Assembly: GCA_000310025.1 (NCBI GenBank)
Contig: FN649744.1
Location: 684,512-748,511, forward strand
Reading direction: 5' to 3'
Origin: Ectocarpus siliculosus
Taxonomy: Eukaryota; Sar; Phaeophyceae; Ectocarpales; Ectocarpaceae
Length of the DNA stretch: 64,000 nucleotides
The translations under genes were made by a program, and so were the position numbers. The notes beneath the pieces are model-generated. The model was not told the DNA's origin. It saw only the letters and a list, made by a program, of their open reading frames with translations, and did no database searches. Of the stretch, positions 1 to 64,000 are shown one piece after another; the first letter of the stretch is position 1; each line of letters starts with the position of its first letter.

Positions 1-6
1 CCCAAT

Positions 7-90
7 CCCGATGGCAAACACCGAGTGGGGGGCTTGTTTTACAACGTCGTTGCCAAGCGACGAAAACCCAAACCCCGATGGCAAACACCG
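7..90. repeat. Two 17-bp direct repeats with 67-bp period
   Basis: The 17-mer CCCGATGGCAAACACCG occurs at 7-23 and again at 74-90, each followed by a run of G. It may be the end of a longer tandem array cut by the window edge. Only two copies are visible. Confidence 0.6.
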
Positions 91-303
91 GGGGGGGGTA
101 TGACCAGGCCGTTGAGGCGGAGAGGCGAACTTGGGTGATGTGGGTGAGGGTGGCAATGGCGGGGAGGGAGTGGAGGGCGGTTGTTCTCGCCACGGAGTCG
201 GTGGTAGTGGCGATTAGGATTAAGTTTCACCGGAGTCTTATTTTTTTCGTACCTCGCTCTGTTGTTTTGTACCTGTTGCTGTGGTGGTGGTTGTTGTTTT
301 TGT

Positions 304-334
304 CTTCTTGTTCTTGTTCTTGTTCTTGTTGTTG
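304..334. repeat. TTGTTC-type microsatellite
   Basis: Four to five tandem CTTGTT-like units are visible in a T-rich stretch. Nothing indicates function. Confidence 0.7.
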
Positions 335-3300
335 CCGGTGTTGTGTTGCTCACGTGATATCCACATTGGTTGATTGATGAAAATTAAACAACGACGGTGA
401 ACTACCTCCTTGTGGTGCTTTTGCGACGCTTCACTATTCAGACAACCCTGAAACGACGAGCTTGGACTTCTGAACGAAGACGACAGCGTGGACGCGGACG
501 ACGAGACGCACGGCACACGGATTCCGGATGTTTTGCGCTTTGAAGCGTCGCAACCTCGCTGCTCTACTGCACAGTTTGAAACTGTTAGTGTGTGGGGTTC
601 TCGTTAAACGGGCCAAACGTTGGGTTTTAGGGGTTAATCTCAGCAGGGCACTTCGCCACCTTTTACGACTAGCGTTCGCACTTGCGGGCTAGATTCGCGC
701 AGCATGAAGCTACTTTCGGAAAAGTACGGTGAGACTCAGATGCGGTGGTAGCGTCATGAGCTTTGCTTGAGCGGAACACGGCAGACTTGTACTATGTAGT
801 AGCGCCTAATTTTGCCCTTTGATGGATCAAGAAGGTTGAGAGTTGCTCTATGACGCCACCGTTTATTCTATGTGATTGTGACAAGACTGATCGCTGACGG
901 GTTGATTTTTTTTGTTTGCGTTTGACCCACGGAGTCCCGTCATTGATGAAGGTTTCAGGATAGGGCCTGCCTCAGTTGCGAACGTACATCTGGTAAAACA
1001 ACCAAAACATATTGATGTTGACACGTTAGACTATACGTGTACCAACACTGCAATTTCCGCTTTTTCGAACGTGGCAAATCAGAACAGAGGTAGCCATCAA
1101 TTAGCCGCGCGAGCCTCACGTAAAATACGAAATTCTTAGGCTGTCAATCAACATTGTTAGCATTCCCTGTATGTGCGAAAACGTAACGCATCAAAACCTT
1201 CAAAGCCGCTCAGCAAACAGCGTGCATCGCATGCATCCGTCGTGTGCACCAATAGTAGGGACCCTCGTTCCTGGCGTCTACTACGTGAAAAAGGCATGCC
1301 ATATGTACGCTGTTGCACTTAACATACTGACAGGTGTACATTGGCGCCCAGAACAGATGCTACGAAAACACACTAGCAGATAGTTGCTGTATTGTCTACA
1401 ATTGTACACGTATTACACGTATATATTAATGCAGTACCTCGTTTGCCTTGCACTATTCAAGGCGAACAGACATTGATTGTCGTACGTGGTGAGAAGTAAC
1501 CCAAACGAGTGTACAGAATCGTAAGAGAAAACCACAGGCGAACAACACGGATCCGTTCCTGTAGACTAGCAAGTCATGATAGATAGACTAAATAGCAAGT
1601 CTGTTGAAGTTGACAATTTCTTGGCTCGACAGTAAAACCTATTGATCTTGATCTTCTTCGAATCTAGACTACATAAATAGACTGCCACGCTGTCTTTCGC
1701 GATTCCGCGTCGTCATTTAGAACAGGGGCTCTCGATTCCGCCAGAGCAACGGTGCCGTGACGTTCTTTGTCGTTCCATCCCACGCCGAAACCGCGGACAT
1801 TGGTGATGACCCGTTCTCGAGCTGTTTCTTCGCAGTAATTTGGACAAGAGACGTCGGAAGCTTGGCGTCGATCTTGTCGCAAGGGTGGAGGCTGGCTGAC
1901 TGATCGTCCCTGTGGGCGATTGCGGAAGTAGGGCAGTCAGCCATTGTTCTGCAGTATGTTTAAAGACAGCAAAGCTCATGTTTTCACATCTACTTTGCCG
2001 GCAAAGTACCAAATCTCGATTGTAGCAGTAGTACGTTCGGGCCCGGACATGAAAGAGATCAATTCGTGTTGAAGCAAACCTCTTGTTTTGAGCCGACAAT
2101 CAACGGAGCAAACTCGTTGATAACCTGAACATGATGGTACCGGACTGTAGTCGCTCGATCCTTCGACGTACTTTGTTGTTCTACAGTGTATTGTGCCGAG
2201 TCTTGCTGTTTATAATCGTCAGCCTCCTGATTTCCTCAGCTTCCGCCACGTCTCCATCAAATTCCCAGACCATCGTTCGTTAGCTTTGGATATCATGTTA
2301 GTACCTCACCGCCAATTTGTCGCCACCGCAAACTAAAAAAAGCAACACACACTAGAAGCAAAGCAACAGCAACAACGGTTCCGGTTGGGTCACTCGAAGG
2401 TTGTAACTCCCCGACAAGCAAGGATCAAAATACACCGCAGTAGACAACACAACAACATAGCAGCACAACACACCGTTCTATCCCGTTGAATACATACCCG
2501 AAAGATCCATGTGGCGCACATTGAGATTGTCGGTGTCTGGATGACTGAACCCCTCCTCTGGGTCTACCTCTAGCACTACCCATGCCCCGACGGCGGCTCC
2601 TTATCCATGATACGGTATTCGACGACGACGGCCATATCATACTATGCGTGCTTCGCTCAGCACGAGGGTGTGCTCGGACCCAGGGCGCACCGGCCGGGTC
2701 GGCTCGCCGCAAATATGCATCCCCCCAGAAAAAAATGCACTAGGGTGGGGTTTACGCAGGTGGGGGTGGGGGGTGGTAGTCAGTCGGGGACGTTTTCTCA
2801 ACAATACTCTCCCCCAACTATATCTGTACAGTGTTCTACCTATGTCGTCGGGGTCGATCGCTCCTATTTCGTATTGATGTTTCTCATCTTGTCGCCTAGA
2901 TTGAGCAGTGTATTCTAACACTATTTCAATTGTTGTGGTGCGAGCTTCATCACTCTCAGCTGCGGTCCTCAATTAGTTATAGAACAACACACCCGATGAT
3001 TCTGCGCACACGTAATATTCGTGTCCAACTGAGACCCCACCACCGGTCAATCGAAAGTATTGGGCTGCGAGTAATGAAGACGGCACAAGACAGTAGTGTC
3101 CAAATTACGTTATAGATAGCAGCTTCGCGGATGAACTAGGTGTTGGTTAGCGTTTTTCAATGAACGAGGGGGACGTTCCTTCCGCGCGTGACAAGGATGT
3201 TGGCTTTTTTTCGGAAGTACCGACCATTCGCTTCATCACATTCAATCGAAATTCCGACTTAGGCATCGATGGATATACCACCCCATGAGTACGACATTGC

Positions 3301-5049
3301 CATGCCGGAGACGAACAAAACCAACACGATACTCACCTTTGGGGCGTGTACTGGTCCGGAAGGAGACCGTACTGGAACAAACATGCATCTCTGAAAGGTA
3401 GCCGTTCCAGGTTTAGTTTTTTTGCAGCAACCATTTTCTACGAGAAAGAGAAGGAGCATGCAGCAGGAGCACAATGATATTGTGAGGTGACTTAGGCCGC
3501 AATATGTGTTCAAACGGCCCCGGCCAGCAGAAGTGCGTCTCACACTGCAGAAAACGGAATGAGCCGACGATGGTTGTCCGGCGATGTGCTCGTGGTTGTA
3601 TGGACATCAAGAGTAGCCATTCGGAGCGCTCTGGCTGTCTAATTTACCATTCGCAACTGCTGGACGAGGGGAGAGGGAGTCCAAATAACACAGGATTTGG
3701 CGAACTATATCTTCATGAGATATGACGCTACAACGTCTTGAGATACATTGCGACAATTGTCACGAAACAGTTCATTGACATATTGGAATTTACCTGAAGA
3801 AACGGGTCCGATTGCTTAGATTTCGAAACCCAGAATGATGAGTTTGGTCTGACGCTTTGAGTGCAGAAACTGTTGGACCAACAAAAGGGGTGAGGCCGAG
3901 GGAAAGGGTGGAGGTAACTTAGAAGTAAAGCAGATCACGTGTGTCTATGTTGAAGGAAACTCGTGTCCTCTTCGAACACACGACGCGTCCGTCGGACGTG
4001 GTTGTACAAGACCCATCGCCGTCCCACTTCAACCCCCCCTCCACCCCGCACCTCGCCCCCCCGATCGCAACCCCGGCATACGCCCGACCGAGCTGCTTTG
4101 TACTACGCTGGTACTGTAGTCTAGACTTTTCATTTTTAACGTGCCCGTTTGGTACTTCAAAAATATCCCGAATTGTGTAGAAGGGCACCAGTGGTGACGA
4201 AATAGAAATTGAGCCTCGATCCTCGATCCCAAACTGACGACGGGCGCTAACTGCTGTGCATGGCTTCCGCCGATCCGGAGCACACGGACGAGAATATTAT
4301 GTGGAAATATGCACAAACCATTGGTGCAATTCACATTTACTGTGCTGCTGTAGTACTCCAGGTAGCGATATGGAAGGATTTGTACTCTTTCACACGCACA
4401 CCCCCTTTATGCACCCCAACACACACCTAGTGGGTAATTCTTCGGTTCCTGGACTCCAGGCTGTCGAGACCAACTTTACAGTGTCCTGAAGTTGTAGTGG
4501 GTCATGACGGGGGTTAGCTCGTCGACGGGAGCGCCTTGGTGGTACAAAGGCGGCAGCGCTTTTTTGGCCAACCGGTGAATCCGGAAGCCTCTCGTGCGGC
4601 CCTTGGTCAGCGGCCTTCAGAGCCGAGAGCGGCATGGTGGACCCTACAGAGTGCACAGTTTGCGCAGCAGCTGCTGGTGTGCGCGTCTTCGTCGATGGCG
4701 ACACTGGATTTATTATGTGCGGACTTCTACGCACACATTCCCTTAGGTTCTTTCCGGGTGGGATTCCTTCCATGATGGGTTGATGATGATGTCGTGTACA
4801 CTTTCTACAAAAAAAAAAGTTGTACTGCTGTACACATGCGGACATGCGGAGTACGTTGTGTAGTCGAGGATCAGAAAAAATAGCAAAAAAGCGTAACCGC
4901 CAAAAAATGCGGCGTAACCAGAAAAAAACTTTTCCGCCGCTTCCTCCCTCCCCCCCTCCCGCTCCCCTCTCCCTTCCATCTCCTCTCTTCCCTCTCTCTG
5001 CGGGAAGCGTGGTGGATCTTAGCTCTCTCTCTCAGCTCTTGAGTTCACA

Positions 5050-8000
5050 ATGTTGTTCGGTAACAGGAGTGTGGATCTCGGGAAACCAGCGGATCCAGAT
5101 GATGATCTCTACGAGGATTTCAACTACAGGTAGGTGTGAGCGCAAGTAGTGCTCAGCGGTTCAATTCCCTGACTCAAACTGAGGATCCAAGGATCCAAAA
5201 GTGAGGAAGCAAGCCAGAAGCTGCTCTGTTCTCGACTTGTTGACCTAGTTCATGCAACAATCTGAAGTTTGTACATGTACATGCAACAATACCGGCCCTC
5301 TGATAGTAGTCGGGCTGAGCCTCACTTGCTCACTTGCTGATTTGGGAAGCCCTTGCTTCATTCATACATATGCAAAAGAGAAAATATGGGACCTCTGTCG
5401 CACGCCACCCGAGACGTACACACACTTGTAGGTCCGGTTGGGGTCTTCAATCCACTTTTTTGCCCCACGCTTTGGTACACTTTTCTCGAGGTAGGGGAGG
5501 TTCTTAAAGAATTTCAAACACACCGTATAACGCCCCGTCTCCAGGCGCACAAATCTGTTGATCGCTTTTTTTGTCTTATTTGCTCTTCGCCTTCCATCAC
5601 CAAATAACCGGAAAAAATGTTCTCAATCTCCAGCGATAAATTAACATACCTCGTATGATTTGTTAAGGTGTGGCAAACGATTCCTCTCGAAATTCCGCAA
5701 ATAGTATTGTTTCCGATTTTCCCGAAAAATGAATTTGCGTTAACCCGAGATTTTTCTCCAGTCTTCACACATTTTTTACGTCAAAAGAACTTGAAAATTG
5801 GAGTGGTGAAATTTCCATAGTGTGTGGTTGAAACCTTTATTGGTTGTGATGTGGGGGCGTTACTACTAGCATATCATGGTTGCTAGCATATCATGGTTGA
5901 ATTTCCCTCTAATTCGACATATTTCGAAAGTTATGGCTGGCCTGAAACGCAAATGGAAATTTTTTCTGGACGGACCATAGGCGTAAACACAACGCCACAC
6001 AATCTGGGAGTTAAAACTCAAGATGGACCCAAAAACTTGACCGTAAGAACAGGTGCTCATTAAGATTCCCGTACTAGACCGAATATAGTCGCTGTTCGCA
6101 TCGCGTCACAGAGGAAGTAAGAGGGCCATCGGGCAGAATTGTGGGTTGAGCTTGTAGCGATGCTCTGCTGTAGAGTATTTAGACTATCGTGCCTCGGAAG
6201 TTCATGAATCCACAACCTCACGAACCTACTGCATTTGATTTTGTTCTGTACAAGTCCCGGCGAGATTTTTCGACATTTCTTACCCGCTGCTGTAACTGTG
6301 GAAGGCATTCGTTGGCGTGTACACGTGAGGGAAGGCAATGCTGTACTCTTAAGCAGAAGCGGTGCAGGGTCGGACGTGTAGATTCACAAGGTTGGATGAG
6401 TAACGACTTGTTCCTGACCAGATACAAACAATTTGGAGGTTGTGTGGTGGTCTTGCACATCAGATGGGAGCGTGTACCTCGGAGAGACAATACCTGTGTT
6501 TTTGATGAAGTACCACTCCATATGCCTGACCCAACCGGTGCTGTGCAATATCACGAAATGAACCATACGCGCGATGCGTACCCTCCAGCATTCCAAGCCA
6601 GCTACCGGGATCTGTGTTGCACAACACCTACCCGGGGACTAGTGCTTTGGGCACGGCAGGGGCAACGCGAAGTTCTGGGCCGTCGACTGCAATGCGAGCC
6701 CCAGGAACAAGTACTGGCAGGCCTCCGCCAACACAAATGGGCAGGATGATGACTGGGGTGAGTTCAGCTGGTGTAAAATACGAACGCTAACACGTTACAT
6801 CACTCTACATGTGGAAATAAATGGATGCGGAACGAGTGGTCTGGGTGATGTGTGTAGATGATGAATAGTGCCCGAAGTGGGTCACTGGGTGTCTTTGGTG
6901 CTCGATGTCGTGTGGCAAGCACTGAATCTGGAGGCTGGGCATTCTTTCCAGTCTGCCCCGCTGTATGTGGGAAGCAGCAGAACCAATACAACATTTGTAT
7001 AGTGTGAGTTCTTACTTATTGGAAATTTTGAAACCTCTTCTGACTCAGGTCCTTAAGTGGCGCGTTCTGTACACCGGATTTTGCCATGGACAGGCGCGCC
7101 TGATGTTACCCCCCGATGATACCTGTGTGCGATTTGGAGACGGTATAACGTCGGGTGATTTTCAGGAGGTTCAAGGGGGATAGGGGGGTATGCAGCGTAC
7201 TCTGATCACTTAATTGTGTCATGCCATGTTCGGGCAAGGTTGAAACTATGCCCGTTTGGTGGTAGCACCACCGTTGCAGGTTGTTCGTGGCATGGCACCG
7301 GATGTCAACTCCACCTCATTTACAAATTCTTCTGGTATGACGCCCGTTGCACTAGACCGTGCCGGGGACAGCCCTGAGGGCAAGTGGGGAAGCGCGACCG
7401 ATGACTTCGGTGTCCGGCGCCGGTTACCAGTCGAAGAAACAAGGAACATTCGACCCGTTGAACCAAGGACATGGCCCCGCCCCTGCGCTGGCAGAGAAGT
7501 CTGACAACGGTCCAGAATATCTCGCAAAGGAGATGGAACGGCAGGTACCTCCAACCTTGTCCTCGTGTCTTGTGCAGATTGAACTTGCACGAAAGGATCC
7601 TCGGTTAGCTGATCTCGTTGTGATCATGTTGGGGTACTTGTAAAAGGTTCAGGTGCTCCAAACAAATTGCACTGGAACTTCCCATCATTGTTGCTTCCAC
7701 CTAAACATTGTGCTGTTCGACTTCCGTGTGCTCTAAACATTCCCGGATAGGTACACGCGATGATGGAGGAAAGTGCCACCGCATGTGTTTCGGGAGACTT
7801 TTCCCAAGCCCTAGAGAAGGCCAAAGAAGCTGTAAGTCAGGAACAGCTTTCGGTTTGGTTGTTTCACTTATTTCCATGGTACCAGGTTAAGGGACGCCGG
7901 GAAGGTGATGAATGTTTCATTGCGGGATAACCGGCAACAATGAGTACACGACCTTTCGAAGCCAGGGCAGTGCTCCCTTTCTTCGAACGGACTGTTCTCA

Positions 8001-11000
8001 GCGCAGCTCACAGTAAATCGGTGCTAACTTTCGCTGGCAGTTTCTTCCGATAACCCATCGTATTGTACACTGCTGTACACGCATGGATTACAAGCACGCG
8101 CGGCTCGTTCGTCTGGTATGTGATGGGTGTGCCACTCCTTGCACTTGCTCTGGTCATTCAGGACAAGAAAGAGAAGGCCCTGTGCAAGCAGAGGGAAAGG
8201 TACGGCCTGGTCGACCAAATCAACCTCGACCTCACCTATGCGGTTTGCTTTAACCTGGCCAACTGCTACCACCAGAATGGCATGAAGAAAGAGGTGATGC
8301 CTATCATGTACCAGACAACAGCGTTCTCCCTTCTAGTCCAATGTTCTATAGATCTTTGGTTCCTCCTGAGGTAGTAAGTCTACGAAGCTCCTGTGGGCTG
8401 AATCACAACGAGCGTGCGTTACTACCCGCAGGCCTTGCGAGAGTATGGCGCTATCGTGAAGAACAAACAGTACCCACAGGCTGGACGACTTCGGGCGAAC
8501 ATGGGTAATATCTACTACGAGCAGGTGAGGCCATCCCGGCGCAACAACATTGAATTTGAGGTGATTGGCCGACCAATGTTGCTCCAACCGACTTCCGGGT
8601 TTGCCAAGGGTGCATTTGTTGCAAGCCATCGCGCTTTTCGAACCTGATAAAGAAGGACGACATCAACAAATCCTGTCGAGAGATTCTATCTTGCAAGCGT
8701 AGAAAGCTGAAGTTTACCACAGCGAAGCATCCTCCCTCCTGCTGCATTACGTACTTGTCCGCGCGCAACAGATGCAATGACAACTATTCCAGGGGGATGC
8801 GTCGTTTTTAATCCCCTCTCTACCTCTTGTATGTGTGTTTGTGTAGTTCTGTCATCTTAATAATCAACTATTGTGGTAGTGTGTGTTCTGAGGGGGGTCA
8901 CGTTTCTTACTTGTCATAACAAATCTTTTTCCGGGGTTCCTGCCCCCGGGATATTGTAGTCGTAAGGAAGATCCCCCTTCGACGCTTGTGTCACACCTGC
9001 CCTCGAGATGTATTCTACTGGTATGTTAACAAAAAATTGCCTAGGCTGGGAAAAGCGGACACCGTCGATTGTTTGTTATTTCGTTAATGAACCGTGTCTC
9101 TCTTGCCTTCGGATTCGTCTGCCCTTGTTTGCCGCTTTGCTCTGCTCCAGCGTGAATACCCGGAGGCAATTAAGAACTACAGAATGGCACTGGATCAGGT
9201 ATGCCTCGCACATGGTTGGAACCAAAGGGCTGTTCCATCTCTGCGGAAACGGCACTTAGTAACACAACGCAGAGGTCTGAAGTGCTCCTGATTGACATGG
9301 TTGATGCCTGTGTTGCTTTCACTTGCATATTTCGTCGTGTGCAACATGTTTCTTCCTACCCTGTTGAGGTTCCCAACACCGGAAAAGAAGTGCGCTTCAA
9401 GATCATCCGCAACATTGGGACTGCTTTTGTGCGCATGGGGCAATTCCAGGTGATATTCCTCACCATATGTGCGGTAATTTGATTTGGAGTAATTTCAACA
9501 ATCGACGCCGTCACGATAAAACCGTTCACCAGTTGGTTCACGACAGCACCAGTACGTCACGAACGTGTTTATGTATGTAGTCCTGGCAACGACCCCAGCC
9601 GGCTACGTGTTAATCAGGTCCCTTCAACTTGATTTTCAAATGTGCACGACAGGACGCGATCGGTCAGTATGACACAATCATGCAGGGAAATCCCGACCAC
9701 CAGACCGGCTTCAATCTAGTCCTGTGCTACTACGCTCTGGAAGATGGACTTTCGATGAAGAAGGCGTTCCAACGGCTTGCAGCTATTCCAGTTCAGGTAT
9801 TGTTGTGAATGTGAATCCTCCAGTTGTACACTCCAAGAGAGGTGACCACAAGGATTGCGAATCATGTGAATAGGTTGGGCTGGCTAGTCCAGAGCATACG
9901 CCCTGCCAATGCACGTTGGTGTCTCTACCTCTCTGCTGACAACAAAACAAGCGACTCGTTCGCGGGTTTCAATTAGTTCGCAAATGGATAAAAACTGCGT
10001 TTTTCTATCATTCACGTGGAGTCGACAGCCGCGACATAAAGAGCACCGTGTATCGTACAAGTGTTTGAGACACCCCCCGCTTGGGGTTCTTGGGATGTGC
10101 GGGAAACGATCCGCTCGGGGCTGACCCAAGAAAGAGAACCTCAGCTAGTAGGCAATATAAAACATCACGCGGGAGGTGGGTTGTTCTAACGAACTGCAAA
10201 CTTGGTACCCTTTGCGACATAAGGTTACCTGCCACCAACGACTCTGACGTATAAATTACAACTACGCTTGCTGCCGGCCAGAACGCTACAAAGAACCAGC
10301 ATAATACAGACCTTGCGGGTGATTATCTTGTTGGCGCAGAAGTCACGGTTCGGGCCTACTCAATAGTGTGTCATAAGTTTCGACCACACTTTATTCTAGG
10401 GGTTACCCCCGACGCAGTTCTAGCTCTTTCATGGTGCTGGCCTCGTCGGTAATAGCATGATGTCGAGCCCGACCAGAGGCCTCGTTCTGGGGTGTTAACG
10501 TGCTAACACCGTGTTCACGAGGCAACGATGGTCAAGTACTTACCCTGTTCCGCTTGTCTATCCAACTTTTGGTAGGGAACCACCGAAGACGACAACGACG
10601 AGGACGAGTCCAAGGCGGCGGATGAGGCTGAGATCACAGGACAGGCGGCGCCAGACAAGCTGCGGGCAGAGCTTCAGAGGCGAAAAAAGGAAGCAGAACA
10701 GTGAGGAGTCGTAAAAGATAGCTAGAGAGTTGAGTGGGGGGTTCTCTTCGTGCTGGACTTGAGCTTCCGCGCACCGTTTGGAAATTTGGTCTGACGTGAG
10801 TCAGATGTCCCTCCTGCAGAATCTATCTGTGTCGCTGTATCGCTGTGCTAGCTTTGTCTCGAGTACGATAGTAATGCGGTCAACAAATCCGACATCAGTC
10901 TGGCCTGCGCCTTACACGCGTGTTTGCAGCTACGTCTTTACGGCGGCAAAGCTCATAGCTCCGGTGATGGACAAGAAGGACTGGGAATCAGGATACGACT

Positions 11001-13530
11001 GGGTGGTGGAGACGATCAAGTTGGACCACGAGTACCTCGCGTCCAAGATGGAAGTCGAGAAGGCCTTGCACTACCTCAAGACCAAAGAATTTGACAAGGT
11101 AACCGGGGACATCCCTTGACGCCGTCTGAGCGAATCGGGCAAATGATGAGGAAACGCAGATTCGGGAACACTGCAATTTTTAAGAACTTCGGTGGGCCTT
11201 GCAACTGTACTTGATCTCGCCATCCTCCGTTCACTGTCGTTCTCTCTCCAAACACGACGAAAAAAAACGCAGGCAATCGAGCACCTGAAGGCGTTCGAGA
11301 AGAAAGATCAGCATCTCAAAGCAATGGCGGCCACCAACCTCGCATTCATCTACTTCCTCGAAGGTAATGTGTTGTCGATCCCAATTCCACAATACCACTT
11401 GGTTCAGTCGATAGGCCCCTTTCACCGCAGGATGACCGCCACCTCAGACGTTAGTTCTTGTCAGTATTTTGTTGCTGGTGCCTGTCCTACCCTATCATGA
11501 CATTCTGTGATATACATGACGCTTGTTTTTCGGTTTAATCCATGCGCAATTTGTTCTCTTCGCCATATCCTTGTGACCTAGGTGAATTCAAGAGCGCTGA
11601 CTCGTACGCAGATATGGCAATCCGGCACAACCGGTACAACGCCAAGGCTCTTGTTAACAAGGGGAACTGCTTGTTCATGTCGAAGGAGTATGAGCGCGCG
11701 AAAGAAATATTCCTTGAGGCTATCGGGGTGGAGGTAAGAACTGCCTCGAGAATATATTGTTTAGGCATGCCTTAAGGCCACAAGGCGAATACTCTAGGGG
11801 TGAACAGCGTTCAACATTTTGTGGATGACTGGAGGGCTGCCTCCTTCAACTGCACAATCCTGGCCGTGTCTACCGCGCAGCGGTTCAGTGAAGTGGAACA
11901 CGATTTTTTCCTTCGACAATCAACAGAACCACATTCTATTCCCAATAGTCTCCACCCGTCCTGCTAGCTTGCTTGGTACTTGCTTGCACAGCATGCCCAT
12001 GGTGCGGCTCCTTTTTAACCTAAACGTTGGACGACACTGTCCTCACAGGTGGACTGCGTGGAGGCAATCTACAACCTGGGTCTGGTGAACATTCACTTGG
12101 GCCTCCCTGGCGACTCTCTCCAGGCGTTCGAGAAGCTCCACACGATCATCCCGAACAACACGGAGGTTATCTATCACATCGCAAACCTATACGAGGTAAC
12201 TTAGCGACAGGGTGCGCGGGTGATGGGTGCATGTCTGTCTCTGGAAGAGGATTCAGTCCTCAATCAAACGACCCTCGTTTCACATTCGACTGTTGCAGAC
12301 TTGCGCGGCAGTGTGTCAATGTTCTGAACTTCGTTTTTCTATGAGCCCTAAGACAGCTGCAAGAGTTCTCACAAGCGGCATGCGCGCATGTTGGTGACCA
12401 ATGGGCATGTTACTCGTTGGGCTCGTTCGATAATAATACAAAGTGGATGCCCGTTGCTCTATTGGTGGATTTGCTTTTGTCAGGCTCACATGGAGAACCT
12501 CCCGCAGGCGTCGAAGTGGTTCAACATCTTACTTGCACGCGTTCCGACTGACCCAGGCATCTTGAGTCGAATGGGGCACATCGCGAACAAGGAAGATGAT
12601 GATAGCCAGGCATACTTCTACCATAAAGAGAGGTGATGAACAGCCGCATTTATGTAGGGAGTGTCGCTAACAAGGTGGAGGCCGCCTTATCTGTGATGTT
12701 GAACTATCAACCACGTAAAGTGTTGGGGTTCCGTGTTGAATCAAACAAGTCTTGCTCGCGTGTGTAAAACGTGATTTTTGGCGCCAGCTATCGGCATTAT
12801 CCTGTCAACTTGGACGTGATATCGTGGCTGGGCGTGTGGTACGTGAAGAGCGAGCTTTACGAGAAAGCAATACACTACTTTGAGACTGCGGCACAGATTC
12901 AGCCCACGGAGGTGAGACGAAATAATTTAAGAGTGTCCTATGTGCCTGTTGGGGCTCTCCCGAAACCATTGTATGGTGTCCTCGTGTATATTTTGTTGTT
13001 GTTTTGTTGCGTTGACGTTCCAAGAGCCGGTGAAAGCTACAATACCGCTGCCTCGAACACCAAATCCAGATGGACGGGTGATAACCCTGCTGTTATCAGT
13101 GTTTTGACCGTTGTGCTTGCGCCAAGCATCGATCTCTCTTTTTTATGTGTCGTGGAAAATGCCTCCATCTGTCCCTTACCCCCCTTCCCGTCCCCGTTCC
13201 AAGGTAAAGTGGCGATTGATGGTCACGAGCTGCTTCCGCCGTATGGGTAACTACCAGAAGGCGCTAGAGCTCTATGAGCAAATCCACACCGAGTACCCGG
13301 AAAACCTCGAATGTAAGTAAGGGGTACCTCTCCTCTGCATCTCGCCTACGTTAATCTGTCCACGGCTGGTTCTAACGCGACTACTTGGGAGGCACGGGAT
13401 GGTTTGGGAATGAAATCGACCTTTGATCTCCGTGGAGTAAGTTGTTTCCGGGGGATCAGTACCATCGACGGGGTGCTATGGTGGGAGTATTAAATTGTCA
13501 CAGATCTCTCTAGTTCTTCCTCCCTCCCTC

Positions 13531-13566
<36 letters not shown>

Positions 13567-14558
13567 TTGTCAACCTCTTCCTGTCAACGCCGTTGGGGTA
13601 TTGTATACAAATAACTTGCGATAAGCCCCATCGCCACCTTGTTCTGGTGGTCACGCGACACAGGTCTTCGCTACCTGGTGGCAATTTGCCGAGATCACGA
13701 CCGACCATTCCAACACTATCAGCATAAGCTAGCACGATTGGACAGGGCGACGCCTGGAAGGGGTCCAAGCACGGCCACGACAGAGGTAAGGATAGAGAAA
13801 TTTGCGGGGTCGTCATGCACTACTGCTTCGTTGTTTCGCTACAAGCACGATTCATTCTCAGCATACTACTATAGATGTTTTGGCGTACTTCGTTTGAACG
13901 GTTTCAGCAGTCGGTCGGTACTCCTGGTACCCTCGATACCTACTTTCCGCAGCAGGTACAATACCGGCCATGTGGTACGTCCACCTAGGAACGTCGAGAA
14001 TGTTCACACGCTCGTTTCGGGAAATTATGCTACTTTGGCTCATTTGTCGGCAACTAGGTGGCCAATCCTGGCGAGCCTGCCCCAAATCCCGGAAGAGAGA
14101 AGCGATGGTCTGGCGGAGACCGGCGGGGATCCGAGCAACGAAACACAGGAGGGTCCGATTCCGGCAGTGGATCTCCCGCAAACGCACCAAACGCCCGTGT
14201 TGTGGAACGAGAAGGCGTAGGAGCGGACCGAGGTTTGGTTCTTGCTTGCGTGCCGAAACGAGTTCTTGGTTAACTTCAACTATACCCAGCCTCGTCCGTG
14301 CTCTCCTTTTCGTTCTCGACGTGGGGCCTACGGCGCGGGCTTGGAGAATAATTAATTTCCAACTGTCTCGACCGATTTCGTCAAAGCCACCGTGAGATTG
14401 GTCGCAGAAAAGGAACCATGTGAAGCCAGTTCAACGCCACTACTGCTGTTGTGTTCTTCAAAAGGCATAGACAAAGTCGTTGCCTGCCTGTGTGTTGTTC
14501 TACAGGGAGGGATGATGAAGAGTTCGGCGACGCCAACGTGAACGACCTCCTCGCCTAA
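5050..14558 (+). CDS. IFT88: Intraflagellar transport protein 88 (IFT-B core TPR subunit), complete 20-exon gene
   Basis: IFT88 is a tetratricopeptide scaffold of IFT complex B, needed to build and maintain cilia and flagella. Exons: 5050-5129, 6589-6757, 7356-7544, 7751-7831, 8162-8293, 8432-8524, 9151-9198, 9369-9449, 9653-9796, 10576-10700, 10930-11098, 11273-11363, 11582-11733, 12049-12195, 12484-12632, 12788-12911, 13204-13312, 13664-13785, 14058-14232, 14506-14558. They sum to 2433 nt and all junction phases agree, giving 810 residues; vertebrate IFT88 has about 820-830. Family landmarks in order: DDDLYEDFNY at the N-terminus, GRMMTG and RPMTSV in the proline/Gly-rich head, INLDLTYAVCFNLANCY, RANMGNIYYEQ, YRMALDQ, RNIGTAFVRMGQFQ, MKKAFQRL, AAKLIAPVM, YNAKALVNKGNCLF, ISWLGVWYV, VTSCFRRMGNYQKAL, and an acidic tail DDEEFGDANVNDLLA. 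The start is the ATG opening the conserved acidic N-terminus. Uncertain points: exon 2 is supported mainly by phase and its RPxT/GRxMTG pattern, and the exon 19 donor (GTTTGG) is weak. The family segment normally following the N-terminal acidic motif (NPxxDxExLxxDxxF) is not found, so a small exon may be missing between exons 1 and 2. Confidence 0.95.
13535..13567. repeat. GTCT tetranucleotide microsatellite in IFT88 intron 17
   Basis: About eight tandem TGTC units lie inside the intron between the exons ending at 13312 and starting at 13664. A similar shorter tract occurs at 35271-35295. Confidence 0.85.
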
Positions 14559-15220
14559 TATCCTGGAGCGGGGAGCTATGTGCGAACCACAAGCAAGCAT
14601 GGTTGTGGCGCGATGGATTGGAATTATACGCGTTATGGTGCGTCGTGGAACGCAGTTGTTGTAAGCGGCGAACTGGCGTCACGAGCGTGTTTTCGACCCG
14701 GGCAAGTACAAAAAAGTGCTCTGGTTCAGGGTACACGCTGGCGTCATGTTGGCGGGGGTTCGTGTATGCGACGCAACTTGGTATCCGATCCTTCTGGACT
14801 CTTTTCCACCGCTCCGTAGTGTCATGTAGACTCGAAATCGACGTGCTTACAGGATACTGGAGTAAAAGGCAAGACACGCCTATTTCGAGGTTAGCGTGTT
14901 TGATAGTGCCTGGATAACTCGTGATAGGCACGAGAACCGGCAGTAGTATTGGACAGTCGTGGCTGGAACGATAACTCAGTACTACATAGCTTGGAGAACG
15001 CCCCTGGCTCGCCGGTTCAATCTTGCACATTCTTGCAATACATCTGTCCATGTGACGAGAGGCAGGGGAGAGGTTCAAAGTCGTGTAAACCTCTTGTTGG
15101 CGACACATGTTGTTGAATGTGTTGTGCTACAATTGACAAACGCGAGCCAAAACTCGTGTCGAATGCCGTGAGGCGACTGCGGTTTCGTGAAGCTGCTAGG
15201 TCAGTCGACGATGCATTGGT
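14559..15220. other. Convergent intergenic region, IFT88 / LRR gene
   Basis: This 0.66-kb stretch separates the stop codon of IFT88 (+) from the stop codon of the LRR gene (-). It must hold both 3' UTRs. I see no gene, and no polyadenylation signal can be fixed with confidence. Open frames on the minus strand run through it without any family feature. Confidence 0.6.
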
Positions 15221-18200
15221 TCATTTAACACTGGACGACATACTGAGAAACTTCCCCAACCAACGGCGTGACGATAGGAGCGTCGTAGGGTTCGACAGAG
15301 TTGAACCTAAACTGCTGGAATAACGCTTCGATATGTGGTTGGATGTACTCACCATGAAGTGCTTCCGTTCCACTGCGAATATCCTCCTCGACATCAGAGT
15401 CCACGAAGTCGGGTGTCCAGTCAAATCCTGCGCCACAACAAACGTATTGGTACACAAAAGCACAGAACCGCCGGCCACCCGCCTTGTTATAGGTGATGTG
15501 GGCTATCCCGAATGAAGTTGAGTAGACACACCGCAGCCGATGTGTCGCTTATTGTGATTTGAGACAAAACTGGCTGCCCAGGCTGACAAGAAAATTGAAG
15601 CGAGGTAGTCCCATTTCGTTTTCAACACGAACTGTATTGTGCTCGCCACTTGTGGAAGGGGTAAGCCAGTGTAGGTCATATAGTCCCAGGTGTTCATAAA
15701 CTACAGTAATACACGAGTACTTGACCCAACCCAGGGGCGTTCCTGTCGAGTCTGGTAGACGCCAAGGTCGATTCAAGCTCTGAGAACTAATAATCGCTTA
15801 CCTTCGCACCACCGTCGACGCTCAGGAGATTTTAGAGCTTCATCGTTTGGCTTTGCATTGCCAAGGATCACGTCCACCATGCACTGCCAAACGCACGGAG
15901 AGCAATCGCGTCAGAGGTTACCGCAGACAAAGTCGTTCGTGTAAGCACCCCTCAGCTGGCGTTTGCCGTCAAATACAACGCAACCATGCCTACGAAAAGC
16001 CGCAAATTTAGTCTCAACGATACTACTGTAGTGCACAGCGAGACAACCACCGGTCCCACCTGACGCCCACGCAGAACGCACTGCTACAAGGCTACGGGTC
16101 GCAAAATGCATAACACATAGTTTCTCTGTATGACGGATCATTTTCCGTCAGACGATTGTTGGTCTGTCTGTAGAGCCGCGTATTCCGTTGCCATCGCCAG
16201 CAACCTACACTGACCTTTCTTAGGTTGAGACTTTCACCGTCCAGAACGTCCAGTTGAGGCAGAAAACGGGTAACCACGCTATGGTAGGAAGGATGCTGGC
16301 ACGCTGCGAGGGCAAAGAATTCTGGGTTAGCAACTGGTGGAACATTTTGTCTCAGGTTTGGCCATGTGGGAGGAAACCTAGTTTTGTGCGGAAGCCCCCT
16401 GCTAGGGAATTATTGCCGGACGCACCTGGGTTGCTTTTAAGGCCTTTGTAGTCCTGAAGGAAGAAACGCCTCAGGTGTGGGAGCTGGTGTCACGAGTATT
16501 CGCGCAGGTCATCATGTGCAGCATGTCGCGGAGGAGAGTGAGTTAGCCACACTTTTCGGAAAAAAAAGGGGAGATTTGTTGTAAAACCAGGCGAAAACAA
16601 GTCAAGTTTTCAAAGCAATCGAACTGTTACGTCATTGTTACGGTATTGTTAGAATGGTCACGGCAGTACGGCCCCCCCGAGCGAGAGCGGCAGAACGGGA
16701 GAAGCTGCACCTCGAACACTCTGCCGAAGCTACATGTAGGTGTTCACACACAGAGACTCTTACGAGGACTAGAGAGAGCAACGCAGAGACAAGGAGCCAG
16801 TGGACACAAAGGAGGCTTTGCATGGTTTGCCAGCTGGAGCTGCAAATAAGTTGTAGTCTTTACTGTCCACCCACCTCTTTGCTTTCGAAGGTGGGGGGGG
16901 GGGAAAGGACCAATTAATCGTGGTAGTGAAGAAAATGGTAGGATACCATTTGGGGGACTTGGTCACCTGAGGCTACTGCGTGCAGATTAGTTCCTACACC
17001 AAGAAACTAGTGGTTGCCGCTCGGAGGAAAGGAAGGGAGAAGCAGTTTCAGGAGGAAAGAAGGCGAAGACACGTGTCTGCAGGGGGAACGTGCTCTGCCA
17101 AGTTGTCGTCTCTCTCTTCCCTCTGGTGTGGAACAATAATCATGAAGGCAATCGAAAGAAGAACAAAAGGTCTGTGTGCCAAGAAATGTGTATTCCTACT
17201 GCTTTAGGAGAATATTACAATACACATAGGATTCAAGGTAAGAAGCACGACGTTCTTAACGGACGACCTCACGGACGACCTCATGAAAGCGTGCACAGCA
17301 CAAAGATGAGAACAACAACAACATCAAATCACAACCATGCCATTGGACAGCCCGATGTATGATGCAAAGTGACAGGATCTGGCCTGAACAGGTATTTCTT
17401 TTGATTGATGTATCTCACCTTACTGACATTCCCGACATCATCCACGCTCGATATTTGGTTGTCCTAGTGGTCGTGGGTGATCACACGGGCGTCGAACGAC
17501 AGACGGGTCCAGGTGCTCGATACCCGTGGTTGACGAGAGTGACACGAAAGATATTCAACTACTAGGCGAGTATCTCTCCGAGGGGACCGAGTACAGCATC
17601 CTCGTACGAGGTACGTACACGAACAGGCCCCGTGCAACACAACGGCTGACCCATGGACACAAGTGGGTATGAACCTGAGGCAAATGCATGCGATTGCACA
17701 GACGACTGACCTTGAGATCCAACGACTGTAAGCTTGTGAGGGATTCCAGGTTTCCTGGAAAAAGCAGCCACGCGCGAACATGAAGTACGGTGCTTGGCTC
17801 TGAAAATATCGCAACTGTTGTCATTCAAGCGACCCAAGCACAAGCCAACCATCGAGAGAACAACTTGTCCATGATAGCGTCGGCGTTGTTGGTGTGATTA
17901 TGTTGGTGACAAGTGTCGGCGGGTAAGGAAAAATGCGAGAAACAAAGGGAAGAGAGTCTACTAAATTATACTTGAACAATATATGCGTTGACAAGGTTTG
18001 TGAAAGTCCGGTTGGTGGCGTATATCGGTCTTCGACCGTTTAAGACAAAACAGCTTCCAAGATCCGGCAAGTATCCCCGTAGACCCGTTGACGACAAAAA
18101 CCTCCATCACCTATCTGTCGAATCTTGTTCGAGGAGAGGTCCAAACGCTCCAGAGATACCAATCCGTCCAGACCGGCAATTTCTCGAATCTAATCAAGGT

Positions 18201-20517
18201 TTCCGAAACGGTTGGCGTTACAAAACGTAGGTTAGTTTTAAGGCCCGATAGTGGAGACAATGTATGTATGCTCACACTATATTTGAGGTGAAGACCTTGT
18301 CGACGCACCACTGACAATGAGCCACATCATACCAACATCTAAATTGTTTGTACAATGTTGTCCTCGGAAAAGGGTACGCACTACCTGATTGCCGCAGAGG
18401 GTGAGCGTCCGAATGTTGGTGCAGCTGCTGATGTTCTCGATGCGTCTTATTCCTGCGAGATACCACGCACGGTATTGACGAGGTACTGTAGGTATGAATG
18501 TTGATTGTACCAATTTATGAATCCTGCTGTTGAATATACTTCTCGTGTACCATTTTGGTTACCTCCACACTACTATAGTATCTTCACCCAGCCGGCAAGA
18601 ACCTGCTTTGTCTCACCATGTGGCCAGATCGGAACAAACAAACATGATGTGCACGTACACTGGTCGCATGATGCATCACTTCAAAAGGGTGTTTCGCGTT
18701 CGAGGCTATTTTCGTACTTGGCAAAGTAGTGTACGCACCCATGTTTGGTAGTTCCAGCCATTGCATCACCTCCAGGTCGTACGCTCCCGTTTTCTGCACG
18801 CGCATGCAATGTATGCACGAACCCGATTACGAGAGAGCCGGCTACATGTATACGGGAACAGGCTAGCCTATTGCTTGAGCTTACGTAAAATGTCGAGGTT
18901 GGAAGGGATCCTTCAGTTTGTATTATACGCCGTATTATGTTCCAGTCGCACTTCAAACCTTTGCAGAATCCGTTCTTGCCGTGCAAAATAAAATTGATGT
19001 ATGTTAAGGAGTGTTGCTGGAGGGCATAGATAGGGTACATCTTGGTCTAGAATAGGATGTGGGATGGCCGAGAGGTATACCTCTGAGGGACCATACCACA
19101 TCAGGACTCAGCAATCTGCGTGCCCCCTGGTTGCGAGGTGGATCCCCACCTCAACCAGGCCTTCCTCGCTCTCAATTCAAGCAACATCTCATTTCTACAC
19201 AATCGTGGAGACAAGGCATAAAGCGACCGTACCTCTTTCTTTACCCTAGGACCCAGCTGCTTCCAACAGCTGGGGCACCTTCACATATACGCGATACGAG
19301 GCAGGTGTATTCACTTAGTTAGCTCGACGATAATCAACAAAACACGAACACAGGAATGATTGTTCGTGGTCGGCAACTACCATTCTGCCGTTCTCGACCC
19401 ACCAGATAAAATGCTGGCCCACTCACTAAAAACAAACGACGACAGACACCCAGCCATGTGTTATTTTGTGAAGAAGTAGCAAAACGGCGAAGATACAGCC
19501 GCCGGCACTACACAAAAATCCAATACGGTACATATAGCATAGAAAATGTAGCCCGTTCTCAATCGTTGCCACACGGGAAGGCTTTGATCCTTCGGCTCAA
19601 TATCGACGTTTCTGATGAGTGGGCCGGCACCGATGTACTACAATATGCATACGAAGTCTCAAAGTATCTCGATGTCTCGTACCACATGTATTTACGTGGA
19701 GTCCAAACATTATGTTGCATGCAGGCATAAATATTAGAGACTGCTTGTTTACTGTAGTCCACCTCGCTCAAATAGTTCTACGTAGAGACTATTGTTCTAC
19801 TGTATACGGAGTAAATGTCTTTGCATCGTCCTATCGCAAGCATTAGCATTTAGAGGCATGTACTACGTACGAAGTACCAGTATATACTACAGCAGTCCAT
19901 CCATCCACGTGGTCTAGAGTAGGCTTAAAACCCTGTAGTCTCCTGGTACCCAGTCCCTCCGCCAAAAAAAATGCCGCAAAAATGTTTGTCAGCCGTTGGT
20001 CGAGGGGATACAGTCCCTCCAAAGAATCTGAGCTCCCTGCCAGACAAAGGGTGACTCGGCTTCAGTATGAAAAGTGTCCCCAATACACGTGGGGATTTTT
20101 CATACGAAGTCAGCAAATTCTTCCAGTACTTACACCAGGCGATGTGGTTTAGCTTTACGACCTCGGGGGCACGCAGGTCGGGAGATATGCATATGTACAT
20201 CGAGTCAGAGGAGAGGCATCATACCACCATATCACACAGCATACCACCTCAGCCAAGCATAATAGACCAAGGGTTCTCAAGTGCGTTGCACACAGCGGAG
20301 CCTAGGGTGAGTGCGGTAATAAATAGACTTTCGAGTGCTGTGTCCCCAAAGTGTTCCCATTTGGGCTTCCAGTACTACTGCTGTGCAGTAGGAAGGTGCA
20401 TATGTGTACTGGAACCTACACACAAATTGCAAGCAAGATACAGTATTATAGTCTCTCTATGTTTCGCACCTTTTTCAGGAAGTCCTCGGTAATTTTCGTG
20501 GAGCTCGGAGGCGCCAT
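15221..20517 (-). CDS. Leucine-rich-repeat (SDS22-like) protein, partial exon model
   Basis: The minus strand carries spliced LRR units of the SDS22 type (LxxLxxLxLSxNxI), which form protein-binding scaffolds. Supported exons, 5' to 3': 20517-20470 (start, reads MAPPSSTKITEDFLKK, good GTGCG donor), 18452-18385 (RRIENISSCTNIRTLTLCGN), 18189-18111 (IAGLDGLVSLERLDLSSNKI), 17754-17711 (NLESLTSLQSLDLK), 16278-16215 (FLPQLDVLDGE, the usual last-repeat/LRR-cap motif), 15427-15353 (acidic, DFVDSDVEED) and 15306-15221 (Ser-rich C-terminus with stop). The exons from 18452 to 17711 join in phase, as do the last two. Exons between 20470 and 18452, between 17711 and 16278, and between 16215 and 15427 are missing from this model because the phases require them. 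LRR proteins of this layout are frequent in cilia (LRRC and dynein-assembly families), but I cannot assign an ortholog. Low confidence applies to the start, high confidence to the LRR core. Confidence 0.7.
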
Positions 20518-21606
20518 CCTTTATTGCCCAACTCGACCGATCGGAAAGACTCCAACCGAGGGCCTCTTGCGACGAAGGCGATGACCACCGACCAGGGACA
20601 CAATCACAACCACCGCAAAGTTGGTAACTACGGTAGTACACTCCACTAGCGTTCGAGGGCTCCAGTGATGCAGAGTACAGAGAGCAGGCGAGAGAGACGG
20701 CAGCATGTAGACTAGATAGGTCTCGCCGCGTTTTTTGTACCGGTTCGTCTCGAAGCAGCGGTTTCAAAACGGGACTGTAAGCCATCGCGCCGGCGGGCAG
20801 AGTGTACATGTTACAATATGATTGCGAGACTTTAGTAGCAAAGACAAGGTGTTGCGGGTATCATACCCTCATGAATGTGTCGTGGGGAGAATACCCGCTC
20901 CAGCTACCCCGCGATATTCTAGGTGCACGCAAAACCGTACCTGATGGAGTAAGTCAATCAAGACCCGGATCTGTCGGAGGCCACCTCGAAATAGGGTACG
21001 TCACTTAATCTCTCGTACGCGACCTGTGCAACAGTACTCACGGTTGAGACCGCACACTGCATGGGCGAATCACTCTAGACGGAACAACCCCGTTGCCCAA
21101 TGTCAAGAGCACTGTATTCTGCTCCACAAGAAGACAACAATCTCCTTTCTTCCTATGTTTTGTCCGAGATGACACCGACGAACACTCGACGCTGACTATC
21201 TTTCCGCTAGAGCATTGAATGCCATACTTTGGCGAGGCGCTGACGTTCAACACACATGGGATTATGGTATTCGGCACCATTCACAGCAGAGCTGAGAAGA
21301 ACCGTACACTGTACGTGCGTGCGGCGATCTTGCGCAGGCGGGTCCTGACGTCGGTAGACGCTCACGTTTCTCCATCCTATGTTCGCCACGGCAGCAAGGT
21401 GGGGGGGCGGTAAGAGCGTGACCACATTCTTAACTCTTTCCGCATGGGCGCTCCTGTGAGGTTGCAATACATGGTTGGTATTTCAGGCGTTCATGGGACA
21501 CGAATGTTTGGACGCGGTAAACAGCATAGCATAGTCTAGACAGACACCGGAGTTTCAGCGACGTGCTTTGTCTTGCGGAACGACTATACAGCCACATAAG
21601 CAAACG
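20518..21606. promoter_or_regulatory. Divergent intergenic region between LRR gene (-) and large coiled-coil gene (+)
   Basis: About 1.1 kb lies between the two proposed start codons, which point away from each other. It should hold both promoters and 5' UTRs, but both starts are themselves tentative. No TATA box or repeated motif stands out. Confidence 0.35.
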
Positions 21607-24600
21607 ATGCAGGTTAAACTTTCTTGTCCGCCCAGTAGAGTAGCCCTTCAATCGAGTGTTGTGACTTCGAAGAAGAAAATTCCGATCTCATCATCACAAA
21701 AGCCGTATGTTCGTTCGGTGTTCCGTTGGTTCCAGGTGTTACCTGAGCTTGATGACTCCCGACACGTAAATGGTGTGGCCGACGCCAAAATAAATTCGTT
21801 AGACGCTTCAGGTTCCCAGGTGTGGCAATGTAAGAGTTTCGATAAAAAGTGAACGACAAGCTTACGGCTGTCGTGTACCAGGGTTGGTACGGGCAACTCG
21901 TTGGGAGACGACGCAAAACTGATGCAGGTAGTACTCAGTCTGGACACGAGGGATTCGAGAAGCTGCTGCTGTGGGAGCAGGCCTGGATTTTCGTTGATGA
22001 GACTAACTGACACGCGCGAAGAATGCTGGGATCCGATTGCGCGCAATGATGCCGGATAGACACGATGCCCGACATCACAGCACGTTACGTGGGCTAATAA
22101 ACACACGAAATCCAATGGCAGCACTACTGTATAGGTTCGTGACCAAGTTTTGCAAACCTCGACAGGCTAGCGTCCGGTAGAGAACATGGTGTTTTCGTGC
22201 CACTACATAGCACTTTGTATCTCAGCGGGCCCGTTTCGCGCTAACGATAGGTGACCGACACCGCTCAGAGCAGTCCTGCGCACAATGTGTCATACCCTGG
22301 GCAAAGGTACGCCATGTCGTTCACGGCAAGCGATTCCTCTTCAGTCCAAACGTACAACTTCACCGGCATCGACAATACTCATGGGAGCATCAACTCCAAA
22401 TCCAGCCTAAGGTGAGACACCTAGAGGTATAGCGAGTGGTGGCAGTAGCGGCGAGAACCAGACAGCACAAATGACGTTCGTTAAGATGAAGTTGTTCTTC
22501 AAGCAGGCGGAAGAGGAAGCACGACTGGCGGCCAGCCAATCGCCTCCCGACATCGCACGGGGTGTCCCCATCTTTCCCTGGAAGACTTAAGGCAGCCTCG
22601 CCATGGTCTGAGCGCGACATGAGCTCGGACTGCGTGATGAACAGGTGCTGTACCATCGGTATTTACTCGAATCCGCATTGTCTACACGCAATCAGGGACT
22701 TCAAAGACCAATGCTTGAAAGATGTTCCCGAGATAACCTGCGTGTTTCAACGAGTAGGTCAAGTCGTTTTCGTTGTGAAGTATAACTGTTAACTGTCAGT
22801 GATAACGAGTTATGGTAGCCGTAAGGGTAGCACGCATCAATGGAACTGACGCGGGGCGTACGTTCCCAACCGCATGTTCCCAACCTATGGCTTCCTTCCC
22901 ATGGAAAAGACCGCCAACCCGACCTATCGTGAGCATTCGAGGGCGAAAGCCAAAGCAATCTCTTGTACCGCAACAGTTCAAACCAATGATACCTTGTCGT
23001 GTACGGAGGCACTATGTAGTGGCCAGGCGCGAGAAAAAAGGTGGCCATATCTTTGTGCGTTCACGGCCCTCTTGTTTTCCTAAACTACTCCAGGTGGACG
23101 GCAAGCTTCGATGCGGATCGAGCTCGGTTCCAATCTATCTCGGTTATGTGCGAGCAACGACTGCGAAAGGTTCGTGAGGTTGCACCATTTGTTGGAGGCA
23201 GAGGCATAGGAACCCTCGTCTATTTCTAACGCAGGTGACTTCACTCTGACACTTTTCTGATTAAAGTCAAGGGAGTATCTCCTCCCTTGCACGATGTGAC
23301 GCTATTCCCGTTGACCTGAGTCTGGACTAACTTGTTGCACACCTCTCGCTGACCGATTTGCTGTAGGCATGCGTGATGACGGAACACGCACCGATGCCCG
23401 ACGAATTTAGGACAATGGCAGCGTGTGAAGCGCTTGGAACCTTGCTCCCTGTGTTTGAACGATACGGCTCGCTGGTTACGCTCGTCATGAAGGAACTTCT
23501 TCGCTCAATATACGAGGTACTACCCGAAGTGGCTAGGTTCGGCAAAGATGGAGCGGGTGGTAGCAATGCACAATATTTATTCTTTGTGTGTCTTTCCTGG
23601 GGGGTCACGGCGCAGTTGACGCCCTGCGAATTTAGGAATATGATGCACACACAGCGCTAGATGTTTCCCAAACTGAGTTCAGGTTCTTGCCAAGCATCTG
23701 GACAAGCTCTTAGGTGTGCCATGAGGGAGCCCCCCTCTCTGGTTTTGAATATGGCATTCCGTTTATGTACAATGCAGAATTGCCTCATTGCTGACGACAA
23801 CTCAACACGTGAGCACCGGATTTTTTTCAGGATCCAGACTTGGTGATCGACCAATTCTTGGCTTGGCTCCATCCAGACCCTTCGCTTCAATCCGCAAGAG
23901 CACCCGCGGAGGTGATGCTCCTCAAAAGCAAACCCCATTTTGTGCGGTGCCGAGAGCTTCAATCGCAGGTGAACCTTCTTGGTTCTGTAGCCGACTCGAA
24001 TATGTGGGAGCCACACGCACACACGCACGGCACTAGTTTTGTGAGAACGGCACCACACAAGTCGGAAAGGGTTCACCTTGCCATGACTCGTTGAAATACA
24101 TAAGAGTGTCCTATACATACCTCCTGAAACAGCTTCGGAAACCCTCTCGTCATTCAACAGATTGCTTCGCTACAAGAATCGCTGGTTCTGAAAGAGAAGC
24201 ACGAAGGAACTTTACTCAACAATCTTACCAGCGCAAGAAACTCCATGAGATCATTGCTTGGCAAGGACTCCTTGCTAATCACGAGGTAAGCCAAGGCGTT
24301 GCCACTCCCAACAAACACCGAATCCAGAGAAGGCAAGATCTACGAGATGGTCTGTGTTCTCTGTTCTCTGCACTGCGTTCGGTTGGCAGTTGATGATACG
24401 CACACTTCTTGTGGGATCCCACCACCACAATCATGATCGCTCGAGTATTACTCGATAGTATTATTAATGATTTTACGATTCCTCCTTAATACGAGCCTCC
24501 CCTGCGATGTCAGATTCATATTTAGGAGCTGGAAGGCGGTAATGGAGGATACCAGCGCGTTACGAAGACGTTTCCAGCGAGTGAGTGCGTCCAGGCTTTT

Positions 24601-27600
24601 AATGTGTAGAAGTTTCCAGCACTATTCTCAGAACCGTAACAGTACCTATAGGTGTTGTCGAGGCGGCTACTACTTGAAAATCGAAGTCGTTTGTTTCGTA
24701 CCCCTTGGTGCCAGAACACCCTTCCTTACACTGTGGCGTTGACGAAAGAAAATGAGCAGCCAACAAACAGCGATGTATCGGGACTAAACCCTCTGGTACC
24801 TGCCTATGCCACCCTGAGACGCATGTCCGGGACAGCCTTTCGATGGTTAATTATGTGATGCCGGGCACACGTGTAGGGCTTTCCCTTCTCACAACATGGC
24901 CGAAGATGACTGCGCTGCACCGAAAATATTTACGCATTCGACATGTTTCAGACCCGGCTGCGAGTATGGTTCAGCGGATTACGGACGCGCCTTACGAGAA
25001 GAATGAACCAGGAAGCCAAGTACCAGCTAGGCTTGAGGGAACGAGAGTTGATGCTCCACGCCTCCGAGAAGGAGCAAACAACAAGGGATGCTGCACAGCC
25101 TACGTCGGAACCAGCCGAAGAGACGCCGCAAAATGCCCGACCTGCTTCGACGTGTGAATTGATCGTCGCGTCTTTGCTGGAGCAAGTCAAGACTTTGATG
25201 ACCGAGGTAGCCACATGACGGCCGGTTCGAAGGTTGTATGTAAAGAACCCCCTATTGTGCTTGATGGACAACGCGCGCCGTTCTTGGCGGTGCAACTTTA
25301 CGTTCGTGAACGCCTGCGGGTGGAACGTCTCAAGCAGTCATCCTTAGCTTCATCGCCGAAACAGTCGTACCACGAATAAGTTCATTCACCACCAAAACTC
25401 TATCTTGTGTCTCCATCTCAGGTGCAAGATCACCGGAATGGCTCACGAGAGAACAGAGTGCTGATGGCATCGGTGACCAAAATGGCGCTAGCCGCTAAAG
25501 TAGCAGAGAATCGGATCCGGTTGGATATAGGCGATGACTTATCCATCGAAGATGAGGTAATGATACCACGCGCAGTACTTGGGGGGGTTGAATGATTCGC
25601 TGCTGAGTGGCCATTGATGGAATGCACGATTCGTATCTCGCAGCGAATCTTTGCCCTTGCCTTGTCCATAAAGAAAGGTGCCATCAAGTCTAAGCAATAA
25701 GTACGTATCTTCTGTTGACTTGGTTCATCCGCTCAAAAAGGATATGGGCGTTGGACACTCTACGACGGGTACACAGACTGATCCGGTATCCTTTGACAAT
25801 CCGTCCGGCGGACGAGTGCCTGGTGGAGATTCACACACAGCGTCGTCAGGAAGCAAGGAGGAAGCACTGACGCCAAAGACCAGGTGAGCGGCGAATGTCC
25901 CGGAGGAAGTAGAATCGCAGCCATTCGTTGTGTTCACCAAGGTGGGTCTGAGTGGGCCGTGACCACTTCTAGCTATTTCGATGTGTTCAGCATTGTGGTC
26001 CGTGCAAGACGAACTATGTTTTGGAATTCCTGAATATGATTGTCATCGTCTTGGCAGCTACTTAGCCACCCGGAAATCTAGCACGTTGATCATACGTGTA
26101 CTTGTCTTACCTCAGACCATATGTGCAGACCCATCTAACAACACTCTTTTCTGCTCCGTACTGCGCGTACCACAGCAACAACAAGCTGCCCAACGAGGAC
26201 CACGGAGGTCTGAGGAAGGTATCGAGAGAGCAACGGGTGGCTGAGCAAGGCTGTTTTTTTGTTGGTATCATGGGATACGTGGACATTTTGCCAGGCAAAG
26301 GCGGCTGAGCTTGCCTCCATCCAGCGCATATTCGCCAAAACTAAAGGCATTGGGGTTCTAGGATGTACGTGTCAGATTTCATGGAGGCACGAGCTGTATC
26401 TTCAGACGATTGAAGACGGCGGTGCCTTTCTTGTTTGGTTCCACACGCTAAAATTGCCCCTCGCTTTGCCGCACCGACGTCCGAACATGCCTGGTCATCT
26501 GGCAGGCTGAAGGGGCCTCAGAGGTTTGGACACGATCACCCACAAACAGGTGAGAACATAGAACGGGTTGACTGCCACTATATTCCGTCCCAAGGCGCGC
26601 GGAAACATAAACGGCCTCAACTTGATGCCAATATCATAACAACTGCACCGAGACAAGAGAGAGTGATTTTGTGACACCTACGATAGCCAAAGCTTTTTCC
26701 GCGGGTCGCTCGACAACATGATACTTCTTGAAACGGTACAATGACCTTCGTCGACTATGCCGCACTTTCGACCATACCCCACTTTCGAGTGCTGTCAACC
26801 CTGACCAAGGGGTGCCCTGGGCATGTCTCGCATTGCCGCCCTTGACGAATATGCCTGGATGCCATGTTTCGTGGATGTCGCTTTTCAACGGACCAGGGTC
26901 GAGGGCTTGCACCACCTGTCAAAGCTCAGTCGATATGCGCTGCAGGCAATAGTGATCCCAGATTTTTACACGAGAAAGGTACGCGAGCTAGAAATGAAGA
27001 AAAATCGAAGGAATTCATCAGAGCAACCCTTACGACGTGTCGACTTTTGGTTCATGGAATAGGTTCTAAAACGCCCGACTGCTATAGCATATCCTACTTT
27101 TTTATGGGCTTTGGTTAGGGTGCTATCGCTAGTGTTACTTCATTGGAGATCGCGCTGAACTAGGGTCAGCCGCGTTTCGACCTAGACTATTGCTCGAAAA
27201 ATCGGTGCATTCTGTTTGCGTTCGCAACTGTTGGCAGGTGGTTTCTGACGCCAGCGACGACCTTAGACGAGAGAGGCGACCGGAACCACGGGAGGCTATC
27301 GACGTACGTTCAAAATCAAACCCAGTGGCGGAACCAACGCTGAGAAATTGATTCTGGGTAGGCTACAATTCACAACACATGAACATCCCCCGCTCATGCT
27401 GTTCGATGCGGCTCCACAACTCAGGCGTTCATGTTCGAAAGCTGCGGAGGGGACCCGTTCAAGTCCGAGATAAAGTTGGCGACAATGAAGGCAGCCGTTA
27501 GGAAGTACGGGACTTCCGGAAATCGTCGAATCAGTTTGTTCGGTACTTTGGTGGGATGGCTGCATGAGCAATCTTACATCCCCCAGGCAAGGAAGGTCGT

Positions 27601-30154
27601 GAAAGTCATTTCGTGGCAGAGAGTGGAAGGAGATGAGGGCTAGATTTGCGCACTTGTCCTTGAGCACAGGGTCCACGACGGAATCCGGTGGAGAGACAAA
27701 GAAAACGTTGCTCCCTTCGTGCCTCATGCCTTTCCCTCTGTGTCCGCAGGCATTGGACCTGTATCTTATGGTCATGATGCGTATTTTCAACGATCGAGCG
27801 CACCAACTCAACGCCCGGATGGTCAGAGGAGATGGGCTCGCCTATGTTCCGCTAGAGGCGGTCGCCCCCGTGGTCGAGGAACTACTCCCGATCATGGAAG
27901 AGGTGCGCGGGGTAGAGGCAGGCCGTAGAAAATGGGATGGTGGAGGCACTACATGAAACTGGCGAGAGGTGAAATATTGCTCCCTTGTACGTGACAATTT
28001 CCCCCGCAGCTCAGTCTTTCAGGAACCTGCCGATCATTGTTTTTTTATTATTCCTTAATTGTTTTTTGCCGGTGAACCGCCGGCCTCAACTTAACTTGCA
28101 CACCATGATCAAAACACACCAGTGCGAAGACGCTTTGCTCGTACAACTTCTACTTTATAACCCTGCCGAGCACCCCACGTGCTACGCTTTCGTGCTGCCA
28201 GGGCGAGCATTTCCAGGATCGTAGCCATTCTCTCTCGTGCTCTATTGAGAAACCGAACGGGATGTGGGCTTTAAGCGAAACACGAAAGGTAGAGCTCACG
28301 CGGTCCATAGCGGCACTTGCAAGACCCGCCGGAGAAACCTACCTGGGTGCTCACAGCTACGATGAAGCATATAAGACGGACTCTATTTTGCAGGTGAGCC
28401 AAGAGAGCAAGACATGCCAGCGACGGGGACATTTACTGGCTCAATTTTGGTGCTATATCAAAGAACGCCTGGTTGGTTCAAACTCGGTTCCGATCAACGC
28501 ACTTGAAAACTTAGAAAAAAAAGAATACACGTACGTGATTTGTTTTCATCGTGAACGATCGTATAGCTGTCAATTTCATGCATGGTTCTAGACGCTTGTC
28601 TAGTTGAAAATGGCTGCCGGCTCTGTTCGCCACCTCGGAGCATTCCTTCAGAACAACGTTTTTCTGGTTCATGGCTGCCATCACGCGTCGCTACCAGGTA
28701 CTCGACATCGACATTGCAATGGAAACGATCATGAACGCATGGTTCGAGCAGCGACACGAGAACAGAAGGCTGCTGGCTAAGACCATCGAGGCACACCGTG
28801 TGATTGAAAATGGAGAGCAGCGTTTGAGTTTTAAAAGGTTAGTCGTCCATGCATGTCGCCAACCGTGGCCTCAATAGACCTACAGGGATAGAACTCGCGT
28901 ACTGCCCCCGGTCGTCGGTGACTCACACCCATGTCGCTGAGTGCCTTGGTTGATCGTTTGTGTGAAGGCGTACGAATGATCCCTCTAGCATTCGCGTCGA
29001 CGTCTGGTGACAAACGGGAGTACTAGCCACGCGGTCGATGCTGCTTGAAATCGTCCATCCATATGGTTGTGGCTGCAAGAGTGCGACCACGGGGAGGGGG
29101 GGATTGGTCGCGGATTCATCCAAGATTCTATGATAGGAGAGATCTGTAGCCACTTGAACAGAGTGGAACCGCAGTCCAGAACGTGGTAGGCCTTCCCTTT
29201 TGCCTGCGATTCTGACACACGACGCCGTCCGCCCTCCACCATTCCCTTTTGTTAGGTTCAGCGACATGTTGTGGCAGCTATCAGGATATGCCATGAGCAC
29301 GCCGACGATGCACCGGCTTTTCAAGCTGACCACAGTCTCAGACAAGGAGAACAAGAAAAAGTTTTCGTTTGTGCAGACGTCCGCGCTGGCGGAGCATGTT
29401 CTCCGGAGTGTTTTTCACTTCACAACTGACGAGGTGAAACCATGCGTTTAGTCAATGAAGTCAAGCTGATGAATCGACAACCCGAATGCGAAGGACCTGT
29501 AGAGCAGTAGCGGCCCCAACCGCGGAGACGACCCTGCTTTCTTTTCTTCATTGTTGATGTTTCACCTCTCATCTCCAAACGATCCGGTGTACCCGTGTGG
29601 ATTTCTTCTTCCCTGGTGGCAGCATCGGGCAGTGGAGATACTGGAGGAAGGTGACGAGCGTCATCTCAAGGAACAAGCGCAGGACAACTGGCAGGTAATC
29701 TTATTCATGTAAACCAGTCTCTGTCACACCGTGCGAGTAGCTGTAAGAGTTGGCAATCCATTAGCACGGTAGCCGTCATTAATCCGTGTTATGCTAAATG
29801 TGTCAACGAACGGTGTTGGACTGTTCGACTTATCCCGCCCCAACGCACCGCAGTCACTCCCCCACCCCGTTCTCCCTTCCTGCGGCGCGTAGGCGATCTG
29901 TACGAAAACCACTAGTAAGAGCCGAGGGGAAAGACTGCGACTGTACATCAACCTCCAGGTGGGAACATAGAGTAGCCCTTCGTTCAGTCGGCGAGTCTTG
30001 AAGCAATCCCAGGTAGGCTGTTCCGGGAGAACGACACAGGGTACGAAGAAACTGTAGTGCCACCCGATGTGTAGACTGTCGTTTGTTTGTCGTTTGCCAT
30101 CCTCACCAGCGGTTTCGACGCCTCGGAAATTCTGCATCATTCCTATGTCCATGA
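21607..30154 (+). CDS. Large multi-exon protein, coiled-coil N-terminal half, family unknown (weakly TSNAXIP1-like)
   Basis: I do not recognise this protein. A chain of short plus-strand exons with consensus splice sites runs through the region: 21607-21819, 22462-22561, 23094-23169, 23367-23516, 23831-23968, 24161-24285, 24975-25206, 25422-25556, 25644-25677, one ending at 25883, 26116-26218, 26295-26364, 26506-26549, 26897-26978, 27238-27303, 27425-27586 or -27595, 27750-27902, 28289-28393, 28698-28837, 29256-29433, 29623-29694, 29893-29958, 30110-30154 (stop). Phases agree across most runs (23094-25677, 25883-26218, 26506-30154). Gaps near 22.6-23.1, 25.7 and 26.4 kb show that exons are missing or misplaced. 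Visible features: an F/Y-rich helical segment EALGTLLPVFERYGSLVTLV followed by coiled coil (QESLVLKEKHEGTLLNN), a Glu/Lys/Gln-rich stretch, then a globular-looking C-terminal half (KKFSFVQTSALAEHVLRSVF). The helix followed by coiled coil resembles the N-terminal domain of TSNAXIP1 proteins, but this is only a pattern impression. One junction at 27587 may use a GC donor. Start and stop are tentative. Confidence 0.6.
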
Positions 30155-31480
30155 TCTCAGGGGCGAATGCGTGGATGGAAAACACGCTACAGGCACCAAA
30201 TGTCAACAAGAATTCAGCAGGTCGGCCGAGGATATATCGTTCGACGTCGCGGCGGAAATATACAAAGAGGACGTCACCACCAATAGTCAGACAAAACTGT
30301 TTCTACTGGTTGGCGTGGGTTCCAAATCAGCGTCTGAGGGAAAAACACCAACCGTTGCGCTGTACGTAGATGGCGCCAAATGGTTTTGTAGATTCCTGAA
30401 CTGGCTAGGGTGTTGCATATAACGAAGTAGGGAGACGCAGGGGCCGTGGGACGAAAACACGAGGAGAGGGGGCTCGGCCAATGGGGTTTCACCTGCTGCT
30501 TTGTTGCCACCTTGAAACGTTGTTTGGTGGGCGCGTATCGACAGACATGTATTCAGAGGCCCGCGTTGTGATTGCCTTCAACTCCCTACCGCCCTACACT
30601 CATGGGATAGAAACGACCTGTAAGATGGTGAACACCGATGCGGTTTTGACAATAAAACATGTGTCGCTAGAAGTCGTGTGCCTGATGAGACGTGCATCTC
30701 TACACATCACTTGACGTTGGCGAGGGGTCGGGTGATCCTCGAAATGTCGTTTCCAACCTCGCAAGAAGACTTTGCCTTCCTTCCTCTACAAATACGAGTG
30801 AGCTCGGAGTAGAGTGTATCCGTAAAATTTGCGGTTGGCAGCAATGACAACGTATTTCACCGAATTCCCCCCTCCTACTGCGGGACCCCAGGAAGGCGTC
30901 AGATCATATCCTCCGACATGCACGCCCCTCGGTCACGCATTGTAACAGTACGGTATCACGGATCGCCCACTTGGACGTGTTGTCGGGTGCCGTGTGCGAA
31001 GAGACACGCGCTCGATTCGTATTTCTATTTCAAGTTGCTGCCACAGCAAAAGCAAAACGATACGAAGCAGACAAAAATCTATCCGCTGCGAGCAACGAGC
31101 CTCGTACAGAGAGAGAGAGGAACGCGCAAGCTGTCAAGTAAGACGCGCTCTCTATGGAGAATGCGGCTGGGCCACGCACACACGTTCAAAACTCAGGGTG
31201 GTGGCGCCGTACCGCTCTCCTCTTCTTCCACAAGCTCCCGCGAGGATTTCGAGTCTGGGTGATCTACCCCCAAAACCTTTTCCCGAATCGCGAGCGCGCG
31301 TCGGAAGCAATCCCTGCCGAAAGAAAGAAAACAAACGGATAAGTGAGGGGTGCGAAAGTGAGCGACAGCACAGAAAATGCACTCATACGGTGGGCCGCAA
31401 TGCAGGAGGTATCATCAGCCCCGGAGCGGGCCTACAGTAAAAAAGATCCCAAGCTCAATGTGATAAAAGTTGCTGTGTGC
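30155..31480. other. Convergent intergenic region
   Basis: About 1.3 kb lies between the proposed end of the large plus-strand gene and the stop of the minus-strand TPR gene. A 111-codon open frame (30087-30422, +) overlaps the left part and could be an alternative last exon of the upstream gene. Otherwise nothing is recognised. Confidence 0.45.
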
Positions 31481-34400
31481 TCACAATGATTCTTTAGGCT
31501 TCTGTAGTCCTCTCTTGATCATGCCCAGGTTATGTTCTCTTCCCGCCGTTATCGGGTGTTCCTCGCCAAGGGACGCCCTCGAAATAGCGAGAGAGCGAGC
31601 GGCGAGGGTTTCTGCCTCCGGGAGAAGAGTCACTGCTTTCATTTCCGTGTAGTCATCGTCGCGATGGAAAAGAAGGGCGCTGGCCAAATCATCTAAAGCG
31701 GACGCCACCTGTAGACAGAGCACGCGGGTGTGTCACATGGAGGGGGCGCAGCAGTAATTGCGGAAAGGAGTGAGCTGACAACCAGGCGCCAGGAGGGTCA
31801 AAAGCACCAAGAATTGAAAGCTGGATAGCTTCTCGGTGTTTAGTCCAAGCTCGGTGCAATTCTTGGTTGAAAGCATGGCTCACCGAAGGGTCTTTGGGTC
31901 CGATGACTTTCTCGATTATGGAGAGCGTCTGGCGGTACAGCGGTATCGGGTTGGGCATGTAGAACGGCCGCGGAAGACCAGGGGATAGGAACTGGGAATA
32001 GTCCTCGGACATCTGAGCCAAGCAGCGGGCGTATGCTGCAACCTCTACCGAATCTGGACCGAACACACGCATCGCAAGCTGTGTACAGCAGGGTAACGAG
32101 TGCCGGAGGGCAACAGGGTGCCGGAAAACGAAGGGAAACGATGCAATAGGATCAGAAGCGATATAACAGATGGATGCACACGGATGTGCGACGGCGGAGA
32201 GTGGTTTATCCACTCGCAACTTTTGCCACCGAGAAAATTTGGTCTTGCCATTGCGGCCGGTGCACTCTACCCGTCCACATACATATCCCGCGTGCAGTCG
32301 TACATGAAAATAGTGCGCACTACCGAGGACAGTGTACCACTCCCCTAGAGTGTACCACCCGGATGGCACCCGTGGGCGACGAGTGTCACGCATAGTCTTT
32401 CGGGGCAAATACTCGACGATCCTGCCAGACTTGAGAGAGAAAATTCATATCCGGTTGTACAGGAGTGTTAAGGATGTGGACGCCATATTCCTTACCTCTA
32501 ACGCCACATTCCTTACCTCTAACGCCATGTTCTGCGATCCCAAAGCCTTGTCTCCCACTTCCGGGCTCTCCGCCTGCTGTATCATTGCCAGCGTGTGGAG
32601 CGCCTCTGCCATCTACAACCGGGCGGACGTGGGCATCAAATAAAGACGTGTATTACGCGCAGGCCACTTGGTGTATGTTGCTGGCGAATGCGCGTGCTAC
32701 GCAGAAAAAAGTTTTCAACAGCGGACTTGGCGGTTGGGATGAAGGCGGAGAGAGGCTATAGTTTGGAAGCAGGTGCGAAACAGTGCTTCCGCCATCGCTT
32801 CAGAGTAAACTGGAGCACTTGCAGCCACACACACAAGGGCATTCGAAAGGCGGGGGCAGAACCCATATCCGACGGAGGTCAGGTGCGCGAGGTTCAAGAG
32901 AGCGTTTGGCAGCAAGCAATATGACGCCTAATGCGCGCTCCCCCTCCGGGGGCGATGTTTGATGCCTTACCATTAAACGGTGCGTCCGTTGAGGGCAACT
33001 TGTGTCCTGGCCAAACTATGTATAACATGGCGCAACGGTGTTGAGTGTCTAGGGCCCGGGCGATAGTTTTTCGCCGACCTTCCTCAGGGGCAAACAAAAA
33101 CAAATCGACTGTCTTCGCTCCGGTAATTATCAATCCTTGCCGGTACTTTCACCAAGCTACCCCATCTACTTCCATTCTACCTCTTGCTCTTGAATACTCT
33201 ACTCTCTCGTACATGGTGCATACGGTACACTTTAGTTCCGAAGTCGCGGCAGCAACAGGAAGTGTGTCTTGATATAGTATCGACCGCGCGAACATGTTGG
33301 CCAACGAAAAGGTAAAGATGCCTGTCTCTGTAGCGAGATAACACTCTTATTCTTTCTAGCCCTCGTGTGCGGTTCATGTCTCTTGGTTTTCGCAACAACA
33401 CCCAGGGGGGATTTTCGGTCACTGTAATATTTTAATATATCCCGTACCTCTGGTTGACAGTAGTAGCCCCGGGGTGGCAGATTAACACAACACGTTTCAC
33501 TTGCCCCCCGCGGCTTGACAGAGAAGTTGTGGTACATTGTAACATATTCTTGACCCCATTGAACATATCTGACTCCTTGCCTACCTCGACCGATGGCCTT
33601 TCCTTATACGCCATCTGCAAAATCTGGAGAGCACGCGTGCACGATTGCCTAGCAGGGCCCAAATCTCCGTTCGCGTAGAGCGCCTGAGACAAGGGAATTA
33701 GCGCTGCCGCCACCTGTAATTTTTCCCCAACATTGGCGCCACATGTAAAGAGCAAATGTGAGGGACTCGTACACCCTAGCAAAGTGGTGCGTGGCGGTGA
33801 AGTATCACCAATTGTGATGAAGGCAGCAGGTGATGTGTCTTGTTTGGGAGTCGTTGGCTTCGCCAATGCTGGGAGATGGTGTTTGAGAGGGTATCCCGGA
33901 GTATTGCAGAGTACAGAGTGCGACCAATCTCTTGAGAAAACTTCTCCCGAGTGCACAGCCAAGACGAAGCGGGAAATCAAAAAGATGGGATTATTGTCCG
34001 CCAATTAATTTTGCTACTCTGTAGCGTAGTACTCGACATTGAACGACAAGACCTGCGAGACAACAAATCACTTCGAGTTCTAACCTACAGAAGTTCACTG
34101 GCAGGATTCTTGGCTGTCAGCTGGTGGGCGTACCTGAGGATGCACTTGGCCGAAGGTGCTCTCGGCCTGGTCTAGCTTCTGCGCCAGATCGGGAATAGAC
34201 ATTTGTCTCATCATTTCCTCCGGGTCGGCACCACCCTAAGGACGAACACCAAATGTTGTAAACAGGACGTACCGTATCAAAGTAAAACAGTGAGCTGGAG
34301 CCGCAGCTGCGACGAGGTAAAATCGTAAAATGAACCTCGGTGCTTTAAGTACCAAGCACTGCTGTGTAGCACCACGTGCGTAACGAAAGCCGGGGAAGGG

Positions 34401-35141
34401 GTTCATTGTTGGTGCACCATGCATTTCTCTGAGACTTAATTGCTCTGTGTGCGTTGTCTCATGCATGGTGTCAACAGCAGTCTATGCAGGCTTTTACCGA
34501 CACGCTTAGAGCAGAACGTTTCCTGACCCGCTGTCGAGTACCAGCTGTGCAAGATGCGCTCTCCAGCAAACTAGCAATGGTTCATGTAGTCTATCTAGAC
34601 CACAGCAGTACAGCAGTAATCTATGCATCAGAGGTAGTGACCGCGTACATAGGCTCAACGCCTTTGCGACGGATGACGAGAAGTGAGCATCCAAGTCCTT
34701 ACGGAGTTATCACGCAGCCAACAAGATAAGACTCACATTCACAACTGCAATAGCCTACATATAGTCCATCAAAGAAGGACCGTAGACACAGCAGCACGCC
34801 ACGTAGGAAACCAGAGAGCCAGCAGCTAAGCCGAGGTCCTCGACGATGCTCACCTTCATGTTGGGTACATTGGGTATCGGTGCCCATCGCGCCCCGTCAT
34901 TGGTGTTCATCGTCGTAGACATCCTTCGCTTCAGCCATGGAACGACCCGAGCGAGACTACCGCCTACAGAGCGCCCCCGTACGGCTGTGACGCTGAGTTG
35001 CTGCTGCTGCTGCTGCTGCTGCTGGTTTTGCCGAGAGGCGCGCCAAGTAGCTCCATGACTAGGCGGAGCCACCACGAAGGCATCAGCCCTCTTTGCCAAC
35101 CATGAAGCTACCAACATCGCTGGCGTAGTCGAGCAACGCAT
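31481..35141 (-). CDS. TPR protein (kinesin-light-chain/NPHP3-style repeats) with organelle presequence and polyQ tract
   Basis: This is a scaffold protein with tetratricopeptide repeats of the long, KLC-like kind. Supported exons, 5' to 3': 35141-34854 (96 codons, start), 34235-34134 (DPEEMMRQMSIPDLAQKLDQ), 33713-33585 (AAALIPLSQALYANGDLGPA), a possible 36-nt exon 33004-32969, an exon around 32933-32750 (NALLNLAHLT...YSEAMAEALF), 32625-32527 (AEALHTLAMIQQAESP), 32078-31884 (RVFGPDSVEVAAYARCL) and 31709-31481 (ARSLAISRASLGEEHPITAG, stop). Most junctions are in phase 0. Unresolved exon edges remain between 32969 and 32527. The ATG at 35141 is chosen because it opens a basic, hydroxylated leader: a short hydrophobic run (AMLVASWLA), then ADAFVVAPP, resembling the heterokont ASAFAP plastid-import motif, then Arg/Ser-rich sequence with nine consecutive Gln. 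A mitochondrial presequence is the main alternative. The function of the mature protein is unknown. Confidence 0.75.
35001..35024. repeat. (CTG)8 / CAG microsatellite encoding polyglutamine
   Basis: Eight perfect CTG units on the plus strand read as CAG codons on the minus strand. With the neighbouring codon they give nine consecutive glutamines in exon 1 of the TPR gene. The length is likely to vary between individuals. Confidence 0.95.
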
Positions 35142-35504
35142 GGTAGCTCGCGTGCGACTCTGCACCTTCGGCCGGTCTCTCACTCTCCTGTACTCTGAGT
35201 AGCGAGTATGCTAACCCTAATTTCTGAGCTTTGAGTGCTCGCGTTCTCCGATTTGCGATTTGCGATCTCCGTCTGTCTGTCTGTCTGCTGTCTGCTATAA
35301 TCCAGTTCCTGTATGATTCCGTTGTGGTTGCGCCGCATCCGCACGTAAAAGGTTTCGTTTGCCTCAATTGCCGAACATTCTGGAGCCAGTGTAGTGCCTG
35401 CTGTGGTGTGTTGCCGTGCCGCGTAAGAGAGGCAACGGTGCCACAAACCGTCCGGATGAGGCTGCAAGTCGTTGCTAATCTTGTCGTGGGTTGGCGAGAT
35501 CGAG
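35142..35504. promoter_or_regulatory. Compact bidirectional promoter region (TPR gene - / coiled-coil gene +)
   Basis: Only 363 bp separate the start codons of two divergently transcribed genes, so both 5' UTRs and promoters must share this stretch. It contains a TCTG/CTGT microsatellite (about 35271-35295) directly followed by a TATAA-like sequence (CTATAA) near 35294-35300. Whether that is used is not known. Both start codons are supported by exon 1 open frames with consensus donors. Confidence 0.6.
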
Positions 35505-38500
35505 ATGACTTTTTCCGAGGAGGGGGAGGAGGACTCGTTCATCGTGGAGCTCCTGAATGCAACAGAGAGACACGGCGATGGGAAGCTCCAACGATTTGAT
35601 AGGTAGGCAACCCTTGCACTCCGGCATCATCGAGTCATCGAGTGTGGAGGGCACTTGTTTGGTGATTCGCTGTGCAAAGGTGTAGATGTGTGTCGGATTT
35701 GGACAAAAAAGTAGCAAAACCTCTGATACAAAAGTTGACGTTTTTGGACGTTGGTATTTCTTCACTCTTGACACAATTCGATACATACGCTCACGGGGCA
35801 GGAGAGGCTGCTGTAACGTTTGTAGATGGATCTAAGATTGGCATCCAAGCTGCCAGCATGGTGCTGCACACTCGATAAATTTGCACGAAGGAGGCAGTGT
35901 CTACATCACTCTGCCGGTATGTTGCTTGAAGAATCAAGTTTGAGCGGGCATGGGGAAGAGAGCATCATTCTTGCGCCTGCTGGACACATCCTTTGGAGGT
36001 CAGCACGTCCAGTTGACTAAATAGCATCCGGCCGGCACATGTCTTGGTCTGGAGCGACCAGCATCCCTGTTTCCGTGGCGAGCGATGGCCCTCCGGAGAG
36101 ACCGCCCGATGACATCTCTTGAGAAGCATCCTTGAACACGAGAGCGACTCGGAAAAGGGAGGCAGAGAGGGGAAAGCGGTGGGGAGTGATCTGTACAAGT
36201 TGTCTGTCCCCAGTGAAGGAGTCGACAACAGTCCGGTTGTACACAAGACATTCAGCAGGGGTACACCAACTTGTCCAACCCTCGCCGACAGGCGTGTCCA
36301 GACGCTAGTCCCTTCGCATTCCTACGATGTCAGCGTGGTGCGATGGTCAACCTCATTTCCCCTCAAACACACTCATTTTTTCATTTTCGGTTTCAAGCAG
36401 CAATCGTGGTTCGGCCATGCCGGCTGACTTAGCTTGGGATGACGGAGGAGAGTATGCTCGTGCAGCGGAGGCTGCAGGTGTGGACGTGGGTGGCATGCTG
36501 GAGGCCGGGGTTGATGCAAAGCACCTCTTGGAATTTGTCTCCAACTATCGCAAGGAAGAAGGTGAGATCCGGTAATTAATCTAGCTTCCGCGTGAGGAAT
36601 CTCAACGTATAGTATGCGAACGTCCGCGTACGAATCGCACGAAGCGTCGGTTCACGGTTCACGGTTTGACGCCACACAGCAGTCACACACTACAGTAGTC
36701 GCCATGACAGCAGTTAACACAAGTCGCGATCAGTCGGTACGTGGGTTTAATGGTGATTCCCACCGCTCGTGAACCAGGCGACAAGCTTGGCCTGTTGGAC
36801 GAGCAGAATCTAAAGTTTGCCACCAGCCAAGTGCTCCGCAAGGGGCCGAGGGCAGGCAACCAACGTCCACGACGGCCGCCTACTACTGCTACCGGTGAGT
36901 CAGCTATTATCAGCTCTTATTACACTTTTTCATAGGCCATCGGTATCACTATTTATGAGGAATGGCGGGGCCGCGTGGAATCAAGAGAGTCGTGGGTGAT
37001 GCTGCTGTCTTCGGGGCCCCTGGGCTCGAACCGCTGCTCTTCCTTCCCTGCGTTTGATGGTTTGAGGCGGGGTCCTGGTCCGTGACGTCGGTTTATTTCC
37101 TTTTTCACGAATTGTCACTCCTGCTGACCATATTAAAGTTCAACATAGGTACAGTTTATTGTGGATCTGACACTCTCGGCTCTGGCACAACAGGAACTTC
37201 GTCTGCTTGGGGGTTTGGTACTCAAGGGGAAACGGACGAGGCGTCAAGGCGTGCAGTCGACTGCCAGTCTAGAAGGACTCGGAAAAGAACATCCCCGAAC
37301 CCGGAAGTACGCCAATCGGCGAGGGTTGGCATTGGGAATGGGAATACGCACCGGACGGGCGGGCGCCCGAGCGCTCCTGTAGCGTTTGGAGAGGACGATG
37401 GGGTGGAAACGGCGAGACTTCGCAGTGAGCTTTTACGCTGGAGTTCTGCCTTAGAGGGTGCTGAGAAGCAGCTGGGGGGTAATGGCGGGCCCGCTGGGAT
37501 GGAGAGTTGGACGGGCGGTGGTATTGCACGTGCACGACATGTGGCGAAGGCTGCGCCTGCCGAGGACGCAAAAGAAGAGGTAAGTTGACAAACCGTGCGA
37601 AAGATGTGAGGTCGAACAAAATCCGTTGGTGGTACACTGAATTTGAGTCGTGGCAAAGTGATGTAATGAAAAATTGTGTATACTGCTTTGCTTTTGGAGT
37701 CGTACAGTACAGGTGGTGGCGTATCTCTCTTTGTGATACTGCATCTTGCTCTTGCTCTATGGAGTGGTTGGCGTGCCCACTAAGTCGCTGGTGCAGTTAG
37801 AAGAATATAATTTTCATGGGCTACTAACGTGAGTGCAGCATAGTAGTGTCGCAGCCACCGCTCTCTGTGATTTTGTTTAGCTAGTATGCTGTTGTGCCTT
37901 GAATTGCTGCACCTATGTACATGTCTTTGGTGTTCTCCAGGGCTCTGAGCAGAGCACACCATCGAGACAAGTCGACGACGATGAAAGCTTTGACAGCGAT
38001 CAAGAGGACGCAACGCATCACGATAGGCCTGCCTCGACGCGCGTAGAAGAGCGTCGGAACGATAGGAGTGACACGAGACGGTCGCGTCGGCAGCGGGATG
38101 AGGGCGAGGGCGAAGTCAGTGGTGACCGAGATCGGCATCGGAGCCACAGTCCCGAAGTCGTAGATGACGTGGTCGAGGTCTGGGAGGAGAGCGAGGGAGA
38201 GCCTGCATGTTCTTCCTCGCGGCGTCCCGGGGGGCGGGTGCGGGGCAGTATTTCGACTTACGGGCATGCCCGACCTACCCCGTCTTACGCTCTGCCGACC
38301 AAGCACTTCAAGACACCCGACAGGTGGGCGTCGAAAGCTGGGAAGGGTGTAGGCCGGCCCACCCAGACTTGCGTGCCAGCAGTCATCGTTGGGCCCCAGG
38401 CAAGCGAAAAACTCATGCCTCGGTACGAAGTTCACTCCCTTCTTGTTTGCTCCTGCTTTCTGTAACACAATTGCTGTTGAGAGCAAGAATCGGCCAAGAA

Positions 38501-41500
38501 TCGGTTTTTGATGTTTGCGTCGGGCTCTCACAGGGATCGGAGGCACGCAGTGTATGCAGAGGATGCTCGCGGGCAGAAGCAGATGCAGCGACAGGTGAGA
38601 AGTCGCTTGGAGTGGGGACATTTGCAGCCGTTATTTACTTGATGCATAGGGTTAGGATAATATTTTTATTCGTATATTAGATGGGGGTGCTTGACGTTGA
38701 AGATGTGTCTCTTACAGCAGATAGATTTTTGATTCAAAGGCTGGTTATAGTGATGCAGAACGAGGTTAACGTCGATGGGCTCAGTTTCTCATCGCGTTGT
38801 CTTTGTTCTACCCACAGCACAGTATTCGATCTTCACCTCCCTAACTGTAGAGCTCCAATCTGGGCGTCGCACTAAGTGCGTCCTCGGCTGTGCCTGCTCC
38901 ATTTTTTTTCTCGGGAATGGTCCAGCATTTCCTTCCATCAGCGCATGCAAAGGTACCAAATGCGGAAGATGACTCACACTCGCGGGGATTCAACCTCAGA
39001 CCTAGCTGTCGGCATTTTTCAATGTTTTCCACCACCTGGGCGAGCGAGACTATGTACCTCAAATCTGTACCCTCGTTTGCCTATGAGTCTTCCCTGGTGC
39101 ACACAAGTAGTGTTTTATGCAGCATTCGACAGCGTTTGTTGCCCGCAAGCTTGAGACTCGCCCCTCCATGCCTCCGTTCGTAAGCAGAAGATGCCAGGTG
39201 GTTCTACTCCTAACGACTCCCTTCTCGTGCCTCTTGCTGTCTACCGGCTCGTTGTTTCTTGTTGCGGACCACCACTGTGACTGTGACGTCACTGATCGGA
39301 CTAACTGGACCGCGGAAAAGAAAGGCCCACTTGGAAGAGGAAAATGCTGCCCTTAAGTTACGCTTAGAAGGGCTGAGGAGGGCTATCCACGAGCTGGAAC
39401 ACCAGGCCAACACGCTGCGGGACGACGCGAGAATACGGTGAGACATGCTCCTGAAGTACTAGAGTAGTGCAAGAGGTCCCACGACGAAGCTTGCCAGCTG
39501 AATGTCCACCCAGGCCATGAATGATGCCCCGACAGTGTTGTGAAACAGTTTCTCCTTATGGGCAATCAGCCTCAACAGCCCAAGGAAGAGTAACCTGACG
39601 TCACTATCAACACCTGCTCTTATCGCTGGTCTCAATCGTTCGTGTGAGCAGCGAAGAAGAGTTTTCGCGGCTCAAGAAGAAACTCGCTGCCACTCCTTCG
39701 TCAGTGGCCGGAGGAAAGTGCTCTTGCTGTGCCAGCACTCACCATGGACGCCAGAAGGCCGCTGGAGAAAACGGGCCAAGCGCCCTCAAGAAACGGGCCC
39801 TTGCTGCGGAGGTGACTACCGTACTAAACAAGACAAGACACAATACTAATCATAATCTACCCTACTGGGACACCAGGAATACAGCGGCAACGCACCGCCA
39901 CTCGAGAGATAAGCCGGTAGTAGCAAGTTGGCTCAATTTTTTTGTTCAATTTTTTCGAGATTGACCACAGATTGTGATGTCTACGGCAACCCCTTCTCGA
40001 AACCGTATTTTTTTAAACGCTTCTGGTGCATCACAGACGGACTGAAAACGCGAGCGTGTAACGATCGGCCATGGAGTGGTATTGGACAGTGCGTGTTGCC
40101 GTTCGGTGCGCCATGCTCGGGAATGATAGCACATATCACATCTCTGCTGTTGGGTTTTTGGCAGCTTGGGGTTTGAACTCTTTTGGGATAGGACGAATGA
40201 CGGATCCGGGTCGATTCTACATAGGTTGCAAAGTGCAGTTCAACTTCTTGATGATCGAGCCAACGATTTGAACGTGTGATGTGATCCGAATCTCGCAAGG
40301 GGCGGACCGAAACTCTGGAGAGGTGCCTCAGGGAAAGCAAGGCGAAAGAACAGAGGAGCAGGGAGATCGTGGCATCTCTCAAGCACAGCTACAGGTACAT
40401 CGACAACGAAATAGAGTTCGGGCATGTTTTCGGTGCAGATCGCGTGGTACAAAAATATTTCGCAGACAAATATAAGATGGTGCCGGTATATCTTATCCGG
40501 AATGCGCGCGCAAGTCCACTACAGTACCAGACCAGACATATATTTGCCACCAACACAGAAACCATAGTGGCGGACCAAGCCGTGATGTGCCGTGAGTGTG
40601 CCTGTACCCCTACCCTCACCTCATCGCTACTCGGACCTACTGTCCTTTTTCTATCCTCTCGTGTTAACAGTGCTGCGCAGGCAAAAGCAGTCAGCCTAGA
40701 AGCTGAGTTAGAATCGACAAGGAACTCTCTTTCGGAGGCGAGGCAAGAGATCGTGGAGAGCCGGAGGGGTGCCAAGGTGTGCCGTGCCGCGTCTTGAGTG
40801 TTGCTTCAGGGTGGATGTCGGGTCTGTAGTCTGATGGTGTGAAGGGATGGAGACAGCTGTTGCCCTAGGTAAGGAGCCGGATACCACGGTCTGGTTTACT
40901 CTGTACAGGGGTGCGTGATGGCCACGCTTGACTGTTGATCGCACTATACTGCTGTATGCATAGGAGGTAAGCTTCTGCACTACCGGGGACGCACACGTGG
41001 TGGCGAACCTGCTGTCTGCTTGCTTCTCAGGGATACGGGCCAGTCCATCAGGTAGTCAGGCAGTCAGGCAGTCTTTCTGTGTTTTTAGTTGCGACATTCG
41101 ACCCCAGCATCTTGACTCTGACGTTTTTTTTGTTCTTGGCTGACCGACGTTTGCTGTTCAGGGGCGCCTGAAGGAAACCCGAAAGCAACGTCGCCAGCAA
41201 GGGGAGAAAGAGAGAGAGGCAGAAACCGCTCGAGCGCAGGCGGCAGATCTAGCGGGCAAGCTCAGGAAGGTGCTGCAATCAGCTTCTGCATGCTGTAGAA
41301 GTAGCAGCTTGTTGTGTGGTAATGTGGCTGCGAGCTAGTCATGGCGTTAGGGTGGTATTGGAGAAAGTAGGGCTCCCAGCACGCTTCGAAGCAAGACAAA
41401 CAGGACAGTAGTCTCACTCAGGGGTTCGCTGAGCATGTGTAGCACCCCAGCAATCCGGGTATCCGGTGCGGGCCAATGAGGCCTACTTCTGGAGCTTGCA

Positions 41501-42998
41501 CTGCCTTACGCAGAGGCGATAGGACACCGCACGATTTTATCACGAGGGGTATCATGCCTCACGGCAGCGGTCGCTCCAACTCTGTCCGCAACAAACGCAG
41601 GCGTCGCGAGAGATCGAGAGGGCTCGGCTCGAGGCCGTAAAATTGCGGGAGGAGAAAGCCCGGGTGGAAGGCGAGTCGCAAGATCTGGCCCGTGAAAATC
41701 GCATGCTGCAAGATCGTCTCAGCGACGGCAAGCTCCGGAGCAGGACACGCGAACGTGACCGGTGAGCTTTGGTGCAGGCAGCGGTCCACTTCTCGTGCAG
41801 GCCCTACTCAACACGTGATCGAGCAGTCTCAGTGTTGACGGCGGCATTTCAATGTGCGAGAGGGGTGAATCCCCTCTACCTGATTCAATTTGCAGCACAA
41901 ATGATATCGTTTTCGCTCCCCAAGCCCGCATCGTGCTCCCCTCGCCAGGCTCGCAAACGAGAGAAAATGCGTGCGTAGCGCAGCGTGCTACGACGCGTTT
42001 CGTCCTGTGGATCGACAACAGTGCCGGAAGCTTCTTTCCTTTGCCGTTCGACGTATCAAAGTAGAACGCTACAAATAAAGGAAGCCGCTGCCCCCCCATC
42101 CCCCCCCCTCCCCCCCTGTCCTCGCTGTTACATTTCCCCGCACGGATAGCTGGATCCTGGCAGAGCTTCGGTCTCATTCTCAATCAAGGTCTCCGAGCCG
42201 CCGACGAGCCGAAGGACAAGACTCCCGCCGCGACCCACCGCCGACCGCATCACGCCCTGCTGCTCGGCAGCGCTCCTTGACGAGAGAAGACTTCCGGGCG
42301 CGGAACGACGGCGTGCGCCGAAGACATCTGGGGGTACAAGACGCTTCGTTCGACTCCGCGTCGGATTCCGAACCATCCGTGCGTTGCCGTTCTCTTTCAC
42401 CTCCCCCCAACCCCGGGTTGGGCGAAGGGCGCGCGGAGGGCGCAGGGGGGCGGTGGCTACCACCGAGAGATAGCCGTCGCGTCCCCTGTGTACAGGGCCG
42501 GGTTGGTGGGTCTCCCGGTGGCTGGGGCGGGACGGGGCGGGGGCTGTCGACAAGATCAGCTGACGGCGCGGAGGGCCCGCCGGGTGACGCGGCGGTTTTG
42601 CGGGGTAGTAGTACCCTATCGGGAGGTAGCGCCAACGGTACCATGAAAGCGAGGTGAGGCACAGAGTTGCAACACCGGTGCGGAGGCAGCAGCAGTAGGA
42701 GGTCTTGGGAGCAGCAAAGCGATCGGTATGAGGTACTCGAGGTCCAGGCAAAGGTCCCACTTGCATGCAGCATCCTTTGCCTCTTGCGTCCTACCCCCAT
42801 TTCCCCCCAGGTGTATCAAACCGATAAACTCAGGTGTGTAGCATGCTGTCTGTGACTATACAAAACCGTTCTCCGTGCTGCCGCTTGCATTCGATGTTGG
42901 CTGTTGACATGTTGGACAGGTACGAGCGGTTACAGGCCATGTACAGGAGAGTCAACCGAAGAGAAGCTGGCGCTAGAGGAAGATCGGGTGTGGCATGA
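35505..42998 (+). CDS. Long coiled-coil protein, 14 exons, 830 residues, family unknown (centrosome/basal-body type architecture)
   Basis: Exons: 35505-35602, 36401-36561, 36778-36894, 37194-37579, 37941-38323, 38534-38594, 39325-39437, 39652-39811, 40300-40394, 40671-40776, 41162-41269, 41601-41761, 42189-42653, 42920-42998. They total 2493 nt (830 codons plus stop) and every phase agrees, a strong argument for the model. The weakest junction is the acceptor before 39325, which lacks a clear pyrimidine tract. Architecture: an acidic N-terminus (SEEGEEDSFIVELLNATERH), a Gly/Arg-rich low-complexity segment, an acidic and Arg/Ser-rich stretch (exon 37941-38323), then about 250 residues of heptad-like coiled coil (HLEEENAALKLRLEGLRRAI, SLEAELESTRNSLSEARQEI, EREAETARAQAADLAGKL). 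A Pro/Ser/Gly-rich linker follows, then a short basic helical tail (YERLQAMYRRVNRREAGARG). This layout is typical of centrosomal and basal-body proteins, but I find no signature that fixes an ortholog. It shares a bidirectional promoter with the TPR gene. Confidence 0.8.
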
Positions 42999-44645
42999 CG
43001 GCTGAACACGTTGGCGTCCGCCCCGCAGGCGCTGAAGAGAGAGAGGGCGCCCCCGTGGTTGTTACTGTCAATGTTTTAAGGGTGGTGTGATAAAACTGCT
43101 GTGGATATGTTTAGGCGAACATGGAGTATTGCCTGCCTCGGAATGATGCGTGTGGGCAGCACGCGATCGGATTTTACTTCAAGTTTGTGTTGCCGTCTCA
43201 TTTTTTATCTAGGCCGCATCAGTTGTTTTGTTACTCTTGTAATTTTGCCCGTATTTATCGGCGTGAGCCGGATTTGTTCGCTGATTCCACAACCTACAAG
43301 CGGTGTGCTGCGTGTTGCGTCTTTTATTTTGTCTTGGACCATGTGTTACAGAGTTGCGTGTTTTGTAGTGAAATTCAACAACGAACCCCTATTGTAGAGG
43401 AGGGGCTTGAATTACTATTCCTCGTCTGGCTCGACACGGCCTCTCGGCGGCAAACGATGTCCCAAGGCATGCGCTGCTGCTCATTCTCGACGGAGCTGTG
43501 CACGGGGCAACTACTTGCTGCTGGTGGGTTGGTCGGTTTGCTGCAAATGAATCTGAGGACCCCGAAGGGAATCGAAAACCATGTATGTATTGCCGACGTT
43601 GCCAACAGAACAGCAGTATGGTGTCTCTCTGACCAAGCGTAGCTGAAGCTTTCTAGATCAGTACGCCATAAAATTGTATGCCATAGAAACGTGGCGTAGG
43701 AACGCGGGGTGGAGGAAGAACGCGTCGACGCTAACGTACGCATTTGGTAGGCATGCAAAACGCATCCGTCGGACTAGTTGGATGTCGTCACCCCACAGCA
43801 CCGGGGTTTTGGGCACAGGGAAGAGCAGCGTTACTTTCGAGCATACTACAACAAGCCCAAGCGTGCACCACAACAAATAAAAAAAAAATCGTCTGATCGT
43901 GCGATTCCTGGTGTTGCATCCGAGTATTGTATGGTGCACCGAAACCCCCGTTGGAAGTAGAGCTATGGAGGGTGTGATCGACACAACCAAAGGGTCACCA
44001 CCAAAAAGCGACATCCAGTTACTGCTCATCGGTCGCTTATTGACCGGTCTATGATCACCACCAGAAAACAGACAACAAGGTTAATTCTCAACCCATGCAT
44101 TACCATCACAACCGCACCACCGATGGCAGGTCTATGGCAGGTCTATGGCAGATCGCGCACAGCTTTCTTTCGCCTCGACCACCACGACCATCACACATGC
44201 GTCTATCCCTCGACATCTGTTATATAGTGAACGCCTCAAGGATAGACAAGGGGCAGAATGGACTAGTCTTGACTAGAGTTATTTTTTACCACTGTACGGT
44301 AAGACACACAAACAAGCACTCCGCATCCCCGTTTGAAGACGACATGCGATAATACACAAGAAGGGAAGCACACAGGGGAAGCGCGACCAACAAAACATGC
44401 CACATGGGAGAACGGTCTTGTAGGGACACGATTTTCCTTCAGAGACTGCACGATGGCCATCACGTGGGCTAGCTTAGTGCAGTGGGGTAGTCATCACCTA
44501 CGTTTCCGAGACGTAGGTCAAGGCAGCAGGTCCTCGAGCACACGTCACAAAAGCAGCAAAACAAACGGCGCCTCAATAACTCAACCTCTCTTTCGACACA
44601 CCCCACTCGGGTCTCACGCAGCCAGTCACAATCGATCTGATCCCA
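42999..44645. other. Convergent intergenic region, coiled-coil gene / POLRMT
   Basis: This 1.65-kb AT-richer stretch lies between two stop codons on opposite strands. The longest open frame (43121-43642, +) encodes a Cys/Phe-rich sequence without family features or splice signals and is probably chance. A short GGTCTATGGCA duplication near 44129-44152 is the only repeat noted. Confidence 0.6.
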
Positions 44646-47600
44646 TCAATTGAAGAAGTACTTGCTATCCTTGACACTGTCCAACACCAAAGTCCCTCTC
44701 TCAGGGATGGGGGGAAAGTCTATCGTCGGGTATCGCATCCGCAGCGAATCGTGGAGGTCCTCAAGAATAGGTCCGGAGTAGAGGTCCACAAAGCACTGCC
44801 AAGACAGGGAGCACAGATCGGCGTTGGGAGATTCGGGCATCGCAGGTCACGGACCGGGGACAGCAAGAGACATTTGCGCGGCAAGGCGAGGATATGCACT
44901 TTGAAACTGCCCATCTAACAGAGACAAGGAGGGCGAGTGCTTAGAAAATAGTGCCTAAAGCCTCTTTCATTTCGGGACAAACACAATCCTTACCAGCGAA
45001 AGGGAGGCACGTTTGTTTTTCTGTCAACTGCACAACCCCATACACACACAGCCGTCCAACAAACACGGCACCTGTCGCAGCTTGTCGTTCATGACATCGA
45101 CGTTCCCCGCGTGCACCCAGTAGCTATCGTGCACGGCCGCGAAGGGCACCCCGACCTTGTCCATCTCGATAGCCGTCATCATCATGTGGGTCGAGTCCAG
45201 GGAGTGGACGAAATTTGGTGGGAAAGCGGTCGTCTGCCTTTTGACGGCAACCGGGAGTTTGTCGCTGTCCTCTCGGATGTGAACGCCCTGTAGCAGCGTT
45301 TGCACCTGGCGCGTGTGTACAGGAGGAACCAACGTGAAATCACCACAATGATTTAGAGGCGGGCGGGAGAGAATTAACATTTCTTTTTTGGGAATCTCAG
45401 TTTCCTGTTGCACCCTTCCGTTGACTTGTGTCAATTACCTAACGGCTGCAGCCTCTGTACTGCCGGCAGCTGTGTAGCATACAACGCTGGACGTCCCGCG
45501 TTAATATACCGCCGTCCCGTCCCATATGTATTGCCCTGTCTCATCCATACCTGATAGGTGTCGGTCCGTCGGTAGGGCTGCAGCACGGGCAGGCCGAGGG
45601 GAGTGATCCACGACATCGGCTGATCCTCCTTGGCTACCAGCTGCGACACGGCCTTCAACCAATCCATCGTATTCCTGTACGTCGTGTTCAAAACAAACAT
45701 CCAGGGCGATGAGAGTAGAGACGAAGCATTGCACGGGATTGTGGAACAGGCGTCTATGACATTGCGACACACACCACAGGGCACAGGCCACCAACACCGC
45801 AGAGCACACGGCCAATCTCACTGACGTGCATGATAGTGGTGAAATACTTTGCTCCAATGGAGTTCTGTCCAGTACACCCGCCCCGCTTGAGGAGATCAGT
45901 AATACTTCAGAGTACATGTGGATCTTACTGACGAAAATACTATTATAGCCTTCGGCATCGTTGTGACCACCGAACGCACTTCGATGTAACTCTTCGGTGG
46001 CTTGACCATGCCTGCCCCCCTGCACCAGAAAGCACGAAAACACCACAATACAGCAACGTACGTGCTTCAAAGCATCAGCAGGATTCGACCGCCTCGAGCC
46101 GGCTCACGACGGGACCTCGAATCGATGTGGCTCAACGTTCATTTGAAGCTTCTTCTGCGACACGAAAAACTCTTACAGCAGGGGGTTAAAAAAAAAACGG
46201 AACGTTTGTTTTGCGTGTGGCCCGGGGCGGGGAAGGGATGAAGATGGACTAACCTAGCCTCCGTGAAGAGCTCCTCGAGGACCGTCATCGTGTGCTTGGC
46301 AACGTAGGCGGACGCCTTGTAGACGTTTTCCTCCACTTCTGCGCTGGGCACCTGCACCATGAAAGGTACACCGGCACAGGAGCGGGCATACAAAAGGAAC
46401 CGAACGAGGAATTGCTGTGAGGCGACATCGAAATCCATCGAATCGAATGCTTGCGCTCCTCTGAGGACGTATTAGATGAGGCAGAGAGAAGCCGGGACAC
46501 GAAACAATACTGGGCACATGAACACACATCGAAAAGTTTAAAGGATACGGATATAGGTGCACAACTGCAAGAGGAAGAGGACCGCATCAACAATAACGCT
46601 CAAGTCCCAAACTATCGCAGTGGAACAATGGATAGGGGAGCAGCGGGACGCTGAACTGTGTGTCTCTGCATGGACCCTCTCTGCACTTTTGAGACGGCAC
46701 GTAGGTGCAAGCAGCACACCGCGTCATTCCTGACGTTTTGACTCTTTGGATCTCTCTCCCACTTACCCCGCTCTCGTCCGTGTGTCCAATCATCTTGTCT
46801 CCCAGAACGTTCTGTATCTGTGCTCGAGCCCCCACGAATGTCACCCCGTACACACTCGTCATCACCGTCTGCTTCACCACCTGTTGAGGCAAGGACAGGA
46901 CAGCATGGGACAAAGGACAACAGGAGGCGTTGTAAAGCAAACACACCATCAGGTAACGACCGCCTCACCACCATCATCACCACACACCATTTTTTCTGCC
47001 TACAGTATACGGCATCACTCCTCAACGATAAGAACGACAGACACACAGAGCAGCCCGCAGTACATAAGTAGCAGCAAAGCAAGGTCGGGATGAACGTGAC
47101 AAGAAGGTGACGAAACATGGGACAACAGCTAGTACCGCAACAAGCTAGCTGACTTGCTTTCTCCCACCTCTTCCAGCACATGAAAAAAACCCAGCAATAA
47201 CGCAGCCAAGACTTGTTGGTCTGAACCTGGGTCTGGCCCCACTCAACCCACCTTTCGGTCTATGAGCCCATCCACCATCTTGGCGATCTCGTGGTTCGCG
47301 AGGTCAACAACCGATGCGCCCTCGGGAGGCACGGTGCTCGCCTCAAGTGCCACCTGTCACCGGAATCGTGAAAAAAATGTCATCATGCCGAGTGCAAGTG
47401 TTCTCGTACGAGGAGCTGCAGTTCAAGGGCGAACTCACCAGGTTTTAACACCATTCTCAATTCAGAGCTCGTGCGGCGATAACGAACGTCAAACGCAGCT
47501 ACTGACCTTCTTCTTGACGACGTCACACACCCCGCTGTACACGTCCTGAGGTTCGGGGGAAGGGGAAAGGTTCACCTGAGCCCCGCCATTCGCATCCAAC

Positions 47601-50600
47601 CCCAACGCCGCGTAGTGCTGCAGCCCGTTGCACGAACCTGAGATAGGACACCAGACCAAAACAAACGGAGCAGCACCAACGAACGAACGAGCGCTTGGTG
47701 TTATTTATGCATGCACTACACAGCACATGAGCCTGCGCGGTGGGTGTGGTATTGGACGTCGATTGCAACGCCGAACAGATGTTGCTTGGTGGGTTGGTCA
47801 CCGTACGTACGTATAGCTGAGACTTGTTCTTGTCTGTTCCGAAAAGCACATTTTTTTGTTTCTGGCCACTGGTCAACAAACACCAAGTCCTGGTCCAAGG
47901 ATAGCACCACTGTCGAGGAGAGCGCGGGAAACGAGCGAGTGACACCACAGCGTTGGACTATTGGCTAAAAACAGGATGCGGAACGAATCTTCTCAACCTG
48001 ATACGATTCCTTACACCTACATAAAACAAAGGTGCGCGGCCTTTTCATTTGCAAACGAAACCACACTAAGTTAAGCGAACTCCTGTCAAAGCTACAACGA
48101 GATGGCGTCAAGCGTCTTCATGAGGCGTATGTTTATCTTGACCTAATAGCCCCCTCCACCGTATCTCGTCTCACCGTCCTGGTGCACGGGCAGTCGCGAG
48201 AGATACCGAGCGGGGTCTGGGCTGTCCAGGGCAGCCGTGAGGTCGGCACACACGGCGAGGCACTGCCAGGGACTGTCCGCGTCCTTCCACCAGCACTCGC
48301 CCTCCAGCGGCCGCAAGGCGCTATCTCGAACCTGTGGTTGTTGCCGTCGTCATCGAGACCACCACCATCACCACCACCGAGACACGACGGGCACGGGTAG
48401 ATGGAGGACGCGCCAACAAGAAAAGGGCAAGAAACTTTAGCCACCGTCGAGTAGATTCAGGGGACATCTTGCTCTCTTGTCTCACCTCTCGCCAGGACTG
48501 TCGTTTTTGCCAATGCGTATGCTTCGACATTCATTCGTGGTAATGACGATTTTCCAACCCTCCTAACGACGAGGGAGAAGCTGCGATTATGTACGTATGC
48601 TGGGATTACCAGTGGCCATTAATTCGGCCGTACACATGCATGCTACATGCTACTAACCTCGTCCATATGCTTCTCCACGAAAGCGACGCGGTCGTCAAAG
48701 GAAACCTTGTCTTCTCCGTACAAGTTCGCCAGATGCACCTGAACGCGGTTGAACCAAGCCCAACACAGGCAAGACAGGCAGGTATAGGCACAAGACCATC
48801 ACAAACAAAGTTACTCAAAAGTAAGGGTAAGACAGAGAAAGGTTTCACGAAATCGCCGACAGGAAGGGGTTCGAAAGAATCACCACAAGCACCACAACAA
48901 CGACCAACACAAAAAGACACCCAGGGGCAAGAGGAAGCAGACCACAATCTCCGAAAAAACAAACAAGCTGATGCATACGCATACATGTAATGCATATGCA
49001 TACATGCTTTGTCTTTCGATGGCTTCCTTCATCTACCTTGAGCCAGTAGAGCCCCTTCTCCCCCAGCGGTTTGGCCTCGTCGAACACCAGGACCCCTCGA
49101 GAAAAGTCCGACCCCAGGATGTTCAGGTTCGGGGGTATGGGGTACGTCCGTCCCCGGAAGTCCATATTGTACGGGAAGTAGATGACGTGGTCGCGGAACT
49201 CCTGTGCGATATCCACCTTCAACAAAAACGACCGCACACAAGAAACAAGCGGGGGTATGGTACAGGTGGTGTTTTCTTGCTCTCGGTCTACAGCCAAAAG
49301 CGGGTGGCGAGCCAAGGTTGCGCTGACGAAAACTCAAGAACAACGGGTTGTGTAGACCCTGGCTACTATCGGAGACAGAGGCCGTTGCCTTGGCAGTATT
49401 ATCCCACTGCCAGGGGAAGGCTATTTCCTCTCGTAGCATGTAAACGAGGAGAAGAGGGTAGAAAGAGAGAGTGGCCAGAGCGAGTAGAGGGAGAGGAGAG
49501 TCGAAGACTCTCCGCTTCCACTTTCGGCAAGTGGCCAGGGACTTCGGAAGATATCAATCTCCGATGGCGCATTTCCTGTCACTCTCCCTGTGACAAGATA
49601 CCCCGAGGGAGCCATATCTTCCTACACTTTGTATGTGCACACATGGTTGGTTATACTCCCGACAGGTGTCCTCCACATCACCCCCCCCTCTATGCGCCAC
49701 AAGTCCATCTATGCTAAAGATGTGCTTTTGGCGGCCATAGACATGAGTGGCTCATGGAGACACATGTATCGGAGTTAACCTACCCGGTACAACATCGTCA
49801 CCTCGGCCTGATTATCGTACAATGCGTGTTAAAAAGCACGGAGTCTTCAGAAGGAGTAGTGATAGATGTGGTCCATACTAGTATAGTATAGAAAAAAAAT
49901 TGGTGGGTACTGGGCTATCATGATGACAGCTAGTGTACTAAAACATTTCGCATGATCATGCTCGCGTAGCATGCTATGCTGTGGGGTTGATGAGGGACAA
50001 ACTTGTAATGAGGTGACCCTCTGGCAAGTTTGTTTATTCATCATACTTGAAAATCTTGATGATAGATAGACTCGAAATGAGGTGACCCTCCGGCGAGTCT
50101 GTCTATTCATCATAAAATAAGATCGTGATGAGGAATAAACTTGTAATGAGGTGACCCTCTGGCAAGTTTATCTATTCATCAAAAATAAGATCTTGGAATA
50201 GCGGTGGTATAATTCAACTCTCCTCGCGAGTGTTTCCCCAAACACTTCAAATAGGTTGTTTCCACTGGATACAACCAACCACCGTGGCTACTGGTCCCTG
50301 TGCTAAATATGTCCGAAGGCTCGGAAAAGATAGACATGGCACTGATAGGAACGATAGAATAAATCAATCGTTTAATTTCCGGGCCCTAGTTCGTTTTCAT
50401 TTGCTAGTACGGCAGGGCAATTGAGTATCACTCTGTGTCGTAGCAGAACGCGACTTGGCTAATGGAACCTCCTTTAGGAGCCTTCTTCGTCGCTTCCTGG
50501 TTTTGTTCGATGGCTCAGAGCCACGTTGCGTAACCAATTTTCGACTTAAAGGTTCTTGAGGAGTAGTTGCCTGTTTTCGTTTTCGTTTCCCTGTTTTACT

Positions 50601-53600
50601 GGGTGATTTTGGGTCTCCCTGTTCCACTGGGGCACGAGACGACCATTTATCAGGCTGAACGATTTCCATACCACAACGGATTCGGTAGGCAGTTATCATT
50701 TCTTGACATTGTGGAATTTCGTCTGCTCTATATTCAAGGTCTGACTCAGGGCCGTATCATCGAAGACGCAAACGATACTTGTAGTTGTACGGGGTTTTCG
50801 GCCCGCTACCACTCGCTTACCACTTTGTCAACGACGTAGGATTCAATTTTCGGTTGAGCTTCGTCGGGATGGTCTAGCTCGGGCAACGGAATCTGGCGTC
50901 CTAAGAAAAACTCGGAAAGTTTATCAAAGTCTGGCGCAGGTGGCGTTTTCCTCGCGTAGTACTGTTTAATGTGCGCTAAATGGACCGAAACTATCACGAG
51001 TTTCCGAGTTTCGTTCTGGCGTCTCACTCTATATACCACCGGTGATAATGTAGAGCAGATGAGGTCCTCTCCATGGTAACAATAATTTCGGATTTGGTCC
51101 ATCCGAATCCTGGTATGGGCGGTACACAAGTACTAGATCACCAGGTTCAAACACAGGGATAGGGCGCAGTTTAGCGTTCTTGGCATCTTGTTTTTGTGTG
51201 CGTTCCGATAGGTTACGGCGCGCTAGTTCAAGGGCAACCTGTAGATTTTCCTGTGTTGTTTTAGAGAATTCCTCGGTATTTGCTATTGTTCCCACATGAG
51301 GGATGCCGAGAATAATGGTAGTCGTGGCTTCCGACCAAACATAAGAAATAATGGTGTTTCATGCATGGTGGAGCTAAATGACGTGTTGTAAGCCAGTTGG
51401 ACAAAAGGCAGCAGTGATGCCCAGTTATCGCGGTTCATGGAACTATGCATGGCAAGCATTGCGTGCATGGTAGCATGTACTCGTTCTGAGACAGAATTAC
51501 CCTGCGGGCGGTATGGTGTCATGCGGGTTTTCTTAGTTCAGAATACGCTGTAATTGCTGGACTACACTGTTCTCAAATTCAGGTCCTTGGTCGGAATGAA
51601 CTTTTCAGGCGATCCAAAGATGCTGATGATGCGGTCGATAATGGCCTGAGCGACAGTGATTGCTGACTTGTTGGGAATCGGAGTCAACACGGTGAATCGG
51701 GTTGGGTGGTCCATCATGGATAGGACATAGTTGCACCGTACCCCGGCGGCTGAAACTGATTCTACTTTATATTCAACTAGGTCAACCGAAACGCGTTCAA
51801 ACGGTCTTGTACATGTCCCGTTGGTAATTTGTTTTGGTTGTGGGCTGTTTTTCGACGTTGACAGGCTTGGCATTCCTGACACCAAGTACGGACGTCCCGA
51901 TTCATGGTTGGCCACCAGTACTTTTGGCGGATCTTCTCATAAGTCGGTCTAGACGCTAAGTGGCCTCCAGATAATAAGTGGTCGTGATAGGCGTGTAGCA
52001 CTAGTCCGGTAAGGGCGTGAGGCAACACTAATTGGTCACTAAACGTACTACGTTTCCGGAGGTAGCCTGGTAAATACGATTTAAACAGCAATCCATCACG
52101 CACGAAGTAGTACGACGTGGAAGTGGTTGTCTCGTCATCAGGTAATTGAGCGTCAGGTTTTGTAAGATAGTCGATATATTTGCCATATTCAAGAGCTTGT
52201 TTTTCACGCAAGATATCGCGGTTAATAGTTTCAAATACGTTGGTCGCGCTAATATAAACTGATTTCTCAGCGAATAATTCGCGATCACTTTGAACCGGTC
52301 GCAAGTTTTCCAAACGATCTGCAGACACTTGGTACGGACGTGGTGGGACATTTGAATGCAGCGCAGGGTCATCAGGCACATTCCTACATATCGGTGCAAG
52401 TTGCGGTGCTTCCAACTGTTGTTGGTGATCGAACGCAAACAACCGAGATAGGGTGTCTGGGACTACATGTAACTTTCCCGGCTTGTGTCGCACTGTAAAG
52501 TCAAAGGACTGCAAAGCGATTGCCCATCTGGTCAGCATATTAGACGTGTCTTGCATTGTGTACAAATATCTCAATGCCGCGTGATCCGTGACAACTTCGA
52601 AATGTCTGCCCCACAAGTAGGGTCGCCAGTGTTGTAAACTCAAAACCACACCGTAACATTCCTTCATCGTCGCAGAGTAATGACGTTGAGCCTTGTTAAA
52701 TCGTTGGCTAAAATAAGCGATAATATTCACATCGTCGCCGTTCTTTTGGCCCAGGAATGCTCCTGCACCAACTTCACTAGCATCTACGTGAACCACGAAG
52801 TCTTTGGTAAAGTCAGGGAAACATAACACAGGTGCTTTGCTGAGTAACCGTTTGATCTCTGCAAAAGCCTTATCATGTTCCTGGTTCCAACGTTTTGCGA
52901 TCGATTTTACATGCTCTTTTTGTGTGAGTTCGACTAGCGGTGCGATCACCGTAGAAAGGTCGGGTATAAATTTCCTCACATAGTTCACCATTCCCAATAC
53001 TGAGCGAAGTGCTTTGATTGTTTTGGGTACAGGCAAATCGATAACAGATTTTATACGATCTTCCCCAGTACGAATCCCTTTTGCCGACAGTATGTGTCCA
53101 AGGTGTTTTACTTCCTGTGGTCCAAATTGTACTTTGGAGGGTTTCAAGGTAAGACCGGCCGCTTGGAGCGCTTGGAGCATGCTTTCTAATGAGGTTAGAT
53201 GGCTCTCCNNNNNNNNNNNNNNNNNNNNNNNNNNNNNNNNNNNNNNNNNNNNNNNNNNNNNNNNNNNNNNNNNNNNNNNNNNNNNNNNNNNNNNNNNNNN
53301 NNNNNNNNNNNNNNNNNNNNNNNNNNNNNNNNNNNNNNNNNNNNNNNNNNNNNNNNNNNNNNNNNNNNNNNNNNNNNNNNNNNNNNNNNNNNNNNNNNNN
53401 NNNNNNNNNNNNNNNNNNNNNNNNNNNNNNNNNNNNNNNNNNNNNNNNNNNNNNNNNNNNNNNNNNNNNNNNNNNNNNNNNNNNNNNNNNNNNNNNNNNN
53501 NNNNNNNNNNNNNNNNNNNNNNNNNNNNNNNNNNNNNNNNNNNNNNNNNNNNNNNNNNNNNNNNNNNNNNNNNNNNNNNNNNNNNNNNNNNNNNNNNNNN

Positions 53601-56600
53601 NNNNNNNNNNNNNNNNNNNNNNNNNCCGAGCTCCTTCGGAGATAATGAAAACACGTTACGATATTTCGCGCATAAATCCAAGACTTGCGAGCATTGTTGA
53701 GGAGTAAATGTAGTGTTCGTGAACGCTTTTTTCATGGCTCGTTTCAACTCGTCTCGCTTGTGTCTGAATGTGGTTTGGTCGCTATTGACAGCGCTAACTG
53801 CTTTATCGGGAACCGATTTTACTGGCGAAATGTACCCTAAAATAGTGTCGCGTGCAATGTGAACATGTCGTTTGGATGGAATAGCAACTTGTACTGCAGC
53901 AGCCTTGTCCTTCGCTGACCAATTGCATACCGTTCAGGCGACTACGATTGTACGGAACGCTTCGGGTATATTTTCAGACGTTTCGATGTGTTTGGCAGTA
54001 GTGACAATCCGTGGTTCGATCAACGCAGGCGTGTTTGCCTGTGGTGCGTGTTCTGTCACGACGTCTACTGCCATTTCACTTTCGGGGGGAATGCAGTATC
54101 TCCTAGAGAGATATACGGGCACCGCTCCTATCGATGGGTCAAGCGTCACTATAGAAATTTGCGCTGGGGCATCATTATGGTGTCCGCTTGACTATTTGTT
54201 CGACTGTGAGTTGCCGGAATTTTTCGTGTTGAATTTTTAAATGAAAGTTGCTCACCGCACCAATCAAGGACGGCACCGAAGGCATTCATAATGCTATTAT
54301 CGAGCAACATCTTATGCGGACCTAGATTGGGCAACACGAGAGCTTCCACTGGTAGTGTGATATCTCCCAGTGTGAGCTTAAACCGGATGTATCCTAGGAT
54401 TTCTAACGCTGATCCGTCTGCACTATTCAACTGAATTGCGCCAGGAGGCACAGGTTTCAGAGGTAAACGTTGCAGGACCGGATGCGATTTAATAAAAGAC
54501 GCTGATATACACGGTACATCAGCTGCTGTGTCGATATTAAGGTCAGACACAGCGTGATTACAAACTCGGGCAGGAATTCGCACTCTCTTGGAGGACGAAC
54601 TTAACGCATTCGGGTGGTGTGGATATTCACTCAGTGCTGACGCATGAAACGCCGCATAAGTGGGTCCACCACTCGATGCACTTGAAACAGAGACAAGTCT
54701 TTCCGTGTTACTGTATGGTTAAATGGCCACTACCAGTCAATACAAATTCAGCTTGCGGGGCTAACCTCAAAGTCGGCGCACGAGTGCGTTTGTTCTTCCT
54801 ATTTTTCACTGCTTTGCTACTTGACCGACTACGAAACGGTGCCTGGGCAGAACCTGTTACCGATGTCTCAGAATTACTGCTAAAACCTTAAAACGGATTC
54901 ACACCACCACCTCTCACCCGAGGAAAAAATGATTCCCTCGATTTGCTACTGTCATGCACATACGGGGCTGAGTCAACTCGGGCATCCTGTGCTACATGAG
55001 TTCCCTCAGCTAATGGTGTGCTATCGACCTGTGTCCCTACGAGCGAGGAGTCCCGTGAAGGGCCCCGTCATGCTTGAGTTCAAGTCCATCCCTTCTCTTG
55101 AGCGTGTTTTTTCTTTAAACCGCATTGTTCGAGGGGGTGGTTGAACTTGCACCCCGGGTAGGGGCAAGGTTCTTGTTTCGATGCCGAGGAAGAACTGCCT
55201 TTACCCATGGTGCGCGCCTTTTTAGGGGCACCCTGACTCGCACTCGTCTTGTTTAAAGGCCGCATCGACTTGAGCCGGGTGACCTCAGCTTGCAGGTCTT
55301 TAATGACCGCCGTGTTCGAGGACACAGCTGAATAAGGCGACGGTGTGGTTGAACTTGCACCCCGGGTAGGGGCACGGTTCTTGTTTCGATGCCGAGGAAG
55401 AACTGCCTTTACCCGTGGTGCGCGCCTTTTTCGGGGCACCCTGATCTCTTCGTCGAAGCCAGTGTAGACCCTGGCTACTATCGGAGACAGAGGCCGGTGC
55501 CTGGCAGTATTATCCCACTGCCAGGGGAAGGCTATTTCCTCTCGTAGCATGTAAACGAGGAGAAGAGGGTAGAAAGAGAGAGTGGCCAGAGCGAGCAGAG
55601 GGAGAGGAGGGTCGAAGACTCTCCGCTTCCACTTTCGGCAAGTGGCCAGGGACTTCGGAAGAGATAAATCTCCGACGGCGCATTTCCTGTCACTCTCCCT
55701 GTGACAAGATACCCCGAGGGAGCCATATCTTCCTACACTTTGTATGTGCACACATGGTTGGTTATACTCCCGACAGGTGTCCTCCACAGTTGGGTGCATT
55801 TGGTTAATTGTTGACCACACAGCTGCCGAGGCCGATCGCCGGCGGGGTGGTCTGTCTGTCTGTTGGCATGGCTACTTAGCCAGCAAGAGAGAGAGGTGCC
55901 ATGCAATCCGGTCAAGCCCAGGCGACCCCAAACCCTAAATCTTGTTCACGCCGAAGGTGGTCATGTCATATCGGCAGGGGGCTCCGAGGACAGGAAGTTG
56001 AACTTGCCCATACCCTACGGTACGTCTAGCCCCGTGGTGTCGCGGACATGGTCTATGCCGATCATATCTTCATCCACAAGCATCTCTCTGAGCCGCCCTC
56101 GTCTTTTCCCGTTCCCGCTTGAGCGCAAAACTTTGTTCTCTCACCTTGATCTTCATGTCGCAGCGAAGGGAGTGCATATTGGCGTTCTTTTGCTTGGTCT
56201 ACACAACGCAGTGGCAGCACCAAGGAGAGAGGGAGGAGAGAGGGAGGAGAGAGGGAAGAGAGAGGGATGGAGGGGAATGTAGACAGGAACAAAGGACAAA
56301 ACAATGGTCAGGTCAGGCCGAAAGACGCGCAACGACAGACATGAAAAAATACAAAGACACCCGTCTCGCCCTATTAAGCCTACCTGTCAGATACAATCGA
56401 ATGCCTCAGCTCGAACTAGAGTACGCCGAAATTATTGCAGTCGAAACAGGCCTCTGCCTAACACAAAACATACATGTGCCCGCCCGCCCCCCGGGTCGCA
56501 AAATCACAGCGTCCACGCACAAACGAAAACGCGACACTGACAGATAAAAAAACAGAAAACCCTTAAAAAGCTAGAACTTGCAGGGGTATCTTCGATACGC

Positions 56601-59600
56601 AGCACGCATGAGACGCTCCTCACTTCGGCCCGCGCGTTTGGGTGGCTGATGAAAGGGCTCATGTGACTACCAACACATGAGAGCAACCCTCCCCCGTCCC
56701 GTACCTCCAAAGCCGCACACACACGATACAACGTCAGCGGACTGCCTACGCGAAGAGTGGAAGTACGCGAAGAATGTAAGTTTATCACGAAAAATGACAA
56801 GGCAGGGGGACGCACACCGTAACCCTAAACCCCAACCGCAACTTAGACGACTCTAACCGTATCCAGTACGATAATACATATGTTCATGTTTGCTTACTTT
56901 GGAAAAGCCTGCGTAGGCTATTTATTGGCGTTGGGCCACACACCTTTTCGAGCAACCTCTTGTACGCGTAGTGTTTCTGCCGTCTCTCCTTGAAAACCTC
57001 CTCGTCCTCGTGTTCCCCCTGTACGGGTGCCCTCAGCCTGCCCAAGCGGTCCACGGTCACGCCGTCCGGGCGGGGCGGCAAGGGCAGGTCTTTGATCACC
57101 GGCAGGTCGCCCACCGCAATCTTGTCCCTCAGGCACACCATGACCGTATCCAACACGTGCCCGTTAATGCGCCACCGAACCTTTTCAGTCAAGGTACAAT
57201 AGAGTAGCGCGGTACAGTATCTCATGATCGATGATGTTGATTAAATGGAACGAATGGATCAAGCGATGTCCGTGTAAGGGATATCGATTGGTTGATCGCT
57301 GTGAACCAAAGAGTGTAGTGTAGATAGAAAGAGGTGAGCGTGTTTCAACACACCAGGTGTATCTAGGACACATGAAGAACATGTCAAGTGCACAGAAACG
57401 GTACCTGTTGTAGGCGCTTCGCTATCTTAATACCTTGCAAAACTTGTTTATGTGCATCAACATTTCGTCATGTCACATGTCACATGATCAAAACGAGGAA
57501 GACATAGCATACATGTACTGTAGCACCTGACTCAATCAAGTCGTTCTTTCGTTCGTGGATGCTTTCAACGCAACGCCAATCGCACAAGCGAAGCCTCTAC
57601 ATGGGACGTGTGTGTGTCCTCCGGGGGCATGGCAAGGATAAGGTTAAGGATAACGCATGCATACAATACTGGCTCTCAAAAGTGACACAAAAATCACCTC
57701 TCTTGACCATCCCAAGATGGATCACCTATGTATGCCTAGACCGTCAATAAACAACGACACAACACTTTGTTTCTCTCGGTCCCATATTCCGTGTTTCAAC
57801 TATGGCGTTCGGTGGGGTCAGAGGCCACGAGGCTATTTATAGATGCCGTACCCCACCTTCCCAAGGCAGTTGAGTGCCTTGTAGACCTGCCTCAGGTCTG
57901 CTCTCCTCAAGGCGTGCTTCTGTGCTGCCTCTCCCTTCGTGCGCATGATCTGCGCACGCAGTCGGAGAAAGCCCCCTCGGTTAGGCTTAATCCAGTCCAA
58001 AGGGGGCACCAGCATCGGCACGAACCGCGGCGTGGCTAGCCTGCTGATGTCCTCGTCTACCATCTGCCACGCGACGCGAAGCACGTTACAACAAAAAGGT
58101 CAAAACCGCGGTGGTGAAAATGGGGGGGGGGTGCTAACTGGTACGGGTAGCGAGGCATGCGATAGCTAGGGCAAGAGTGGAAGGACAACGTACGTAAAGG
58201 GTGTGAAGGTAACCTCCAAACGCGAAAAACGCACATGCCAAGGATCTGGGTGTCATTTGGAGAAGGGAAACTGCTGCGAAATCGAGTGACATCCAAGCTT
58301 TCACGTCCGCACGTGGGACAGGCAAGGGAGGGCAAGAGCAAAGGTATCGCGAGTCGTGGACTTGGATGTTTTCATGTCAACACCTCGCCGTTCGGACGAT
58401 TTTCTATCAGAGGTCTATGAGACTTGTCAACAACCCAGCCGGCTGTGTACATAGATAGCCTTTGCTCGCCGCGGGACACAAAACCGAAGCAGTGGTCTAC
58501 TCGTCTCTACTGCAAACTGCCTAAAAAAAACAGGCAAGGAGCAGAAGCAACACACGAGTCAGTCACCTTCGAAAAGATCTCCGGCGCCATGGTCAAGCTC
58601 CCCTTCCGGCTATTCTTGCCCTTGATGATGTCGTGAACGAATGCCGCCTTTGGCATTGGAAACCCCTCCGTGTCCCGCTCACCACCCCCTCTCTCCGCCC
58701 CCCCCTTGTCCCACGCCGTCACCACGCCGCTCTCCTTGTCGTACGTCCAACAAGCCGTCTCTATCAGCAGCTTGATCAGCGCCGCGCCTAGCTTTACTTG
58801 GGCGCCGATCGGCCAGTGCGTGTCCTCCAGCATGTCCAGCGCATCCTGGGCTTGCTTGTTCACCTGTTGGAATGTCCGTCCCCGCGAAGCAGGTTCGAGA
58901 ACAAGGAGTGAAGGAAAAAAAAAAAGACAAAATACAGAACTGTACCAGGACAACCAGAGAGTTAGGAATATGCTAACGAGCAGAACGGCATGCTCGAGAA
59001 GAATTCAGCGACCGTTTTGCACCAAACATGCTCTTGGTGCAGGGATGACAGGCAAGAAGCGGCAACAGACGGCCAAGCGGTTCTCTGCACCATCGGCATG
59101 CCGTAATCGTAATCTTCTCCCAAGTCCTACACACGCTTGGGCTTTCATCAAAACAGCACGCTAATCAGATGCACTGCGGTCATGCCTACGAGTGCTGTTG
59201 TAGCGCAGGCCCACTATGACAAGTACTCCAGCGACGATGAAACGATGAAAGCAACAACAACATAACAACAACACCGCATTCCATCAAACAGCACCCACCG
59301 CGCAGCAACGCACGCACCTCTCTGACATGTCTCAGGCTGCTGACTTGCACACGCTGGCCTTTCTTGCCGTCCTTCTTCATTCTCATCAGGTTCACCTTGA
59401 CGAAAAGAACAAAAACAACGACGACAAACCCTGAACAGCGCAACGTGCTTCCCGTGAAGGTTGGAACAACGACAATTCTTGGTATGTTGGGCGCACCCAC
59501 CCCTACGCCCCTTGACATGCCATTGCCATGCCTTACATTGTCATTGCCGTACTAGTCGCTCTGCAAGAATAACGTGGTGGGTGGGTGTATCAATAGCACA

Positions 59601-62600
59601 GATACAGAGATTTTGGAGAACACCAAATTCCCGGTAGGCGCGCTGCCTCTCCCCACAAATTCTCGATCGCCGTTCAGCTAGCCTCCAGCCACCTTGCCCC
59701 TCTTCTTACTGTCTTACTGTCAAATGATGGCTGTTGCTGCGAAACGATCTTACCTCTGCCTGCACTAGCTCGGCGACGCGAGTGCACGCTCTTACGGTGG
59801 AAACCCCTTTGTTTCCGCTGGCCAGGATGAGATTCACCACCTCATGCATCACCTTCAAGGCAGGATACAGCGTGCGCATAGTGTTGTTGGCATATCATAA
59901 TGGTACTGTAGGCAAAGTGTATATCGATCGTCAGTCGTAGCCGCTTCACGGAAGGACTCATCTTAGCCAGCCAGGCCTTGGCACGCCTGGAAACATCCAG
60001 CCGCCATCATCACACTAACCAATAGAAGGAGGAATCAAGACCAGCGGGCGTACGCCCAAGCAAGAAAGAAAAAACGTTACGAAGTTGAGGAGAGAACACT
60101 CGCAAAGATTCAAATACGCCCCGCCCCGTGGACGCGCCAGTACCCTAGCAGCTTGCCCTACCCCTCCTTTTCCATCAGCACGAAAAAGAAACGTGGTCGA
60201 TGAGTGGAGCAACGGTCAACGGCAAGTCAGGAACGCCTGACTTACCCCCCTCCCAACAACTTGATCCTATTCCTTCTGGCGTGTACAAAAGCACCTCTCT
60301 CGCTCTCACCAGCACGGCCTGCTTGTCCGCCTTGAGCATCACCAGAAAAGCCCCGTAAGTGCCGCGGCCACCGAAAGAGCCGCTAGTTTTGACGGTCCCC
60401 TTGTTGTCATCCGTGACGTTTGCCCACACCGCCTCCTGCTCCCTCTCGATGCTCTCCTTCAGAGCCGGATACCTTTTGGCGATGGGATCAACCCAAGCAA
60501 AGACGAGCGTGATAGGTGATCGATCGGTCCAACAGAGGAGAGGGCGGGGGGAAAGTCGGGGTACATTGGAACGCAGGCAGGCTGGCAGGCAGGGTGTCAG
60601 CAGTGTTTGACAAGCTAGGGCTAGGGTGAAAGGTAGGAGCCTGGGAGACCACCGGCACAAGCCGTGTAGGTACCTGAACATCGAGCAACGGAGTGCTTGA
60701 TACGAGGTGGCTTTGCTCACTCCACGTCTACATCACGAAATATGCTGCTCACAGCGCCGCAAGTTCAGCAGATGAACTGAATATGCAACCCTTTTACCCT
60801 GATCCAAGCCCCGACAGGCAGCGAAGCCAAGCCAGATTGTATACATGGCCTGTTGGAATGCTTGGAACGTGAACGTACCACGTGGTGAGAAGCCGCTCGA
60901 TAGGCTTCATCTGCGTGCCCTTGCCCATGGTCATGAGCTCCTTCACCATCTGCTCGAATCACATCAAAAGGACATGGAGAAGCAAGGTTGACCGACACAC
61001 CACACAGGAGTAGCATCCGAAGTGACGTAAACCACGTGAGCTCATTGAAAGACAAGTGAGCAAGAGAGCGGTATTCTCTTTAATTAGAGTCGCCATCTTT
61101 CAAGCAGCCGTTAAAGTTTTGACGATGGGAAGTGTGTCATCAACACCGCTGAGCTTCCGAAGTCCACCGTATTCTATCATACAGCAGTTATGCGCGGTTC
61201 GGTCGAGAACGTGGCACATGTTCTATTTTACCTAGAAAACAACTCAAATGGTACATGTTTTCGTCGTGTTTTCGTCTCGTTTCAAGTTGAACGCTCTCAG
61301 CACAAACGTGCACGAACTCCCTCCCCGCCTATCACCCCCCGCCTACATCTTGCACGCCCCGCGTAGCAGGTACCATACGCACCTTCCCGTACTTCTCGCA
61401 CGCTTCTTGGTGGCTCTGATCTTCCCTGTCCAGCTGCATCTGGTACAGCGTGCTGTACGGCAACTCCACCTCATCCTTATCCTCCCCCTTGTCCCCGCGA
61501 TCAACAGCCTGAGGGATTTCCATCAGCGGGTCGACGAAGTCATCCTCCTCTTCGTAGACCACATCAGCACCAGATGCAGCGGCAGACGAAAACGCCTCTT
61601 GTGGCGGGCATCGTAAGATTGCCGTTTGGTCATTGGCGTATCCATTGGCTTGATCGTCCGGATTGCTGGTAGCCAAACCTGGCGCCTGTGCGTGCAGAAT
61701 GGCAGGACGGGAAGGTCAAAAGCCATGACATGCCTGCCACGACAACAACATATAGTAGATTCTTGCCTTTCGCTCTCTGCAAGTTTCGAGAGCAAAGGCT
61801 ACCTGGGACGTGTTGCAGCAGACACAGAAAGAGAGTAATTCCCGAGAATTAGCAGAAGTGATTGATAAGCCTACCGCACGATCACCCGTCTCGTGTCTTG
61901 CACATTTTAGCTGGACAATTCTAACGCCCTTGGAATACAAAACTACTACACCCGGCTACACCTACTTTTGATGTCCCAAAGGCGCGTGGCATCGAGTACT
62001 TCTGGTCGTATACGGGAAATGGTCAAAATTGCACACACACAACAGTCAACACAACAACAAAACAACTAATCACCTGATCTTCCTCCTCTTCCTCCTCGGA
62101 CTCCCACGAAAAACCTTCCGACAGCGCGGCCCCAACGTGCCCTTCCAACCCCGCGGGGCCCGCCAAAGGGGTCGTCGATTCTAACTTCGCCGTCCCGCCA
62201 ACACCACCGCTTTCCTCTCCTATTCTACAATCAACCGATCGGCCTGCCTCCTCTTTCGCTACTGCTGGCGCCGTCTCCAAAGCACCCCTCCTAGCACCTG
62301 CACGTGCTGCCCCGGCGGGGAGGTTGCCGAGCAGCAGCCTTCCAAGCGCGTCCTCGGCGTAACCAGGCGCGGGTCCGTTCAGGACTCTCGGGAAATCGGC
62401 GTCGGTCATCGCCAGCACCCGTCGGCCCCCTTCCGCCTCGGCGTGATCGAGGGAGGAGGCTGCCTCCCTGCTTTGATTGATGTTGCTGCTTCTCCTGATG
62501 GCGGTGACGGTTGCGCCCGTACTTGTGCTGGTGCTGCCGGGCTTTTCACGACGGGAGGGCCTCGGAGGGACAGATTGGGCGGTGGGCCTGATGAATACAT

Positions 62601-62637
62601 ACACAGCACGCGGTGGGGAGGGAGGCATGGGGCGCAT
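44646..62637 (-). CDS. POLRMT: Mitochondrial single-subunit (T7-like) DNA-directed RNA polymerase, complete 20-exon gene
   Basis: This enzyme transcribes the mitochondrial genome. Exons: 62637-62074, 61685-61383, 60949-60879, 60472-60295, 59852-59754, 59395-59318, 58863-58567, 58063-57857, 57180-56944, 56192-56145, 49216-49037, 48738-48658, 48331-48175, 47637-47507, 47353-47252, 46880-46767, 46351-46254, 45674-45551, 45305-45072, 44795-44646. They sum to 3453 nt (1150 residues) with all phases consistent. Conserved blocks: [79 protein letters not shown], motif [18 protein letters not shown] (catalytic D833), motif [17 protein letters not shown] (K914, Y922), [32 protein letters not shown], motif [10 protein letters not shown] (catalytic D1083) and the C-terminal KDSKYFFN. 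All catalytic residues are present. The first about 60 residues are Arg/Ser/Pro-rich with very few acidic residues, as in a mitochondrial presequence. The exact start and the poorly conserved N-terminal 300 residues are less certain. Intron 10 (49217-56144) contains an LTR retrotransposon. Confidence 0.96.
49351..49677 (-). repeat. 3' LTR of the Ty3/Gypsy element
   Basis: This 327-bp direct copy of 55463-55788 is about 98 percent identical to it. It lies downstream of the integrase region in element orientation. It is flanked outside by GTTG and inside by a purine tract (element strand). Confidence 0.95.
49987..50181 (-). repeat. Three tandem long hairpins with covarying arms in the element 3' region
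   Basis: Units at 49989-50041, 50058-50113 and 50127-50180 repeat at about 70 bp. Each has a 17-18 bp imperfect stem around a nearly constant core containing GAGG-TGAC-CCTC, itself a small stem-loop. Arm pairs differ between copies but keep pairing: ACAAACTTG/CAAGTTTGT, ATAGACTCG/CGAGTCTGT, ATAAACTTG/CAAGTTTAT. The outer arms add GATGA/TCATC. It lies between the last coding part and the 3' LTR, so it would sit near the 3' end of the element RNA. Confidence 0.9.
50397..51522 (-). other. Integrase C-terminal region and chromodomain-like/basic tail of the LTR element
   Basis: The minus-strand reading shows integrase core end features ([20 protein letters not shown]) and the module after it ([14 protein letters not shown], then [11 protein letters not shown]), the GPY/F-type module of Ty3/Gypsy integrases. 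Further on there is a short segment reminiscent of a chromodomain near 50680-50870 and a Lys/Arg-rich stretch near 50450-50640. This is part of the broken retrotransposon, not a host gene. Confidence 0.75.
51562..53747 (-). other. Reverse transcriptase end, RNase H and integrase N-terminal region of the LTR element
   Basis: The minus-strand reading is open across a gap of unknown bases. After the gap come the C-terminal RT part ([20 protein letters not shown]), the RT-RNase H joint, RNase H ([30 protein letters not shown]) and the integrase zinc-binding HHCC module ([32 protein letters not shown]). This is typical of Ty3/Gypsy pol. Confidence 0.9.
53209..53625. other. Assembly gap (417 N) inside the reverse transcriptase region
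   Basis: A run of N replaces the central RT catalytic part of the LTR element. Repeats elsewhere in the genome probably prevented assembly here. No statement about this stretch is possible. Confidence 1.
54149..54583 (-). other. Aspartic protease region of the LTR element
   Basis: The minus-strand segment reads [17 protein letters not shown], a retropepsin-type active-site neighbourhood (DTAAD), followed by a typical second half ([17 protein letters not shown]). It lies between the gag-like and pol parts, as expected for Ty3/Gypsy. Confidence 0.8.
55080..55462 (-). other. Gag-like C-terminal region with Cys/His motif
   Basis: The minus-strand reading contains a coiled segment ([13 protein letters not shown]), a Lys/Ser-rich stretch and a Cys/His motif ([15 protein letters not shown]) that may act as a nucleic-acid-binding knuckle. 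The gag portion visible in the element is short for the family, so this part is reduced or diverged. Confidence 0.6.
55137..55444. repeat. Internal duplication of about 100 bp in the gag-like region (55137-55236 and 55345-55444)
   Basis: The two copies start at GTGGTTGAACTTGCACCCCG and end at GGGGCACCCTGA. They differ at only a few positions and are separated by about 108 bp. On the minus strand both encode the Cys/His segment. The low divergence indicates a recent duplication. Confidence 0.9.
55463..55788 (-). repeat. 5' LTR of the Ty3/Gypsy element
   Basis: This is the 326-bp partner of 49351-49677. Outside it the host DNA begins GTTG, matching the other flank. Inside it the first TGG of the interior lies one base from the LTR, where a primer-binding site is expected. 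Confidence 0.95.
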
Positions 62638-64000
62638 GAATTACTTGCTTGACTCGAGTAGTCGGGGCATTGCGCACGCACCCCCTTCAAGACAGAGTGG
62701 AGACTCTTGTCTTCTCATGTACTCCGGTGTAGAGACGCCAATATATGGGGGCTCTTACGCATACGCTCGATATATTCACCTGAGACCTGAGACATTCTCC
62801 CGACCCTAACTGCTGTGAGAGATTTCACCGCGCATCATACTTGACTCATACAGAAAAGCGGGCGGTGCTTCACTGAGCAAGCACAGCTCTGAGCTCCAAA
62901 ACATGACAGCAGCGTCCATGATCGGCTTTCTGGTGGAACGACTATTTTCGTAACAAGTAACAAGTCGCTGGGAGCCAACGCATAGCTGGGGGTGTGCCCA
63001 ATACCATACGTAATCCCGCTGCTTTCATGGCTACCGCGGTCGCTGTTTGCATGCCAGCGTATTGTGATTCATGAAGTCGCGGGCTTTAAACCCGTGTTCA
63101 ACTTTAGTTTGTAGATGTCAAGCATCGCCTACTGCTGCTGTTTGCTGTAGACTTAAGTAGACTGTAGGCTTAAGGAACAAATAAAAACACACACAGAAAG
63201 ACTACCCATTCGAGATATACCCACAGTCGAACGGGATGTGGTGAAGTCTTTTCAGTGAGTGAAGGGAAACCGGGTACTGGACTTATTTCGAGTCTTAGTC
63301 TATACACTGATGATTTATACCAGTGATGCCAGCTGGTGCTAAGTACAAAAATATCTGTATAGGTAACTTACATTTTACAATACATCCCCTGTAGTTCTCT
63401 ACTGGGTCAACGACAAAATATCGGGGAGAAACCCTCCGTTGTGTCGTGTATTGTAACATGTAACCTTCACAGGGGACACATGCGAGTGTACAGCAGTACA
63501 AGTAGTGTGAAAGCACGAGGCAGCCGTCATCTTGACCTGCGGCAGTACAGCAGTAGGGTAGATACATCGTTGTCATGAAAGCGGTATTTGCCACTTATCA
63601 CCCTCCGACTACTTCCTGGCAAACAAACAACCGAGCCTTTCCTACCAAGCTTGCAACAGCGCTTGAGAAGCCCACCAGGTAGGTTGTGCTTCAAAGCCAG
63701 CAGCGCAAGTGGTGCAAAGACGGCGGAGATACGTACCGCCGCTGTGGGTGGCGTACAAGGCGTTCATCGATCGACCACACACACGCTTTGCCTCTTACGT
63801 GGATCAAAGGCAGCACTCACCCATCCCCGAATACAGAAAAACATCGCCGTCGTACTCTGCTTCTCTCCCCCGATAAGGATGCCGCTCTCGCTCGCAGCCG
63901 TGCTCCCACCGTGTGCATTACCACGGCCGTTCAAATCGACAGCCTACCGAGACGTTCCCGAACGTGAAACTCACGTCCTTCCTAGCTAATAACAGCGCAA
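62638..64000. other. Region upstream of POLRMT with no gene recognised
   Basis: The left part must contain the POLRMT promoter and 5' UTR. Past 63.55 kb an open plus-strand frame (63588-63989) is Arg/Ser/Pro-rich and shows no family feature. It could be an exon of a gene continuing beyond the window, but I cannot support that. Confidence 0.45.

Follow-up and report, generated by a model that had tools for sequence, protein, structure and literature searches.

What maintains a row of tandem hairpins near the 3' end of a retrotransposon, and is it their pairing that has been kept by selection? The question is raised by the window, the whole stretch of 64,000 nucleotides of DNA that was analysed, in which three such hairpins lie within a Ty3/gypsy-type LTR retrotransposon, here called family A. 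As the element is encoded on the minus strand, its sense RNA is complementary to the window text. It combines LTRs with TG..CA ends, a target duplication and a polypurine tract, as is usual for LTR retrotransposons, and its pol shows the order RT, RNase H and integrase, with the Pfam profiles RVT_1 (end), RT_RNaseH and Integrase_H2C2 matching successively between 51780 and 53207; the RVT_1 match covers the RT end only and scored below the cut-off (16.2 versus 29.6 bits). The parts of the element are:

49347..49350, no strand: low copy of the target-site duplication GTTG (4 bp, read from the flanks), with its partner at 55789-55792
49351..49677, minus strand: 3' LTR, TG...CA in sense, delimited by similarity to 55463-55788 with the ends read from the sequence
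49678..49691, minus strand: G-rich polypurine tract, sense AGAGGGGGGGGTGA, adjoining the 3' LTR, its role being assigned from its position
51777..53747, minus strand: open reading frame of pol (end of RT, RNase H and zinc-binding part of integrase), from ORF and Pfam, with 53209-53625 given as N, which covers most of RT
55463..55788, minus strand: 5' LTR, delimited by similarity to the 3' LTR with the ends read from the sequence

The two LTRs are 98% identical, agreeing in 321 of 328 aligned columns that include 1 gap, and the integrase frame of this copy is interrupted by stops. A C-terminal chromodomain on the integrase is suspected, a candidate having been spotted by visual inspection of the translated sequence. 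Three further copies (L048, L052 and L055) have a long sense frame, 451-474 aa, whose end precedes the array by about 240 nt in the sense direction, and from this position we infer that pol ends with it. A direct repeat of 107 nt with 95% identity (55130-55236 and 55338-55444) lies close to the inner edge of the 5' LTR. The 3' LTR is flanked on its outer side, at a distance of 120 nt, by an exon of a mitochondrial-type RNA polymerase (49034-49231, minus strand, best E 1.3e-18) on the strand of the element, which may sit in an intron of that gene; two candidate upstream exons of the polymerase (58510-59004 and 56887-57240) gave no match.

A preliminary description of this DNA had claimed three tandem hairpins with a near-invariant core and arms that had changed while keeping their pairs, situated just before the 3' LTR and not recognised as a described motif. 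TRF delimits three 69-nt tandem units in 49988-50192 or 49987-50193, direct repeats are 78% and 81% like unit 1, and RNAfold predicts a hairpin for each unit that exceeds its dinucleotide shuffles on both strands (z -4.6 to -6.9), thereby bearing out the three hairpins:

49988..50043, no strand: hairpin unit 1, type a (RNAfold on both strands, 0/1000 shuffles as stable)
50057..50112, no strand: hairpin unit 2, type b, which bears two double exchanges (both strands, 0/1000)
50126..50181, no strand: hairpin unit 3, type c-like (both strands, 0/1000)

In plus-strand letters each unit folds into a long outer stem, an asymmetric internal loop, a 4-bp stem GAGG/CCTC and a tetraloop. All three claimed exchanges are present in the sequence: unit 2 differs from units 1 and 3 by a T-A/C-G and an A-T/G-C exchange, and one step further out in the stem the units read C-G, T.G and T-A. 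The array occupies the 3' UTR, after pol and before the polypurine tract; it thus does lie between pol and the 3' LTR, but some 309 nt separate it from the latter. An Rfam scan of 49000-51500 at E up to 5 returned two sub-threshold chance matches, neither of them on the array, and on this ground a known structured RNA was rejected. A coding role was likewise rejected, as the spacings of family-A units (65-77 nt, mostly 66-73) are not multiples of three.

Genome-wide searches of the 189-Mb, 492-contig assembly with the array as DNA query gave at least 81 matches. The same assembly has 87 matches to light-harvesting domains, which indicates a photosynthetic eukaryote, perhaps a brown alga. We fetched 28 array places, including that of the window, with a total of 172 units, 112 of them distinct; the places hold 3-11 units each, apart from one remnant with a single unit. 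The four core pairs are Watson-Crick in 109, 109, 111 and 111 of the 112 distinct units, in agreement with the claim of a near-invariant core, and a core pattern allowing up to 3 mismatches has 168 genome matches, not each of them placed in an element, versus 1 for the reversed control, and on this count a host gene or unrelated copies were provisionally set aside as the source of the array. The apical part is near-invariant between the old unit types and the linkers differ, while adjacent type d units are almost the same, which points to recent duplication. As to whether other copies lack the repeats, family-A pol rows of at least 92% identity, merged by hand, define 23 places, of which 21 retain an array match no more than about 4 kb away; C1 has none, and at C11 it is at a distance of 8.5 kb.

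The pairing of the arms is more equivocal. Across the 112 distinct units the pair (-3,19) is T-A in 92 and C-G in 14, and the pair (-7,23) is A-T in 89 and G-C in 14, both double exchanges belonging to unit type b. On a tree built from 69 distinct 56-mers both double changes fall on one branch that carries six changes, and under a tree-aware null that places changes at random 142 of 2000 trials yielded at least two double changes, which is not significant. Slid pairings on the same tree gave 0 double changes, and the chance that four changes in ten pairs form two whole pairs is about 0.009, a value computed after they had been seen. Private stem changes, collapsed to 32, comprise 6 Watson-Crick (some stemming from register shifts), 10 G.U on the plus strand, 6 A.C and 10 other combinations; in type c two outer pairs are broken in the ungapped register. 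The analysis of types and private changes omits 6 of the 172 units, which have stem indels, and leaves 2 of the remaining 166 without a type. Changes that break pairs as often as they keep them, which the preliminary description had named as telling against it, are thus not seen on the deep a/b branch and are roughly what is seen among private changes, where they are also expected from the decay of dead copies. Hence its statement that compensatory change indicates selection is right in that the exchanges keep the pairs, but too strong for the array alone: with the double changes on one branch, the outcome of the null, the private breaks and type c, the array suggests pairing under selection and falls short of proving it. 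Better evidence for structure comes from the different array of a sister family and from a hairpin common to three families.

The pol of the sister family, family B, has 75-76% DNA identity to that of family A in the longer matches and about 77-84% protein identity. All four family-B loci fetched (L077-L080) contain a tandem array with a period of 51 nt and 4.8-12.7 copies (TRF), whose units (n=37) form an outer stem of 7 pairs, an AAAA bulge and an inner stem of 7 pairs. The second unit of L077 folds with z -4.6 on the plus strand (0/1000 shuffles as stable) and -2.6 on the minus strand (13/1000), and the first beats its shuffles modestly, 23 and 45 of 1000 being as stable. A pattern of the unit has 68 genome matches versus 0 for its control, at 11 places by hand count, and is found nearby at 9 of 12 places with pol rows of 74-80%. 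Beyond short words, the core letters are not common to A and B units. Among the 19 distinct B units the pairs show one-sided changes only and no double exchange. Stop-free antisense frames of 104-242 aa cross the array in L077-L080, which we read as a side effect of the 51-nt unit period. At one place (G000:C58:239336-241917) the B array is opposite in orientation to the adjacent pol fragment, and the other eight places with both differ from it in this respect.

The second line of evidence is a single hairpin, H0, that marks the same position in different families:

50228..50247, no strand: marker hairpin H0, its position common to families A, B and C, with CCC(C)AA in the plus-strand loop

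The surrounding stretch 50218-50253 matches family B at 83-84%, and the hairpin is present in all four B loci (about 1316-1351 in L080) and at the matching place in the family-C loci L081, L082 (1410-1450), L083 and L085. An A-type H0 pattern with up to 5 substitutions occurs in 24 of the 28 A loci. Between A/B and C the stem letters have changed on both sides while the plus-strand loop CCCAA is kept; within family A alone H0, in a 60-nt stretch, is no more stable than expected from shuffling, with 64 and 103 of 1000 shuffles equalling it. With respect to this marker the A array lies between H0 and the LTR and the B array between pol and H0, so that the two do not occupy the same place and probably arose independently. 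No comparable array is found in the 2.0-3.5 kb fetched from families C (75% protein identity, four loci), D (58%, one locus) and E (37%, one locus, where the stretch may stop short of the 3' LTR), which contain short tandem runs with periods of 6-24; the array is therefore not needed for the lineage. In family D the flank motif of H0, allowing up to 1 mismatch, was not found in L084 1900-2900.

In both families the units fold better on the plus strand, which is antisense to pol. Among 80 distinct A and 19 distinct B units this holds for 77 and 16, respectively, with RNA energies, and for 75 and 11 with DNA energies. The two wobble pairs that distinguish unit types are G.U on the plus strand only, whereas private wobbles (10 G.U on plus versus 6 on minus) have no consistent strand preference, family B also contains pairs that wobble in sense only, and for the family-C H0 the sense strand gives the more stable fold.

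The explanation that we tentatively prefer, without going so far as to call it probable, is that the array is a multivalent docking array for a protein on the RNA of the element. Slippage of the reverse transcriptase, or strand transfer, would raise the number of units; each hairpin would dock a protein, either the Gag/nucleocapsid of the element itself, for packaging, or a host factor for export or stability; many docking sites together would confer avidity; and joint change of hairpin and protein might lead to the different spellings in sister families. Supporting this are 1) the folding of the units relative to shuffles, the core pairs that are Watson-Crick in at least 109 of 112 units and the type-b exchanges that keep both pairs; and 2) the separate array of family B and the retention of H0 in families A, B and C with altered stem letters in C. 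It is weakened by the tree-aware null, the breaks among private changes and in type c, the lack of double exchanges in B and the missing arrays in C, D and E, and the better antisense folding is not predicted by a function of the sense RNA. A more general form of the idea, that the 3' UTRs of this lineage repeatedly evolve arrays of one hairpin in family-specific spelling that dock a co-evolving protein, and that plant arrays between pol and the 3' LTR could be alike, is speculative and rather unlikely to be correct.

The docking array has its most serious rival in a functionless by-product, a doubtful but real possibility, whereby copies of a hairpin-prone 3' UTR sequence accumulate when the reverse transcriptase slips or switches templates and errors of copying from arm to arm keep complementarity. 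The variation from 3 to 11 units and the freshly duplicated type d neighbours fit such a process, and a single arm-to-arm copying event would give both double changes on one branch; for the 3' UTR arrays of plants, too, strand transfer is the origin hypothesised in the available text of PMC7004042. It accounts less well for an apical part that is near-invariant across old unit types while the linkers differ, for two related families with independent arrays that both fold, and for a single, non-tandem hairpin, H0, that is kept despite changes in its letters. If the hairpin form of the units persists while their sequence is replaced independently, the question of what such arrays do becomes testable; if they are a by-product, the case shows reverse transcription multiplying hairpins and mimicking compensatory change.

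The array might instead act as DNA, its units being imperfect-palindrome sites for a chromatin or transcription factor or extruding as cruciforms, and the Su(Hw) array of the Drosophila gypsy element is the model for an array of binding sites at this level. The near-palindromic core, the folding on both strands and the private G.U pairs without consistent strand preference would all be accommodated, but a DNA site would call for neither asymmetric internal loops nor long arms in which exchanges are paired, and the core letters are not common to A and B, and we regard this as improbable. That the acting RNA is instead antisense to the element, transcribed into or from its 3' end as structured antisense or small-RNA precursors, is very unlikely, since the better plus-strand folding of A and B units and the type-level G.U pairs that speak for it are opposed by the origin of the A preference mostly in a few ancestral changes common to many units, by the better sense folding of family-C H0 and by the sense-only wobble pairs of family B.

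Returning to the docking array, the nearest functional models are the RNA transport elements of mouse IAP and musD, which serve NXF1 export (according to the available text of PMC12786077). These are likewise structured cis-acting RNAs of LTR retrotransposons and might illustrate by analogy how a region of hairpins could act; unlike the present case they are not known as tandem arrays of one hairpin, and the array had no match in our Rfam scan. Ectocarpus chromodomain Gypsy lineages, for which C-terminal chromodomains are reported in the available text of PMC12477816, are possible relatives, being Gypsy elements of a photosynthetic stramenopile likened here by description; the terms "hairpin" and "stem-loop" are absent from that text. 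Among the titles and abstracts listed in literature searches, none dealt with tandem hairpins in LTR retrotransposons.

The closest parallels are the tandem repeats described from plant Ty3/gypsy elements of the Tat/Ogre/Retand type, where they follow pol and precede the 3' LTR (available texts of PMC11963269 and PMC7004042, in both of which the word "hairpin" is absent). They are held to arise by abnormal strand transfer (PMC7004042), and the 2025 survey calls their origin and function unknown and describes antisense frames in the same region of Retand elements as well (PMC11963269). Families A and B likewise contain tandem repeats in this interval, with sequences particular to each family, and the likeness to the plant arrays, as far as those texts go, extends to the position in the element, the family-specific sequences and the variable number of units; it is a likeness of arrays, and the element itself may stand outside the plant Tat lineage. 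Thus, tandem arrays in this part of an element are known, and what sets the present ones apart from the plant descriptions in these texts is that their units fold into strong hairpins whose apical part hardly varies, and that hairpin units are conserved in two related families of an alga whose lineage, as we infer it, is not plant-like.
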